From contig NZ_JAAGVY010000001.1 in assembly GCF_010686655.1 (NCBI RefSeq), forward strand, positions 1 to 64,000: 64,000 nucleotides of DNA. Reading direction: 5' to 3'. The stretch's first letter is position 1; every line of letters begins with the position of its first letter. Below the pieces are notes generated by a model. The model saw nothing but the letters and a program-made list of their open reading frames with translations. It made no database searches and had not been told where the DNA came from. Shown one piece after another: positions 1 to 64,000 of this stretch. The position numbers were made by a program, and so were the translations under genes. This stretch comes from Cryomorpha ignava. Lineage in GTDB: Bacteria; Bacteroidota; Bacteroidia; Flavobacteriales_D; Cryomorphaceae.

Positions 1-59
1 ACCATTCCGCTCTCTTGCCAGGCTTGAACCAGAGCAAACATTTTTTCTTGTAACTTCAT
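1..59 (-). CDS. IS66-family accessory transposase ORF, N-terminal fragment
   Basis: On the minus strand an ATG at 59-57 opens a frame that runs off the window edge. It reads MKLQEKMFALVQ then AWQESGMV. This resembles the N-terminus of the small helix-turn-helix ORF (TnpA-like) that begins IS66-family elements in Bacteroidota, where a mobile-element protein starts with a short helix followed by a W-Q-x-S-G motif. Only 19 complete codons are visible, so the assignment rests on remembered similarity and on context: the facing T9SS gene has lost its 5' end. It could instead be another HTH protein. Confidence 0.55.
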   Translation of the reverse strand, partial: MKLQEKMFALVQAWQESGM

Positions 60-100
60 CAAAATTATTTTCGACAAAGATCAGGCGGGGGTGGGAATTA
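1..100 (-). mobile_element. Edge of an IS66-like insertion sequence
   Basis: The segment holds the start of an IS66-type ORF and about 40-60 bp of upstream sequence. The exact terminal inverted repeat and target duplication cannot be fixed because only one end is present. The T9SS frame to the right is open only back to a TAG at 99-101, so the junction probably lies near 60-118. The placement is inference from the truncated neighbour. Confidence 0.4.
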
Positions 101-119
101 GGCAATATGGGATGGTCGG

Positions 120-776
120 GTGGATACATCTATTGGATATAGAATAAATAATAGTACTGGAGATATTACATCTTTGGAAGTAATAATTGACCAAGTAAAC
201 GCCTCTGGAGCAGTGATTCAAAATATATATACTAAAACAACTTCGGTAGCTGGAGTTGCCAACTATACTTATGAGAATTTGAATGGATATTGTATCTCTA
301 GTGCCGTTTGGGGAATTAATCCGGGTTTTGGAAATTGCAGTAATGGATATTCAGGGTATACAGGATATTTTGCCTATTCAAATGGTCTTTTTTCGTTAGG
401 AAACTACTATAAACTTACAGTTAGCGTAAGTAATCTCTGCGGTTCAAGTACACAATATAGCTACCTATATGCTAGTGTTCCAAACGGATTAATGGTTAAT
501 GATGAGAACTTCTTAGATTTTATTTCCGAAAAAGCTAAAATCTTTCCAAATCCATTTACTTCTACAATTGAAATTGAATTTGAACCAAAGCCTTCCGAGC
601 AATACCAAATCGAACTTGTTGACGTTCTTGGTAGGAAAATTGTATTATTAAAAAGTGCACAACTTGAAGGATCAACTTTTAATAGAAGTTTCGACACATC
701 CAACCTTGCAAAAGGAATGTACATTTATAATATAAAGTCACACTCTGACAATTATACTGGACTAATTTATAAATAG
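120..776 (+). CDS. T9SS type A sorting domain protein, 5'-truncated
   Basis: A 218-residue frame with a GTG at its best start and an in-frame TAG at 99-101 just upstream. There is no signal peptide, although the C-terminal ~80 residues form a typical type IX secretion sorting domain (FPNPF, a central LVDVLGRKI strand, and AKGMYIYNI near the end). T9SS cargo must first cross the inner membrane through Sec, so the missing signal peptide shows that the 5' end is lost. The middle is Ser/Thr/Gly/Tyr-rich with repeated Cys, like an extracellular beta-sandwich. The left neighbour looks like an IS66 element, so this is most likely a remnant cut by that insertion. Function of the intact protein is unknown. 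Confidence 0.6.
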   Translation: MDTSIGYRINNSTGDITSLEVIIDQVNASGAVIQNIYTKTTSVAGVANYTYENLNGYCISSAVWGINPGFGNCSNGYSGYTGYFAYSNGLFSLGNYYKLTVSVSNLCGSSTQYSYLYASVPNGLMVNDENFLDFISEKAKIFPNPFTSTIEIEFEPKPSEQYQIELVDVLGRKIVLLKSAQLEGSTFNRSFDTSNLAKGMYIYNIKSHSDNYTGLIYK

Positions 777-970
777 CTTTTATGATTTCTTAAACTAAAC
801 CTTTCTATATATTTAAGTCATGAGGTTTATTTAACAATATGAGTTCTTCTGGAGTTATAATTTTGTTGGTCATAAATCATACAAAAGGAATAAATTGACT
901 AGTATTTAACAAAATTTTACTTAAGAGTTTGAAAAAATAGCTTTCTCAACAGTTGTTCTTAACCAAGAAG

Positions 971-1017
971 AGTTGGCATTTGGAGTTTGAAACTCTAAAT
1001 GCCAACTTCACTTTTTT
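971..1017 (+). terminator. Intrinsic terminator after T9SS remnant
   Basis: Long inverted repeat: AGTTGGCATTTGGAGTTT (971-988) faces AAACTCTAAATGCCAACT (about 990-1007), one wobble/mismatch apart from perfect, followed by a six-T run at 1012-1017. Confidence 0.8.
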
Positions 1018-1198
1018 GTCTTGGTGATCAAGAATTATTTAAAGCGTTCTAATCCAATCTTTCCTTTCGACAAACATCCATCATTTAAACCGAAAATGCA
1101 ACAATGAGAGAATTGGTTGATAAAGCATAAAGTAAACGCAATGCTCTAATAATAACGATAACAAAGCACTAGCTGGTATGTATGGATACATTATTACC

Positions 1199-1230
1199 CA
1201 AAAAAAACCGGCAACTTAAATGAAGCCGGA
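1199..1230 (-). terminator. Intrinsic terminator of the 1254-1934 gene
   Basis: CCGGC (1208-1212) pairs with GCCGG (1225-1229). Read on the minus strand the stem is followed by eight T (complement of the A run at 1200-1207), about 25 nt after the stop codon. Confidence 0.8.
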
Positions 1231-1253
1231 TTCATTAAAAATAAGGATTCGAA

Positions 1254-1934
1254 TTACTGTTTCACAATTAAATTAGTTGAAACAATTTTAGAACTAGCGT
1301 CAACCAACTTCAGAATATAATTTCCCGCCGCTAATTCCTGAATAGAAATTCTATTACTTCCATTTAACGAAGTGCTTAACACCATTTTTCCAGTCACATT
1401 ATAGAGCTCAACTGACGATACAAAGTTTTTTGAATTGTCGATTGAGATAAAATCTTGTGTCGGGTTTGGATAAACTTTAATTGCTTCGCTGAGCTTTTCT
1501 GCAAGCCCTACAGTATGATTAAAAAAGTAAGTTGCCGAGGTGGTATTAGTAGAATCGTTAGATTGATACACTTCAACTTCGATAATTGCTTGTCCCTCAA
1601 AATTATTTGGATAAACATGCACATCCATAGTACCATCTTCACCTGCTCCTAATGAAAAATCCATCATAGTTACAGTCGGAAGATAGCATTGATTTACGTC
1701 ACACACCGCAACTTGCCATCCGGGAGTCATCTCAACCACAGTTAAACTCCAAGTGAGGACTAAGTTAAAGTCGAAACCATTCGTAATAAATGAATGTCCA
1801 ATTCCTTCAAAATCTTCCGGCATTACACCATCCTCAAAAACAGGGTTTGGTGAAATAGACAATTGTCCGAATAAATATTTTGATGGGGCAATGAAGACAG
1901 CACTAACAGCTAATAAAAGATAGATTTTTTTCAT
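1254..1934 (-). CDS. T9SS type A sorting domain-containing secreted protein
   Basis: 226 residues. It begins with a Sec signal peptide (MKKIYLLLAVSAVF core, cleavage near YLFG-Q at about residue 24). The C-terminal ~75 residues are a T9SS sorting domain: VYPNP, VELYNVTGKMV and ELAAGNYILKL, ending VKQ. The central part (residues 25-145) is a single beta-rich domain with one CDVNQC pair and no enzymatic motif. Homologues of this architecture are exported across the outer membrane and either released or attached to A-LPS. The substrate or partner is unknown. The gene stands alone with its own terminator and a 511-bp upstream gap. Confidence 0.8.
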   Translation of the reverse strand: MKKIYLLLAVSAVFIAPSKYLFGQLSISPNPVFEDGVMPEDFEGIGHSFITNGFDFNLVLTWSLTVVEMTPGWQVAVCDVNQCYLPTVTMMDFSLGAGEDGTMDVHVYPNNFEGQAIIEVEVYQSNDSTNTTSATYFFNHTVGLAEKLSEAIKVYPNPTQDFISIDNSKNFVSSVELYNVTGKMVLSTSLNGSNRISIQELAAGNYILKLVDASSKIVSTNLIVKQ

Positions 1935-2445
1935 ATTCGTAATACTTAATACTTAAAACCGTTTAAAGTTGATTCTTCTTGGATTACTGCAAATATAAGT
2001 ATTTGTTCTTCGCTTTTTGGATAAACCAAAGCATAAATAATCCATTAGGACTCCAAGCCAAGCAGTGAATGCCTCAATTATAAGCTGCTTCTCTTATCCA
2101 AATAAGATAGCTCTAGTTAGCTCATACTAAAAACAAAAAGCAAAAAAATTGCTACTAACATTTCGTCCGGTCTACACGCGGGCAGTCTGTTTGGTCTTGT
2201 AAATCCAAGAGTAAGCATACTCATCTTTTAATTGACTTGGAAATAAATTCAATCTCTTAACCTTTTTAAAACCAATAAATAATTAGTAAATTGATAACTT
2301 TAATCAACCGAATAATTATCTATTGCGGAAATTGTGAGTCCAACAGAAAGCTGATAATGAACTATAAAACACATCCAAAATCAGGAATCATTCCTCTTAA
2401 AGAAATACTTTTACAACTCAAATCTCACTAACTAATCTTTATAAA
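1935..2445. other. Long AT-rich intergenic region, divergent promoters expected
   Basis: 511 bp between two divergent secreted-protein genes. No ORF with protein-like character is seen. A near-consensus minus-7 box, TACTTTTA, at 2406-2413 lies about 33 bp before the 2446 start and may serve that gene. The rest shows no recognisable RNA or repeat. Confidence 0.4.
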
Positions 2446-3927
2446 ATGAAAAAAGCTTTACTTCTATTTATGGCAGCCAGCCTTTCGATTGGCACAATGA
2501 AAGCTCAAATTGCCAATGGTACGGTATTGGAGGAAAATGTAATTATTACCGACCTTGACGGAAATGTTCATGACATTTTTGCTTACCTGGATTCAGGAAA
2601 GACAGTTGTTTTAGACTTGTACGCAGAATGGTGCGGCCCTTGCTGGAATTACCACAACGATGATTTAGGTCACCCTGCAGGTGGCGCTCTAAAGGACTTG
2701 TACTACACTTATGGCGATGGAGTTGATGGCACAAATGAGGTAATAGTTATTGGTATTGAGTCTGACGCTTCCACTCCAGTTTCTGCAATCGGCGGCGGTG
2801 CTGGGAGCACATATGGATGGAACTGGCTTAGTGAAGTTCCTTATCCAATGGCAAATGACAATTCTGTAGCTGGTATTTTCGAACAGGCTTATTACCCTTA
2901 TATTATCCGAATTTGCCCCAACAGACAAATTTTTGAATTAGGGCAGCAAAATGCTGAAAACATTATGACTGATGTTGGTGGATGTGTTACTGGTGGCGGA
3001 GAAATTAATCCAGCAGTTCTTTCTTATAATGGAACTGTTGCTACTTGTGACGATGTTGAGGTAGAAGTAACAATTCAAAACGTAGGTAGCGCTAATCTTA
3101 CAGCAGTTACTTTAGATGCTTCAAACACAGATGGGTCACTTTTAACTTATGAGTGGACAGGTGATTTGGCTCCTTTTGAAACGGCAGATGTAACTTTGGG
3201 AACGACTACAATTTCTGAAACATCCGACATTACAGTCACTATAACTTCAGCGGATGAAGACTCTGATTTTAGTTCGGTGACACAGAATGTCGCAATGGCA
3301 GTAGAAACGACTAATGTTATTAATGTTCATCTTGAACTTGACACATACGGTTCAGAAACTACATGGAAGATTCGAAACTCAGATAATGTTCAAGTTGCAA
3401 GTGGTGGCCCTTATGGTGCTCAGTCGCTCCAAACATTAGATATCCAAGTAATCGTCGATGCATCAGAATGTTACTCTTTTAGCATTTATGATTCATTCGG
3501 TGATGGTCTGAATGGGGCTTCTTGGACAAATGGTACTGACGGCTTTTACACTGTTACATCATCTGATGGAACTGTAGTTGTTTCTGGCGGAGGTGCTGCT
3601 CAATTTTCAGTGGAAACTTCACCTTTTGAAACAACAAGTGATGCTTCTGCAATTGAGGATGTATTGGTAAACAATTCTTTCAATTTATTCCCAAATCCTG
3701 CAAGTAGTAATCTAAGCATTGAATTAGATTTGCTTTCATCTGAAAGAGTTACGGTTGATGTTTTCGACATCGTTGGTAAAAATGTTCATAGCGTTGACTT
3801 TGGTAAAATGTCTGCGGGTTATTCTTTGCATACTCTGAAGGTAAACGAGTTGAATGATGGAGTTTACATGATGAATGTAAAAATTGGAGAGAATAATATT
3901 GCGTCTAAATTTGTAGTTAGACATTAA
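2446..3927 (+). CDS. Secreted thioredoxin-fold protein with T9SS sorting domain
   Basis: 493 residues. A Sec signal peptide ends near AQ at residues 20-21. A TlpA/Omp28-like thioredoxin domain follows with WCGPC at residues 62-66 (active-site C63 and C66). Next come beta-sandwich segments rich in Thr/Val/Asp (about 185-390), including a YDSFGDGLNG motif typical of secreted Bacteroidota beta-domains. The T9SS type A sorting domain fills the last ~80 residues (LFPNPASS, DVFDIVGKN, DGVYMMNVKIG). It is probably a surface-exposed or secreted thiol-disulfide protein, since the two catalytic Cys are intact. It is followed within 80 bp by a second TlpA-type gene, so a shared redox role is plausible. 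The substrate is unknown. Confidence 0.85.
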   Translation: MKKALLLFMAASLSIGTMKAQIANGTVLEENVIITDLDGNVHDIFAYLDSGKTVVLDLYAEWCGPCWNYHNDDLGHPAGGALKDLYYTYGDGVDGTNEVIVIGIESDASTPVSAIGGGAGSTYGWNWLSEVPYPMANDNSVAGIFEQAYYPYIIRICPNRQIFELGQQNAENIMTDVGGCVTGGGEINPAVLSYNGTVATCDDVEVEVTIQNVGSANLTAVTLDASNTDGSLLTYEWTGDLAPFETADVTLGTTTISETSDITVTITSADEDSDFSSVTQNVAMAVETTNVINVHLELDTYGSETTWKIRNSDNVQVASGGPYGAQSLQTLDIQVIVDASECYSFSIYDSFGDGLNGASWTNGTDGFYTVTSSDGTVVVSGGGAAQFSVETSPFETTSDASAIEDVLVNNSFNLFPNPASSNLSIELDLLSSERVTVDVFDIVGKNVHSVDFGKMSAGYSLHTLKVNELNDGVYMMNVKIGENNIASKFVVRH

Positions 3928-3956
3928 ACCTTTTTGAATAATTATAATCAATTTAG

Positions 3957-3990
3957 AATAACGTTCAGGGCAATTGTCCTGAACGTTATT
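3957..3990 (+). terminator. Perfect 13-bp hairpin between two thioredoxin genes
   Basis: AATAACGTTCAGG (3957-3969) pairs perfectly with CCTGAACGTTATT (3978-3990) across an 8-nt loop, 30 bp after the 2446-3927 stop. The T tract downstream is weak (TTATTTATATTT), so it may attenuate rather than fully stop transcription into the next gene. Confidence 0.65.
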
Positions 3991-4004
3991 TATATTTAAA
4001 AACC

Positions 4005-4499
4005 ATGAGTATGAGAATTCTAATTGCTTTGTCATTTATACTGTGCATGAGTAACGCACTAATCGCCCAAAATAAAGTACCATCCGTAATTGTAAAAGAC
4101 TTAAAAGGCCAGTCGTTTAATACCGCAGATATTTCTAATGACGGGAATCCCGTTATTATAAATTTCTGGGCTACATGGTGTTCTCCATGCAAAAGAGAGC
4201 TCAATACAATTGCCGAAGTATATCCTGACTGGCAGGATGAAACCGGAGTAAAACTTATTGCTGTATCCATTGACGACTCCCGAAGCCAATCGCGCGTTTT
4301 GCCATACATTAATGGATCAGCCTGGGATTATGAGGTATTGATTGATACCAACCAGGATTTAAAACGTGCCATGAATGTAAATAATGTACCTCATACATTT
4401 TTGCTAAATGGCAAAGGCGAAATAGTTTGGGAGCACAACAATTACAGCCCCGGCGACGAAGACAAATTATACGAGCAGATTTTATTACTGAAAAAGTAG
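4005..4499 (+). CDS. TlpA family thiol-disulfide reductase
   Basis: 164 residues with a Sec signal (residues 1-22, cleaved after IAQ). A single AhpC/TSA-thioredoxin domain carries WCSPC at residues 58-62, followed by KREL, as in TlpA/ResA proteins. The cis-Pro segment is present as VNNVPHTFLL. These proteins act in the periplasm and reduce disulfides in exported proteins, for example apocytochromes. Ends eight bases before the DUF6029 gene, so they are very likely co-transcribed. The first Met (MSMRIL) or the third residue could be the start; both give the same signal peptide. Confidence 0.85.
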   Translation: MSMRILIALSFILCMSNALIAQNKVPSVIVKDLKGQSFNTADISNDGNPVIINFWATWCSPCKRELNTIAEVYPDWQDETGVKLIAVSIDDSRSQSRVLPYINGSAWDYEVLIDTNQDLKRAMNVNNVPHTFLLNGKGEIVWEHNNYSPGDEDKLYEQILLLKK

Positions 4500-4507
4500 T
4501 TTAAATA

Positions 4508-6223
4508 ATGAGAATGTTGAGATTTTTTGGCCTCCTTTCCGGCCTGCTCATTTTAAATTTATCTGGACAAGCGCAAGATTGGATATCAAAGGGTGAAGTG
4601 TCTGGAAACTTCCAGCTCGATGGCCAGTACTACGTTGAAGATTCGGCGATAAGTGCGGTTGTTCCACCCGAGATTATGGCGCTGAGCGGCTTTGGAAATA
4701 TCATTTACCGAAACGCAAAGTTCTCTACCGGCTTGCGCTTTGAAACCTACCTCCCCGCCCCTGTGGCATATCCCGCAGGCGCTCCCTGGAACGGAACCGG
4801 AATAGGTTATAGATTCGCCCGGTACTCAGGAGATGAAATTGATATTACTGTCGGGAATTTTTATGAGCAGTTTGGCTCAGGAATGATTCTAAGAACCTGG
4901 GAAGATCGAGGACTCGGTGTTGACTATTCACTAGACGGAATTCGCGTAAAGGCGAGACCGTATAAAGGAATTGAATTAACCGGACTCTATGGAAAGCAAA
5001 GATTTAACTTCAACAATGGTTTCCAAAATGGTGACGGCATTGTAAGAGGTCTGAATGGTGATTTCAATCTGTCAGAATTACTTGATTCTACAGTCACTAT
5101 ACCAGGTCAATTATCCATTGGCGGAAGTTACGTAAGCCGGTATGAAAAAAACCTGAGTAATACTTATGATTTTCCCGAAAACGTGGATGGCGGGGCGGCG
5201 CGCTTAAGATACAATTTAGGTGGATTTCAATTTTCCGGAGAGTACGCCTGGACAGGATTAAATCCGACTGCCACCAATGCACAAATTATAAATATTCCAG
5301 ATAGCCTCGACCCAAGCGTTGGATTATGGCATCGTGGAGAAGGTGTAAATCTCAATGCGACTTATTCTGTAAGAGGTTTTGGGGTTTCAGTTACCGCATC
5401 TAGTCTGGCCAGCATGGCATACCAAAGCCAAAGAGCATCAGGACCCTTCGATTCTTGGATTAATTACTTGCCGGCCACAAGCGTATTGCAAACGTATGCG
5501 CTCTCGCAACTCTACCCATATGCCACACAGCCAAATGGCGAAAATGCCTATCGCGCTGATGTGTTTTATAACTTTAACCGAAAATCAACGCTCGGCGGAA
5601 AATATGGTATGAAGCTCGAACTGAGCTATACACACATAATGTCGCCCAGTATAAACCCGATAAACGATTTGAGTACTACCCGGCAAGGAGCAGATTTTAC
5701 GTTGTTTAAGCCGGGCAATGAACTCTATTATACAGACTTTAATGCGCGTATAACCAAAAAGTTGTCTAAAAAATTTAAGGGAACTTTATTCTACCAAAAT
5801 ATTGCCTACAATAACGATATTATAAAAGGCGCTTACGACTATAATAACGTGGCGACAAAAGGTACCGTTTACTCCGATTTATTTGTGTTTGAAGGAAATG
5901 TAAAGCTTAATTCCAAACACAATATCCGCTTTGAAGCGCAAGCATTATTTACCGATCAGCACGTGCAAGATTGGGTGGCAGGTGTTATAGAATACACTGT
6001 ATCACCACATTATTTTGTAACAGTAGTAGATCAATGGAATTATGGAAATGCAGACGGCGACAAATTCCACTTTCCTTCTTTAAGCATTGGCTATATACAG
6101 AAAACTACACGTGTAAGTATGACCTATGGGCGCCAGAGAGCGGGTGTATTTTGTGTAGGTGGTATATGTCGTGTTGTACCGGCATCTAATGGTCTGGCAA
6201 TTAGTATTACCAGTAGTTTTTAA
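4508..6223 (+). CDS. DUF6029-type outer-membrane beta-barrel protein
   Basis: 571 residues, signal peptide ending LSGQAQ at about residue 23. The body is made of alternating aromatic beta-strands (GNFYEQFGSGMILRTWEDRG, then the long ISIGYIQKTTRVSMTYGRQR type strands) and ends SITSSF with a terminal Phe, the usual C-terminus of an outer-membrane barrel. The N-terminal part matches what I recall of DUF6029 proteins of Bacteroidota. The gene sits between a TlpA-type protein and an Omp28-type lipoprotein, with 8- and 10-base gaps, so the three form one operon. No function is established; an outer-membrane partner for the two thioredoxin-fold proteins is inference. Confidence 0.75.
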   Translation: MRMLRFFGLLSGLLILNLSGQAQDWISKGEVSGNFQLDGQYYVEDSAISAVVPPEIMALSGFGNIIYRNAKFSTGLRFETYLPAPVAYPAGAPWNGTGIGYRFARYSGDEIDITVGNFYEQFGSGMILRTWEDRGLGVDYSLDGIRVKARPYKGIELTGLYGKQRFNFNNGFQNGDGIVRGLNGDFNLSELLDSTVTIPGQLSIGGSYVSRYEKNLSNTYDFPENVDGGAARLRYNLGGFQFSGEYAWTGLNPTATNAQIINIPDSLDPSVGLWHRGEGVNLNATYSVRGFGVSVTASSLASMAYQSQRASGPFDSWINYLPATSVLQTYALSQLYPYATQPNGENAYRADVFYNFNRKSTLGGKYGMKLELSYTHIMSPSINPINDLSTTRQGADFTLFKPGNELYYTDFNARITKKLSKKFKGTLFYQNIAYNNDIIKGAYDYNNVATKGTVYSDLFVFEGNVKLNSKHNIRFEAQALFTDQHVQDWVAGVIEYTVSPHYFVTVVDQWNYGNADGDKFHFPSLSIGYIQKTTRVSMTYGRQRAGVFCVGGICRVVPASNGLAISITSSF

Positions 6224-6233
6224 ATTTCAGATT

Positions 6234-7178
6234 ATGAAAAATTTATTTACATTCGTTTTACTCCTAACTCTAGGAACCGTTTTTTTTTCTTGTCAGGATG
6301 CAGAAGATGACTGTATCTATGTAGATAAAAGACGTTGCGATCCTGATTTTGTGCTGCCAGATATTACAGGTACCGATACGACATCTACAGATAGCACCGA
6401 TGGCATTATAACCCTTGCTTCTCCTATTACAAATTACGATGAGAAAATACTACTCGAAGATTTTACTGGTTTCAGATGCACCAACTGTGTGCCCGCAACC
6501 GTAACTGCAGTAAATTTAAAAGCAGCTCATCCAAACCGATTGAGTATTGTAGGTGTACATTGTACTCCGTTCTTCGCAGCACCTCTTACATCAGATACTA
6601 CTCAACCTTATCATAGTGACTTCAGAACCCCGGAAGGCGAACAGTTTTTTGACTACTACGAGATGGCAGGATTGCCAAATGGAGCAATAAACAGATTGGG
6701 AAGTCAAGGCAATAAATACATTCCCTTTGCCGAATGGACCGACAGGATAAATGCGCTTATCGCTGAAAACAACCCGGAAGTCTATATCAGCATTGAGAAC
6801 ATAACCGTTGATGAAGAAAATCAGGAATTGATTGTAAAGGTTTATGCAAAACCGCTAATACCTAGTGAAACAGCTTATTTAATTAATCTTTCTGTAACTG
6901 AAAGTGGAATTGCTGATGCTCAAAAAAATTCAAGTTCGCCAGGTGGCCAAATTCTGGATTACGTGCACAACCACGTATACCGCGGAAGTGCTTATGGCCC
7001 GTGGGGAATTGATGTTTTTAACGGCAATATAGACCTGAATACTAACGAAGTACTTTCGCTCAAGCTAAAAATAGACATCAATACTGAATGGAATTTAGAA
7101 AATTGTGAAATACTTGTTTTCATCAGCAAATCATCAAACCGTGAAGTTGTACAAGTTGAAGAAGCACATATATTGTAA
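6234..7178 (+). CDS. Omp28-related outer-membrane lipoprotein
   Basis: 314 residues from ATG 6234, which directly precedes a lipoprotein signal (lipobox FFSC, lipidated Cys20). A longer frame upstream overlaps the previous gene and is not used. After a low-complexity Thr/Asp/Ser linker (45-60) comes the Omp28 domain: LLEDFTGFRCTNC with a CxxC at 82-85 where thioredoxins have their active site, then AGLPNGAINR. The family is known from Porphyromonas Omp28. The beta-rich C-terminal half resembles an adhesion-type sandwich. It is the third CxxC thioredoxin-like protein in this cluster. Co-transcribed with the preceding gene. Confidence 0.8.
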   Translation: MKNLFTFVLLLTLGTVFFSCQDAEDDCIYVDKRRCDPDFVLPDITGTDTTSTDSTDGIITLASPITNYDEKILLEDFTGFRCTNCVPATVTAVNLKAAHPNRLSIVGVHCTPFFAAPLTSDTTQPYHSDFRTPEGEQFFDYYEMAGLPNGAINRLGSQGNKYIPFAEWTDRINALIAENNPEVYISIENITVDEENQELIVKVYAKPLIPSETAYLINLSVTESGIADAQKNSSSPGGQILDYVHNHVYRGSAYGPWGIDVFNGNIDLNTNEVLSLKLKIDINTEWNLENCEILVFISKSSNREVVQVEEAHIL

Positions 7179-7797
7179 ATACAAGGTTCTAATAATTATC
7201 CTGCTCTTATTGTGGCGCAGCGATTTGTTGCTGGCACAGGATAGTGGCTCATCTGCTTTTAATCTAGACATTCACGCAGGTATAACTGCAAGCCAGGTTC
7301 AGGGCGATGGCCTAAGTGGATTTAACAAATTGGGCTTTACGGGCGGACTTGGAATTACGACCACCTTTTCTACTAAATGGGATGGCGGATTTGAGCTCAA
7401 CCTGATTCAAAAAGGCAGCATAAAAAGACCTGATCCCGACGCTGGAAATTACACAAAGTATAGCATGTTGCTGAATTACATTCAAATTCCGGTCTATGGC
7501 AAATACAAGGTTAATTCAAAGCTCAGTTTTCTAGCCGGTCCTGCAATCGGAATTCTTATAAGCAGCAAAGAAGAAGATATGAATGGTGAACTAACCGGAA
7601 CGCCCGATTTTGAGAAACTCGAATTAGCGCTCATTCTTGGTGCAGAATATTCCTTTTCTGAAAAATGGGCTGCTCAAATAAGGCTTGAACAATCTTTATT
7701 GCCAATAAGGTCGAAAGGTGACTATTCCTCTAACACTTTGAAAGGCAGGCAATACAGCACAGTACTTGGGGTTTTGATCTCATACTCAATCCGTTAA
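7141..7797 (+). CDS. Outer-membrane beta-barrel (PorT-like) protein
   Basis: About 218 residues from the GTG at 7141; a GTG at 7105 would add 12 residues. I prefer 7141 because it gives a compact signal peptide (basic MKLYKLKKH, then LIIILLLLW, cleavage after LLLAQ). The rest is a small beta-barrel of the PorT/outer membrane protein beta-barrel type: HAGITASQV, LNYIQIPVYGKYKV, FLAGPAIGILI, LGAEYSFSEKWAAQIRLEQSLLPI, ending GVLISYSIR. The start overlaps the end of the Omp28 gene, which suggests translational coupling. No specific ligand or role can be named. Confidence 0.7.
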   Translation: MKLYKLKKHIYCKYKVLIIILLLLWRSDLLLAQDSGSSAFNLDIHAGITASQVQGDGLSGFNKLGFTGGLGITTTFSTKWDGGFELNLIQKGSIKRPDPDAGNYTKYSMLLNYIQIPVYGKYKVNSKLSFLAGPAIGILISSKEEDMNGELTGTPDFEKLELALILGAEYSFSEKWAAQIRLEQSLLPIRSKGDYSSNTLKGRQYSTVLGVLISYSIR

Positions 7798-7934
7798 GCC
7801 TAACCAATTGATTCAGAGCTTGATTCAAATATTCAGACTTGAAAATTTGTTAATCCGTCGAAATTTCACATAACATCCACAGAAATTTGCCGTTTATGTA
7901 GTACCTTAATCACGAAATTTAAAACTGCTGGATA

Positions 7935-8138
7935 ATGTTGGAACTAAGTAAGCAGATTCTCCAAAAAGTAAGCTTTGACCGCCTACTCTTTAAGAAAGAA
8001 TTAAAGAAATCGCTAAACTGGGTAAAGCCCCATGAACGTTTAGATTTAAAAGCCTGGTGCCTAATCACCTTTGGCGTCATCTACAAAGATTTAATACTCG
8101 AAGTTTTCGAGTCAACAAACCTAAGCGCTTCATTTTGA
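7935..8138 (+). CDS. Small conserved hypothetical protein
   Basis: 67 residues, Lys-rich and alpha-helical, no signal peptide or membrane segment (MLELSKQILQKVSF, then KKELKKSLNWVKPHERLDLKAW). I recall similar 60-70 residue proteins beginning with a leucine/lysine-rich helix and a KVWCL-like segment in other flavobacteria, but no function. The ORF is not in an operon: it has an intergenic region in front and its own terminator, whose left arm contains its last codons and stop. The tight fit of stop codon and terminator supports it as a real gene. Confidence 0.6.
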   Translation: MLELSKQILQKVSFDRLLFKKELKKSLNWVKPHERLDLKAWCLITFGVIYKDLILEVFESTNLSASF

Positions 8139-8150
8139 AGCGCTTTTTTT
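8123..8150 (+). terminator. Terminator overlapping the stop codon of the small ORF
   Basis: AAGCGCTTC (8123-8131) pairs perfectly with GAAGCGCTT (8137-8145), loop ATTTT, followed by TTTTT. The TGA stop at 8136-8138 lies in the loop and right arm. Confidence 0.85.
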
Positions 8151-8266
8151 GTGCTTCTATTTTATTTATTGCTAGATTTAATAGATGCCTCACGGGCAGG
8201 GTAATATAATTACCAGCCGAAAGCTTTTTCCCCGGCCTTTGTGAATGACCCTGGCAATCGTCTTCA

Positions 8267-9298
8267 CTAAAGGAATAACTCTCCCTGATCTGGCTTAGGT
8301 GTGCGACCAAGGTGTTTATACGATGCTTCAGTAGCCTGCCTTCCGCGTGGAGTGCGCATTAAGAATCCCTCTTGAATTAAAAAGGGTTCATACACCTCTT
8401 CTATTGTGCCAGGATCCTCTCCTACTGCCGTAGCAATGGTTGTAAGTCCCACCGGTCCGCCTTTAAACTTATCGATAATGGTGACGAGGATTTTATTGTC
8501 CATCTCGTCAAGACCATAGGCATCAACTTCGAGTGCTTCGAGTGCTATTTGGGATATATCTAGGTCAATAACTCCTGTACCTTTTACCTGAGCAAAATCT
8601 CTGACCCTTCTTAGGAGAGCATTGGCTATACGTGGCGTACCACGAGACCTTCTTGCAATTTCGTGTGCCGCATTATTTTCTATTGGAATATTCAATATAT
8701 CAGCGCTTCGCTTTACGATTGTTGCAAGTACATCATGTGAATAGTACGAAAGTCTAGAATTGATACCAAACCGGGCGCGCAGCGGTGCCGTAAGCAAGCC
8801 AGAGCGGGTTGTGGCTCCTATTAGTGTAAACGGATTTAAGCTGATTTCAACACTCCGCGCATTGGGACCTGTATCAATAACAAGATCGATTTTAAAATCT
8901 TCCATCGCTGAGTATAGATATTCTTCTACTATTGGCGAAAGCCTGTGGATCTCGTCAATAAAAAGCACATCGTTCTCTTCGAGATTGGTGAGTAAACCGG
9001 CAAGATCGCCCGGCTTATCAAGTACGGGGCCGGAAGTAACCCGAAAGCCCACACCGAGTTCTTGCGAAATAATATTTGCAAGCGTTGTTTTACCCAATCC
9101 GGGTGGACCGTGTAGTAAAACATGATCAAGGGCTTCACCTCTGTTCATCGCAGCAGTAACAAATATCTTCAGGTTCTCCAGAATTTTTTCCTGCCCCGAA
9201 AAATCTCCAAATGTCTTTGGCCGTAAAACACGATCTATATCTGCATCCGTATATGACGCCGAACCACGTAAGTCAAAATCTTCATCCATTGTCTTCAA
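8267..9298 (-). CDS. ruvB: Holliday junction branch migration helicase RuvB
   Basis: 343 residues, the usual RuvB length. Walker [10 protein letters not shown] at about residues 64-72, Walker [11 protein letters not shown] at 111-120, the sensor-like GATTRSGLL, the arginine-finger region, and the C-terminal winged-helix with [17 protein letters not shown]. RuvB is the hexameric AAA+ motor that works with RuvA to drive branch migration and with RuvC to resolve Holliday junctions. The start may be the first Met or Met4 (MDEDFD), four residues in. It is monocistronic here; ruvA and ruvC are not in the window. Confidence 0.97.
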
Positions 9299-9324
9299 AG
9301 ATAAACAAGAAAAAAATAGGTTTA

Positions 9325-9357
9325 AAACAAAAAGCCGTACTAAGTAGCACGGCTTTT
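9325..9357 (-). terminator. Terminator of the act-cox operon
   Basis: AAAAGCCGT (9330-9338) pairs with ACGGCTTTT (9349-9357). On the minus strand the stem is followed by TTTTTGTTTT. It lies about 20 nt after the cytochrome oxidase subunit I stop codon. Confidence 0.85.
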
Positions 9358-9377
9358 AAAAGTTATTTAAGAATTAG

Positions 9378-11165
9378 TTAATGCTCTTCTTCGTCGGGAC
9401 TTAATGGAACTGTCTGCGGCACATAATCAAGCTCTTTACCCGGCTTACTATAATCGTAAGGCCATCTGTAAACGACAGGAAGGGCACCTGGCCAGTTTCC
9501 ATGTATGTGCTCTACAGGAGTAGTCCACTCCAGCGTATTTGATTTCCATGGATTCTGAATTGCTTTTTGACCTCTGTAAATAGAGTAAAAGAAATTGAAT
9601 AAGAAAATGCCTTGTGCAAACGCCGCCATAATGGCAAATAGACTTATGATTACATTCAAGTCTTGGATTCCATCAAACATTGGGAAATCAGTGTATTGAT
9701 AATACCTACGTGGTGCTCCGGCAACGCCTACAAAGTGCATAGGAAAAAACACCCCATATCCACCTATAACTGTCAACCAGAAATGGGCGTAACCCAGCTT
9801 GCTGTTCATCATGCGTCCATACATTTTTGGGAACCAGTGGTAAACTCCTGAGAACATACCAAAAATAGCAGATAGCCCCATAACTACGTGGAAGTGGGCG
9901 ACGACAAAATAAGTATCGTGAACCTGAATATCGAGTGTGGCATCTGCGAGAATAATACCCGTTAATCCTCCTGTAACGAATGTAGAAACCAAAGCGATTG
10001 AAAACAACATGGCAGGCGTAAAGATGATATTACCTTTCCATAACGTGGTTATGTAATTAAACGCTTTTACAGCAGATGGAATAGCGATAAGCAGTGTAGT
10101 AAATACGAATACCGATCCGAGGAATGGATTCATTCCTGAAATAAACATGTGGTGAGCCCAAACGATAAACGAAAGGAAACCAATAGCCAAAAGTGATCCT
10201 ATCATCGCGCGGTAACCAAAAATTGGTTTTCGCGAATTTGTTGAAAGAACCTCTGATGCAATACCAAGTGCCGGTAAAATTACAATGTAAACTTCGGGGT
10301 GACCGAGGAACCAGAATAAGTGTTCATAGAGAATCGGGCTGCCTCCTACCGGATCGAGCGCTTCTCCTCCTATATATATATCGCTTAGATAAAAGCTGGT
10401 GCCCAACGTGCGGTCCATAACAAGTAAAAGAGCAGCTGCAAACAATACAGGAAATGAAAGTACGCCCAGAATGGCCGTAATAAAGAATGCCCATATTGTA
10501 AGTGGCAATCTTGTCATTTTCATTCCTTTGGTACGCAAATTGAGAATAGTAACAATGTAATTGAGACTACCCAAGAGCGATGAAGCGATAAAAATAGTTA
10601 TACTGATAAGCCATAGAGACATCCCAAGACCTGATCCGGGCATAGCCTGTGGCAAGGCACTCAAAGGCGGATAAACAGTCCAACCACCACTAGCAGCACC
10701 AGACTCTACAAATAGAGAGGCGACCATAATAATGCTGGAAATAAAGAAGAACCAGTAAGACAGCATATTCAGAAAGCCAGAAGCCATATCTCTGGCACCG
10801 ATTTGCAACGGAATAAGTAAGTTACTAAATGTACCACTCAAGCCACCGGTAAGCACAAAGAATACCATAATGGTACCATGTATAGTTACCAGAGAAAGGT
10901 ACATATTTTTGTCCAGAACCCCATCTGGCGCCCATTTATCTCCAAGGAAAAAATTTAGAATTTCAAAACTCTCTCCCGGCCATCCCAGCTGCAATCTAAA
11001 AAATACAGATAGCATCATAGCAATTATAGCCATGACTATTGCAGTGATCAGAAATTGCTTACTGATCATTTTGTGATCTTGCGAAAACACGTATTTCGAT
11101 ACAAAGCTCTCCTTTGCGTGGTGATGCGCGTGCTGAGAGGCGTGTGCTTCAGTTATAGCTGCCAT
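9378..11165 (-). CDS. ctaD: Cytochrome c oxidase subunit I
   Basis: 595 residues with about 12-13 membrane helices. The catalytic core is visible: FWFLGHPEVYIVILP (CuB His and the cross-linked Tyr region), WAHHMFISG (CuB histidines), and HDTYFVVAHFHVVMG (heme a3 and heme a ligands). It is an A-type heme-copper oxidase that reduces oxygen to water. The Tyr in the HPEVY motif indicates an aa3/caa3-type enzyme rather than cbb3. It is the last gene of an operon behind subunit II and the complete alternative complex III; subunits III and IV are not adjacent here. Supercomplex formation with ActABCDEF is known in Flavobacterium and is inferred here. Confidence 0.96.
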   Translation of the reverse strand: MAAITEAHASQHAHHHAKESFVSKYVFSQDHKMISKQFLITAIVMAIIAMMLSVFFRLQLGWPGESFEILNFFLGDKWAPDGVLDKNMYLSLVTIHGTIMVFFVLTGGLSGTFSNLLIPLQIGARDMASGFLNMLSYWFFFISSIIMVASLFVESGAASGGWTVYPPLSALPQAMPGSGLGMSLWLISITIFIASSLLGSLNYIVTILNLRTKGMKMTRLPLTIWAFFITAILGVLSFPVLFAAALLLVMDRTLGTSFYLSDIYIGGEALDPVGGSPILYEHLFWFLGHPEVYIVILPALGIASEVLSTNSRKPIFGYRAMIGSLLAIGFLSFIVWAHHMFISGMNPFLGSVFVFTTLLIAIPSAVKAFNYITTLWKGNIIFTPAMLFSIALVSTFVTGGLTGIILADATLDIQVHDTYFVVAHFHVVMGLSAIFGMFSGVYHWFPKMYGRMMNSKLGYAHFWLTVIGGYGVFFPMHFVGVAGAPRRYYQYTDFPMFDGIQDLNVIISLFAIMAAFAQGIFLFNFFYSIYRGQKAIQNPWKSNTLEWTTPVEHIHGNWPGALPVVYRWPYDYSKPGKELDYVPQTVPLSPDEEEH

Positions 11166-11181
11166 ATGCGATTTTTTTCAA

Positions 11182-12393
11182 TTATTTTTCAGCAATGATG
11201 CGTTTTTCTTCCAATTTTCCCGTTTCGGGTTTCTTTTCGATCTGACTAACCATTGTAGCGGCAAAAGTCTTTTGATCTAAAAGCCATTTTTCGTAATCTT
11301 CTTCTGTATCTACAATGATATCCATCTGCATGTTGTAGTGTGCAGATCCGCAAACCTTATTGCAAAGAAGGATAAAATTAAAATCAGGATCTTTTACTAT
11401 AGTACGCATACTATCTGTTGTAATAGTAGGCGTAAATTTAAAATAAGTAGTCATACCAGGTACAGCGTTCATTTGTGCTCTAAAATGAGGGAAATAAGCA
11501 CTGTGTATTACATCTGAGGAACGTATATTAAAACGCACCTCCCGATTTACAGGAATGTGAAATTCGCCTTTTACAATAATATCATCATCTGAAGCAGAAA
11601 AATCACGGCCACTTTGCTCGTACGCTATAACTTTTGCCAGCTGGCGGCGACGCATTCCAATTTTCTCCTCAATTTCCATAGCCTGACTGTGAGGTAAGAT
11701 ATTATTTACAAGATCATCTTCGCTCTTTTGAATTTCATCTTGCAACTCCTTGATTCTACCGGGCAAATTTTCATTTGAGATAACACCCATCGGATTTGGC
11801 CCGGTAATCATTGTAAAATTAAAATCTCCTAATACAGCATCATCGCCCGGATACCGAACGGTCCAGTCAAACTGGCGCCCGTACAACTCAACGTTTAATG
11901 CATCTTCTCCCCCTTCAAAATTTGTAATTTGATTCCAGGTGCGCAACCCGTAAATAATAATAACTGCAAGAACTATAGACGGAATAACTGTCCAAATCAA
12001 CTCCAGCTTGTTATTATGAGCAAGGTAATATGCCTTTCTCTTTGGATCATAAGCATACTTATACGAAAAGAAGAATAAAAGGAAATTCACGATAAAGAAT
12101 ACCGTAAAAATAATTATCCAGTTGAAATTCATAAGCGTATCAACCTCCTGCCCGTGAGCCGAAGCGGCTACCGGGAGTAGAATATCCTGATGACTTATAA
12201 GCTCCCATATAAAGAAAGCGAAAAGGACAAGGCAAAAGATAAGCAGTAAAGCACCATTCATTTTATTCGCTGCGGGCGATATTTCTTCTTCGCGCTTATT
12301 GCCAATACCCATTGATAACTGGTAAACTTTGGCAATTTGTGCTACACCAATTACCGCAAGAATTATTACCAGTACTAAAAGCAGTTTCTCCAT
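11182..12393 (-). CDS. ctaC: Cytochrome c oxidase subunit II
   Basis: 403 residues. Three hydrophobic helices near the N-terminus (residues 3-20, about 50-70, about 90-110, plus one near 130-150) precede the cupredoxin domain. The CuA site is intact: the first His in SDVIHSAYFPHF, then LLCNKVCGSAHYNM with CxxxC, His and Met near residues 345-358. Between the membrane part and the CuA domain lies a charged coiled insertion (about residues 205-270, KELQDEIQKSEDD then EEKIGMRRRQL) seen in Bacteroidota subunit II proteins. It accepts electrons from cytochrome c, probably directly from ActA/ActE. No heme c domain is fused to it. Confidence 0.95.
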   Translation of the reverse strand: MEKLLLVLVIILAVIGVAQIAKVYQLSMGIGNKREEEISPAANKMNGALLLIFCLVLFAFFIWELISHQDILLPVAASAHGQEVDTLMNFNWIIIFTVFFIVNFLLFFFSYKYAYDPKRKAYYLAHNNKLELIWTVIPSIVLAVIIIYGLRTWNQITNFEGGEDALNVELYGRQFDWTVRYPGDDAVLGDFNFTMITGPNPMGVISNENLPGRIKELQDEIQKSEDDLVNNILPHSQAMEIEEKIGMRRRQLAKVIAYEQSGRDFSASDDDIIVKGEFHIPVNREVRFNIRSSDVIHSAYFPHFRAQMNAVPGMTTYFKFTPTITTDSMRTIVKDPDFNFILLCNKVCGSAHYNMQMDIIVDTEEDYEKWLLDQKTFAATMVSQIEKKPETGKLEEKRIIAEK

Positions 12394-12417
12394 GATCTAT
12401 TATCTAATAATCTCCAA

Positions 12418-13722
12418 TTAAATGCTATGATGCAAACTTTCTTCCAGGTAAGGTGATTTTTGAGGTTCCAAGGGTGCTTTTGCCAATGAGGAAAATACAC
12501 GATTGATAAACAAGCCCATAAATCCAAGTAAGAAGCCTACTTCTAACCATCCAAATGCCATTTTCTCCATTACTCCGGGAACAATAAGCATAAAGGTATC
12601 CATATAGTGTCCAATAAAAATAATCGTACCCATAGCAATCAAGAACCCGGGGTTGCGCTTCGCATCTCTTGACATCAACACAACCATTGGGAGTGCAAAA
12701 TTAACAATAAACATCCCAAAAAATGGCACTTTGTACTCATTTATTCGAACAATAAAATAGGTGACCTCTTCAGGAATATTAGAATACCAAATAAGCATGA
12801 ATTGCGAAAACCACAAATAAGACCATAAGAAGCTAAGTGCGAACACCCATTTTCCCATATCTTGAAGATGGCTTGAATTTACCTCTTTTAAATAACCTTT
12901 AGAAATCAAATAAAGCGTGAGAATTGTAATAATATTCATTGCCGATACCCACATACCCGAGAATACGTACCACCCGTAAAGTGTACTAAACCAGTGCGTG
13001 TCTATAGACATTAACCAATCCCACGAAAGTGTAGAAGAAAATACGGCAAAAATTACCAGATATACGGCGGCTCGCTTGTATCCTTTCATGTGTATTTCTG
13101 TACCTCCTACTTCATCTTCTTTCAGCGATCGCTTTCTAAACCAGTTTCCAAACAAAATAAAAGTAGCGAGATAAATCAGGGTACGAATCCAGAAAAATGG
13201 CTTATTCAAATACATGGTTTTATTTGCTATCAGCTCATCATAACTCGGATTAGCCATTACATCCGCACCTGCTTTTTCAGCTGCTTCTAGCGAATAAAAA
13301 TAATCTGGATGGGCAGAACCTTCGCTTGCCGCAGTAACATATTGCATTGTAGTAGCTTCATCCATCCAGTGGTAAATGTGATTCCAGTGAAAGGTAGAGC
13401 CAATAAAAACAATAATCATTACAACTGAGGCGTAAGGAATAAATGAGAAAACAGCCTCCATTACCCGTCTAAGCATTACAGCCCAGGCTGTTTCTGTGGC
13501 AAAATGCAAGGCGTAGAAAAAGAGTGCTCCCAAGGCAATTCCCAGAAAGTAAAATCCATTTATCATCATATTAGACCACCAGCGTGCATGATGGTTTTCT
13601 CCATACACGAAGAATCCCGCTATGATGGCTATTGCACCCACAATCATGAGGATGTACGATACTAATTTTGCTCTACTTGAGAAAACGAAATTCATTTCCT
13701 GATCTTTAAATTCGATTATCAA
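12418..13722 (-). CDS. actF: Alternative complex III subunit ActF
   Basis: 434 residues, about ten membrane helices, no cofactor motif. The sequence matches the quinol:cytochrome c oxidoreductase subunit F family, a homologue of ActC that lacks quinone-binding catalytic residues in known structures. It helps form the membrane part of alternative complex III. Overlaps actE by 4 nt and is followed by coxII after 24 nt. A helix-turn near SRAKLVSYILMIVG at the N-terminus starts the first membrane segment. Confidence 0.9.
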   Translation of the reverse strand: MIIEFKDQEMNFVFSSRAKLVSYILMIVGAIAIIAGFFVYGENHHARWWSNMMINGFYFLGIALGALFFYALHFATETAWAVMLRRVMEAVFSFIPYASVVMIIVFIGSTFHWNHIYHWMDEATTMQYVTAASEGSAHPDYFYSLEAAEKAGADVMANPSYDELIANKTMYLNKPFFWIRTLIYLATFILFGNWFRKRSLKEDEVGGTEIHMKGYKRAAVYLVIFAVFSSTLSWDWLMSIDTHWFSTLYGWYVFSGMWVSAMNIITILTLYLISKGYLKEVNSSHLQDMGKWVFALSFLWSYLWFSQFMLIWYSNIPEEVTYFIVRINEYKVPFFGMFIVNFALPMVVLMSRDAKRNPGFLIAMGTIIFIGHYMDTFMLIVPGVMEKMAFGWLEVGFLLGFMGLFINRVFSSLAKAPLEPQKSPYLEESLHHSI

Positions 13723-14390
13723 TTCGGCATTTCGGCCGTTCCAGTTGTATCAGCTTCAGATCCGTTTTGCTCAGTTACCTGAGCGTCGGGATTTTGAAGC
13801 GTCTTTACGAATGCAATAACTTTCCACCTGTCAGACTTAGATATTTGTGAAGCGTGAGACCCCATCAAACCTTTACCGTAAGTAATAGTGTGAAACATTT
13901 TTCCTTCGGACAAGTCTTTAAGTGTACCATCGTAAGCAGGAGGTGCGGGATGCCCCCCTTTTATTACAACTGCACCATCGCCTTTTCCTTTGGCACCGTG
14001 GCATTGCACACAGAAATTGGCATAAACCTCGGTACCTTCTAGAATAATTTTCTGTGATTGTGGATAAGGCGATTTCAATACCTCGCCTGCTAGCTCATAG
14101 CCTTCAGGTGTGTTTGGAATTGAATAAGGCATATCGTTCATTGCATATTCCGACATTGGAACGGTACCTTCAACAGGCTGCCGTGCTGACATGGTCAAAT
14201 TCAATTCAGGACGTATCGTGTCTCTTATTTCTCCATAATCCACATAAGCCTCAATGGCCGGACTACGGTACATATCAGGCATATACTCATACCCGGGACT
14301 TTGCTCATCTCTAACACAGCTGCTTAGCAAAAGTAGGCCAAACGCCGTCGTAAAAAGTGCTTTTATATGTATTGACTTCGTTAAATTCAT
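13719..14390 (-). CDS. actE: Alternative complex III monoheme cytochrome ActE
   Basis: 223 residues. The lipoprotein signal ends LLSSC (lipidated Cys25), which anchors the protein to the outer face of the inner membrane. One heme-binding CVQCH at residues 127-131 and the downstream axial Met in KGLMGSHASQ. In the known Flavobacterium complex ActE carries the last heme before the oxidase. The acidic, Thr/Asn-rich C-terminal tail is likely disordered. Overlaps both neighbours by 4 nt, consistent with tight translational coupling. Confidence 0.92.
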   Translation of the reverse strand: MNLTKSIHIKALFTTAFGLLLLSSCVRDEQSPGYEYMPDMYRSPAIEAYVDYGEIRDTIRPELNLTMSARQPVEGTVPMSEYAMNDMPYSIPNTPEGYELAGEVLKSPYPQSQKIILEGTEVYANFCVQCHGAKGKGDGAVVIKGGHPAPPAYDGTLKDLSEGKMFHTITYGKGLMGSHASQISKSDRWKVIAFVKTLQNPDAQVTEQNGSEADTTGTAEMPN

Positions 14391-14944
14391 TTCTTAGCCA
14401 ATTGTTTTTCGTTAATTTCAATTGCTCCCAGTTCCTTAAATAGTACGCCCATTGTTTCGGTCGATGCACCGGGATTCTCTTGGTCGGTAATTTCAATTAC
14501 AAATTTATCATCTGTAGTGCGTGGATCAGGATTCACCGCAGGCATCCCCGGAAGGGTACCATTTCTAATCAAGTAGGTAATAACCATTCCATGCGCTGCA
14601 AGTAGTACTGTAAACTCAAATGAAATTGGAATAAACGCAGGTAAATTTTGAATAAGGCTAAAACTTGGTTTCCCACCAATATTCATAGGCCAGTCGTAAA
14701 TCATGAAGTACCACATTCCCAATAAGGCCAGTGACAGCCCTAAAGCTCCGAACATGAATGAAACGATAGCAAGACGTGTGCGCTTTATACCAATTATAGG
14801 GTCAATACCATGAATTGGAAAGGGTGAATAAACATCCTTAATCTGAATACCGTCAGCTACCAGGCGCTTTGCAGCTCCGACAAGCTTCAAGTCATCGTCA
14901 AACATTACATGAATGACTCTGTTCGTATGTGTCATTTCAGCCAT
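14387..14944 (-). CDS. actD: Alternative complex III subunit ActD (DUF3341)
   Basis: 185 residues with two membrane helices (about residues 58-80 and 100-120). The N-terminal half is a cytoplasmic alpha/beta domain of the DUF3341 type, beginning with the VIHVMFDDDLKLVGAAKRL segment. ActD spans the membrane and contacts ActC and ActB. The C-terminus carries a PRTTDDKFVIEI soluble segment. Overlaps actE by 4 nt and actC by one base. Confidence 0.9.
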   Translation of the reverse strand: MAEMTHTNRVIHVMFDDDLKLVGAAKRLVADGIQIKDVYSPFPIHGIDPIIGIKRTRLAIVSFMFGALGLSLALLGMWYFMIYDWPMNIGGKPSFSLIQNLPAFIPISFEFTVLLAAHGMVITYLIRNGTLPGMPAVNPDPRTTDDKFVIEITDQENPGASTETMGVLFKELGAIEINEKQLAKK

Positions 14945-16317
14945 TAATGATTTTCTTTTTTATTTTCTTCACCTGAAACTCTTAAGATCGACTTCAATTC
15001 ATTTAATGCAAGCACGGGGAAGAATCTTGCAAATAATAAGAATAAAAAGAAGAATATTCCAATTGTACCTATAAACACACCTATGTCGACCCATGTAGGA
15101 TGAAACATAGACCAGCTTGATGGAACGTAATCTCTGTGAAGAGAAGTAACAATAATTACAAAACGCTCAAACCACATTCCGATATTTACCACGATAGATA
15201 AGATAAAAGTGAGAATGAAGTTGGTACGAATTTTCTTGAACCAAAACAGCTGTGGAGTAACCACGTTGCAAGTCATCATGATCCAATATGCCCAAAAATA
15301 AGGCCCACTAAATCTATTAATAAAGGCATAAGACTCATATTCTACACCTGAATACCATGATATAAAGAGCTCGGTGAGATATGCAACCCCAACTATAGAA
15401 CCTGTAACGATAATTACAATGTTCATATACTCTACGTGCTTTCGGGTAATGTAATTTTCCAATTTCATAACCTTGCGCATTACGAGCAGGAGGGTAAGAA
15501 CCATCGCAAATCCTGAGAATACCGCACCCGATACAAAGTAGGGGGGAAATATGGTGGTGTGCCAACCCGGAATAACAGATGTAGCAAAGTCCATAGATAC
15601 TATAGAGTGCACGGAGAAAACCAGTGGTGTCGCAAGACCGGCCAATACCAGTGAAACCTCTTCAAAGCGGCTCCATTGTTTTGCTTTACCCGACCATCCA
15701 AAACTAAGCATTCCATATATTTTCTTTGTAAGCGGTTTGGTCATTCTATCTCTTATTGTAGCAAAATCGGGAATAAGTCCAATGTACCAGAATACTAACG
15801 AGACACTAAAATATGTGCTAATCGCGAAAACGTCCCAAAGTAAAGGTGAGTTAAAGTTTACCCATAATGATCCAAACTGATTTGGTAACGGGAAAACGAA
15901 ATAAGCCAGCCAGATACGACCCATGTGGATACCCGGAAATACGGCAGCCATCATTACGGCAAAAATGGTCATTGCTTCCGCCGACCGGTTAATAGCCATA
16001 CGCCATTTTTGGCGAAAAAGCAGCAATACTGCAGAGATGAGGGTACCTGCGTGGCCAATACCTACCCACCATACAAAGTTGGTGATATCCCAGGCCCAGC
16101 CTACTGTTTTATTAAGCCCCCATACGCCAATACCTGTGGATATTAGATACAGGATACAGCCTATTCCCCATAGTGAAATGAGTCCGGCGATTGTAATAAG
16201 CACGTACCAACCGGTAGGTGCCTTATTTTCTATTGGGCCTATTACGTCCGAAGTAATATCATGGTAAGATTTATTACCAAGTATCAACGGTGTTCTTATG
16301 GCAGCTTCTTTGTGCAT
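14944..16317 (-). CDS. actC: Alternative complex III quinol-oxidising subunit ActC
   Basis: 457 residues, NrfD/PsrC family, about ten membrane helices. This is the subunit that binds and oxidises menaquinol at the membrane; the family's conserved His and Asp are expected in the helix with GHAGTLISAVLLLFRQKWR, which is visible at about residues 95-115. Electrons go to the ActB iron-sulfur clusters and ActA/ActE hemes. Upstream gene actB ends 26 nt away. The short charged C-terminal tail (GEENKKENH) is cytoplasmic. Confidence 0.95.
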   Translation of the reverse strand: MHKEAAIRTPLILGNKSYHDITSDVIGPIENKAPTGWYVLITIAGLISLWGIGCILYLISTGIGVWGLNKTVGWAWDITNFVWWVGIGHAGTLISAVLLLFRQKWRMAINRSAEAMTIFAVMMAAVFPGIHMGRIWLAYFVFPLPNQFGSLWVNFNSPLLWDVFAISTYFSVSLVFWYIGLIPDFATIRDRMTKPLTKKIYGMLSFGWSGKAKQWSRFEEVSLVLAGLATPLVFSVHSIVSMDFATSVIPGWHTTIFPPYFVSGAVFSGFAMVLTLLLVMRKVMKLENYITRKHVEYMNIVIIVTGSIVGVAYLTELFISWYSGVEYESYAFINRFSGPYFWAYWIMMTCNVVTPQLFWFKKIRTNFILTFILSIVVNIGMWFERFVIIVTSLHRDYVPSSWSMFHPTWVDIGVFIGTIGIFFFLFLLFARFFPVLALNELKSILRVSGEENKKENH

Positions 16318-16342
16318 CTATGCTAAGTTTCAGAAGTTACTT

Positions 16343-19300
16343 TTATGTATTTCGCACTTTTACTTTATAACTCACATTAGGCTTAACACCTATCTCTGCA
16401 AGTGCGTGATAAGTGCGATTATCGCCCTCATCACCGGAAATTTCACTCTTAGTATCATTCAAGTCGCCAAAAGAGATTGCATTTGTAGGACATGCTTCCG
16501 CACAAGCGGTTACAATTGTTCCGTCTTGTACTGGCTCACCTTTCATTTTGGCATCAAGCTTACCACTTTGTATTCTTTGAACACACATACTGCATTTTTC
16601 CATTACACCGCGAGAGCGCACAGTTACATCAGGATTGAGCACCATACGTGCAGTAGCATCCTGTGCAGGATTAACATCAGCGAATTTATCGTAAGCTTTA
16701 TAATTAAACCAGTTAAAACGACGTACTTTAAACGGACAGTTGTTGGCGCAGTAACGTGTACCGATACAACGGTTGTAGGTCATTTGATTTAAACCTTCGT
16801 TGCTATGGGTAGTTGCAGCAACGGGACAAACCGTTTCGCAAGGCGCATGGTTACAGTGCTGACACATCATAGGCATGAAAACCGTTGTCGGATTCTCATA
16901 CTCGGGAACTTCCATCTCGCGATAGGTATCAATTATACCTTCGTCTAATTCTGCTCCCTTCTCTACTGTCATGTCAGAGGAGTAGTATCTATCAATGCGC
17001 ATCCAGTGCATATCGCGCGCTCTGCGTATCTCATCTTTACCTACTACCGGAACGTTATTTTCAGAGTGACAAGCAGTAACGCATGCACTACAGCCAATAC
17101 AAGTTGAAAGGTCAATACTCATTCCCCAGCGGTGGCCTACCCCTTTTACAGGGTGAGCTTCCCAAATATCTACATCATCTACATCTTTTAAAGTGGCAAT
17201 ACCCTCTTCGCGTACTACTAATTTATGTGCGGGATTGTAGACTTCTTTTGGAGAAGATTTAAATGTCGAAAAAGTCGTTTCGCGAACGATAGAATCACGA
17301 CCCATTAAAGTATGATGTGTCTGCGTACTCGCCATTGGGTAAACCATACCTGCGGCTTCAATATTTGCACCGGTAAGTTTGTATGACATAACTCCATTGG
17401 CAACAGCCACGAATGGATAAAGATTTTTTCCGATTACAACCTTAAGGTCGTTTTCATTTTTCTCGTATCCTCCTGAAGGCTTGGTGCGGTATGCGGCACG
17501 TCCAATTTCTTCCTGACCGGCTCCGCGTCCATAACCTAGGGCTATAGAAACAGTTCCTTTCTTTTGACCGGGCTGTGCTACAACGGGTAGCGTTTCGCTC
17601 ATTCCATTAACGGTAATTTTAGCGAGCGATGCCGGAAGTTGTTCTCCAATATGCATATTGAAACCAAATGCTTCTACATCGACCGGATTCATTGCGATGT
17701 AATTATCCCAGGTAATTTTCGAAATTGGGTCAGGCAATTCCTGAAGCCATGGATTGGTCGCATGGCTACCATTTCCTATTCCAACTTTGGTGTATAATAC
17801 CACTTCAAATGTGTCGCTGCCGCCGGCACTAACACCGTTAATTTTGCCCGAAGCAGATGATAATACATCAGAAGATACCTGCATGGACCAATCGGCCGAT
17901 GGTACCTTTACACTTACTGACCCATTGCGCACGGCATTGAACCAGAAGTCATCGAACAAAATAGATGCGTCGCCAATAGAAGCAGAATAATCTTGCCAAA
18001 CCGAACGAATATAATCGTGATAAGAAGTAGTATTTCCTGCCCAAGTTAAGAGGCTCTCTTGAAACTGGCGTGTATTGTAAAGTCTTGAAATTGTAGGCTG
18101 TGCAAGTGCAGAATGTCCTGTTTTGGGATAGAAGTCATTCCATGACTCCAAATAGTGATTATCCGGACAAATATACTTACAATGAACTGCTGTTTCGTCT
18201 GCCAATCGGGCAAAAGAAAGCGTAACACCTACCTTACTCATTCCCGAAATAAACGCTGCGCTATTGGGCAGTGAATAAGCGGGATTAATATCTCCATGAA
18301 TTAACAATGCACCAACGCTTCCGGAATTCATATCCGCAACGAGTTGCATTACTTCTTCATCATTTCCTTGATTGATAAATGTTTCTACATCAGTAGAAAT
18401 AGTTGATCCATAATTGCCAAGAGTAGTATTAATAGCATTTGCCACTACTTGTACATTCGGGTCATTGCTTCCGCAGATAAAAAGAGACTTTCCGCGGTTT
18501 GCGTAAAGATCTTTAGCCGCATTAGCTATACCTGCTTCCGGCAAACCATCTGTACTTCCAGACATGGATGAGCTGCCGGCAAGTTTTGCAACCTGATTGT
18601 AAATAGCGAGTACAACCGCACCTTCTTGCGAAGGCATAATCGGAACGCGCACATCGGCATTTGAACCCGTAAGTGAAAGGCGCGATTCAAATTGATAGTG
18701 CTTATTCATCCACTCTCCTTGCGGATTACGGTTTTTAGCATATTGAGGAACATACTGATTGTGAAGCAACCAGTTGTCCATAAAGTCAGCGTCAACGCTA
18801 ACAATTGTCTTTGCCTTAGAGAAGTCGTAATCGGGTATAGACGATTTGCCAAAGCTCATTTCATTGGCTTTGCGAATACCGTACCGCGACACTGGGTCGT
18901 AGGTTACAACTTTTACTTTTTCTTCACCAAAGGCAGTTTTAAATTCTTTAATTGCTTTTTGGGTAGAAGGGCTAATGATTGACCCTGTTAATAGAACAAT
19001 GCTTTTACCACTTTCGGAAACACCTCTTAATTCAGACTTCAATGCTGAATCCATTTCAGGCCAGGTGGCATCATCGCCAACCATTTTGGGGCCTTTGAGT
19101 CTTTTCCCATCGTACAAACTCAATACCGACGAGTTAACGCGCGCAGTAAGCGCTCCCTGATTGATTCCGTGCTTATTATTTCCTTTCAGAAAAATAGGGC
19201 GTCCCTCACGGGTTTTCACCACTATGCTAGCGAAATCAAATCCATCAAAGAAAGTGGACGCGTAATACGTAGGTATTCCGGCAGTAATCTGCTCGGGCTT

Positions 19301-19546
19301 ATTCAAATAAGGAACAGAGTGTATTACAGGCGTTTCACACGCCGCTACAGTAGCCGCGGTAACGCTAAAGCCCAAAAATTTCAGGAAATCCCTGCGATTT
19401 GTAGACGTTTTAGACAAGTCGGTTTCCGTGATGAACTCATCAACAGATTGCGCTCCCGGAGCAAATTCGTTTTGGCTTGCTTTCTGAAATTCTTCAGTTT
19501 GATGAAGATCTTCAATTCCAACCCAGTATTTTTTATTTTCAGCCAT
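16343..19546 (-). CDS. actB: Alternative complex III iron-sulfur subunit ActB
   Basis: 1067 residues. A twin-arginine signal (NRRDFLKFLGFS) sits unusually deep, around residues 50-60, after a ~50-residue N-extension, the layout called TAT-variant-translocated molybdopterin oxidoreductase. It is followed by AAC, a possible lipidation site. The first ~750 residues are a molybdopterin-oxidoreductase-like domain without a recognisable cofactor site. The C-terminal part binds iron-sulfur clusters through CIGCSACVTACH, CQHCNHAPCETVCP, CIGTRYCANNCP and CSMCVQ/CAEACP motifs, as expected for three [4Fe-4S] and one [3Fe-4S]. It relays electrons from ActC to the hemes. Confidence 0.95.
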   Translation of the reverse strand: MAENKKYWVGIEDLHQTEEFQKASQNEFAPGAQSVDEFITETDLSKTSTNRRDFLKFLGFSVTAATVAACETPVIHSVPYLNKPEQITAGIPTYYASTFFDGFDFASIVVKTREGRPIFLKGNNKHGINQGALTARVNSSVLSLYDGKRLKGPKMVGDDATWPEMDSALKSELRGVSESGKSIVLLTGSIISPSTQKAIKEFKTAFGEEKVKVVTYDPVSRYGIRKANEMSFGKSSIPDYDFSKAKTIVSVDADFMDNWLLHNQYVPQYAKNRNPQGEWMNKHYQFESRLSLTGSNADVRVPIMPSQEGAVVLAIYNQVAKLAGSSSMSGSTDGLPEAGIANAAKDLYANRGKSLFICGSNDPNVQVVANAINTTLGNYGSTISTDVETFINQGNDEEVMQLVADMNSGSVGALLIHGDINPAYSLPNSAAFISGMSKVGVTLSFARLADETAVHCKYICPDNHYLESWNDFYPKTGHSALAQPTISRLYNTRQFQESLLTWAGNTTSYHDYIRSVWQDYSASIGDASILFDDFWFNAVRNGSVSVKVPSADWSMQVSSDVLSSASGKINGVSAGGSDTFEVVLYTKVGIGNGSHATNPWLQELPDPISKITWDNYIAMNPVDVEAFGFNMHIGEQLPASLAKITVNGMSETLPVVAQPGQKKGTVSIALGYGRGAGQEEIGRAAYRTKPSGGYEKNENDLKVVIGKNLYPFVAVANGVMSYKLTGANIEAAGMVYPMASTQTHHTLMGRDSIVRETTFSTFKSSPKEVYNPAHKLVVREEGIATLKDVDDVDIWEAHPVKGVGHRWGMSIDLSTCIGCSACVTACHSENNVPVVGKDEIRRARDMHWMRIDRYYSSDMTVEKGAELDEGIIDTYREMEVPEYENPTTVFMPMMCQHCNHAPCETVCPVAATTHSNEGLNQMTYNRCIGTRYCANNCPFKVRRFNWFNYKAYDKFADVNPAQDATARMVLNPDVTVRSRGVMEKCSMCVQRIQSGKLDAKMKGEPVQDGTIVTACAEACPTNAISFGDLNDTKSEISGDEGDNRTYHALAEIGVKPNVSYKVKVRNT

Positions 19547-19567
19547 ACTATTCGTGCAGCGTTGTTT

Positions 19568-20872
19568 TTAATAATGACATTTAGAACATTCCCATCCACC
19601 CAGATCTTTCACTGAAATGGTTCCATCTTCCAAATACTTTTTGAGCTCTTCTTTTCCGTGATCAACAAGGCGCTCATGTACCTCGTCGTAATAACCATTA
19701 CCGTCCATTCTAACAGCAGTATTATTGTGGCAATCTATACACCAGCCCATAGTGAGCGGTGCAAATTGGCCTGCAACTGTATAATCTTGCTGAATTTGGC
19801 CATGGCATTCCTGACATTCAATTTCACCTACCACATAATGCTGTGCGTGGTTGAAGTATGCCAGGTCTGGAAGGTTGTGAACCTTAACCCATTTAATTGG
19901 CTTTTCTTCGCCGGTATAGCTTCTTGACTCCAGATCCCAACCTATTGCGTCGTAAATCTTTGCGATTTCGGCAGTACCTTCAGCAGATTGGCCTTCATTA
20001 ATACCGGTATGACAATTCATACAAACATTTGCAGAAGGAATACCGGCATGCTTGCTTTTCAAGGCACTTGAGTGACAATATACACAGGCAATTTCATTTG
20101 TTCCGGCGTGGAGGGTGTGGTTAAATTTGATAGGCTGCTCGGGAGTATAACCCTGATAAACACCTATTCCCATAAGGGCATCATAACCAAGCACCGTAAA
20201 ATAAACCAAGACAAGAATACTGATAATGGCAACAAAAGTCTTGTTTTTCCACATCCATGCTTTAAAACGTTCTCCGCTTGAAAGTGCCGGCGCTACTTCT
20301 TCACCTTCCGAATCTAATATTGCAGAATTTAATCTTGTAAGCGACGAGCGCACGCCCACCAGCGAGAATATTAAAACTAGAAGAATAAACGCAACAATAA
20401 TCAACCAAACAGCAGAAATACCTGTATCTGCTGCGGCTCCCGGAGCCTGCGCGGCTCCGTCTGCTGTTCCTGTAGCAGGAACAGCAGCAACAGCAGGTTG
20501 CCAATCTGCGACATACTTTAGAATGGCGTCAATCTCTTCATTGTTTACCAATTGCGCAGCCATAAGACCACCCTTGGGCATCCATTCAGCGAGCATCTTA
20601 TCTACATAAGGATCGCCCATATCTTTAACCTTGGCCGGGTTTTTGATCCACTCGTACAGAAGTTCTTCTTTACCCGCCCAACGTTCCTGCACGCCTTTAA
20701 GAGCAGGCCCAACAAGATCTTTATCTACTTTATGGCACGCAGAACAATTCTGCTTAAAAAGTTTTTCACCGTCTTGCGCGTGTACACCAGAGAAGGCGGC
20801 CACCCCAAAAACTAAAACTGCAACCCATAATAATTTAAGAACCGTAGAATGTTCTTTAGAAATATGCTTCAT
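19568..20872 (-). CDS. actA: Alternative complex III multiheme cytochrome ActA with N-terminal monoheme domain
   Basis: 434 residues and six CxxCH motifs: CSACH (43-47), CVYCH (263-267), CMNCH (284-288), CQECH (353-357), CIDCH (378-382) and CSKCH (429-433). The first lies in a class I cytochrome domain after a signal peptide (cleavage near HAQ); WMPKGG and LMAAQL supply a possible axial Met. An Ala/Pro/Gly linker and two membrane segments (about 154-175 and 211-230) follow. The last five motifs match the pentaheme ActA core. First gene of the act-cox operon. The extra N-terminal heme is common in annotated flavobacterial proteins as far as I recall, but I cannot verify this. Confidence 0.92.
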   Translation of the reverse strand: MKHISKEHSTVLKLLWVAVLVFGVAAFSGVHAQDGEKLFKQNCSACHKVDKDLVGPALKGVQERWAGKEELLYEWIKNPAKVKDMGDPYVDKMLAEWMPKGGLMAAQLVNNEEIDAILKYVADWQPAVAAVPATGTADGAAQAPGAAADTGISAVWLIIVAFILLVLIFSLVGVRSSLTRLNSAILDSEGEEVAPALSSGERFKAWMWKNKTFVAIISILVLVYFTVLGYDALMGIGVYQGYTPEQPIKFNHTLHAGTNEIACVYCHSSALKSKHAGIPSANVCMNCHTGINEGQSAEGTAEIAKIYDAIGWDLESRSYTGEEKPIKWVKVHNLPDLAYFNHAQHYVVGEIECQECHGQIQQDYTVAGQFAPLTMGWCIDCHNNTAVRMDGNGYYDEVHERLVDHGKEELKKYLEDGTISVKDLGGWECSKCHY

Positions 20873-20915
20873 ATCTAACCGTGTGTTCAGATAAATGGCT
20901 TTTTGAAATTTGACA

Positions 20916-20923
20916 CAAAACTA
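20916..20923 (-). promoter_or_regulatory. Candidate minus-7 box for the act-cox operon
   Basis: On the minus strand TAGTTTTG fits the Bacteroidota TAnnTTTG box, about 43 bp before the actA start. No clear TTG is seen at the expected minus-33 distance. Confidence 0.4.
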
Positions 20924-21097
20924 TAATAAACATCAGTTGGTTTTGCCCTATTGTCATAAAATTGTCACAGTTCCAAATAATTTATAATCAATCTAAATAA
21001 AGGTCATCCCCTTGTTGTCGCCATTTCTGGTAATAATTTTGGTTCTTTCTATCAGATTAACACATCACTATGACCAATAGAAGTATATAAATTGCAT

Positions 21098-21105
21098 TAA
21101 ATTTG
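21098..21105 (+). promoter_or_regulatory. Candidate minus-7 box for the SPOR gene
   Basis: TAAATTTG, an exact TAnnTTTG match, 23 bp before the ATG at 21129. A minus-33 TTG is not obvious. Confidence 0.55.
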
Positions 21106-21128
21106 CACCACAAAAAGCAAAGCAAGCT

Positions 21129-21653
21129 ATGGCCAAAAAATTTTCAATAATCACATTTATATTCTTTTTCGGTGTTTCCCTTCATTCCTTTGCTCAGGAA
21201 AACGAAGATTGGCGGCTTTATAAGCCAGGGAAAACTACAAATCGTCAAGATTCGCTTCGCACTATACGCGAAAATTTGAATATTCAACCCGAATTGGGGA
21301 GCATTAAAATGATCGAAGACAGCAGAATCACGCAATTAAACGAGCGCAAAAAAGAGTATCCGACAAAGATGGACGGATATCGTGTTCAGATTTATTTCGG
21401 CGATCGCAGTGCTGCTCAAGAAAAGCGTGGAGCATTTGTGAGAAGCAATCCTGAATTAGGTGCATATCTTTCATACCTGGCACCAAATTTCAGGCTTCGC
21501 GTAGGTGATTTTCGCTCCAGGCTGGAGGCAGAAAAGCTTAAAAAAGAAATAGCCCGGAATTTTCCGGGCTGTTATATTGTTAAAGACAAAATTGAGCTTC
21601 CACCACTAGAAGTTGCTAAAACAGAAGATTCTGAAAACCCTGCTGAAAATTAA
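21129..21653 (+). CDS. SPOR domain-containing exported protein
   Basis: 174 residues. Signal peptide with the hydrophobic core [15 protein letters not shown], cleaved after FAQ near residue 22. Residues about 80-160 form a SPOR-like alpha/beta domain ([17 protein letters not shown], then [21 protein letters not shown] and [10 protein letters not shown]), which in this fold binds denuded glycan strands of peptidoglycan. The function is therefore likely envelope or division-site association. The last residues are acidic. The stop codon overlaps that of the convergent infB by 3-4 bases, and the coding sequence contains the infB terminator hairpin. Confidence 0.8.
21541..21570 (-). terminator. 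Terminator of rimP-nusA-infB inside the SPOR gene
   Basis: AGCCCGGAA (21551-21559) and TTCCGGGCT (21562-21570) form a perfect 9-bp stem with a 2-nt centre. On the minus strand it is followed by ATTTCTTTTT. It sits 80 nt downstream of the infB stop, within plus-strand codons for ARNFPGC of the SPOR protein. Confidence 0.7.
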
Positions 21654-24544
21654 TCAGCCAGGGTTTGTTTTACCTCTATTTCTTCAAAGGCTTCAATAAT
21701 ATCACCAACTTTTATATCGTTGAATTTCTCTACATTTAATCCACATTCGTAGCCTTTCGTTACTTCCTTCACGTCGTCTTTAAAGCGTTTTAAGGTTCCC
21801 AGCTCTCCTGTGTAGGCTACTATTCCATCGCGGATAACTCGGATTTTAGCGTTTCTGGTTATCTTACCATCTGTTACAATACAGCCGGCAATAGTTCCCA
21901 CCTTAGATATTTTGAAGGTTTCGCGAATCTCTGCATTACCCATAATTTTCTCTTCAATTTTAGCAGAAAGCATACCTTCCATGGCGTCTTTCACATCTTC
22001 AATTGCTGCATAGATTATTGAGTAAATCTTGATCTGGATTTCTTCTTTCTCGGCCAGTCTTCGCGCTCCACCTGAAGGCCTCACTTGGAAACCGACAATA
22101 ATGGCATCTGAAGCTGTGGCTAGAAGTACATCACTTTCAGTAATTTGACCTACTGCTTTGTGAATTACATTTACCGCAATTTTTTCTGTAGATAACTTCT
22201 GAAGCGAATCTGCAAGTGCTTCTACCGATCCATCCACATCTCCTTTAAGGATTATATTGAGCTCCTTAAAGTCACCAATGGCAATACGTCTTCCAATCTC
22301 GTCAAGTGTAATGTGTTTTTGAGTACGTACACCTTGCTCGCGTTGCAGTTGCTCTCTTCTGGTAGCTATACCTCGAGCTTCGCGCTCATCTTTAAGCACA
22401 TTAAACCTATCGCCGGCACTTGGTGCTCCATTTAAACCGAGCATTGAAACCGGAATTGACGGTCCCGCCGATTTTACAGCTACTCCTCGCTCGTTATACA
22501 TTGCCTTTACCCTTCCTGTGTAATGACCTGCAAGTACGATATCGCCTACATTTAGGGTACCACCTTCAACTATGATAGTAGTTACATATCCACGTCCTTT
22601 ATCAAGTGTAGATTCTATAACCGTACCAATGGCGTTTTTATCGGGATTTGCTTTTAATTCAAGTACTTCTGCTTCGAGCAATACTTTCTCGAGAAGCTCT
22701 TCAATATTAAGTCCTTTTTTGGCAGAAATTTCCTGACTTTGGAATTTTCCACCCCAGTCTTCAACCAGAATATTCATCTGAGCGAGTTGCTCTTTAATTC
22801 TTTCGGGTTTGGCGCCTTCCTTATCAATTTTGTTTATGGCAAAAATCATTGGGATTCCGGCAGCCTGTGCATGATTGATAGCCTCTTTAGTTTGAGGCAT
22901 TACATCATCATCGGCAGCGACCACAATAATAGCTAAGTCAGTAACTTGGGCACCACGAGCACGCATGGCGGTAAAGGCCTCGTGACCGGGAGTATCTAAG
23001 AAAGTGATTCTTTTACCGTTTTCCAGCTCTACACTGTAAGCGCCTATGTGCTGGGTTATTCCACCAGCTTCGCCACCTATTACATTCTCTTTACGGATAT
23101 AATCCAAGAGTGATGTTTTACCGTGGTCAACGTGACCCATTACGGTAACAATAGGCGCGCGATCTTGCAAATCTTCGGGCTTATCTTCTTCAACAGCGAT
23201 TGCTTCCTGACCTTCGGCAGAGGTAAATTCTACCTCATATCCAAATTCTTCGGCAACTATAGTAAGCGTTTCACCATCGAGACGCTGATTGATAGAAGCC
23301 ATAATACCGAGGCTCATACATGCCGAAATAATTTCGGGAATGCTAACGTCCATAAGGCTTGCAAGGTCGCTTACCGTTACAAATTCAGTAAGTCTAAGAG
23401 TTTTCGATTCTTCTTGTTGCTGTAGTGCTCTTTCTTCTGCTCTGGTTCTGTGCTCATCGCGCTTCAACCTTCTGTTTTTTACTCCTCTAGACTTGCTACC
23501 TCCGCTAAGTTTCGCAAGTGTTTCTCTCAACTCGCGATCTATATCTTCCTTGCTAACTTCCTGACGAGGACCGCCACCTTTAACTGGCTTTCTTCCTTTT
23601 TGCGGAGCTGCTGGTTTTCGTGGACCACCACCCTGCGTTCTGTCAGGTGGTGCAGCACCTGTTCTCTTTGGATCTACTTTAGGAGCAATGCGCTTGCGCT
23701 TGCGGCGACTTTGCTGTGTTTCAGTACCGGGGTCGGTACTCATTACAGGTTTCTTCTTTTTCTTCGGCCTTTCAGGAAGATCAATCTTTCCAACTACCGT
23801 AGGGCCAGCGAGTCTACCAACATTCGTACGAATGGTATTGTCGTCAACAGGCTTCGCTTCTTCCTTTTCTTTAGCAGGAGCTTCTTTCGGCTCGTCTTTT
23901 GCTTTTTCGTCTTTTGGCTTAGCTTCTATTTCCTTCTCTTCTTTTGCCTTATCATCTTTCTCTTCAGCTTTCGCCACTTCAGATTTGGCCTTCTCTGCCT
24001 CTTCTTTCGATTTCGCTTCTTTGGCTTCTGCCTCTTTCTTAGAAGCTTCTTTCTTCGAAGCTTCTTCTTTAGCTTTTGTCTCTTCCTGCTCTTTTGCTTT
24101 CGCCTCTTCTTCTTTCTTCTTCTCTTCCGCTAAAGCATTTTTCTTTTTATCCAGATCTATTTTACCCACTACAGATATTCCGGGACCTCTTGTTACACTT
24201 GGCCTAATGATATCATCATCATCTTGCGTGCCTTGTACATTCTTAATAAAAATCTCTTCTGGCTCTTCCTTAGCAGGCTTTTCTACTTGAGGCTCATTTC
24301 TATCCAGGCTCACAGTTTCACGCTTGCCCGACGATACACCCGCCAATTTTGATTTTTCTTTTAGCGTTTTGCTATCCTGAAATTCATTTTTCAGAATTTC
24401 ATAAGCAGCTCCGTCTATCTTCGTATTCGGGTTGGTGTCTATATCGTGACCACTAGACGCGAGAAATTCAACAATTGTGGCTATTCCCACATTGAATTCC
24501 TTAGCGGCTTTACTTAATCTTACTGTTTGTGACTTTGCTGGCAT
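21650..24544 (-). CDS. infB: Translation initiation factor IF-2
   Basis: 964 residues. IF-2 brings fMet-tRNA to the 30S subunit and hydrolyses GTP on subunit joining. A short N-terminal IF2-N domain ([19 protein letters not shown]) is followed by a very charged Lys/Glu/Ala region (about 60-330), the usual species-variable stretch, and then a basic KKRK segment. The G domain starts near residue 467: [21 protein letters not shown] and NKIDK. Domains II, III (IF2) and C2 complete the protein, ending [12 protein letters not shown]. Third gene of rimP-nusA-infB. Convergent with the SPOR gene at its 3' end. Confidence 0.97.
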
Positions 24545-24595
24545 ATATATATTGCTCCGTTTCTACGAGATGATAAAATAAATGAAATACTTTGT

Positions 24596-25831
24596 TTAAT
24601 CAAGCTCTTCGCGAAGGATTTTTATAATTTCTGCTATTGTTTCTTCTTCCAGGTCGGTTCTGGACACCAAATCTTCTTTGGTTAATTCCAATACACTTCT
24701 GGCGCTATCCAAACCTACAGCCTTTAATTCATCGATGATCCAACCATCAATTTCATCTGCAAACTCATCCAAATCTACATCCTCGTCGTCTTCTTCCGTT
24801 TCGCGATATACATCCAGATCGTAACCTGTAAGCTTGCTTGCCAATTTAATATTAAATCCACCCTTACCAATAGCGAGAGAAACCTGATCTGGCTTAAGGA
24901 ATACCTCGGCCTTCATTTCTTCTTCGTTAATCTTTATATTGGTAATCTTCGCAGGGCTTAATGCTCTTTGTATTAATAACTGAATATTGGACGTATAGTT
25001 TATTACGTCAATATTTTCGTTTTTCAATTCGCGTACAATGCTGTGAATACGAGATCCTTTCATACCGACACAGGCACCTACCGGATCAATTCTATCATCG
25101 TAAGACTCTACGGCCACTTTGGCTCGTTCGCCCGGTACCCGAACTATTTTTTTAATGGTAATAAGTCCATCAAAAACTTCAGGTACTTCCATTTCAAACA
25201 TACGCTCCAAAAATTCGGTCGCTGTGCGCGAAAGAATAACTATTGGGTTATTGTTGCGCATCTCAACTTTAGAAACTACTGCTCTTACAGCATCGCCTTT
25301 CTTAAAGTAATCTGATGGAATTTGTTCTGATTTTGGAAGAATTAATTCATTTCCTTCATCATCAAGAAGCAAGATCTCGCGTTTCCATACCTGGTAAACT
25401 TCTCCTGTAATAATCTCTCCTACCCGCTCGCTGTATTTTTTGTACAAGCTATCTTTCTCCAGCTCTATAACCTTCGAAACCAAGTTTTGACGCATCGAAA
25501 GAATGCTTCTGCGACCAAAATGCTCTAATTTAATTGCCTCTGTTGCCTCTTCTCCAATTTCAAAATCGGGCTCAATTTTTATTGCTTCCGAAAGTGCAAT
25601 CTGGCTGTTATCATCTTCCACTTCACCATCTGGCACAATTTCGCGATTACGCCATATCTCAAGGTCACCTTCATCAGGATTGATAATGATGTCAAAATTT
25701 TCATCAGTACCGTGTTTTTTAATCAGCATATTCCGGAATACATCTTCCAAAATACGCATCATAGTTTCCCTATCGATGCTTTTAAACTCCTTAAACTCCG
25801 CAAATGATTCGAACAAATTTGTATTGCTCAT
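24596..25831 (-). CDS. nusA: Transcription termination/antitermination factor NusA
   Basis: 411 residues, the length of the short flavobacterial form. NusA N-terminal RNA-polymerase domain (1-~125), S1 domain (about 130-200; ITGEVYQVWKREILLLDDEGNELILPKSEQ), then two KH domains (DPVGACVGMKGSRIHSIVREL and LAIGKGGFNIKLASKLTG). The C-terminal acidic part ends with helical DSARSVLELTKEDL repeats. It binds RNA polymerase and nascent RNA and modulates pausing and termination. Middle gene of the rimP-nusA-infB operon, six bases after rimP. Confidence 0.97.
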   Translation of the reverse strand: MSNTNLFESFAEFKEFKSIDRETMMRILEDVFRNMLIKKHGTDENFDIIINPDEGDLEIWRNREIVPDGEVEDDNSQIALSEAIKIEPDFEIGEEATEAIKLEHFGRRSILSMRQNLVSKVIELEKDSLYKKYSERVGEIITGEVYQVWKREILLLDDEGNELILPKSEQIPSDYFKKGDAVRAVVSKVEMRNNNPIVILSRTATEFLERMFEMEVPEVFDGLITIKKIVRVPGERAKVAVESYDDRIDPVGACVGMKGSRIHSIVRELKNENIDVINYTSNIQLLIQRALSPAKITNIKINEEEMKAEVFLKPDQVSLAIGKGGFNIKLASKLTGYDLDVYRETEEDDEDVDLDEFADEIDGWIIDELKAVGLDSARSVLELTKEDLVSRTDLEEETIAEIIKILREELD

Positions 25832-25837
25832 GACTTC

Positions 25838-26305
25838 CTATTTGAATAAAATTTTAATTTTTGCCTGCTTTATTTCGGGGTAAGAAAGTACATGGTTTAT
25901 TTCAACCAGTTCTTTTTTCTTTTTGCCCTCTATCTTTTCTTTCTTACTTTCTTTCACTTCAACTTTTTCCTGATCTGCACTCATCAACTCACCCTCAAAC
26001 TCCTCGCCGGTTACAAGCCTAATTTCGAGGTGTCTGCCAACATTTTTTATGTACTGGCGGTAATCTCTAAGCGGTTTACCAAGTCCGGGCGAGCTTACCT
26101 GAAGCGAAAAATCTTCTTCTTCTCTATCAAGGTTATGCTCAATTTGTCGGCTAATATCAACACAATCTAAAATAGAGATAGGACCCATGCTTTCAAGCTC
26201 AACGCTAATCGCATTACCAGATTTGATTTCTACACTTAAAAGGTAGTAATCAGTATCTTCTATTTTCTCGGCAACCAGCGCCCTTATTGTATCTTCAGTT
26301 ATCAA
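25838..26305 (-). CDS. rimP: Ribosome maturation factor RimP
   Basis: 155 residues. N-terminal alpha/beta domain (SVEIKSGNAISVELESMG, DCVDISRQIEHNLDREEEDFSLQVSSPGLGKPL, the family signature around residue 70-80) and C-terminal SH3-like domain (RHLEIRLVTGEEFEGELMSADQEKVEVK) with a Lys-rich tail. It assists late 30S subunit maturation. First gene of the rimP-nusA-infB operon; the order is conserved in most bacteria. Confidence 0.95.
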   Translation of the reverse strand: MITEDTIRALVAEKIEDTDYYLLSVEIKSGNAISVELESMGPISILDCVDISRQIEHNLDREEEDFSLQVSSPGLGKPLRDYRQYIKNVGRHLEIRLVTGEEFEGELMSADQEKVEVKESKKEKIEGKKKKELVEINHVLSYPEIKQAKIKILFK

Positions 26306-26312
26306 ATCAAGA

Positions 26313-26347
26313 TGGAATAAAAAGAGGGGCAGCTGCCCCTCTCTCTT
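26313..26347 (-). terminator. Strong terminator between MORN gene and rimP
   Basis: AGAGGGGCAG (26323-26332) and CTGCCCCTCT (26333-26342), a perfect 20-bp palindrome with T-rich flanks on both sides, so it could stop transcription in both directions. It follows the stop of the minus-strand MORN gene by about 70 nt and precedes rimP. Confidence 0.85.
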
Positions 26348-26411
26348 TTTTGTCCTTTAATTGGCGCAAAGATAAGCATTATTTTGAGATAGCAATATGC
26401 TTATTTTCAAA

Positions 26412-28019
26412 TTAATGCCCCATGGTATTATCCTTAATAACACGCACTTTACTCCCATCCTTATATTCTATTTCTTTAATGACATTTCCGGCAGGCGAAT
26501 ATTCTATAAATCGTCCATCGCGCCGGCTGTTTGTATACATTTCTTTGTACTGCACTTGTCCACCCCGGCGGTGATAAGTTAGCGACTCACCATTTAGCTT
26601 TCCGTCAGTATAAGTAGCTTCGCGCATTTTGCCGCCTTCCGGGAAAAAATAAATCCACCTTCCGCCGGGCTTGCCTTCTACGTAGCTTCCCTCTTGCTCC
26701 GGAATCCCATTTTCGCTGTACTTGCTATAAGGGCCGTTTAAGGATCCATCTTTATACCATGCATTTTCCTGCATGGTGCCATCGGGATACCAATATTTCC
26801 AGTTGCCATTCTTGCGATCGTCTTGCCAGGTTCCGGTATAGTTCGGTTGCCCGTTTGGAAACCATCCTTTCCAGCTTCCTTCTATTTTCCCTTTTACAAA
26901 ACTGCCTTCATCTTTGGGTTTTCCGTTTTCGAACCACGATTTCCAAAGACCCTCTTCGAGCCCATTTACATACTCGCCTTCCTGAAGTTTCGTTCCATTT
27001 TCAAACCAGGTAGTCCAGGTACCCGTTTTCATATCAGAATTAAAATTTCCCACTCGCCATTTGCTTCCATCGGGGTAGTAATACGTCCACTCTCCCATTC
27101 GCTTTCCGTCATTCCATTTACCAACTGTTTGCAACGTGCCATCGATATACCAGTATTTCCACTCTCCATTCCGCTTCCCATTGGCAAAATCGCCTTTCAT
27201 TTCTACGTGTCCGCTGTCGCGAAAAAATGTCCATTCATTGGTTTCCCTACCGTTTTCAAAAATTCCTTCTACCGCAAGGTTGCCGCTATTGAAGTATTCT
27301 TTGTATGGTCCGCTAAGCGAATCTCTATCAAAAGTGGTCGTTTTATACTTTCCACCCGTTTGTAGAAAATAAGTCCAAACCGAGTCTTTTTTCCCATTTT
27401 CATAATATCCTTCGGTTCGTTTTGTGCCATCGGCATACCAGGTTTCAGATTTTCCTGTCATTAGTCCACCTGTGTAAGATTCACGCGTTTTCAATTCGCC
27501 GGTATCGTAATAATCTACTAAATTTCCAGCTCCGTCTTCAACGAGTTGCTTTCCGCTTTTATCCCAGAAGTTCATTAACAGAACAGAATCTCTACCCACA
27601 TAGTTTTCTTCCATTTTTAGTATAGAATCGGGATACCAGTATTTCCAAAGTCCGGTTTTATAGCCTTGATCATATTGACCTTTTTCTTTGATATTTCCCG
27701 GAAGGTAATACGCGGCAAAACTGCTGTCTTGCTTGTCCCAGTCAAAAAAGCCTTTCTCTTTTAGCTTGCCATTAAAAAAGTAGGTAATTACTTCACCATT
27801 CAGCCTTCCGGCCGCATACGTTGATTTTTCTTTAAGTACACCGTCTGAATAATAGTACTTCCATTCGCCGTTTTCTAAACCGTTGGTATACGTTCCTTCC
27901 GAACGTTTTATCGTATTTGCCTCGTCCCAATAATCAGCATAAGGTTGATCTTGTGCATACAATGCAATTTGCGCAAATAGAAGCACGAACGGTAAAAATG
28001 TTGACTTTATGAAATTCAT
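26412..28019 (-). CDS. MORN-repeat exported protein
   Basis: 535 residues from Met6 of the longest frame (MNFIKSTFLPF), chosen because it gives a normal signal peptide ending LYAQ. The rest is a long array of about twenty MORN-type units of ~23 residues with the pattern YYSDGVLKEKSTYAAGRLNGE or WYPDGTMQENAWYKDGSLNGPY: aromatic-x-D/N-G, then Gly-x-x-x-Gly. The family is often named YwqK-like. Such repeats form an elongated beta-structure and serve as protein- or lipid-binding scaffolds; the binding partner here is unknown. It is followed by its own terminator. Confidence 0.8.
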   Translation of the reverse strand: MNFIKSTFLPFVLLFAQIALYAQDQPYADYWDEANTIKRSEGTYTNGLENGEWKYYYSDGVLKEKSTYAAGRLNGEVITYFFNGKLKEKGFFDWDKQDSSFAAYYLPGNIKEKGQYDQGYKTGLWKYWYPDSILKMEENYVGRDSVLLMNFWDKSGKQLVEDGAGNLVDYYDTGELKTRESYTGGLMTGKSETWYADGTKRTEGYYENGKKDSVWTYFLQTGGKYKTTTFDRDSLSGPYKEYFNSGNLAVEGIFENGRETNEWTFFRDSGHVEMKGDFANGKRNGEWKYWYIDGTLQTVGKWNDGKRMGEWTYYYPDGSKWRVGNFNSDMKTGTWTTWFENGTKLQEGEYVNGLEEGLWKSWFENGKPKDEGSFVKGKIEGSWKGWFPNGQPNYTGTWQDDRKNGNWKYWYPDGTMQENAWYKDGSLNGPYSKYSENGIPEQEGSYVEGKPGGRWIYFFPEGGKMREATYTDGKLNGESLTYHRRGGQVQYKEMYTNSRRDGRFIEYSPAGNVIKEIEYKDGSKVRVIKDNTMGH

Positions 28020-28118
28020 GAAAACACAATCCATTTAAAAACTTTAAAGTTCGCTTCTTAACGAGTAGTACCTCGCTGAGATTGCTTTAAGTGCTAACAA
28101 ATTTTTGTGTGAAAGGGT

Positions 28119-28160
28119 TGATTGGTTCTTGGTGATTGGTTTTTGGTTTTTGGTGATGCT
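28119..28160. repeat. TTTTTGG-type short repeat array
   Basis: Degenerate tandem copies of a 7-8-mer, GATTGGTT/GGTTTTT (for example TGGTTTTTGGTTTTTGG). The same motif recurs at 34837-34872. Other bases in the spacer to the next gene are unremarkable. Confidence 0.7.
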
Positions 28161-28253
28161 TGCTATTTGAAAATTATTAAATGACCTCCCAATTATTAAA
28201 AAGCCTTTGTCAACTATATCAGTTTACATTTGTTAGAGTCTAACCAAACAAAA

Positions 28254-29156
28254 ATGAAGAAAGTTTTAATAAGCGGCGGCAGCGGCCTTGTAGGTTCGGC
28301 ATTGAGCAAAAAGCTCATTGAGCGGGGCTATACGGTAAATATTCTATCGCGATCTCCCGGAGAGAAAGATGGCATTAAGGCATTTGAATGGGATATTGAA
28401 AAAGCCGAAATAGACATGCACGCATACAAGGGTGTAACTGCGATAATTCACCTCGCCGGCGCCGGGATAGCCGATAAACGCTGGACCGATAAACGAAAAG
28501 AGATTATAATTGACAGCAGAGTAGAGTCTGCCAGACTCTTGTACCTCGGTGCTGTAAAAGCGGGAATAAAGCTAAGCGCATTTGTTTCTGCCAGCGGAAT
28601 AAACTATTATGGCAGTAAAACTACCGATCATATTTTTGTGGAAACAGATCCACCTTCGTCTGAATTTATAGGTGATTGTTGTGTGCAATGGGAAGCAGCG
28701 GCTGATGAGTTTAAGGACTTAACCAGAGTAGTAAAACTCCGAACAGGCGTAGTACTATCCAAAAAAGGTGGTGCGCTTGATCGCATGGCTCAACCGGTAA
28801 AGTTGGGTGTTGGCGCACCTCTTGGAACCGGAAAACAGTATATACCTTATATCCATATTGATGATTTATGCGAAATGTACATTTACGCGATTGAAAACGA
28901 ACATGTAGAAGGAGCCTACAACGCCTGCAATGGCGATTATGTAAATAACGTTGAACTTACTGAGGCGCTGGCTCGCGAACTGAATAAACCCCTTTGGATG
29001 CCACACGTTCCGGAATTTGCGCTAAAATTACTTTTTGGCGAAATGGCTCAAATTATTCTTTACGGAAGTCGCGCCAGTGCCGATAAAATAAAATCTACCG
29101 GGTTTGAATTCAATTTTCAAAATATGAATCAAACGCTTTTTGATATTTATGAGTGA
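28254..29156 (+). CDS. TIGR01777 family NAD-dependent epimerase/dehydratase-like protein
   Basis: 300 residues from ATG 28254; the TTG 24 bp earlier adds an unlikely tail. N-terminal Rossmann fold with MKKVLISGGSGLVGSAL, AIIHLAGAGIADKRW, and the SASGINYYG active-site region where Tyr replaces the usual YxxxK, then the DUF1731 domain in the last ~60 residues (LWMPHVPEFALKLLFGEMA). This is the SDR-like family TIGR01777, similar to SulA-type cell-division proteins and to epimerases, function unknown in most members. Monocistronic, followed by a GC-rich hairpin. Confidence 0.9.
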   Translation: MKKVLISGGSGLVGSALSKKLIERGYTVNILSRSPGEKDGIKAFEWDIEKAEIDMHAYKGVTAIIHLAGAGIADKRWTDKRKEIIIDSRVESARLLYLGAVKAGIKLSAFVSASGINYYGSKTTDHIFVETDPPSSEFIGDCCVQWEAAADEFKDLTRVVKLRTGVVLSKKGGALDRMAQPVKLGVGAPLGTGKQYIPYIHIDDLCEMYIYAIENEHVEGAYNACNGDYVNNVELTEALARELNKPLWMPHVPEFALKLLFGEMAQIILYGSRASADKIKSTGFEFNFQNMNQTLFDIYE

Positions 29157-29168
29157 AGAAAAGATCTG

Positions 29169-29187
29169 CCCCGCTGAAATAGCGGGG
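29169..29187 (+). terminator. Short GC-rich hairpin after TIGR01777 gene
   Basis: CCCCGCT (29169-29175) pairs with AGCGGGG (29181-29187), 10 nt after the stop codon. The T tract following is short, so it is a candidate only. Confidence 0.5.
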
Positions 29188-29349
29188 TAATCTCCTGTGT
29201 GGATTTGGCAATTTGGTAAAGCTGAATTGATTAGTGTATTGAAAAGCCTTACACTCCTCCCTCCAGTTACAAAATTTTACGGCCACAACTATTTTAGCGT
29301 TGCCCAATATTTTGGATGGTACCTAAAATGTTTCTCTTAGCCACTCCTC

Positions 29350-29411
29350 TTAAAGCTTATAGCTTCTTGCCTATTGCTCATTGCCTGTTGCACATTGCCT
29401 ATTAAAGCTTA
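29350..29411. repeat. TTGCCTATTGC-type repeat flanked by 10-bp direct repeats
   Basis: The block 29367-29403 is a run of degenerate octamers around TTGCCTATTGCTC/ATTGCCTGTTGC. It is bracketed by TTAAAGCTTA at 29350-29359 and again at 29402-29411. The second copy overlaps the end of the polyprenyl synthase gene. It resembles a small inserted block with a duplicated target, but could be chance. Confidence 0.55.
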
Positions 29412-30389
29412 CTTCCTCCTACCCTGCAGCATTTCAAGAAATTCCAGAAAACCTTCTTTCTGTGAATCGTTCAATGATGTATTGTCTATTTCGGCTTTAG
29501 CCAATTGAAAATAGCGCAGCGACTCGTCTTTAGTAATTTCATCAATTTTCAACTCTCTGAACAATTTCAACACCCTACTTACCTTTTTGTCACCATCGGA
29601 GATAGTGTTTTGAAAATAGATGCTTTCAAGCTCTGCCTGTACATCGGCGGAAGCCAACTCAAGTGCCTTGATAATCAGATAGGTCTTTTTATTTGAAAGG
29701 ATATCGCCACCAACCTGCTTGCCAAAATCTTGAGGATTGCCAAAGGCATCGAGATAATCGTCTTGTATTTGAAAGGCGATTCCACAGAGCTTTCCAAAAT
29801 TGTAAATATGCTTGCAATCATCCTCGGATGCATTTCCCAAAAGGGCGCCCATTTTTAAGCTACAACCGAGCAAAACTGCGGTCTTAAGACGAATCATTTC
29901 TATGTATTCGCTCACTGAAACATTCGTACGGCTTTCAAAATCCATATCGAGTTGCTGTCCTTCACAAACTTGCAGCGATGTAGTGTTAAACAAATCGAGA
30001 ATAGCCTTTAAATGGTCGTGGCCGCAAAGGCTTAGCTGCTTGTACGCTTCAATAAGCATAGCATCGCCTGACAGAATGGCTGCATTGCTGTCCCATTTTT
30101 CATGTACTGTAGCTTTGCCACGGCGTAAGGGTGCCTTGTCCATAATATCATCATGAACAAGTGAGAAATTATGGAAAATCTCTACTGCGAGCGCTGTGCG
30201 AATGAGCTGCCCCTCTGCTGCGCCAAATGCCTTGCCCGAAAGTAGAACCAATGCAGGCCTAATACGCTTACCACCAAGCGCTAAAATATAGCGGATAGGT
30301 TGGTGGAGGGAATTATCAGGAAGAGAACCGGCATAATTTAATAGTGCCGCCTCAAATTTATTTTGAAGTGCATCGAGATGTTGTGTCAT
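29409..30389 (-). CDS. Polyprenyl diphosphate synthase
   Basis: 326 residues, trans-isoprenyl diphosphate synthase fold. The first Asp-rich motif is [13 protein letters not shown] and the second is DDYLD, which bind Mg-diphosphate and allow chain elongation from IPP and an allylic diphosphate. The residue just before the first motif (LVHDDIMD) suggests a farnesyl/geranylgeranyl-range product but does not fix chain length. It supplies isoprenoids for menaquinone, undecaprenol or carotenoids. Overlaps rfbA by 4 nt, and both follow the RND transporter on the same strand, suggesting co-expression. Confidence 0.9.
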
Positions 30390-31246
30390 TTTAGCAAATT
30401 CAATAAGTATTGTCCATAACCGCTTTTTACAAGGGGTTGGGCAATTTCGTTGAGCTGATCGGCATTGATAAAACCCATTTGATAGGCTATTTCTTCAATA
30501 CAGCCAATTTTGAGACCTTGCCGATCTTCAATAACCTCTACAAACTGGCCGGCTTGCATGAGTGACGAAAAAGTGCCGGTATCAAGCCATGCAGTTCCTC
30601 TGTCGAGAATAGCAACTTTGAGCTTTCCGGCTTTTAAATACTCCTTGTTTACATCGGTAATCTCATATTCACCGCGTGTGCTTGGCTTGAGCGATTTTGC
30701 AATTTGTACAACGTCATTGTCATAGAAATAGAGACCTGGAACAGCAAAATTTGATTTGGGCTTCGTGGGTTTTTCTTCTATTGAAAGTGCATTCATTTTA
30801 TTGTCAAATTCTACAACTCCATATCGCTCTGGATCAGACACGTGGTAAGCGTAGACAATTCCTCCCTCGGGATTTGTGTTTTGCTGAAGGAGTTTTTCAA
30901 GACCCATTCCATAAAAGATATTATCGCCAAGAATGAGCGCTACTTTATTATTGCCGATAAATTTTTCGCCAATTACAAAAGCCTGGGCGAGGCCATTTGG
31001 AACTTCCTGCACGGCGTAAGTAAATTCACATCCCAATCTTTTCCCATCGCCTAGCAATTTTTTAAACTGTGGCATATCGTGAGGTGTAGAAATAATCAGA
31101 ATCTCGTTTATTCCCGCGCTCATAAGGGTAGAAAGCGGGTAGTAAATCATTGGCTTGTCGTAAACCGGCATCAATTGCTTGCTAACAGCTATGGTAAGCG
31201 GATAAAGCCTTGTTCCAGAGCCGCCGGCGAGAATAATTCCTTTCAT
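30386..31246 (-). CDS. rfbA: Glucose-1-phosphate thymidylyltransferase RfbA
   Basis: 286 residues. N-terminal nucleotidyltransferase signature [11 protein letters not shown] (residues 8-18), [21 protein letters not shown], and the C-terminal [11 protein letters not shown] and [10 protein letters not shown] motifs. It makes dTDP-glucose, the first step toward dTDP-rhamnose and other deoxyhexoses for cell-surface glycans. The rest of the rml pathway (rfbB, C, D) is not in the window. Stop overlaps the start of the polyprenyl synthase gene. Confidence 0.95.
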
Positions 31247-31258
31247 AACGATTGGTTT

Positions 31259-33652
31259 CTATTCAATTTTTTTCTCTCCTATTATTTCGAGATCATCCAG
31301 CTCAATGTCTTCCTCTTCATTGGTTATTTCAAGGAAGGGCTCTTCAAATGATTTGGTAATAACTCTGTGTTGCAAAGTCATAAGCAAACTAGGTAGCACG
31401 ATAAGATTGCACAACATGGCTATCATGAGCGTAACCGAAACCAAAATCCCCAAGGCTATTGTACCTCCGAAATCACTGGCAGCAAAAATTCCAAATCCGA
31501 AAAATAGTATGATGGAAGTATAAATCATGCTCCTTCCTGTTTCATTAATGGCAGCCATAATGCATTCCTTAATATTCCAGGGACGCTGCTTTAGCTCAAG
31601 CCGATACCGCGATAAGAAATGTATGGTATCATCTATGGAAATACCAAAAGCAATACTGAAAACCAAAATGGTAGAAGGCTTAATGGCGATACCAAAATAT
31701 CCCATAATTGCGGCAGTGCAAAGAAGCGGGATAAGATTTGGCCCCATCGAAACCAATATCATTCGAACTGATCCAAACAACAGAGCCATCAGAGAAGCGA
31801 TCAAAATTATAGCAAAGGCCAGGCTAGTAAAGAGGTTTTTAATCAAATAATTTGTTCCTTTCAAAAATACAATACTCGTACCGGTAAGCGTGGTGGTATA
31901 ATCTTTAGGAGGGAAGATGGAATCGATTTTTGGCGCCAAATGAGTCATTAAGCTGTCGAGCTCCTCGGTGCCGATATCAGCAATTTGGGCAGTAATGCGC
32001 GTATATTGCTTTGTACTGTCCAGAAATAGTTTTGAAATATCGCCAGAGCCTTCTTGGTTTCCCTGAATATAGGGGCCGATAAAAGACTTTTCGTAATTAT
32101 TTAATAGCGCATATTTTTGCTCTGAACCATTGTAGTAAGCCTGTTTGGCAAATTTTACTGCATCTACAATTGAGAGTGACTTAGATATTTCGGAATACTG
32201 CGATAACTCAGTCTGTAATTTCTCAATCTTCTTTAGTGTTTTATCGCTCGTTACGTCGCCTTTTCCTTTTGTGCCAATCAATATATCAAGAGGCATAACG
32301 CCGTTGAAATTCTTTTCAAAGAACTTTAAATCGACAATTATCTGGTCATCATCCGGAAGGTCATCCACAATATTTCCGGTTGCCGAAACCTTCGATATTC
32401 CATAAGCGGCAATAAGTAGGACAACCACCACGGTACCATACACCTTCTTGCGGTGATTCTGTACAATATTTACCAGTGTAGCAAGAGCCTTATCAAGCGA
32501 TTTTCTATCTAAGTGTCTGGTATGTCGATCAATGGGCGGTGGTAAAAAGCTGAGGATACTCGGAATTATTATCAGCGAAAGCAGAAAGACGAAGAGGATA
32601 TTTATTGAAGCAATTACCCCAAATTCCTTGAGAATAGCGCTATGCGTGAAAATAAAAGTAGCAAAACCAATTGCCGTTGTGGTATTTGCAATAAAGGTAG
32701 CGCTACCAATTCTTTGAATAACGCGGGCCAAGGATTTTACCTGATTTCCGTGATTTTTAAACTCCTGATGGTACCTGTTGAAAATAAAGACACAGTTGGG
32801 AATACCAATTACAATTATGAGCGGTGGAATGAGACCCATAAGCACCGATAGCTTATAGCCAAGTAAGGAAATGCTGCCCAGCGACCATATTACACCAACA
32901 ATTACCACGAGCAGGCTTACGAGAACTACCCGCATTGATTTGAAGAAAACAAAGAGGAGAATAGCCATAACCAGCGCTGCCAAACCGACAAACATGGCGA
33001 GTTCCTTCTTGATCATGGCCGTTTGCACTGTTCGGATATACGGCAAACCCGAATGGGCAATTTTCATATGATCTTCAGAAAACTTCTTGGTAAGCTCTAG
33101 AATGTTTTCAAGCGCCACAACCCGATCGCTGCTATTGAACACATCGCGATTTACAAAAAGCATCATCAAACTGGCATGTGTGCTATCGTTGTAGAGCATG
33201 CCGCGATAAAAGGGCAATGAGCGCATTACTCTTCTAATGCTGTCAACCTCTGCCTGGGTTTCCGGTTTGTGTTGAACGATTTTCTCTACGTTGAAGCGCT
33301 TTTCTTCCGTATTTTTTATGACCCGATAAGCATGGGCTTCAGAGAAAATAGAATCAACACCGTGAACTTTCTTTAAATCATTTCCAAGCTCGTACCAGGC
33401 TGCAAAATTGTCAAGATCATACAATTCTTCACCCTTAACTCCCAAAATGAGCACATTCCCATCTTCAGCAAATAATCTGGTAAAGTTTTCATACTGTATT
33501 TGGGTGCTGTCGGTTTTTGGCAAAATCCCTCCAAATTTGTAGGTCATTTCCACATATTGCGCCTGATAACCCATAAAAGCCGTAATCAGACCAAGTGCGA
33601 CCAATAAAACAACTTTATTCCTTAGAATAAATCTCGCGGCAAATTCCCACAT
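31259..33652 (-). CDS. RND/MMPL family transporter
   Basis: 797 residues, two halves of the same plan. Each half has one membrane helix, a large periplasmic loop (about residues 40-200 and 440-590), then five to six membrane helices (AMFVGLAALVMAILLFVF and AIILIASLMALLF regions). The family includes hopanoid and lipid exporters, sterol-sensing-type proteins and the MmpL proteins. Which lipid it moves cannot be told from sequence. The C-terminus is a short acidic tail (EEEDIELDD). It is upstream of rfbA and the polyprenyl synthase, so envelope lipid or glycan transport is plausible. Confidence 0.87.
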   Translation of the reverse strand: MWEFAARFILRNKVVLLVALGLITAFMGYQAQYVEMTYKFGGILPKTDSTQIQYENFTRLFAEDGNVLILGVKGEELYDLDNFAAWYELGNDLKKVHGVDSIFSEAHAYRVIKNTEEKRFNVEKIVQHKPETQAEVDSIRRVMRSLPFYRGMLYNDSTHASLMMLFVNRDVFNSSDRVVALENILELTKKFSEDHMKIAHSGLPYIRTVQTAMIKKELAMFVGLAALVMAILLFVFFKSMRVVLVSLLVVIVGVIWSLGSISLLGYKLSVLMGLIPPLIIVIGIPNCVFIFNRYHQEFKNHGNQVKSLARVIQRIGSATFIANTTTAIGFATFIFTHSAILKEFGVIASINILFVFLLSLIIIPSILSFLPPPIDRHTRHLDRKSLDKALATLVNIVQNHRKKVYGTVVVVLLIAAYGISKVSATGNIVDDLPDDDQIIVDLKFFEKNFNGVMPLDILIGTKGKGDVTSDKTLKKIEKLQTELSQYSEISKSLSIVDAVKFAKQAYYNGSEQKYALLNNYEKSFIGPYIQGNQEGSGDISKLFLDSTKQYTRITAQIADIGTEELDSLMTHLAPKIDSIFPPKDYTTTLTGTSIVFLKGTNYLIKNLFTSLAFAIILIASLMALLFGSVRMILVSMGPNLIPLLCTAAIMGYFGIAIKPSTILVFSIAFGISIDDTIHFLSRYRLELKQRPWNIKECIMAAINETGRSMIYTSIILFFGFGIFAASDFGGTIALGILVSVTLMIAMLCNLIVLPSLLMTLQHRVITKSFEEPFLEITNEEEDIELDDLEIIGEKKIE

Positions 33653-33793
33653 AGTTTTCTTTCAAGATAAGGGGCGTAAAGAAACAAAAATTTACTTTAG
33701 AGTAATCCTCAAAACCGTGGGATTGTTTAGAATGCCATTAAATATCTTGATTGCAACTAAGAAAGCGATCTCACGCAGCAAGCAAGTAATTCA

Positions 33794-33801
33794 TACCTTT
33801 G
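33794..33801 (+). promoter_or_regulatory. Candidate minus-7 box close to the radical SAM start
   Basis: TACCTTTG fits TAnnTTTG. It ends only 7 bp before ATG 33808, so transcription from here would begin at or near the codon, giving a leaderless mRNA or pointing to the downstream Met at 33856. Confidence 0.45.
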
Positions 33802-33807
33802 TAGTTG

Positions 33808-34836
33808 ATGGAAAAGTTGGATCTACTTCGGGACAAATGGCAATTGCTAAAGGCTATGAATCCTGTCCGAATTAGAAATGCGTCAAAACTCTGGTTGAGT
33901 TATCACCGCTCACGAATTACTAAGAAAAATCATCATTCGGGAATGCCGATGGCCATTTCTATTGAGCCTACAACTGCTTGCAATCTGGGATGTCCGGAAT
34001 GCCCCAGCGGTTTAAAACAATTTACCCGGCCCACAGGCAATTTGCAAATGGAAGTCTTTGAAAAGCTCTTAGACCAGCTCTCAAAACGTTTGATTTATAT
34101 TACATTTTACTTCCAGGGCGAGCCATTTATCAATCCGCGCCTCTCGGAAATGATTAAGAAGGCAGCCAACAAAAATATTTATACGGCCACATCCACAAAT
34201 GCCCATTTCTTAACAAGCAAAAAAGCCAAAGAAGTAGTTGAATCTGGCTTAAGCCGATTGATTATAAGCATTGACGGCACCACTCAGGAAGTTTATGAAG
34301 CCTACCGCAAACAAGGATCTTTAGAAAAAGTGCTCGAAGGCACAAGGAACATACTGCACTGGAAGAAGGAATTAAAAAGTTCTACTCCGCATGTCATTTT
34401 TCAGTATTTGGTGGTAAAGCCCAATGAGCATCAATTAGATGAAGTTGTGGAGTTGGGAAATAGCCTGGGAGTAAACGAAGTTAAATTTAAAACGGCGCAG
34501 GTTTACGATTACATGCATGGAAATCCGCTGATTCCCGACAATCCGAAATATTCAAGGTATAAATTGCAATCGGATGGCACGTACGTGATTAAAAACAAAC
34601 TGGTAAATCAGTGCTGGCGTATGTGGCATAGCTGCGTGGTTACTTTTAACGGCTCTGTGGTTCCATGCTGTTTTGATAAAGATGCCAGTCATAAATTAGG
34701 CGAAATAAGTGTGGTGCCCTTTCGGGAAATATGGAATGGGAAGCAATACAACAATTTTAGGCAAAGCATATTGAAATCGCGCAGCGAGATTGATATTTGT
34801 AAGAACTGTAGTGAGGGTACTAAGGTTTGGGGGTAG
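33808..34836 (+). CDS. Radical SAM/SPASM domain protein
   Basis: 342 residues from ATG 33808; a downstream Met (residue 17, MNPVRIRNAS) is an alternative start. Radical SAM motif CNLGCPEC with the three cluster cysteines at 58, 62 and 65, preceded by ISIEPTTA, followed by glycine-rich FYFQGEPFINP. C-terminal SPASM-type Cys cluster: CWRMWHSC, then VVPCCF and CKNC, for auxiliary iron-sulfur clusters. Such enzymes modify peptides or small molecules by radical chemistry; the substrate is not visible. No precursor-peptide ORF is seen next to it. It is alone on the plus strand, divergent from the RND transporter. Confidence 0.87.
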   Translation: MEKLDLLRDKWQLLKAMNPVRIRNASKLWLSYHRSRITKKNHHSGMPMAISIEPTTACNLGCPECPSGLKQFTRPTGNLQMEVFEKLLDQLSKRLIYITFYFQGEPFINPRLSEMIKKAANKNIYTATSTNAHFLTSKKAKEVVESGLSRLIISIDGTTQEVYEAYRKQGSLEKVLEGTRNILHWKKELKSSTPHVIFQYLVVKPNEHQLDEVVELGNSLGVNEVKFKTAQVYDYMHGNPLIPDNPKYSRYKLQSDGTYVIKNKLVNQCWRMWHSCVVTFNGSVVPCCFDKDASHKLGEISVVPFREIWNGKQYNNFRQSILKSRSEIDICKNCSEGTKVWG

Positions 34837-35180
34837 GTGGTTTTTGGTTTTTAGTTTTTGGCTTTCGGTGAGTTTGAGTTAAAGTGGGTTTCTTATTAAA
34901 TGTTGAGTCAATTAAGCAGAAGGTGGGTTTGAGAGTCGGTTTTATAACTTCATTACCTTGCATACGCACTCCCAAAGATGGTCAATGAGATAGCGGCTAA
35001 TATTCGTGACAACGTTTTTTAGCATCAAATTCTCAAGGAATACACCTTCAAAGAATGAGGATTATGGGAAACGAAAAAAAATTATGTACTTCTAAGTATT
35101 AAAATTCCCATATATGGAACTATTTTACCTTATATGGAATATCTTCACTATATTTGCCTAAAAGCTATTTAGAATTCATA
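34837..35180 (+). other. Intergenic region with repeat and TA promoter
   Basis: 344 bp. It starts with a TTTTTGG-type repeat at 34837-34872 (as at 28119-28160) and ends with the promoter and operator of the higBA locus. No gene is supported between. Confidence 0.6.
35111..35156 (+). promoter_or_regulatory. Promoter and direct-repeat operator of higBA
   Basis: TATATGGAA occurs at 35111-35119 and again at 35131-35139, exactly 20 bp apart (two helical turns). The minus-7 box TATATTTG follows at 35149-35156, 25 bp before the toxin ATG. Such repeats fit binding of the HigA HTH protein to its own promoter (autoregulation is typical of type II systems). Confidence 0.6.
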
Positions 35181-35477
35181 ATGCATGTTATTTCGTTTAA
35201 AAAATTGCGGGAATATTTTGGAACAGAACCGAAATCAAGAGCGGCACTTGTTGAATGGCATGCAAAAACGAAAAAAGCAGAATGGAAGAATTTTGCGGAT
35301 ATGCGGAAAACTTTCAACTCTGTGGATTATGTAGGAAACGACAGGTTTGTGTTTAATATAAAAGGAAATAATTAAAGGATTGTAGCCATAGTCATTTTTG
35401 AAATCAAGAAAGTCTATATCCGCTGGATTGGCAATCATACTGATTACGACAGGCTAAAAGAAATAAATGAAATATAA
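35181..35477 (+). pseudogene. higB: HigB-family toxin with premature stop
   Basis: Full-length reading from ATG 35181 gives MHVISFKKLREYF, then EWHAKTKKAEWKNFADMRK and VFNIKGNN. Then there is TAA at 35373-35375, followed in the same frame by RIVAIVIFEIKKVYIRWIGNHTDYDRLKEI and a normal stop at 35475-35477. HigB toxins have NxYRL at the break, so the TAA most likely stands where a Tyr codon (TAT/TAC) was. HigB is an mRNA endonuclease of about 98 residues in this family; the catalytic C-terminal strands lie after the stop, so the protein is inactive unless the stop is read through or is a sequencing error. The antitoxin gene follows after 3 bp. Confidence 0.75.
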
Positions 35478-35480
35478 AAA

Positions 35481-35840
35481 ATGAAAAACATATCAGATAA
35501 GGCATACCTTAAAGCGAATGATCGCCTAGAGGAATTACTTAAGCAAGTGAGTAATGACACTCCTTATGATTCTCCGCTATTGTTAGAACTTTCAGATGTA
35601 AGCGATGTCATCGAACAATACGAGGAGATTCATTACCCAATTGAACTTCCTACACTAAATGAAATGATAGAGTTGCGCATGTTCGAAATGAACTTAAAAC
35701 GAAAGGATCTCGCCGAGCTTTTGAATACAAGTGCTTCCCGAGTAAGCGAATACCTGAACGGAAAAAGGGAAATCACGCTAAAAGTGGCGAAAGACCTGCA
35801 CAAAAAATTGAATATTGATGCAGAGATTATTTTGCAGTGA
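35481..35840 (+). CDS. higA: HigA-family antitoxin, HTH domain
   Basis: 119 residues, intact. A cro/C1-type helix-turn-helix at about residues 64-115 (KRKDLAELLNTSASRVSEYLNGKREITLKVAKDLHKKLNI), preceded by an acidic N-terminal half that would neutralise the toxin. The gene is second in the operon, toxin first, typical of HigBA. It probably binds the direct repeats upstream of the toxin gene. It may now act as a stand-alone repressor, since the toxin is broken. Confidence 0.8.
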   Translation: MKNISDKAYLKANDRLEELLKQVSNDTPYDSPLLLELSDVSDVIEQYEEIHYPIELPTLNEMIELRMFEMNLKRKDLAELLNTSASRVSEYLNGKREITLKVAKDLHKKLNIDAEIILQ

Positions 35841-35848
35841 TCTGGAAA

Positions 35849-36430
35849 CTACCCTTCTATAAAGCCCTTCAAAATTGCTCTCCCTTCAGGCGTAAGCACA
35901 CTCTCGGGATGAAACTGAATTCCGTAAAATGGCTTTGTACTATGCTCCATCGACATGACTTCGCCATGTTTATCGCGTGAAGTAATTATCCAGCAAGTCG
36001 GCAGCTTTTCTTCATTGACCACCCAGGAGTGATAGCGTCCAATAAAAGGATCGACACTACAATTCTGATAAAGAATAGAATCCGGATGAGAAATATGTAT
36101 TTGTTCAGAAACGCCATGATGAACGGTTTCCAGATTTTTAAGCTCCGCTCCTTCGGCAACAGCCATAGCTTGAAGTCCTAAACAAACACCAAGAATACGT
36201 TTCTCCAAACGCATCGATTCTCGCATTATATTGAGCAAGTTAGTCGATTCGTCTGGCAAGCCGGGGCCGGGAGAGAATACAATAGTGTGAAAGGCTGCTA
36301 AATCCTGCCTATCAATTTCATCAACTCGTTTTACTTCAACATCCTCATTGAGAATTGCTTCAATTATGTGAAGAAGATTGAAAGTAAAAGAATCGTAATT
36401 ATCTACGATCAGGGTTTTAGAGGATAACAT
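35849..36430 (-). CDS. Anthranilate/aminodeoxychorismate synthase glutamine amidotransferase subunit
   Basis: 193 residues, class I glutamine amidotransferase of the TrpG/PabA family: catalytic Cys in GVCLGLQAM, His/Glu in HPES, and PGPGLPDES. It feeds ammonia from glutamine to the chorismate-using partner for tryptophan or folate. The partner (trpE/pabB) is not in the window, so the exact gene, trpG or pabA, cannot be decided. Convergent with higA, with an 8-bp gap. Confidence 0.9.
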   Translation of the reverse strand: MLSSKTLIVDNYDSFTFNLLHIIEAILNEDVEVKRVDEIDRQDLAAFHTIVFSPGPGLPDESTNLLNIMRESMRLEKRILGVCLGLQAMAVAEGAELKNLETVHHGVSEQIHISHPDSILYQNCSVDPFIGRYHSWVVNEEKLPTCWIITSRDKHGEVMSMEHSTKPFYGIQFHPESVLTPEGRAILKGFIEG

Positions 36431-36449
36431 CAGAAAACCGTTACAACCA

Positions 36450-37013
36450 CTATATCGTCATAATATCCTTTTCCTTTCGCTCTACTTCTATCTCAACTTT
36501 TTTGTTGTACGAATCAGTAAGTTCTTGGATTTCAATTTCAGCGCTCTTGGCTATATCTTCACTTAGTCCGTCCTTTTGGAGCTTCTTAATGTCGTCGTTT
36601 GCCTCTTTTCGCGCATTTCTAATAGATACTTTCGCATGCTCCGATTCCGCTTTGGCACTTTTAACCAAGTCGCGGCGGCGCTCTTCAGTAAGCGGCGGAA
36701 CGGTAATCATAATCACTTCGCCATTGTTTTGCGGATTCAGGCCTAAATTGGAATAAGCGATTGCCTTTTCAATGGGCTCAATCATCGCCTTTTCCCAAGG
36801 CTGAATGCGAATGGTTTTAGCATCCGGCGTATTTACATTGGCCACTTGGGTAAGCTTTGTCATGGTGCCATAATAATCTACCATTACGCTTGACAGCATT
36901 GCCGGACTGGCTTTCCCGGCTCTTATTTTTAACAATTCATTTTCCAAATGGCTTACAGCATTTGCCATTGATTCTTCGGCAGCGCCGATAACAAGTTCTA
37001 AATCTTCCTGCAT
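36450..37013 (-). CDS. frr: Ribosome recycling factor
   Basis: 187 residues from the internal ATG at 37013; the ATG at 37025 would overlap the pyrH end by reading MLNT. The MQEDLELVIGAAEESM N-terminus, IRAGKASPAML, VYDYYGTMTKLTQVA-like stretch and coiled-coil C-terminal arm (RRRDLVKSAKAESEHAK) are the full RRF. It splits the post-termination ribosome together with EF-G. It shares an operon with pyrH, a common arrangement. Confidence 0.95.
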   Translation of the reverse strand: MQEDLELVIGAAEESMANAVSHLENELLKIRAGKASPAMLSSVMVDYYGTMTKLTQVANVNTPDAKTIRIQPWEKAMIEPIEKAIAYSNLGLNPQNNGEVIMITVPPLTEERRRDLVKSAKAESEHAKVSIRNARKEANDDIKKLQKDGLSEDIAKSAEIEIQELTDSYNKKVEIEVERKEKDIMTI

Positions 37014-37025
37014 TGTATTGAGCAA

Positions 37026-37733
37026 TTAAAAATTAACCAATGTTCCCACCTGCTCGCCGTCAATGACGCGTTTCAGGTTTCCACTGGCGTTAATATTAAA
37101 AACTATAATTGGGAGTTTATTTTCGTTGCAAAGCGTAAAAGCGGTAAGGTCCATTACATTTAATCCTTTTTCATAAACCTCATTAAAAGTAATGGTACTG
37201 TACTTTGTAGCAGTCTTATCTTTCTCTGGGTCAGCCGTATAAATTCCATCTACTCGGGTACCTTTCAAAATTACATCGGCCTCGATTTCAATGGCGCGCA
37301 GTGAAGCTGCAGAGTCTGTTGTAAAATATGGATTTCCGGTACCGGCTCCAAATATAACTATTCGTCCTTTTTCAAGGTGGCGTACCGCTCTTCGGCGAAT
37401 AAAAGGTTCAGCAATTTGCTCCATCTTTATGGCTGAGAGTAATCTTGTTTTTAAATTGAGGGTTTCCAACGCCGATTGTAGGGCTATTCCGTTAATTACA
37501 GTGGCCAGCATTCCCATATAATCACCCTGAGTTCTTTCTATTCCACCTTCGGCGGCCTGCAATCCGCGAAAGATATTTCCACCACCAATCACGATGGCAA
37601 TCTCTACGCCCATATCGTGAATTGACTGAATTTCGCGTGCGTACTGCATCAAGCGGTTATTATCTATTCCAAATTGCTTGTCGCCCATTAGGGCTTCTCC
37701 GCTGAGTTTGAGCAAAATACGTTTATACTTCAT
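37026..37733 (-). CDS. pyrH: UMP kinase
   Basis: 235 residues, amino-acid kinase fold: [11 protein letters not shown] at the start, [10 protein letters not shown], and [19 protein letters not shown]. It phosphorylates UMP to UDP, the step toward all pyrimidine nucleotides. Upstream of frr on the same strand, ending 12 bp before the frr ATG (37013). Separated from tsf by a strong terminator, so frr-pyrH has its own transcript. Confidence 0.96.
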
Positions 37734-37772
37734 GGGTTTGTGCGCTTCTTTTAAACGATGGCGAAAAATATC

Positions 37773-37804
37773 AAAAAAAAAGGAGAAACTATCGTCTCTC
37801 CTTT
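37773..37804 (-). terminator. Terminator after tsf
   Basis: AAAGGAGA (37779-37786) pairs with TCTCCTTT (37797-37804). On the minus strand the stem is followed by eight T. It is about 20 nt beyond the tsf stop codon. Confidence 0.85.
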
Positions 37805-37824
37805 AATCTGTATCATTTAGATTC

Positions 37825-38655
37825 TTAACTTAGTGAGAATCGCTTGAACGCCGTAACGCTCAGGCCTTTCTCAGCATCGCCAAGATATTGCTTAATTGAC
37901 TTTTTATTGTCCTTAATAAACGATTGGTTCATCAAGGTGTTTTCCTGATAGAACTTATTTAATCGTCCCATGGCAATTTTCTCTGCCATTTCAGCAGGCT
38001 TACCTTCCTGAATAGCTTGTTCCTTGCCAACTTCAATCTCTCTGTCTATAACATCCTGTGGCACTCCGTCTTTATCAAGAGCTACCGGAGCCATTGCGGC
38101 CACTTGCATCGCTATATCTCGACCTAGCTCATCGTAGTTTCCGTCTTTATTCAGACCAACAACACTCGCAAGCCTATTGCCCGGGTGAATGTAAGCAACC
38201 ACTTTATCGGCTTCTACAGTACCATAGCTCGAAAGTTGAACTTTCTCGCCTATAACACCAGTTTGCTCAGTAATTTTTTCAGCAATAGTAAGTCCGCTAT
38301 CCATGTATGGAAGTGCTTTAAGCGCTTCCAAATCAGCCGGCTTTTTAGATATTGCCGTCTCTAATATATTCTCTGCAAATTTCACAAAATCAGCATTCTG
38401 GGCTACGAAATCTGTTTCGCAGTTGAGCATAATAATTGCACCCAATTTACCATTTTCAGTGGTCTTCGCAATTACAGTACCTTCAGAAGCATCGCGGTCG
38501 CTGCGCTTTGCAGCAACTTTTTGACCTTGCTTGCGCAAAAAGTCAACAGCTTCCTCAAAATCACCATTTGATTCTACAAGAGCCTTTTTACAGTCCATCA
38601 TTCCGGCACCGGTTTGCTTTCTCAGTTTATTAACGTCAGCAGCAGTAATTTTCAT
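37825..38655 (-). CDS. tsf: Translation elongation factor Ts
   Basis: 276 residues. N-terminal UBA-like domain MKITAADVNKLRKQTGAGMMDCKKALVES and the TDFVAQNADF core motif that contacts EF-Tu. It catalyses GDP release from EF-Tu. Follows rpsB after about 95 bp, so the two are likely co-transcribed, the usual rpsB-tsf order, and it ends at a strong terminator. Confidence 0.97.
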   Translation of the reverse strand: MKITAADVNKLRKQTGAGMMDCKKALVESNGDFEEAVDFLRKQGQKVAAKRSDRDASEGTVIAKTTENGKLGAIIMLNCETDFVAQNADFVKFAENILETAISKKPADLEALKALPYMDSGLTIAEKITEQTGVIGEKVQLSSYGTVEADKVVAYIHPGNRLASVVGLNKDGNYDELGRDIAMQVAAMAPVALDKDGVPQDVIDREIEVGKEQAIQEGKPAEMAEKIAMGRLNKFYQENTLMNQSFIKDNKKSIKQYLGDAEKGLSVTAFKRFSLS

Positions 38656-38749
38656 TTCTTAAATATTTGATATTTTAAGCTCAAAATGCGTGTTAGAAAG
38701 CGAGCAACCCGAATTTCATAACCCACAAAAATCGCGTAAAGTGTTAGAA

Positions 38750-39541
38750 TTAAGCTTTTTCAGCTTCCTTATCTTTCTTTTCAGATTTTGCTTTCTCGGC
38801 TGTTTTGTCAGCTTTCGCCGCAGCTTGCTTGTCTTTCGTTGACTTTCGTTCATCAAGACCTTCCATAATTGCGTTTGCAATTCGCTCTAGAACCACAGAA
38901 ATTGATTTTGATGCATCGTCATTAGATGGAATCGGGAAATCAACTTTCGTTGGATCAGAATTGGTATCAACCATTGCGAAAGTGGTAATATTAAGCTTCT
39001 TAGCTTCCAAAAGGGCGATATTCTCTTTGTTGATATCAACAATAAAAATAGCCGATGGAATACGCGTAAGATCTGCAATACCACCAAGATTTTTCTCTAA
39101 TTTAGCTCGCTGACGTGATATTTGAAGACGCTCTCTTTTTGAAAGTGTGTTCAGCGTTCCGTCTGCCTCCATCTTATCGATGCTTGACATTTTGCGAATT
39201 GCTTTTCTGATGGTAGCAAAGTTGGTAAGCATACCACCCGACCAGCGCTCAACGATAAAAGGCATTCCGGTTGGGCCGATTTTCTCTTCTATCGCAGCTC
39301 TCGCTTGATTTTTAGTGGCAACGAAAAGAATTTTCTTTCCTGATTTTGCTACCTGACCTATGGCTTTACAAGCTTCATCAAGCTTTGCAGCTGTTTTGTT
39401 TAGGTCAATAATGTGGATTCCTTTTTTCTCATCAAAGATATAAGGAGCCATGTGTGGATTCCACTTACGTGTTAAGTGGCCAAAGTGTACACCCGCGTCG
39501 AGCATTTCTTTAAAGCGGACATCGGTTTGATTTTCAGACAT
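38750..39541 (-). CDS. rpsB: 30S ribosomal protein S2
   Basis: 263 residues. Conserved LLDAGVHFGHLTRKWNP, FVATKNQARAAI, WSGGMLTNFATI, and VDTNSDP. The C-terminal extension is Lys/Ala-rich and strongly basic (KDKEAEKA), longer than in enterobacteria, as in many flavobacteria. Binds the 16S rRNA at the neck of the small subunit. Confidence 0.97.
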   Translation of the reverse strand: MSENQTDVRFKEMLDAGVHFGHLTRKWNPHMAPYIFDEKKGIHIIDLNKTAAKLDEACKAIGQVAKSGKKILFVATKNQARAAIEEKIGPTGMPFIVERWSGGMLTNFATIRKAIRKMSSIDKMEADGTLNTLSKRERLQISRQRAKLEKNLGGIADLTRIPSAIFIVDINKENIALLEAKKLNITTFAMVDTNSDPTKVDFPIPSNDDASKSISVVLERIANAIMEGLDERKSTKDKQAAAKADKTAEKAKSEKKDKEAEKA

Positions 39542-39575
39542 ACTGATTTTTTAGTTTACATTCTGTTATAAAACA

Positions 39576-39611
39576 ATTGACGGGTAGCCCTTCTTTAGGA
39601 ATCCCGTCAAT
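39576..39611 (-). terminator. Candidate terminator of rplM-rpsI
   Basis: ATTGACGGG (39576-39584) pairs perfectly with CCCGTCAAT (39603-39611), with an 18-nt loop. On the minus strand the stem is followed by TGTTTTATAAC. Lies between the rpsI stop and rpsB start. Confidence 0.65.
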
Positions 39612-39644
39612 TTAGATACTAAACAAGCGAAATATTGAAAAATA

Positions 39645-40031
39645 TTAACGCTTACTAAATTGAAATTTCTTACGAGCTTTTGGCTGACCGTATTTTTTAC
39701 GCTCTACCATTCGCGGGTCACGGGTCATCAAACCTTCAGCACGAAGTTTTGCTTTCCACTCTGCGTCAACTTCTACAAGTGCGCGTGAAACACCAAGACG
39801 TATCGCCTCGATTTGACCTGTAATACCACCACCGTGTACATTTACATTCACATCATATTTACCTTCTGTTTCGGTAATCATGAATGGTTGTCGCACGCGG
39901 TACTGAAGCGGCATAGTTGGGAAATATTCTTTAAAGTCGCGGCCATTAACTGTTACGCTACCCGTTCCATTTTTCATGTAAACGCGTGCTACTGATGTTT
40001 TACGGCGACCAAGTGTGTTAATCACTTCCAT
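39645..40031 (-). CDS. rpsI: 30S ribosomal protein S9
   Basis: 128 residues, the usual length. GRRKTSVARVYMKNGTGSVTVNGR at the start and the C-terminal basic tail MVERKKYGQPKARKKFQFSKR that reaches the P site, ending in Lys-Arg. Stop-start overlap of one base with rplM (40031), typical of rplM-rpsI. Confidence 0.97.
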   Translation of the reverse strand: MEVINTLGRRKTSVARVYMKNGTGSVTVNGRDFKEYFPTMPLQYRVRQPFMITETEGKYDVNVNVHGGGITGQIEAIRLGVSRALVEVDAEWKAKLRAEGLMTRDPRMVERKKYGQPKARKKFQFSKR

Positions 40032-40486
40032 TACTTGAGTGTATTGAGATCGATTGTTTTAGGTTTTTGAGCTTCGTATTTGTGCTCACCACCTACCACT
40101 ACGTGAAGATTAGTATAAAGCTTGCTTCCAAGTTTTGTTTTAGGCAACATACCTTTTACGGCTTTCTCTACAAGAGCCATCGGTTTTCTAGCCAAAAGCT
40201 CTCTTGCAGTTAGCTCACGTTGCCCACCAGGATATCCGGTATGACGCACGTAAACTTTCTCTTCGAGTTTATTGCCCGAAAGAAAAACTTTTTCAGCATT
40301 AATTACGATTACGTAATCGCCACAATCTACGTGCGGGGTGTAATTCGTTTTGTACTTTCCACGAATCAATTTAGCAACCTTGGTTGCTAATCGTCCTAGA
40401 GTCTGGCCTTCAGCGTCAACAAGAACCCAGTCCTTGTTTACTGTTTCGCGATTGGCCGATACGGTTTTGTAACTTAGAGTATTCAC
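40031..40486 (-). CDS. rplM: 50S ribosomal protein L13
   Basis: 151 residues. VDAEGQTLGRLATKVAKLIRGK, the conserved NTLSYKTVSA start, and MLPKTKLG near the C-terminus. First gene of rplM-rpsI. The upstream 350-bp region carries two promoter candidates and may contain an autoregulatory leader. Confidence 0.97.
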   Translation of the reverse strand: MNTLSYKTVSANRETVNKDWVLVDAEGQTLGRLATKVAKLIRGKYKTNYTPHVDCGDYVIVINAEKVFLSGNKLEEKVYVRHTGYPGGQRELTARELLARKPMALVEKAVKGMLPKTKLGSKLYTNLHVVVGGEHKYEAQKPKTIDLNTLK

Positions 40487-40531
40487 TGTGTATAAGCTAT
40501 TTAGCTGTATTTATCCCCTAAATTGGGGCTG

Positions 40532-40562
40532 CGAAGTTAATACAAATTTTGTTTTACACCAA
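40532..40562 (-). promoter_or_regulatory. Proximal candidate promoter of rplM
   Basis: On the minus strand TAACTTCG (complement of 40532-40539) lies about 20 bp downstream of TTGG (complement of 40559-40562), close to the TTG-N19-TAnnTTTG consensus but with C for T in the last bases. Confidence 0.4.
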
Positions 40563-40663
40563 TACTTGTGCAAATAATCTTTTAACGAGATTACTCACTT
40601 TTCTGGTAAAGGTGATTTCCGAGTAAAAACTGCCCCTTCGCGGACAATTATTTTTTCGGAGTG

Positions 40664-40698
40664 CAAAAGTAATGATTTACACGAGATTTGGAAACAAA
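40664..40698 (-). promoter_or_regulatory. Distal candidate promoter of rplM
   Basis: TACTTTTG (complement of 40664-40671), an exact minus-7 match, with TTTG (complement of 40695-40698) upstream. Confidence 0.55.
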
Positions 40699-40728
40699 AG
40701 GATAAAATCATTCAATATTATTGAAAAC

Positions 40729-40747
40729 CGTTTGGTAGTACCAAACG
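40729..40747. terminator. Palindrome behind an outer-membrane gene
   Basis: CGTTTGGTAGTACCAAACG is a perfect palindrome, followed on the minus strand by GTTTTC. It may be the terminator of the 40838-41563 gene, which ends 90 nt to the right, but the T tract is short. Confidence 0.45.
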
Positions 40748-40837
40748 CTATTATTTGGCATTTTAAAGCCAACGCCGTTTTTTCAGCGGTATCCCTCGCA
40801 TGAAAAATATAATTCTCCTCAATAAAACTGAAATGAA

Positions 40838-41563
40838 CTATTTATTCAACCGATATGCCAGCACAATGTTAACGCGAGTCCAAGAGTATTCAAATTTTTC
40901 AGAGATATTAATATCGTCCTGACCGGGTACTAACAATTCCATTCTTACATTCATCCCTTCTATATTTCTCAACGACTTGGCAACAGCAATCCCAAGATCA
41001 AAACGCTCTGATAGTTTAAGATTCAATCCGACCATCACCTCTTGTGTGAATTGCCAGTTTGGAATATCTTCATCCGCACTCGCAGTCAAAGTTGAAGTGC
41101 GATTAGAGACCGCGCTGATTCCATAGCTATCCCAGCTTGCAGCGATGATATTAACCCCTCCAAAGATTTCAAAACGATCTGCAAAAGAGTAATGTGCTAA
41201 AATTGGAATACCCCATGCAAAATAGCTGAATTCAACAGTTGAGTATTCTCTTCCTTCAGGATTGTGCGAGAAGACCAATTTTTGTGCAAACTTTAACCGA
41301 TCTGCCCCTATTCCAGTAGACACTGCGAGCTTGTTGAAACTGTATTTGGCCACCAGGTGCGAACCAAAACAAGCTGTTGCCTGCGGTTTAAATAATGATT
41401 CTTCAGCATTATTATTAAAAAGAGAACCCGCATTGGCTTTTAGATAAAAGTCAAACCTTCCGTTTTCATTTTGTCCGTAAACCTTATTGGTAACTAATAA
41501 AACGGGCAAGGCAAAAAGCAAAATGAATATCCGTGTATTCTTTGGTGTAAACATCTTTTTCAT
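40838..41563 (-). CDS. Outer-membrane beta-barrel protein
   Basis: 241 residues. Signal peptide ending KVYGQ at about residue 31. The mature part has alternating aromatic strands (KANAGSLFNNNAEES, FGSHLVAKYSFNKLAVSTGIG, FGGVNIIAASW, GLNLKLSERFDLGIAVAKSLRN) and ends SWTRVNIVLAYRLNK. It has the composition and length of small 8- to 10-strand Bacteroidota barrels. No ligand can be named. Stands alone. Confidence 0.7.
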   Translation of the reverse strand: MKKMFTPKNTRIFILLFALPVLLVTNKVYGQNENGRFDFYLKANAGSLFNNNAEESLFKPQATACFGSHLVAKYSFNKLAVSTGIGADRLKFAQKLVFSHNPEGREYSTVEFSYFAWGIPILAHYSFADRFEIFGGVNIIAASWDSYGISAVSNRTSTLTASADEDIPNWQFTQEVMVGLNLKLSERFDLGIAVAKSLRNIEGMNVRMELLVPGQDDINISEKFEYSWTRVNIVLAYRLNK

Positions 41564-41951
41564 AATCCAAAAATTAAAGTTTATAAAAAATCAATTCAAT
41601 ATTTACTTATTCAGAAGGAGAGATTACAGCTTCAAAACACTCTTAATTCAATCTCTTAAGGAAAAGTTTTGACCTATTTCAATCCCTTTTCGACAGCTCA
41701 ATATTGAAGCCACCAATTGGACTATCTGTCTTTACTGTGAATTCCTTATAGCGGTTTACAATCTTTTTTGATTACGAAAGAAATGCATTAAAAATGAAAT
41801 ATCCCTGACTTTGAAAAAATAAAAGTAAAAAAGCCATTCGTCGTCAAGAACAGCTTTAATATTAGCCCAATTATTATCAAAAAAGGGCTGAAACAAATTG
41901 CCCCAACCCTTTTAAATTTATCTGATAAAACGAAATTCTCGTCTTTAAAAC
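41564..41951. other. AT-rich intergenic region
   Basis: 388 bp with no gene seen. Near the kbl side lies a hairpin that may end kbl (listed). The rest has no recognisable RNA or repeat. Confidence 0.5.
41875..41914 (-). terminator. Candidate terminator of kbl
   Basis: AAAAGGG (41881-41887) pairs with CCCTTTT (41907-41913); inner GGGCTG and GCCCC can add or compete. On the minus strand the stem is followed by a six-T run. It lies 38 nt beyond the kbl stop. Confidence 0.6.
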
Positions 41952-43154
41952 TTAGGCATTCTCCAAAACACCAAGCTCCTTCCCTACCTTCTCAAAAGCA
42001 GCGATTGCCTTATCAAGTTGGGCAGTGCTATGGCCCGCAGAAATTTGTACACGAATACGCGCCTGCTCTTTCGGCACCACCGGAAAGTAAAACCCGATTA
42101 CATAAATTCCTTCTTCGAGCAGCTTCTCGGCCATTTCTTGCGAAAGCTTAGCATCGTAAAGCATTACCGGAACTATGGCCGAATCGCCTTTTACAATATC
42201 AAATCCGAGTTTAGACATTCCTTTTTTGAAATGGGTAATATTGCTTTCCAATTTATCGTGCAGATCAGAACCATCCATTAATAAGTCAAATACTTTTAAA
42301 GATGCACCTACAATATTTGGAGCCAGCGAATTGCTATAAAGGTAAGGACGAGATCGCTGTCGCAGCAATTCAATAATTTCTTTACGGCCGGTAGTGTATC
42401 CGCCCATGGCGCCACCCATAGCTTTTCCAAGCGTACCGGTTATAATATCTACCCGTCCCATTACACCGCAGTGCTCAAGACTTCCGCGACCGGTTTTTCC
42501 AATTACGCCGGTAGCATGGCATTCATCTACCATTACAAGTGCATCGTACTTATCGGCCAAATCGCAGATTCCTTTCATATCGGCTACGACACCATCCATG
42601 CTAAAAACGCCATCGGTAACGATAACTTTAAAACGGGCACCTTTTTCAGTGGCCGCCTTAAGTTGAATTTCCAGATCGGCCATATCGTTGTTTTTGTAAC
42701 GGTAACGCGCAGCTTTACAGAGTCTCACACCATCTATAATAGAGGCATGATTTAGAGAATCGCTTATAATGGCGTCCTCATCGGTGAATAAGGGTTCAAA
42801 CACTCCTCCATTTGCATCAAAACAAGCGGCATAAAGAATGGTATCTTCCGTTTCATGAAATTCGGCAATTTTTGCCTCAAGCTCTTTGTGAATATCTTGT
42901 GTTCCGCAAATAAATCGTACAGAACTCATTCCATAGCCGCGCTCATCAAGCGTTTTCTTTGCAGCAGCAACAACATCGGGGTGAGACGACAGACCCAAAT
43001 AATTATTTGCGCAAAAGTTTAAAACCTTCTGGCCGCTTGAGAGTGTGATTTCTGCACCTTGAACAGAAGTAATAATGCGCTCTTTTTTAAAAAGCCCAGC
43101 TTCTTCTATTGATTTAAGTTCTTCCTGAAGGTGATTTTTTATTTTGCCGTACAT
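41952..43154 (-). CDS. kbl: Glycine C-acetyltransferase (2-amino-3-ketobutyrate CoA ligase)
   Basis: 400 residues, alpha-oxoamine synthase family (PLP, fold type I). [15 protein letters not shown] at the start, [11 protein letters not shown] around the PLP Asp, [13 protein letters not shown] with the Schiff-base Lys at about residue 245, and LVGASLKVF-type C-terminal region. It cleaves 2-amino-3-ketobutyrate to glycine and acetyl-CoA in threonine degradation, with threonine dehydrogenase. No tdh is in the window. Its promoter lies against the gdhA terminator. Confidence 0.92.
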
Positions 43155-43171
43155 AATATTTGTGTTTGCCG

Positions 43172-43179
43172 CAAAATTA
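43172..43179 (-). promoter_or_regulatory. Candidate minus-7 box of kbl
   Basis: TAATTTTG on the minus strand, 18 bp before the kbl start. The expected minus-33 position falls in the gdhA terminator. Confidence 0.5.
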
Positions 43180-43190
43180 CAAAATGAAAT

Positions 43191-43225
43191 CTAAAAAAAA
43201 CCCTTCACTAATAAGCGAAGGGTTT
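43191..43225 (-). terminator. Terminator of gdhA
   Basis: AAACCCTTC (43198-43206) pairs with GAAGGGTTT (43217-43225). On the minus strand the stem is followed by eight T. It is 26 nt past the gdhA stop. Confidence 0.85.
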
Positions 43226-43250
43226 AAAAAGTAGTATTAAATCTGTATGA

Positions 43251-44934
<1,684 letters not shown>

Positions 44935-46050
44935 TTAACATACCTCATAATTTTTCCCCGGAAGGGAACGCACCAAACCATTAAGCTCAAGGGTGAGCAA
45001 GTGTACCATAACCATGCTCATTGGCAATTCCGTAGCCAGACTTAGTTCATCGATCTGCGTTCTTCCTTTTTCGCGCAGGCAATCCATCAACTTTTCTTCT
45101 TCGGGTTTTAAATCGATAAAAATCTTTGTTTGAATTGGTTTGGCGTTGGCAGCTTTTGTCCAGCCCATAATATATTCCAGATCTTTTGCAGATTCGAGCA
45201 GTGCCGCCTTATTCGATTTAATCAATCTATTACAGCCGTCAGATTTTGGGTCGTGTATCCTTCCAGGAATGGCGAAAACATCTCGAAAATAGCTTGCCGC
45301 GAGATTGGCAGTAATTATAGATCCTCCCGAAATACCCGACTCCACTACAATTGTTGCATCTGTCATTCCGGCTACAATGCGGTTTCGCTTTGGGAAGTTT
45401 TCCCTGTCGGGGATGGTGCCAATACTAAACTCGCTGACCAAGGCACCCTTTTCTGCCATTTCTTTGGCAAATCGAGTATGCGAATTGGGATAAACGCTAT
45501 CTAGCCCATGAGCCAAAACACCAACAGTGGGAAGGCCGAGCTCGAGACATGCCTTGTGCGCCTGAATATCTACTCCGTAAGCCAATCCACTAACAACAGT
45601 AATATTGTAAGGCAGCATGCTCTCTATCAATTCCCGGGTAACCTGCATTCCATAGTCGGTAATTTTACGGGTGCCTACAATGCTTACCATTCGCTTTGCC
45701 GATAAATCTGCCGGGCCTTTTTTGAAAAGCACTACAGGTCCATCACTGCAATGGGTTAAGCGGTTTGGGTAATTGGAATCTTGAAACGAAATAACCTCTA
45801 CGCCCTTTTTTTCGGAAAACTCAAAATCTTTTTCGACGGCGTCAAAATCGCGAAAAGAAGATATTGCTCCAGCACGTACCAGGCTCATACCGGGCACCTG
45901 CATTAGCTCGCGTGAGCTGAGATTAAACACTTCGCGTGCTGTTCCAAAGTGCCGAATAAGTTTTTTTACGCTCATTACGCCAACATTTTCTACCATACTG
46001 AGCGCGAGCTGGTAAAACACCTCATCTTTATCTATTGGAATCTTTTTCAT
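44935..46050 (-). CDS. dprA: DNA-processing protein DprA
   Basis: 371 residues. The Rossmann-fold core carries VSIVGTRKITDYGMQVTRELIE, SGLAYGVDIQAHKACLE and the FPKRNRIVAGMTDATIVVE segment. N-terminal SAM-like helices (VENVGVMSVKKLIRHFG) and a C-terminal winged-helix (LREKGRTQIDELSLATELPMS) complete the full-length form. It loads RecA on incoming single-stranded DNA during natural transformation. Divergent from kdsB. Confidence 0.95.
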   Translation of the reverse strand: MKKIPIDKDEVFYQLALSMVENVGVMSVKKLIRHFGTAREVFNLSSRELMQVPGMSLVRAGAISSFRDFDAVEKDFEFSEKKGVEVISFQDSNYPNRLTHCSDGPVVLFKKGPADLSAKRMVSIVGTRKITDYGMQVTRELIESMLPYNITVVSGLAYGVDIQAHKACLELGLPTVGVLAHGLDSVYPNSHTRFAKEMAEKGALVSEFSIGTIPDRENFPKRNRIVAGMTDATIVVESGISGGSIITANLAASYFRDVFAIPGRIHDPKSDGCNRLIKSNKAALLESAKDLEYIMGWTKAANAKPIQTKIFIDLKPEEEKLMDCLREKGRTQIDELSLATELPMSMVMVHLLTLELNGLVRSLPGKNYEVC

Positions 46051-46110
46051 GAAAACTATTGCGTGTGCGGCTGTGTTAAAGCCCGAAAATAACTAAACTT
46101 GGCCTCAATT

Positions 46111-46848
46111 ATGGAAAATGTTGAAAAACTCGGAATAATTCCTGCCAGATATGCCTCTACTCGGTTTCCTGGAAAGCCACTTGCGCTTATTCACGGAGTG
46201 CCCATGATAGAGCGGGTATACCGACAGGCAGAAAAGTCTGATCTCGATAAAATATTGGTTGCCACCGATGATGAGCGGATAGCAGATTGCGTTAAGAGTT
46301 TTCATGGAAATGTGGTAATGACCAGCCCCGACCTATCTTCAGGAACTGATCGTTGTAGAGCTGCGATTATAGAAAGTGGAATAAAAGCCAATCTTGTGGT
46401 AAATATTCAGGGTGATGAACCACTTATTGACCCCGGGCAGATTAATACCGTGTTAAGATTGCTTAGCGGACACGCCGTAAATATTGCTACCTTAATAAGT
46501 CCGGCACTTGGAAAAGAAGAAATAGAGAACATGAATCGCGTAAAAGTGGTGACTGATATAAACGGAAAAGCACTTTATTTTTCGAGACTGCCCATTCCTT
46601 TTTCAAGAAATATCGGAGAGAACATTTCTAAATATCATATTCATCTGGGAATTTATGGATTTAATGCGAGCACCCTTTTAGAGCTGGGAGAACTGAATAC
46701 CGGTTTGTTAGAACAATTAGAATCACTGGAACAGCTGCGCTGGCTAGAAAATGGATATACCATTTACACCGCAAAAACCAGTGAGCGTGCAGATAGCGTA
46801 GATACACCTGAAGATCTTGAAAATATCGAAAAGAAATATTTTCTTTGA
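46111..46848 (+). CDS. kdsB: 3-deoxy-manno-octulosonate cytidylyltransferase
   Basis: 245 residues from ATG 46111; a TTG four codons upstream is rejected. IIPARYASTRFPGKPLA is the CMP-transferase signature, followed by VVNIQGDEPLIDP and YHIHLGIYGF. It activates Kdo as CMP-Kdo for lipopolysaccharide core synthesis. Divergent from dprA with 60 bp between, and next to a HU-SPOR gene. Confidence 0.95.
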   Translation: MENVEKLGIIPARYASTRFPGKPLALIHGVPMIERVYRQAEKSDLDKILVATDDERIADCVKSFHGNVVMTSPDLSSGTDRCRAAIIESGIKANLVVNIQGDEPLIDPGQINTVLRLLSGHAVNIATLISPALGKEEIENMNRVKVVTDINGKALYFSRLPIPFSRNIGENISKYHIHLGIYGFNASTLLELGELNTGLLEQLESLEQLRWLENGYTIYTAKTSERADSVDTPEDLENIEKKYFL

Positions 46849-46879
46849 CCCCTTGATTGAATAGATATGCGTAAATTTG
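46844..46879 (+). promoter_or_regulatory. Candidate promoter of the HU-SPOR gene
   Basis: TAAATTTG (46872-46879), an exact minus-7 match 21 bp before the GTG start, with TTTG at 46844-46847 and TTG at 46853-46855 upstream. It overlaps the kdsB stop codon. Confidence 0.5.
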
Positions 46880-46900
46880 AATTTGTATTAAGCATAGCCT

Positions 46901-47998
46901 GTGGAAATAGATAAATACATACAAGAACTTTTATACGATTACGACTGTGTAATAGTGCCTCAACTCGGTGGTTTTGTTACCAATTACCGTCCTGCTGTTG
47001 CTGATTTAAACTCAGGAATAGGGCATCCGCCGGGAAAGGATATTCGTTTTAATAAGAACCTTACTAAAAGTGATGGTTTACTGGAGCGTGCTGTAGCCGA
47101 TGGTGCCAAAATAAGTTTTGAAGATGCCGGTATAGTTTTAAAAGACATTTCTGAAAAATATTGGTCGAAGTTGAATGGCGGAGCAAAAGTGCAATTTAAG
47201 CGTATTGGCGTTTTGTATATCGACGATCATAAAAACCTGCGTTTTGAGCCGGCTGCTGATCAAAATTACCTGAAAGCGTCGTTTGGTCTCGATTCATTTA
47301 CCCTGCCGGCAATCACTGAAATGACGCAAAACCCGGATGAAGAGAAAAAACCGACACCTGTAATACCGATTGAGCGAGCAGAGCCGGAAACTATCAGATT
47401 TAAATCGAATAAAAGCATTTACTGGGTAGCAGCCGCTACCATACTTCCGTTTGTGGCTATGAGCGTCTATCTGGGTGTTTCCACAAATTTTAAAAGTCCA
47501 ACAGAAATCACCCTCGCAGAGCTTATTCCTTTTGGTATAAATCCTGCCGAAGCCGTGAAGTTTACTCCGCGTGCAACATCCGCGGAAGCGAAACCTGCCA
47601 GCAACGATACTGACGGAACAGGTTTTCCTGAAAACACCGCTGTCTTTCCATTTTCATTTGAAACCAATACTGTGGATAGTTCAGGCGTATGGATAAATTT
47701 AAACGAAGAAAAAAAGCCTTTTGCCACTCCTGAAGAAGTTTCTCCATCAAAATCAAAACTCACCGGCACATACCATATTATAGCCGGCTGTTTTGGCGAA
47801 GAGGTGAACGCAAAGAAATTTGTAAATAACTTGAAGGATCGCGGATATAAAGCTGCCATTTTAGATTACCACAAGAAATTACACCGCGTAAGATTAGAAA
47901 GCTTTACTGATTATTCTACTGCCTTAAGCACTTTACAAGAGTTGAGAAATGACGGAACTTTTCCGAATGCATGGTTACTAAAAAAACCATTATCTTAA
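46901..47998 (+). CDS. HU-CCDC81-SPOR domain membrane protein
   Basis: 365 residues from a GTG. N-terminal ~125 residues match the prokaryotic CCDC81-like HU domains (YDYDCVIVPQLGGFVTNYR, then RFNKNLTKSDGLLERAVA and GAKVQFKRIGVLYIDDHKNLRFEP). A Pro/Glu linker leads to one membrane helix (about 172-193), and the C-terminal ~75 residues are a SPOR domain (GTYHIIAGCFGEEVNAKKFVNNLKDRGYKA). The HU half would face the cytoplasm and the SPOR half the periplasm, linking a DNA- or protein-binding fold to peptidoglycan. Known in Bacteroidota as a family; the role is not established. Confidence 0.85.
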   Translation: MEIDKYIQELLYDYDCVIVPQLGGFVTNYRPAVADLNSGIGHPPGKDIRFNKNLTKSDGLLERAVADGAKISFEDAGIVLKDISEKYWSKLNGGAKVQFKRIGVLYIDDHKNLRFEPAADQNYLKASFGLDSFTLPAITEMTQNPDEEKKPTPVIPIERAEPETIRFKSNKSIYWVAAATILPFVAMSVYLGVSTNFKSPTEITLAELIPFGINPAEAVKFTPRATSAEAKPASNDTDGTGFPENTAVFPFSFETNTVDSSGVWINLNEEKKPFATPEEVSPSKSKLTGTYHIIAGCFGEEVNAKKFVNNLKDRGYKAAILDYHKKLHRVRLESFTDYSTALSTLQELRNDGTFPNAWLLKKPLS

Positions 47999-48002
47999 AG
48001 GA

Positions 48003-48389
48003 ATGACAGAAAAGAAATTAGATTTGGGAAATTGCACATTGGAGGCACTTGAATGGGATGTTGTAGAGCTTCATATTAACCCGGAACAAATCTTGCAACC
48101 AGATGATGTGCGGAAAATATTTGATGAGATTCACAAAAAATTCCCAAAAGGCAAAACGCTTATGGTTACTGCGGGCGATAAAGCAACCCTTAGCCCGGAA
48201 GCACGTGAACTCGCCTCTTCCGAAGATATTACGCATCAGATTCTTGCCGATGCAATCGTTACAGAGCATTATTCGCACCAGATGTCGTCAAACTTTTTTG
48301 TACGCTACAACCAACCGTATCGTCCTACAAAACTTTTTAAGACAATAGAAGAAGCTAAGGATTGGTTAAAATCATACGCAGCGGAGTAG
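48003..48389 (+). CDS. Uncharacterised small cytoplasmic protein
   Basis: 128 residues, no signal or membrane segment. Pattern of an alpha/beta domain: WDVVELHINPEQ strand, a helix with IFDEIHKKFPKGKTLMV and a long C-terminal helix (FKTIEEAKDWLKSY). I have a faint recollection of a STAS/SpoIIAA-like fold in Bacteroidota proteins of this kind (LYPxRxFxxxxEAxxWL ending), but cannot assign a name. It starts 4 bp after the HU-SPOR gene, so it is probably the second gene of that operon. Convergent with the hemJ-like gene, 20 bp apart. Confidence 0.6.
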   Translation: MTEKKLDLGNCTLEALEWDVVELHINPEQILQPDDVRKIFDEIHKKFPKGKTLMVTAGDKATLSPEARELASSEDITHQILADAIVTEHYSHQMSSNFFVRYNQPYRPTKLFKTIEEAKDWLKSYAAE

Positions 48390-48408
48390 AATTTTTAGAA
48401 ATTATATT

Positions 48409-48972
48409 TTAGGAATCTTTTCTTTTGCGCGTTCTTTTGCGCGCCCGTCGGTAAAGCATAATTGCAATGCTTAGCACTATGCCAAGGGCAATAATACCGC
48501 CGGCTCCAAAAATCCAGCTCATGGTATTTTTAAACACCACCGTAAATACGATTGCGAAAAGCAAAACGGTAGCAAGCTCATTGTAGAATCGCAGCTGTCC
48601 ACTTGTCATAGGATATTTATCGCGCTGCTGCTTTCTGAATATAACATGAAGGGAAATGTGGTAAAGCAAGAGCAGAAAAACGAAACCAAGCTTTACGTGC
48701 ATCCACGGAAGTGAAAGATAACCCGGCGCAATAACAACCATAACTATAGCTGTAAGAAGGGTGATAATCATTGCGGGCCAGGTAATAATAAACCAAAGCC
48801 TACGCGCCATAAGTTTTAACTGTCTAATTACAGCACCACGCTCATTTTCGGGCAGTTGCATAGCTTCTACCTGATATATAAAAAGGCGCGGAATGTAAAA
48901 CAAACCCGCAAACCAGGATACGATGAAAATGATGTGCAGCGCTTTTGCCGCAAGATACCAGGAGCCAATCAT
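48409..48972 (-). CDS. hemJ: HemJ/CopD-family membrane protein
   Basis: 188 residues from ATG 48972 (MIGSWYLAAKALHIIFIVSWFAG); an open frame extends to 49200, but that part overlaps the divergent promoter and gene and lacks protein character. Five membrane helices. LHIIFIVSWFAGLFYIPRLF with the conserved His and Arg, PWMHVKLGFV with the second His, and LRFYNELATVLLF match HemJ, the oxygen-independent protoporphyrinogen IX oxidase family; CopD-type annotation is also used. Charged tail RRARKRTRKRKDS. Divergent from the thioesterase gene. Confidence 0.75.
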   Translation of the reverse strand: MIGSWYLAAKALHIIFIVSWFAGLFYIPRLFIYQVEAMQLPENERGAVIRQLKLMARRLWFIITWPAMIITLLTAIVMVVIAPGYLSLPWMHVKLGFVFLLLLYHISLHVIFRKQQRDKYPMTSGQLRFYNELATVLLFAIVFTVVFKNTMSWIFGAGGIIALGIVLSIAIMLYRRARKRTRKRKDS

Positions 48973-49098
48973 TGGTGCAAAACTAAGAGATGAAATTGGA
49001 TATATTTCAAAAAATATAGAAGTGCTCAATTCAGCTCGAACAAATAGGGGTTTATTGATAAGTTGAGCTCGAGCAGGGCAAAACGAAATTCTGCGCTT

Positions 49099-49106
49099 AT
49101 CTTTGC
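49099..49106 (+). promoter_or_regulatory. Minus-7 box of the thioesterase gene
   Basis: TATCTTTG, exact TAnnTTTG match, 20 bp before ATG 49127. It lies inside a longer open frame (TTG at 49103) and therefore supports 49127 as the true start. Confidence 0.6.
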
Positions 49107-49126
49107 AGTCCAAAAATGACATTGTA

Positions 49127-49639
49127 ATGAGCGAAAAGAAATTTGCGAGAGAAACGTTTGCTTCTACTTCAAAAATTATTCTTCCCAACGATACCAACAC
49201 ATTGGGAAATCTGATGGGAGGTCAGCTATTGAACTGGATGGATATAAATGCGGCTATTTCGGCACAGCGCCATTGCCGCCGTGTGGTGGTTACGGCAGCC
49301 GTAAACAATGTATCGTTTAACCGTCCGGTAAAATTGGGCGATATACTTACTATTGAATCAAAAGTATCGCGTGCTTTTTCATCGTCGATGGAAGTATTTT
49401 TGGATGTTTTTACAGAAAATCACCGTACCGGAAAACGTACCAAATGCAATGAAGCTATTTACAGCTTTGTAGCTGTAGATCAAGTGGGTCAGCCCATAAA
49501 TGTGCCTGAGATGATACCGGAAACAGATCTTGAAAAAGAACGTTTTGCGGGAGCTTTGCGCAGACGACAGCTAAGTTTGATTTTGTCTGGACGAATGGAT
49601 CCGAAAGATGCTACTGAGCTGAAGGCGCTATTTGCTTGA
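49127..49639 (+). CDS. Acyl-CoA thioesterase, hotdog fold
   Basis: 170 residues from ATG 49127. Acyl-CoA hydrolase signature GNLMGGQLLNWMDINAAISAQRHC at about residues 25-50, with VSFNRPVKLGDILTI for the second hotdog strand. Such enzymes hydrolyse fatty acyl-CoA to free acid and CoA in the cytoplasm. It is monocistronic; the C-terminal helix is Arg-rich (RRRQLSLILSG). Confidence 0.85.
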   Translation: MSEKKFARETFASTSKIILPNDTNTLGNLMGGQLLNWMDINAAISAQRHCRRVVVTAAVNNVSFNRPVKLGDILTIESKVSRAFSSSMEVFLDVFTENHRTGKRTKCNEAIYSFVAVDQVGQPINVPEMIPETDLEKERFAGALRRRQLSLILSGRMDPKDATELKALFA

Positions 49640-49691
49640 TAGTTAAACAGGTGCTGTCATTTATTCCGCAGCAGGAGAGATTATAAGTAAT

Positions 49692-49706
49692 GTCAATTAA
49701 ATTGAC
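49692..49706. other. 15-bp AT-rich palindrome between convergent genes
   Basis: GTCAATTAAATTGAC, perfect 7+1+7, between the ends of the thioesterase and lysA genes. Could act as a weak bidirectional terminator; no strong T tract. Confidence 0.35.
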
Positions 49707-49729
49707 TGAAATTGCCTAATTAACTATAT

Positions 49730-50881
49730 CTACCGATAAACTACCGCAGCTTTATCTCGCAAGTTATAAGACGATGACATCACCTCCCCATATGCGCCAA
49801 CACTTCTTATCGCGATGATGTCGCCTCTTTCTGTTTTAGGAAGGGCAATGGCCTTTCCAAAACAGTCTGATGATTCGCAAATAGGACCTACAACATCGTA
49901 TTTTGAAGAGGGGTCATCGTTTAATTTGCTTAAGTTTTGAATAAGGTGAAAAGACTGGTACAAAGCTGGTCTAATCAGTTCTGTCATTCCGGCGTCAAGA
50001 ATTGTGAAGTTGGTTTTTATACCCTCCTTAATATATAAAACTCTGGAAATCAAACTGGCGCATTGAGCCACTACAGACCTGCCCAGTTCGAAATGCAATT
50101 CCTGATTTGGTCTGAGATTCAAAAACTTTTTGAAAATCTGGAAGTAAGTCTTAAAATCCGGAATAGGCTCGCCATCGGGATTTTGGTAATTAACACCCAA
50201 TCCACCTCCTACATTAATGTGGTGTATCTCAATACCCCGGTCGCTAAACTCCCTTTGGTAATCATTCACTCTATTGCAGAGGTTTTTAAAAACAGATAAG
50301 TCCAGAATCTGTGAACCAATGTGAAAGTGTAAACCAAGTAATTTGATGTTGGTCAATTTTGCTAATAACTCAAACAGGGCGCTCAATTCCCAATGGTTGA
50401 TACCAAATTTATTTTCTTCAAGACCCGTGGTGATGTAGTAATGCGTTTTGGCATTCACATTTGGATTGAATCTGATGGCTATCGGTGCCTCAAGCCCCAT
50501 CTTACCCGCCATAGTATCTATTACTTCCAACTCTGGCAATGATTCTACATTGAATGTGAATATCCCGGTTTTCAAGGCATATTCTATTTCTTCATCCGTT
50601 TTTCCCACCCCGGCAAAAGCAATTTTGCCTGGCTCAAATCTATTTTTGATAGCCCACTTAATTTCATTGCCGCTAACGCAATCTATTCCCAGTCCGTACT
50701 CCTTTATTTTTGCTAAAATACGATCATTCGTATTTGCCTTAATGGCATAATGAACTTTGTAATTGAAACCCGCAATTTCATCATTAATCACCTTAAGCGT
50801 TTCGTCCAACACGGTTAAGTCGTAATAGTAAAAAGGCGTTTTGTGGTTTTGAAAACCCGCAATTATTTCCTTATTGAACAT
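49730..50881 (-). CDS. lysA: Diaminopimelate decarboxylase
   Basis: 383 residues. PLP-binding VHYAIKANTND with the Schiff-base Lys near residue 48, HFHIGSQ, INVGGGLGVNY and the substrate-binding GPICESSD motif. It makes lysine from meso-diaminopimelate, the last step of the lysine pathway. The stop of lysC lies four bases ahead of its start, so lysC-lysA is an operon. Confidence 0.94.
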   Translation of the reverse strand: MFNKEIIAGFQNHKTPFYYYDLTVLDETLKVINDEIAGFNYKVHYAIKANTNDRILAKIKEYGLGIDCVSGNEIKWAIKNRFEPGKIAFAGVGKTDEEIEYALKTGIFTFNVESLPELEVIDTMAGKMGLEAPIAIRFNPNVNAKTHYYITTGLEENKFGINHWELSALFELLAKLTNIKLLGLHFHIGSQILDLSVFKNLCNRVNDYQREFSDRGIEIHHINVGGGLGVNYQNPDGEPIPDFKTYFQIFKKFLNLRPNQELHFELGRSVVAQCASLISRVLYIKEGIKTNFTILDAGMTELIRPALYQSFHLIQNLSKLNDDPSSKYDVVGPICESSDCFGKAIALPKTERGDIIAIRSVGAYGEVMSSSYNLRDKAAVVYR

Positions 50882-50885
50882 GGCT

Positions 50886-52196
50886 TCAGGAAAATAAGGT
50901 ATTTAGATTTTGTAATGCCATTTTTTTATGATCGGTATCAACCAAAAGAGAAATATTGTGATTGCTGCCCCCGTATGAAATCATTCTGATTGGAACTTTT
51001 TTAAGTGCATCAAACACCTGATTGGCAACTCCTTTATCCGTTCGTATAAAATCGCCTACGATACAGATAATGGTTTGATTTTGATCCACTTCTACATTCC
51101 CATATTTAGCTAATTCAATTTGGATAGCTTCAAGGTGTGTTGCGTCATCGATCGTTACAGAAACTGCTACTTCAGATGTGGAAATCATGTCAATGGGCGT
51201 TTTATAGAGCTCGAATATTTCGAATACCTTTCTCAAAAAACCATAAGCTAAGAGCATTCTGCTCGAGTTTATTTTAATAGCCGTTATATTGTCTTTAGCA
51301 GCCACGGCTTTTATACCACTGCCCGACGATTGCGCGGTAATTAAAGTGCCCTCCGCATCAGGAGCCAGGGTGCTTTTGAGCCTTACCGGAATATTTGCTT
51401 TTTTGGCCGGTAAAATGCTTGAAGGATGCAGAATTTTTGCACCGAAGTATGCAAGCTCTGCAGCCTCATCAAATGTCAATTGTTTTATTGGATGGGTGTG
51501 GTCAACAACCCTCGGGTCATTGTTGTGCATACCGTCAATATCAGTCCAGATTTGCACTTCATTGGCTTGTAGAGCCACCCCAATAAGCGAAGCAGAATAA
51601 TCACTTCCGCCTCGTTTAAGGTTATCCAATTCTCCATACACATTGCGACAAATAAAACCTTGGGTGATAAAAAGTTGGACTTCCTCATTCACAGAAAGCA
51701 AGCGATTGAGATTTTCTTTTATGTAAAAGTAATCGGGTTCTAAATCCTTGTCAATTCGCATAAAACTTAGAGCAGGCAACAAAACCGATGCGGTATTTAT
51801 TTCTGCTAAATACAAATGGAATAAGGCGGTTGACAGTAATTCACCTTGAGCCAGAATAGCTTTTTCCTCATGCAGGGTAAAAGAGTCTAAAGTAAAGGAA
51901 TGAAGGTAATCAAAGTGAGATTTTATTAAGTCTTTGCCTTTGGTCTTGAATTCTATAGAGCTAAAAAGCTCTTCTACGATTTGAAGATATTTTGCGCGCA
52001 AACCTTCTACCAGATTTGCTGCAATTTCGTTTTTCTTTTCGAAAAGACAGTTTGCAACTTCAACGAGACTATCAGTAGTGCCAGACATTGCCGACAAAAC
52101 CACAACTTTTGGCTCTGGGGTTAGAACCAAATTAGCCACTTCTTTCATACGTTGGGCGGACCCTACGGAGGTACCACCAAACTTCAATACAACCAT
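50886..52196 (-). CDS. lysC: Aspartate kinase
   Basis: 436 residues. KFGGTSVGSAQRMKEVANL at the start, VVLSAMSGTTDS, RGGSDYSASLIGVALQANEVQIWTDIDGM, then two ACT domains (about 310-430: RMLLAYGFLRKVFEIFELYKTPIDMISTSEVAVSV and QTIICIVGDFIRTDKGV). It phosphorylates aspartate at the head of Lys, Met and Thr synthesis; the ACT domains suggest feedback control by lysine or threonine. Monofunctional, which fits the separate homoserine dehydrogenase in the divergent operon. Confidence 0.93.
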   Translation of the reverse strand: MVVLKFGGTSVGSAQRMKEVANLVLTPEPKVVVLSAMSGTTDSLVEVANCLFEKKNEIAANLVEGLRAKYLQIVEELFSSIEFKTKGKDLIKSHFDYLHSFTLDSFTLHEEKAILAQGELLSTALFHLYLAEINTASVLLPALSFMRIDKDLEPDYFYIKENLNRLLSVNEEVQLFITQGFICRNVYGELDNLKRGGSDYSASLIGVALQANEVQIWTDIDGMHNNDPRVVDHTHPIKQLTFDEAAELAYFGAKILHPSSILPAKKANIPVRLKSTLAPDAEGTLITAQSSGSGIKAVAAKDNITAIKINSSRMLLAYGFLRKVFEIFELYKTPIDMISTSEVAVSVTIDDATHLEAIQIELAKYGNVEVDQNQTIICIVGDFIRTDKGVANQVFDALKKVPIRMISYGGSNHNISLLVDTDHKKMALQNLNTLFS

Positions 52197-52445
52197 TTTG
52201 TAAAATTTAGGTGAAAGTAAATAAAAGTGATTGCTTCATCAATGAATCGGCTTTTATTGTATAAAGTAATGTTGAATGGGTCGCTTTAAATTTAGCAGAA
52301 CGAATTTGTGGTTTACGATTGTCGGAATAATGTATATTTGACTCTCTGTTCTTACGAAAACGGCATGAAAGGCGAGATGATGAGTCGAATTTTTTGAAAT
52401 TATGATATTGATTACCAGCTTCTTATAAATTTCTTCTCTAAAATA

Positions 52446-52478
52446 TTTGCTTTTTACATAAATTATACTCTAAATTTG
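52446..52478 (+). promoter_or_regulatory. Promoter of the met leader/metY-metX-hom operon
   Basis: TTTG (52446-52449), 21-bp spacer, TAAATTTG (52471-52478), a textbook Bacteroidota promoter. Transcription should start near 52485, some 14 nt before the leader peptide ATG. Confidence 0.7.
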
Positions 52479-52498
52479 TCATTCCTATTGAAAGGACA

Positions 52499-52591
52499 AT
52501 GAATAATTCTTCGCTACATATTTCTATTACCAGCGCAATGCCTACTCACATGATGTGTTTTATGTGTTGTATGTGCACCTGCATGCGCTGA
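52499..52591 (+). CDS. Methionine/cysteine-rich leader peptide
   Basis: 30 codons, ATG at 52499 to TGA at 52589-52591. The sequence runs MNNSSLHISITSAMPTH followed by MMCFMCCMCTCMR. Seven Met and five Cys in all; the last 13 residues hold five Met and five Cys. AAAGGA stands two bases before the ATG. It lies about 20 bp after the promoter and 140 bp before metY, and its stop codon is inside a sequence repeated in the attenuator hairpin. This is the classic arrangement for ribosome-mediated attenuation, where stalling at codons for scarce methionine or cysteine controls the downstream operon. That it is translated and regulates is inference. Confidence 0.75.
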   Translation: MNNSSLHISITSAMPTHMMCFMCCMCTCMR

Positions 52592-52680
52592 AGCGAAAGA
52601 AATCCCATTAAGTAAATTTTATGTGATACTTGCCCGCTGAAGCCTATGCTTCGGACGGGAATTCCTGTATCCAGTCCCCT
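52586..52680 (+). promoter_or_regulatory. Attenuator-like alternative hairpins ahead of metY
   Basis: Segment 1, CGCTGAAGC (52586-52594), spans the leader stop codon. Segment 2 is the same nine bases at 52635-52643. Segment 3, GCTTCGGACGGG (52648-52659), can pair with either. With segment 2 it forms an 11-bp hairpin (CCCG/CGGG plus CTGAAGC/GCTTCGG, one bulged A). Its 3' part (GGAC at 52653-52656) can also pair with GTCC at 52674-52677 to form a weaker hairpin, followed by TCGTTTTATC. Thus pairings compete. The T tract is not strong, so whether control is by transcription termination or translation is open. Confidence 0.6.
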
Positions 52681-52720
52681 CGTTTTATCTCTCTACGCTT
52701 TTATCTAATAATCCATATAA

Positions 52721-54072
<1,352 letters not shown>

Positions 54073-54073
<1 letters not shown>

Positions 54074-56112
54074 TGGAAGACAAGATATTTCAATCGGAAG
54101 TTGATTTGGAATTGGGCGATGGCGGGCTGCTAAAGCGGCCTGCCATCGCCTACCAAATATGGGGAAAGCCCAAGCCCGACGGCAGCAATGTGGTATGGGT
54201 GTGTCATGCCCTTACGGCAAATGCAGACCCACTTGACTGGTGGCGCGGACTATTTGGAAATACCGCTATTTTCAATCCAAAAGATTACTGCATTGTATGC
54301 GCCAATATACTTGGCTCTTGCTATGGAAGTACGGGTCCCCTTTCGGAAAATCCAGAATCGCGAGAGCCGTATTATTACGATTTTCCCAAATTGACGGTGC
54401 GCGATCTCATCAAAGCACATAAGTTGCTGGCGAAGAATCTTGAAATTGATAAAATCGGGGTATTAATCGGTGGTTCTTTGGGTGGCCACCAGGCCTTGCA
54501 ATGGGCAGTTGATGAGCCCGATAGGTTTGAAAATCTTATAGTTATCGCCACATCAGCAATCCATTCGCCCTGGGGCATTGCCTTCAACGAATCGCAGCGC
54601 ATGGCTATTGAAGCCGATGGCACATGGGGAGAATTATCGCCCGAAGCAGGCCTTTTAGGAATGAGCGCTGCACGTAGTATGGCATTGCTTTCATACCGCA
54701 ACTATTCAGCTTACGCGAATACGCAGGCAAGAACCGATACCGATATCCCATGGAAATGGCGGGCTAAATCTTATCAAAATTACCAGGGCAAAAAGCTGGC
54801 GGAACGGTTTAATGCCTTGAGCTATTACTGGCTTACCCACACTATGGATAGCCATGATATTGGGCTTGGGTATGGTGGAGTTGAAGCAGCCCTTGGTCGA
54901 ATTAAAGCCAAAACACTCTCTATTTCAATTGATAGCGATTTGCTTTTTCCGCCAATGGAGCAAGAGAGAATAGCCCAGAGAATCAAAAATGGAAAGCATT
55001 TATCTATACAATCTGACTTTGGCCACGATGGATTTCTAATCGAAACTAAAAAGTTATCAGAAGCGATTTCTGGCTTTCTAAAATCAAAAGACATCCACCT
55101 TAAAAAAGAAATTACAAGCGAAATTAATCATCACAACACGATAAAAATGAAACAAAAAATAGGAATTATTGGTCACGGAACGGTTGGTGCGGCGCTCTAC
55201 AAGCAAGTTGAGAACCTTCCGGAATACGAAGTGATAAAAATTGCTGTAAAGCACCCCGCGAAGCACAAAAATTTGACGGGTAGCCTTTTGGCAAGAGACG
55301 CCTGGGAGATTATTGATCATCCCGAAATTCAAATTGTACTCGAAGCAATAGACCATTCTGGCGATGCTTTGGACTATGCTCTAAAGACCTTAAAGCAGGG
55401 CAAAACTTATATTTCCGCAAGCAAGAAGATGCTCGCAGAAAATCTCTCCGTTTTACTTCGCACCGAGCGCGAATATGGTGGGCATCTGCTATACGAGGCG
55501 GCTGTAGGTGGCGCAATACCTGTTCTTCGCGCAATCCGAGAACATCTTACTGCAGAGCCCATAAGCCGCATAAGGGGAATTATCAATGGCTCATGCAATT
55601 ACATTCTCACTAAAATGGCTCTGGAAGGTATTGAATTTGAAACCGCTCTTGGACAAGCACAAGAATTGGGTTTTGCCGAGTCAGATCCTGCCAGCGATAT
55701 TGATGGGTTTGACACGTATTACAAAGCTGTTTTGCTTGCAGCTGCTTCCTTTGGCGAGATGCCTGAATTTACGCGCGTAAAAATGGAAGGCATCAGAGAG
55801 GTGAGCCTGGCTGACGTAAAGCGTGCTGCCAAACAAAACGAAAAAATAAAGCTGGTAGCCGACATTCAAAGAGTCGATGATCGCTTTATTATAGACATCC
55901 GACCCACCTATATTGAAAAATCCGATCTTCTTTTTCACATTGATAATGAGTTGAATGGCGTAATAATTTACGGGCAGCATACGGGGCCATTGCTATTTCA
56001 GGGGCCCGGTGCAGGAGGGAATCCAACAGCTTCGGCAATGGTGGGCGATCTGCTGAATGCACGCAATGGGTTGACAAAAAAAGTACAGAAGCTATTATTG
56101 GCTTTGAACTGA
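54073..56112 (+). CDS. metX: Fusion of homoserine O-acetyltransferase (MetX) and homoserine dehydrogenase
   Basis: 679 residues in one open frame. Residues 1-~345 are a complete MetX alpha/beta hydrolase: LGSCYGSTGPL, nucleophile Ser135 in IGGSLGGHQ, Asp near 291 (SIDSDLLFPP) and His near 318 (FGHDGFLIE). After a ~15-residue linker, Met359 opens a homoserine dehydrogenase: GIIGHGTVG (NAD(P) site, 364-372), YEAAVGGAIPVL, GIINGSCNYILTKM and DPASDIDGFDTYYKA. It lacks the C-terminal ACT domain of the usual enzyme. The two halves catalyse consecutive steps, aspartate semialdehyde to homoserine to O-acetylhomoserine. The internal ATG could also allow separate translation of the dehydrogenase. Confidence 0.88.
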
Positions 56113-56258
56113 TACGGATTAGGATATTGAATTTTTATGACGTTTTCCTTTTCAATTATTGGCTGGTTAGATAGTTCCGAATAATAGCATGTTTTAAAAC
56201 ACGGCTATGATCCCTATAAAAACACGTTTAAAATAAATGCTTTTCACGCTGTAAAAAT

Positions 56259-58574
56259 TTAAAGCGATTTCAGCTTAACTCCAACCAGAAAGGTACGTGG
56301 AAGGCTTGGGCCATAGATATAATTGCTGTCCCGATTTTTTCCAATATCGAAATCGTTTTGATATGCGTCAAAAATGTTTTTCGCGCCTGCGAATATCTCC
56401 AATCCTGTCTGCCCTTTCTTTAAGGCAAAGGTGTGACCAGCGCGCAAACCAACTTCTGTAAAGGGCGATGACGTGTAATACGCATCATCCCTATGACCAG
56501 TATCTTCACCTCCAAGATGTAGAATATCCATTTTGCCTGTGTACAGAAAATTTGCGGAAACATTCGTAATTCTCGAGATATTGTAGGTAAGGGTCGCATA
56601 TCCATACGTATTTGGTGTGCGCAAAAACTCGCGTTTGGCGGGAAGACCTTCCATGTTTTCAACAGGATCATTAAACAGACTGGTTTGAATAGTGAAACCC
56701 GCTTCTATATTAACAACGTAATCAAAATTAGCTCTTGCCTCTAAGGTAATTCCCTGCACGGTTGCTCCCGATCCATTTCTCTTTTCAAAGCGCTCGCCAA
56801 AATCATCTTCGCCAAGCGGAAATTGATAAAACGCATCATCAAGCGTCGTATAAAAACCCTCTACGGTAAATCCGAAAATGTAATGCTCCGTAGCTCTATC
56901 GTAATTTACAGAGCCTGTAAAACTGTTTGATCTTTCTTCTTTCAAATTATCGGCCAGAGTGATGCGCGAAACGCCACCACCTGCAAAGGCAATGTGTAGA
57001 TCGGCATCGAAAGCCTGCGGAGCGCGGAAACCAGTACCCCAGCCCAATCGGAATTGCATGTTTTTGTCAAGTTTATAGAGCAACGAGAGTCGCGGACTGA
57101 AAACCATGTTATCAACCAAATTGTGCTTATCGAGTCTGAATCCGGCCAGAAAGTTCAGCTTTTTGGTTACATCCCAATCGTTTTGCACAAAAATGCCCAG
57201 ATCTGTTGTTGTTTGATCTATCAGATAATTATAGGCATCAATTTCGTCGTAAACGCTGTCATACAGATATTCACCGCCGATAGTAAGCACGGCGCTTCCG
57301 CCTAAAAATTGCTTAAATTTATTATCAAACTGGAGTCCACCTTGGTGGGTAATTACATCGGAAGCTCCATAAGGCGGATCGGCAAGAAAAACTTTTAGCT
57401 GTTCATCATCATCAGGCACAATGCCTGTGTAGTGCTGCCTATCTGTGCGCTGGGCGCCGTAATAAGCGATCAATGAATTATTATCTTCATTAAAATTGAT
57501 TTGATAATCAAGGCTTCCCATAAAAACATTGTGCGTGCGCTCTTCAGATTGCTTAGCCAGGTGGGCTGCCCCCTTTACCATTTCGCCACCATAGCGGTAT
57601 TCGTTAATGCTGCTAAGGCTTATTTCAAGTTTCTGATTTTTTGCCGGAAGGAAAAATAGGTTGGCACCAAATGAATTATTTTTAAGCTGTGGCAATTCAG
57701 AAAAGTTATCGCCATTTGCATCAAACGCCTTGCGGTTTCTATTGCTCACAAAAAAAGTCGCACCAGCATTTTGAGCTTCATTTACCAGCGTGGCATTTCC
57801 CGCAAGGATATTATCGTTGGTTTTACCTCTAATACTTTGAAACGTATTCGAAACGCTGTAGCCATTATCGTTTGGAACTTTAGTAATAACATTTACGGTA
57901 CCGCCAATAGCGCTTGACCCATAGAGTGCAGACACACCACCACGCACTGTTTCTATTCGCTCTATCATATTTACGGGGATTTGCTCTAGGCCGTACAAAC
58001 CTGTCAAGGGGCTAAAAGTCGGTCGACCATTTATCAATATTTGCGAGTATCCACCCTGCAAACCGTTCATTCTAATCTGTGTATAACTACAGGTTTGGCA
58101 ATCTGTTTCTACGCGAAGCCCGGGTTGAAAACGAAGACCTTCAGAAAGGTTGGTGGCCACAACCTGATCAAGATCCTTGCTGTCAATCAGGTTTACAATG
58201 ACCGGCGAATCCGTTTGCCGCTTAGCAGTGCGCGTGCCGGTTACCACTATCTCTTCTATATCGAGCATACCTTCTTTAAGTTTGGCATTAATTTCTACGG
58301 TTTCGCCTGCTTTTACATCCACAGAAGTGGAATATCGCTGAAAACCCAAAGTTGTTATTTCAATTGTTTGGGCTCCAACCGGAACATTATGTATTGTAAA
58401 ACTCCCGCTTTCGCTGGCAGCTGTACCCAGATTTGTATTTTTAACTTGCACTGCTGCAAAAGGGAGTGGTTTCCCATCGATATCGTTTACGCTTCCGCGA
58501 ATGTTGCCGATTTGAGCACAGCCGATTGAAAATGAGAAAATAATGATTAAAGTGAGCAGTATTAGTGATTTCAT
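56259..58574 (-). CDS. TonB-dependent outer-membrane receptor
   Basis: 771 residues. Signal peptide ending GCAQ near residue 21. A CarboxypepD_reg-like domain (30-100) is followed by IEEIVVTGTR (107-115, TonB-box-like), the plug domain with an unusual DCQTCSYTQIRMNGLQGGYSQILINGRPTF (C159 and C162), and a 22-strand barrel ending LVGVKLKSL. This CQTC plug motif occurs in a subgroup of receptors I associate with metal or heme uptake. Divergent from a DtxR-type metal regulator, with shared promoter region. Specific ligand is inference. Confidence 0.9.
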   Translation of the reverse strand: MKSLILLTLIIIFSFSIGCAQIGNIRGSVNDIDGKPLPFAAVQVKNTNLGTAASESGSFTIHNVPVGAQTIEITTLGFQRYSTSVDVKAGETVEINAKLKEGMLDIEEIVVTGTRTAKRQTDSPVIVNLIDSKDLDQVVATNLSEGLRFQPGLRVETDCQTCSYTQIRMNGLQGGYSQILINGRPTFSPLTGLYGLEQIPVNMIERIETVRGGVSALYGSSAIGGTVNVITKVPNDNGYSVSNTFQSIRGKTNDNILAGNATLVNEAQNAGATFFVSNRNRKAFDANGDNFSELPQLKNNSFGANLFFLPAKNQKLEISLSSINEYRYGGEMVKGAAHLAKQSEERTHNVFMGSLDYQINFNEDNNSLIAYYGAQRTDRQHYTGIVPDDDEQLKVFLADPPYGASDVITHQGGLQFDNKFKQFLGGSAVLTIGGEYLYDSVYDEIDAYNYLIDQTTTDLGIFVQNDWDVTKKLNFLAGFRLDKHNLVDNMVFSPRLSLLYKLDKNMQFRLGWGTGFRAPQAFDADLHIAFAGGGVSRITLADNLKEERSNSFTGSVNYDRATEHYIFGFTVEGFYTTLDDAFYQFPLGEDDFGERFEKRNGSGATVQGITLEARANFDYVVNIEAGFTIQTSLFNDPVENMEGLPAKREFLRTPNTYGYATLTYNISRITNVSANFLYTGKMDILHLGGEDTGHRDDAYYTSSPFTEVGLRAGHTFALKKGQTGLEIFAGAKNIFDAYQNDFDIGKNRDSNYIYGPSLPRTFLVGVKLKSL

Positions 58575-58590
58575 TCAATATTATTTGAAC

Positions 58591-58646
58591 ATACTTTTAA
58601 TTATTTTTAGCCAGTCAAAAGTATTTAGTTAGATTGATATAACAAA
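58591..58646 (-). promoter_or_regulatory. TonB-receptor promoter and inverted-repeat operator
   Basis: On the minus strand TTTG (complement of 58643-58646), a 19-bp spacer and TACTTTTG (complement of 58616-58623) match the Bacteroidota promoter. ATACTTTT (58591-58598) and AAAAGTAT (58617-58624) form an inverted repeat that covers the minus-7 box, a place where a DtxR-type repressor could block transcription. Confidence 0.55.
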
Positions 58647-58666
58647 TGTTTTCAAGATAATTTATT

Positions 58667-58674
58667 TACTTTTG
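58667..58674 (+). promoter_or_regulatory. Minus-7 box of the DtxR-type regulator
   Basis: TACTTTTG, exact TAnnTTTG match, 19 bp before the ATG. Confidence 0.55.
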
Positions 58675-58692
58675 TAGAATTGTAATTCAATT

Positions 58693-59349
58693 ATGGCATC
58701 TCCCACCGAAGAAAATTATCTAAAGGCTCTTTTTAATCTGAAAGATGAAGAAGGGAAAGTGAGTATTTCTGAACTTAGCTCTACCCTTGAAGTTAGTATG
58801 CCTACGGCAAATAGCATGGTAAAAAATCTGCTTAAAAAGGGGTTGATTATTTACGAAAAGTACAAGCCGATTGAGCTTACGGAAGAAGGCAAGAAAATGG
58901 CGGCTCTGGTGATCCGAAAACACCGCCTCACAGAGATGTACCTCGCCGAAAAGATGGGTTTTGGCTGGGAGGAAGTGCATGATATTGCCGAGCAAATTGA
59001 GCATATTAACTCGCCGATTTTCTTTGAGCGCATGGACAAGTTGCTCAACCACCCAAAAATTGATCCGCATGGCTCGCCCATACCAAATGCCCAAGGTATC
59101 ATTGCCGATTTAAAACACAAACCCTTAAATGAACACAAGCCTGGTGATGCAGTAAAGCTTGCCGCATTGGCACATTCATCAACTGAATTTCTCGATTTTC
59201 TAAATTCCCGAAATCTCAAATTGGGTACAGAGATTAATGTCATTTCTGTAGAGCCTTTTGACGGAAGTATGGTGGTGAGCTACAACGATCGGAAATCTGA
59301 AGGCCTTAGTGCTAAGGTTTGTGAGAGATTGCTGGTTGAGTTTCTTTAA
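58693..59349 (+). CDS. DtxR/MntR-family metal-dependent regulator
   Basis: 218 residues. N-terminal winged helix-turn-helix (TEENYLKALFNLKDEEGKVSISELSSTLEVSMPTANSMVKNL), the dimerisation and metal-binding helices (LIIRKHRLTEMYLAEKMGFGWEEVHDIAEQIEHI with His and Glu ligands), and the C-terminal SH3/FeoA-like domain (LKLGTEINVISVEPFDGSMVVSY). Full-length form of the Mn/Fe-dependent repressors. Divergent from the TonB receptor, so it likely represses iron or manganese uptake when the metal is plentiful. Autoregulation is possible. Confidence 0.92.
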   Translation: MASPTEENYLKALFNLKDEEGKVSISELSSTLEVSMPTANSMVKNLLKKGLIIYEKYKPIELTEEGKKMAALVIRKHRLTEMYLAEKMGFGWEEVHDIAEQIEHINSPIFFERMDKLLNHPKIDPHGSPIPNAQGIIADLKHKPLNEHKPGDAVKLAALAHSSTEFLDFLNSRNLKLGTEINVISVEPFDGSMVVSYNDRKSEGLSAKVCERLLVEFL

Positions 59350-59350
59350 A

Positions 59351-59402
59351 GCTGCAAGCCTTCCATACGAATCCGCTACAGTCGTAAGCTTCCGGCTGCA
59401 AG
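59351..59402. repeat. GCTGCAAG-type short repeat
   Basis: GCTGCAAG occurs at 59351-59358 and again at 59395-59402, with related words (AAGCCTTCC, GTAAGCTTCC) between. This belongs to the set of short word-like intergenic repeats found elsewhere in the window. Confidence 0.5.
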
Positions 59403-59601
59403 ATGTGCATTTGGAGTTAGCGATGGAAAAAATGATCATAAGAAAAGTTCGTTTAAATTTAAGAGTCATGACGTTGAGCACACTTAAACGCCGCTAAGTC
59501 AGCACAAGCTTAGAAGAGAGTACGTCGCTCCATATCCATTTTTTCTTGGTAGTTTTCACTTGATATCATTATCTTCCCGTATATTTTTTTTACCAACCAC
59601 T

Positions 59602-61483
59602 ATGAAACAGCTTTTCTTATCACTACTTTTTGCGTCATTCGTAACTTTACTTTCAGCTCAAACTATTGTGGAATCTAATGAAGGAACAGTAGAGTTTATC
59701 GTTGATTCAATATTTGGCAACATGAACGAAATTACCGTAACGGGTTTTGCATTTAACGGAAGCCCTGAAGCAATATGCACATTTGAGAGTGAAGGGCCAG
59801 ATTTTCCAATAGCAAACGGCTTTGCATTAAGTTCTGGACATGTCAATAGCCTTACTGACGGTTTTGGCAGCTTATCAAATCCCTATCAAAACGACTCTGA
59901 TCTCCAATTATATCAATCTGCCGCTAATTTGTATGATTGCGTAAGTCTCGAAATAAATTTTATCGCAAATGAAAGTCAACTTGAACTTGCCTTTATTTTT
60001 GGGAGCGATGAATACCCAGCTTATATTTGTTCTCAATTCAATGATATAATGGGGATTCTCTTAAAACCTGATACTTCTGACGATTATGACATATATTCCG
60101 TAGTGCCTTTCACGAACATTCCAGTTACAGTAAATTCTTTAAACGGCCTTGGCCCTCAAGATTTTGATCTTGTGTTTTGCGATGAAGCCAATCCCGATTG
60201 GGAAGAAACCAGAAACCTACATTTACTATATAAATAATCAATCGGAAGATGCAAACGGAATTACAATTCCCGGATTTACTGTACCCTTAATTGCAACAAT
60301 GCCATTGATAATTGGCGACGCTTACACTCTAAAGATTGGAATTTGTGACACGGGCGACCCTTATTTTGATTCATCAGTTTTCATAAACTCCCAAAGCGTT
60401 AATTCAACTTACGACTGCCCGCTGCTTTCTGCAAATATTGGCGACGCCTGCGAATCAACTGGTTCAGGCACATCCCTTGTTACAGCCGATTGCGCTTGCG
60501 CCACAGTAACACAAACACCAGATATTGTAGTCAATGCCAGCTTTGATAACTTGCCTTATTTTGCAGAAGATACTATTCATTTAAACGTTAACACATTTAA
60601 TTTCAGCTCCTCGGTTTATCCTGATTATGAAATAAACATATATACTTCGCTGGTAGAAGAGTTTAATCCGGCAACAAGCACTTTACAAGCAACTTTATCT
60701 GCCGACGAATTAGCCGCTCTTGAAAGTGTTGAAGCAAATTTTGCGATCACCGATTTCAACTATCCCGTTTCTTCATTGCCCTATTTCGTAATAGTAGATA
60801 TACCCGCCGCACCGGGCGAGATTGTGGTAGAAAACAATAGAGCCATCTTATCTTTCACTTTTGAAGATAATAATTCAGTTTGCGTAAGCTTAACACCACA
60901 GTACTCTGAGATGACTCTTTTATCGGGTCAAACCAGTTTTGATTTTAGCTATAAAACATACAATCCCGGTCCGAATTATCTGACCGAATCACCCGTAAAT
61001 TTATATTGGTTCGAAGACTCAATATACAATGAGTCAGATATTTTAATTTCAGAATATCAGGGGCCGGGAATGAATATCGGTGGATCTCTCATCGTCAACA
61101 TCTTGCTAAACATTCCTCAACCTACAACTCAAAATCCGTATTACGTACTTGTTGTACCGCAGCCTATTGTAGTCGGCGGTTCTTCGGCTGATTACGCCGT
61201 GGCGAAAATTCAATTCAGTACCCTTTCGACAAAAAGCATTGATAAAACGGACTGGACAGCCTGGTTTGATGAAAACAAAAACCTGATTATTCAACCGGGC
61301 AACGATGCAAACGGAGTTTATACCTTTTCTCTTTTCGATCAACTCGGAAGAGAAGTGGTAAAAAGGAATGCAAAATCAGGATCCCAAACTACTGCCACAC
61401 AAGGTTTGTCTTCGGGAGTATATATGCTTCAGATTGAAACCGGATCGCAATTGATATCTGCGAAGCTTGCTCTCATTCAATAG
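59602..61483 (+). pseudogene. Frameshifted choice-of-anchor L / T9SS surface protein
   Basis: Two frames join to one gene of about 627 codons. Frame 1 (ATG 59602) has a signal peptide (MKQLFLSLLFASFVTLLSAQ) and the choice-of-anchor L domain (FGSDEYPAYICSQFNDIMGILL, a near-perfect match to the family pattern F-G-S-D-E-Y). It ends at 60237. The continuation lies in the next frame from about 60206 on (KPETYIYYINNQ, then IPGFTVPLIATMPL and YTLKIGICDTGDPYFDSSVFI), beta-domains and a T9SS sorting domain at the end (FSLFDQLGREVVKR, LSSGVYMLQIETG). An extra base near 60202-60208 (GAAGAAACC, expected GAAAAACC) explains the shift. Real mutation or sequencing error cannot be told. Confidence 0.75.
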
Positions 61484-61645
61484 GCAGTCAACACTTTGCA
61501 ATTGGCAAGGAAAAGTTGCTGGAGATTCAACTTCAAAGAGAGCTTCGCAGAAGCTGCTTGAAGGTATTGAGAAACCAAAAACTTACTACCAAAGAAATTA
61601 AGTATCGGTATGGTAATATATATATTTAACCAAATCCGATTTTTC

Positions 61646-61680
61646 ACAATACTAACTACTCAATACCAACTACTCCCTTA
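61646..61680. repeat. ACTACTCAATACC-type short repeat
   Basis: Degenerate words ACTAACTACTC, AATACCAACTACTCCC next to the end of the esterase gene, similar in style to the other intergenic word repeats. Short and of low significance alone. Confidence 0.4.
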
Positions 61681-62359
61681 CCAACGGCCCCAATACTTCC
61701 CATACATTTTCAGCCACAATCTTAGCTCCGGCAGGATTTGGATGAATTCCATCATCTTGATTTAGCGAATCAACTCCGCCGACATCTTTAAGTAGAAAAG
61801 GAATTAGCTCCACATTTTTTTCTTTTTGAATCTGGCCGTAAATAGCATTGTACTTTGCACCGTAATCCTGCCCCATGCTGGGTGGAACCATCATTCCCGC
61901 AAGTAAAATAGTCGCTTCGGGAAACGCTTTCCGTACCCGATCTATCATACTAATTAAATTCTTTTTGGTTTCTGCCGGTGGTAGCCCGCGCAGACCATCA
62001 TTTGCACCGAGCTCCAGCACAAAAATATCGACATTCTCGTTTTCCAAAATCCAGTCTATACGGCTGAGGCCGGTTGCGGTAGTTTCACCACTTACTCCCG
62101 CATTTACTACGGTATATGGGAGATTTAACGAATCTATTCTGACTTGAATCAGTGCCGGGAACGACTCGTCTGCCTCAACTCCATATCCCGCAGACAGGCT
62201 ATTGCCGAAAAAGAGAATAATTTTTTTCTTAGCATTTGCCTTTTCATCGGCTGGGATTTCACTTTGGGTTTTTTCTGAAGTTTTTTCAGTTTCAGAAGTG
62301 GTACAACTTATCAAAAAGATAATTAGAAAGAGGGTAAGCAGATGAATGGACTTCAGCAT
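61670..62359 (-). CDS. GDSL/SGNH arylesterase-type lipoprotein
   Basis: 229 residues. Lipoprotein signal with LISC lipobox (Cys19). After a Glu/Lys/Thr linker the hydrolase domain begins: FFGNSLSAGYG (block I, nucleophile Ser), NAGVSGETT (block II Gly), LELGANDGL (block III Asn), DGIHPNPAGAKI (block V Asp-x-x-His). These are TesA-like multifunctional thioesterase/arylesterase features; here membrane-anchored. The stop lies in the repeat region near 61670. No neighbour is clearly linked. Confidence 0.9.
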   Translation of the reverse strand: MLKSIHLLTLFLIIFLISCTTSETEKTSEKTQSEIPADEKANAKKKIILFFGNSLSAGYGVEADESFPALIQVRIDSLNLPYTVVNAGVSGETTATGLSRIDWILENENVDIFVLELGANDGLRGLPPAETKKNLISMIDRVRKAFPEATILLAGMMVPPSMGQDYGAKYNAIYGQIQKEKNVELIPFLLKDVGGVDSLNQDDGIHPNPAGAKIVAENVWEVLGPLVRE

Positions 62360-62526
62360 ATTGATTTATAGTTTTCTGATTCGAGTAATTCGAAGGTTTT
62401 TATTAGAATAAGCAAATTTAGGGAATTGTCAGTAGCATATGATTAAGAAGGCAACCCTCAAAATTGAATCGGAGATTATTCCCTTAAATCAAATAGAGAC
62501 TTCCTTAACAAATTCAGTAATTTTAC

Positions 62527-63567
62527 TTATAGCGTTGCCAACCTACTATTGTACAAATAGTTGGAGTACAAATTTTTATATCTCACTTTTCGCTCAATAG
62601 ATTTCACAACCTCTGTGGCAAAATCTTCCTCATACATTTGCGACATGATATTTAATCCGCCGGGGCTGAACACGTTTATCTCCATTAACTTATTGCCTAC
62701 AATATCTATTCCCACCAGGAACATTCCGTCCTGAACCAATTTCGGGCGCACAATTTCTGCAAGCTCAAGAATCTGGTCGGTCATTTTTACTTTTTCCGGT
62801 CTTCCACCTGCATGTATATTGCTGCGAATATCGCCGCTTGCATTTACCCTTTGCATCATTGCGTATTTTCCGTTTACCTGAAGCGGCTCACCGTTCATTA
62901 AGAAAAGACGGGTATCTCCATTCTTCGCTTCAGCCAAATATTCCTGCGCTATTACATATCCGTCCCTGCATATCGCATCAATAGTTTGGGTAAGGTTGTG
63001 TTCGTTTTTCTTGTCCATCATAAACACATTTTTGCCCCCCGAACCTTGCAAAGGTTTCAATATCATTTTATTCTTTTGCTCTTTAAAGAAATCCTTTATC
63101 TCTTTTTGATCTCTTGAAATAATCGTTTTTGGACGTAATATTTCAGGAAAATGCTGAAAATACATTTTATTGACAGCGCTTGCCAAACTACTTGGGTGGT
63201 TTATGACCAATACCTTATCATTCACAGCGATACCTCCAAAAATAAACGCCGCATTCTGCGCCCAGTCTCTATCATTTATTTCATCAGAAGGATCGTTTCG
63301 CAAAAACAAAACATCCAGATCTTCAGACGTGATACGCGAAAATTCTTCTTTTTGCATAGCTTTAAAAAAGGTTTCCTGCGATTTAAAAGTACTGCCCTTT
63401 ATGGTTTTACATCGTGCAGAAAAATGTCCGTTTGAAGCATAAGCCAGCTCACCAATGCCTATAAAATAAACATCATTGTCTCGCTTATAAGCAGCATATC
63501 CAATAGCGGCAGTCGTATAATTCGGCTGCTCGGTACTGTGGTCGTTGATAATGAATGCTATTTTCAT
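62527..63567 (-). CDS. GshB-like ATP-grasp (glutathione synthetase family) protein
   Basis: 346 residues, ATP-grasp fold: MKIAFIINDHSTEQPNYTTAAIG at the start, LRNDPSDEINDRDWAQ, LKPLQGSGGKNVFMM for nucleotide binding, and VGIDIVGNKLMEINVFSPGGLNIM for metal/substrate binding. It resembles prokaryotic glutathione synthetase, but the companion gamma-glutamylcysteine ligase is not seen and the upstream neighbour is a QEGLA-family protein, an association that recurs in Bacteroidota as far as I recall. Another peptide or amino-acid ligation is possible. Confidence 0.8.
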   Translation of the reverse strand: MKIAFIINDHSTEQPNYTTAAIGYAAYKRDNDVYFIGIGELAYASNGHFSARCKTIKGSTFKSQETFFKAMQKEEFSRITSEDLDVLFLRNDPSDEINDRDWAQNAAFIFGGIAVNDKVLVINHPSSLASAVNKMYFQHFPEILRPKTIISRDQKEIKDFFKEQKNKMILKPLQGSGGKNVFMMDKKNEHNLTQTIDAICRDGYVIAQEYLAEAKNGDTRLFLMNGEPLQVNGKYAMMQRVNASGDIRSNIHAGGRPEKVKMTDQILELAEIVRPKLVQDGMFLVGIDIVGNKLMEINVFSPGGLNIMSQMYEEDFATEVVKSIERKVRYKNLYSNYLYNSRLATL

Positions 63568-63654
63568 GTTTTAAATTTAAGGGTGTGAAATCGCTATAAA
63601 TTAGATTTTTCTAAAAAAAATCAGATTCACTATTTGATCTAATACAACCCTAAA

Positions 63655-64000
63655 TTATTCTAAAAGTTCGGTAACCTCAATGCCGTGACGCAGTATTTCC
63701 AATCGGACTCTTACCGAATCTCTCTGCAAAAACCGAGGCAATACAGGGGGTTTGACAATATTTCGATGCATCAATTCTTCAATCATATCTACATGATTTA
63801 TATTGAATTTTCCGGTGTAAAGCGTCTCTAAATTTCTGCCTTTTTTCAAATAATCCATTACATCGAGCAATCCTGCAAGATAAACAGCATCTTTCACCAA
63901 CCCACCGCCACGATAAATGCGCATGGCAATGTAATATGAAGTATAATCTGAAAAACGGCGTGCACGCAAAAGGTTAAATGTTTCTATGAAACTTGCCCCT
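63655..64000 (-). CDS. C-terminal part of a QEGLA-motif (DUF1704) protein
   Basis: The frame is open to the window end and reads GASFIETFNLLRARRFSDY, then MRIYRGGGLVKDAVYLAGLLDVMDYL and a hydrophobic/charged tail ending VTELLE. The YRGGGLVKDAVYLAG part matches the flavohemoglobin expression-modulating QEGLA motif family, which has a peptidase-like fold in related proteins. The N-terminal half with the name-giving motif is outside the window. Downstream the GshB-like gene starts about 90 bp away on the same strand, so they are probably co-transcribed. Confidence 0.7.
   Translation of the reverse strand, partial: GASFIETFNLLRARRFSDYTSYYIAMRIYRGGGLVKDAVYLAGLLDVMDYLKKGRNLETLYTGKFNINHVDMIEELMHRNIVKPPVLPRFLQRDSVRVRLEILRHGIEVTELLE

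Follow-up and report, generated by a model that had tools for sequence, protein, structure and literature searches.

A choice-of-anchor L surface-protein gene of Cryomorpha ignava, probably broken by a recent 7-bp tandem duplication

A direct tandem doublet of a short sequence is a classic product and substrate of slipped-strand events, and the heptanucleotide simple-repeat contingency loci of Haemophilus influenzae and other bacteria are multi-copy arrays. Waite and co-workers reportedly described, in 2001 and again in 2003, spontaneous sequence duplications in pneumococcal capsule genes, which their titles present as phase variation. Three nontypeable pneumococcal isolates that carry slip-strand or tandem-repeat mutations in a capsule gene are described as keeping the potential to revert, and the reversion frequency expected in the pneumococcus for inserts up to nine bp is at most about 1e-5 (PMC4022640). 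For frameshifted genes in general, the GeneTack phase-variation class requires a tandem repeat near the frameshift together with a cluster of at least five frameshifted genes, and where a BLASTp-validated frameshifted gene stands alone, the GeneTack authors expect a sequencing error and not a genuine indel (PMC3711429). A search of one open-licence library of papers found nothing on the choice-of-anchor L domain, nor on phase variation combined with type IX secretion (T9SS) and frameshift.

Here we describe a gene of Cryomorpha ignava that is split between two reading frames at a perfect 7-bp doublet. It resembles the pneumococcal capsule duplications in that an apparent direct duplication breaks the frame of a cell-surface gene and could in principle be reversed. 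However, the capsule duplications are phase variation according to their titles, whereas the split gene is represented by a single allele in one assembly and its unit is a short one of 7 bp. With the heptanucleotide contingency loci it shares the unit length of seven and a surface-type product, but those loci are multi-copy and the split gene has two copies, found once in the genome. The choice-of-anchor L proteins with a T9SS type A sorting domain have in common with it the signal peptide, the domain order and the motifs FGSDEY... and NPxW...YY.NN; in contrast to these proteins, its domain spans two frames and no intact protein is encoded. We consider that this gene, whose product would be a surface or secreted protein exported by the T9SS, has probably been broken by one recent 7-bp tandem duplication in the late choice-of-anchor L linker, and the locus is best read as a null allele that arose recently in one member of a surface-protein family.

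The sequence analysed (the window) is the first 64 kb (64,000 bp) of contig 1 of a 5.0-Mb genome in 149 contigs, whose assembly is stated to be 99.85% complete with 0.1% contamination. On the forward strand, the head reading frame (59602-60237) extends from an ATG at 59602 to a TAA at 60235-60237, i.e. 211 codons plus TAA, and contains an N-terminal signal peptide and the first two thirds of the choice-of-anchor L domain. The signal peptide was assigned by eye to the first 20 residues (59602-59661), and relatives start likewise in the profile alignment. The domain profile choice_anch_L (NF038133, curated cut-off 27 bits) matches the head over profile positions 7-150 with 84.4 bits, positions 11-150 being placed at 59722-60147, and the final ~9 residues of the head lie outside the family frame. 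The tail reading frame (60143-61483, same strand) contains no stop between 60143 and a TAA at 61481-61483 and follows the family frame from ~60218. It comprises the last third of the domain (profile positions 155-219 at 60221-60400, 35.6 bits against the same cut-off), a middle part without family match and a C-terminal T9SS signal at 61295-61468, where the type A sorting domain TIGR04183 scores 39.3 bits (cut-off 23) and the overlapping Pfam Por_Secre_tail 28.7 bits (cut-off 27). The whole choice-of-anchor L domain is therefore not found in one reading frame but is cut between head and tail, which overlap by 92 nt. Codon use follows the same partition, with log-odds per codon of +0.22 for the head in its own frame (-0.31 and -0.60 in the other frames) and of +0.18 for the tail (-0.45 and -0.35). 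These results agree with the original prediction as to the identity of the gene, a choice-of-anchor L protein that carries a T9SS signal and is divided by a change of frame, and as to its anatomy, signal peptide and part of the domain in one frame, remainder and sorting signal in another. The genome also encodes SprA, a core protein of the T9SS, as judged by a match to the SprA_N family. Single-sequence structure predictions of head and tail gave a mean pLDDT of 32.8 and 34.4, respectively, too low to be informative, and Rfam and tRNA scans of the window returned no matches.

Several features of the surroundings were recorded. A run of eight T residues lies at 59584-59591, 10 bases upstream of the ATG of the split gene. 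On the other side, a tandem repeat with a 14-bp unit (61647-61675, 2.1 copies, 93% matches) follows the split gene and reaches the end of an adjoining gene at 61670-62359, which is esterase-like by eye. A second, partial copy of this esterase-like gene is located just outside the window (L074, ~G000:C1:66491-66964) and covers 158 of 229 residues at 63% identity, with 287 bp at 77.7% DNA identity. The ATP-grasp gene at 62527-63567 on the reverse strand (RimK-like by eye) encodes a protein up to 88% identical to records named as flavobacteria, e.g. Pricia, whereas a DtxR-like gene (by eye) at 58693 is at most 61% identical to its counterparts in the searched genomes of its own family; the ATP-grasp gene may therefore have been acquired by horizontal transfer. 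Further away, a HigB-like toxin ORF (35154-35375, forward strand) precedes an HTH ORF (HTH_3, 35481-35840, forward strand) that probably encodes the antitoxin, both by Pfam. An in-frame TAA ends the HigB match at position 46 of the 74 in the profile; past this stop the frame stays open for ~34 codons, with a sequence that by eye resembles the rest of the domain; the HigB-like gene therefore also looks broken, by a stop codon.

To locate the break in the split gene, read-throughs were scored against a family profile built from 35 aligned relatives of the head only, the split gene itself being kept out. The source loci were 36, namely all 7 paralogues of the same genome and the best match in 29 of the 51 other matching genomes, and one of them (L044) was dropped because it is itself broken. 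With no other genome of the genus among those searched, the relatives of the head show 25-39% identity among the matches listed, with 37% for the best relative. Of 31 read-throughs, those switching frame within 60201-60222 scored best, with 192.6-193.9 bits. Taken singly, head and tail reach 128.1 and 63.1 bits, respectively, and a read-through that switches at the stop (after 60234) reaches 186.1 bits. Inside this zone the scores differ by ~1 bit, too little to place the switch any finer, and the top values at 60216-60222, just right of the doublet, consequently do not discriminate. The zone contains the site, 60202-60208, at which the frames had been predicted to part.

The same scores bear on programmed +1 ribosomal frameshifting, by which a full protein would be made from the two frames as they stand. 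The overlap of 92 nt between the frames and the codon bias kept by both head and tail would suit such a mechanism. However, a switch at the stop scores 6.5-7.8 bits less than switches within 60201-60222, and this zone contains no stop codon, nor are its codons exceptionally rare (AGA 10.1 and CTA 5.9 per 1000, of 11,813 codons). Moreover, unbroken relatives show no frame change there: a conserved frameshift site, as expected for programmed +1 frameshifting, is lacking in the family, in which 44 of 48 genes are without a frame break in the domain. We regard programmed frameshifting as extremely unlikely, and it was set aside, together with a start of its own for the tail and with two separate genes, because of the way the profile is divided and the frame in which the conserved motif lies. 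A tail with its own start would moreover give a product without signal peptide.

Within the zone, the sequence AGAAACC is present at 60204-60210 and again, identical and adjacent, at 60211-60217 (forward strand), forming a perfect tandem doublet at 60204-60217. In the split gene, 22 nt separate the W codon of the NPDW motif (60199-60201) from the YY codons (from 60224), whereas the spacing from W to YY is five residues (15 nt) in all 23 relatives that fill both anchor columns; the remaining 12 of the 35 that were aligned, in which at least one anchor is missing and the interval holds 1 to 5 residues, are uninformative on spacing. The local excess over the relatives, 22-15 = 7 nt, is the same as the repeat unit. 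The excess of seven, the unit of seven and the net gain of +1 mod 3 at the break agree, and a single 7-bp tandem duplication is therefore our reading of the lesion. A search of the 5.0-Mb genome gave one occurrence of the doublet and none of its reversed control. The doublet is one of 8 perfect 7-mer doublets in the window; Tandem Repeats Finder (minimum score 30) did not list it. The chance that a 7-mer doublet starts in a given 22-bp zone is 0.0018 by Markov simulation and 0.0024 from the count of the 7 others, both after-the-fact values because the doublet was spotted before the repeat search. The independent support for the duplication is thus the W-to-YY spacing, not the chance value of the doublet. 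Doublets of 4 bp, which also shift the frame by +1, are common (175 in the window), but their unit length does not match the excess of 7 nt.

The gene had been predicted to carry a one-base frameshift that restoring one base would mend. The sign of that correction is wrong: with a net excess of +1 mod 3, adding one base would not join the frames, and the doublet together with the excess of exactly 7 nt indicates that the lesion is probably not a one-base change. With its sign corrected, the earlier version becomes a one-base insertion, and the counterpoint to a duplication is that the ancestral linker could have been two residues longer before a single-base change. A one-base skip anywhere in 60201-60222 does give the full profile match of 192.6-193.9 bits. 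However, such a read-through needs a 2-residue insertion relative to the family profile exactly at the junction, which would be a further 6-nt difference arising independently at that spot, and the perfect doublet would be left to chance (0.0018-0.0024). We consider this version very unlikely. There is indeed no long homopolymer at the break, as the original prediction stated, but its dismissal of slippage on that ground was misleading, since a tandem doublet is present.

Both the origin of the doublet by duplication and the existence of the allele in the organism itself are inferred. The rival view is that the gene is intact and the break an artefact of sequencing or assembly. The sequence comes from a single draft assembly of 149 contigs, and the expectation of the GeneTack authors for lone, BLASTp-validated frameshifted genes (PMC3711429) points to such an error. 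The HigB-like ORF in the same window, come upon by chance, fits errors or real decay alike. Against an artefact stand the completeness of 99.85% and the contamination of 0.1%, and two other pairs of same-strand ORFs in the window, overlapping by 65 and 74 bases, belong to separate families and are not split genes. A clean 7-bp duplication without a homopolymer is, in addition, not a usual base-calling error. Other genomes of the family contribute 3 further broken copies, also from drafts, which would be in line with errors; on balance we think an artefact unlikely.

These copies came from a survey of 8 genomes of the family, in which 51 rows were joined to 48 genes. Four of the 48 are broken inside the domain: the split gene; L072 (G005:C92), with an in-frame stop and then a later frame change; L068 (G003:C259, near 1.2 kb), part of whose domain is lost to a deletion; and G003:C66, with two rows in different frames (from the table only). 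The 44 others include one gene cut by a contig end (G005:C122). Two further genes were not counted as broken, one whose frame seems to change just past the domain (G003:C250) and one with a TAG near its start in one search and none in the other (G007:C118). Outside the family, the frame of L069 (G029:C42) changes at an earlier point of the domain, and assembly Ns interrupt G032:C76. The lesions differ and therefore give no hint of a conserved switch site; the broken genes are sufficiently explained if family members are lost now and then, or by draft-genome errors. Neither a second copy nor another allele was found in the genome itself, where matches to the head are at most 34% identical and matches to the tail are partial. 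In a named genome collection, from which the organism's own or very near genomes may be left out, 100 pattern matches to the tail included 0 relatives. An orthologue by position was sought with tblastn of head and tail in the surroundings of the best DtxR-like matches in 10 related genomes; no match was found within flanks of up to 1.5 kb, beyond which a gene would escape this search.

Reversible on/off switching, in which the 7-bp doublet would be gained and lost by slipped-strand mispairing so that a population holds expressed and silent alleles, is a rival explanation. It is suggested by the surface-type product, by a short tandem repeat exactly at the frame break and by the undamaged downstream frame. 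A tandem repeat near the frameshift is one of the features that GeneTack asks of phase variation (PMC3711429), and among the cases cited as phase variation are spontaneous duplications of sequence in capsule genes of the pneumococcus (PMC4022640). However, the cluster of at least five frameshifted relatives that GeneTack also asks for (PMC3711429) is not seen here. There are two copies only, not the multi-copy hypermutable tract found at the break of simple-repeat contingency genes, and the doublet is absent elsewhere in the genome. The other 7 of the 8 choice-of-anchor L genes found in this genome with NF038133 run through the domain without a break, and the lesions of the other broken genes found in the family are different. 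With reversion of inserts up to nine bp expected at no more than ~1e-5 (PMC4022640), a 7-bp doublet would be a possible but slow switch. Switching of this kind seems improbable, and we are similarly doubtful of a low-rate reversible form in which duplication and loss of seven bases would toggle the T9SS sorting signal and a minority of cells would display the protein. Phase variation had been one of three options offered for the locus, next to recent decay and sequencing error. Only the doublet and the surface-type product speak for it, and recent decay is the best supported of the three.

The recent null allele thus remains our preferred reading, and the following course of events may be proposed. 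A single 7-bp tandem duplication would have hit the conserved linker late in the choice-of-anchor L domain. As seven is not divisible by three, translation would depart from the family frame, add about nine foreign residues and stop at 60235. The truncated product would keep the signal peptide but be without the sorting signal and the final part of the domain; it would presumably reach the periplasm, would not be sorted to the surface and would probably be degraded, and export of the tail is not expected either, since it lacks a signal peptide. That the 421 codons of the tail contain no further stop and keep their native bias makes the event look recent, and the rest of the gene would be intact in the other frame because the duplication is young. 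Unbroken homologues exist and the tail is otherwise undamaged, as is expected of a pseudogene formed by a recent indel.

The type of lesion matters, since a short tandem duplication is harder to dismiss as a base-calling error than a one-base change and is revertible. Apart from its value for annotation, the split gene is an ordinary broken gene. Within the set of eight choice-of-anchor L genes of this genome it marks one as silent, which may aid the annotation of surface proteins in the lineage.
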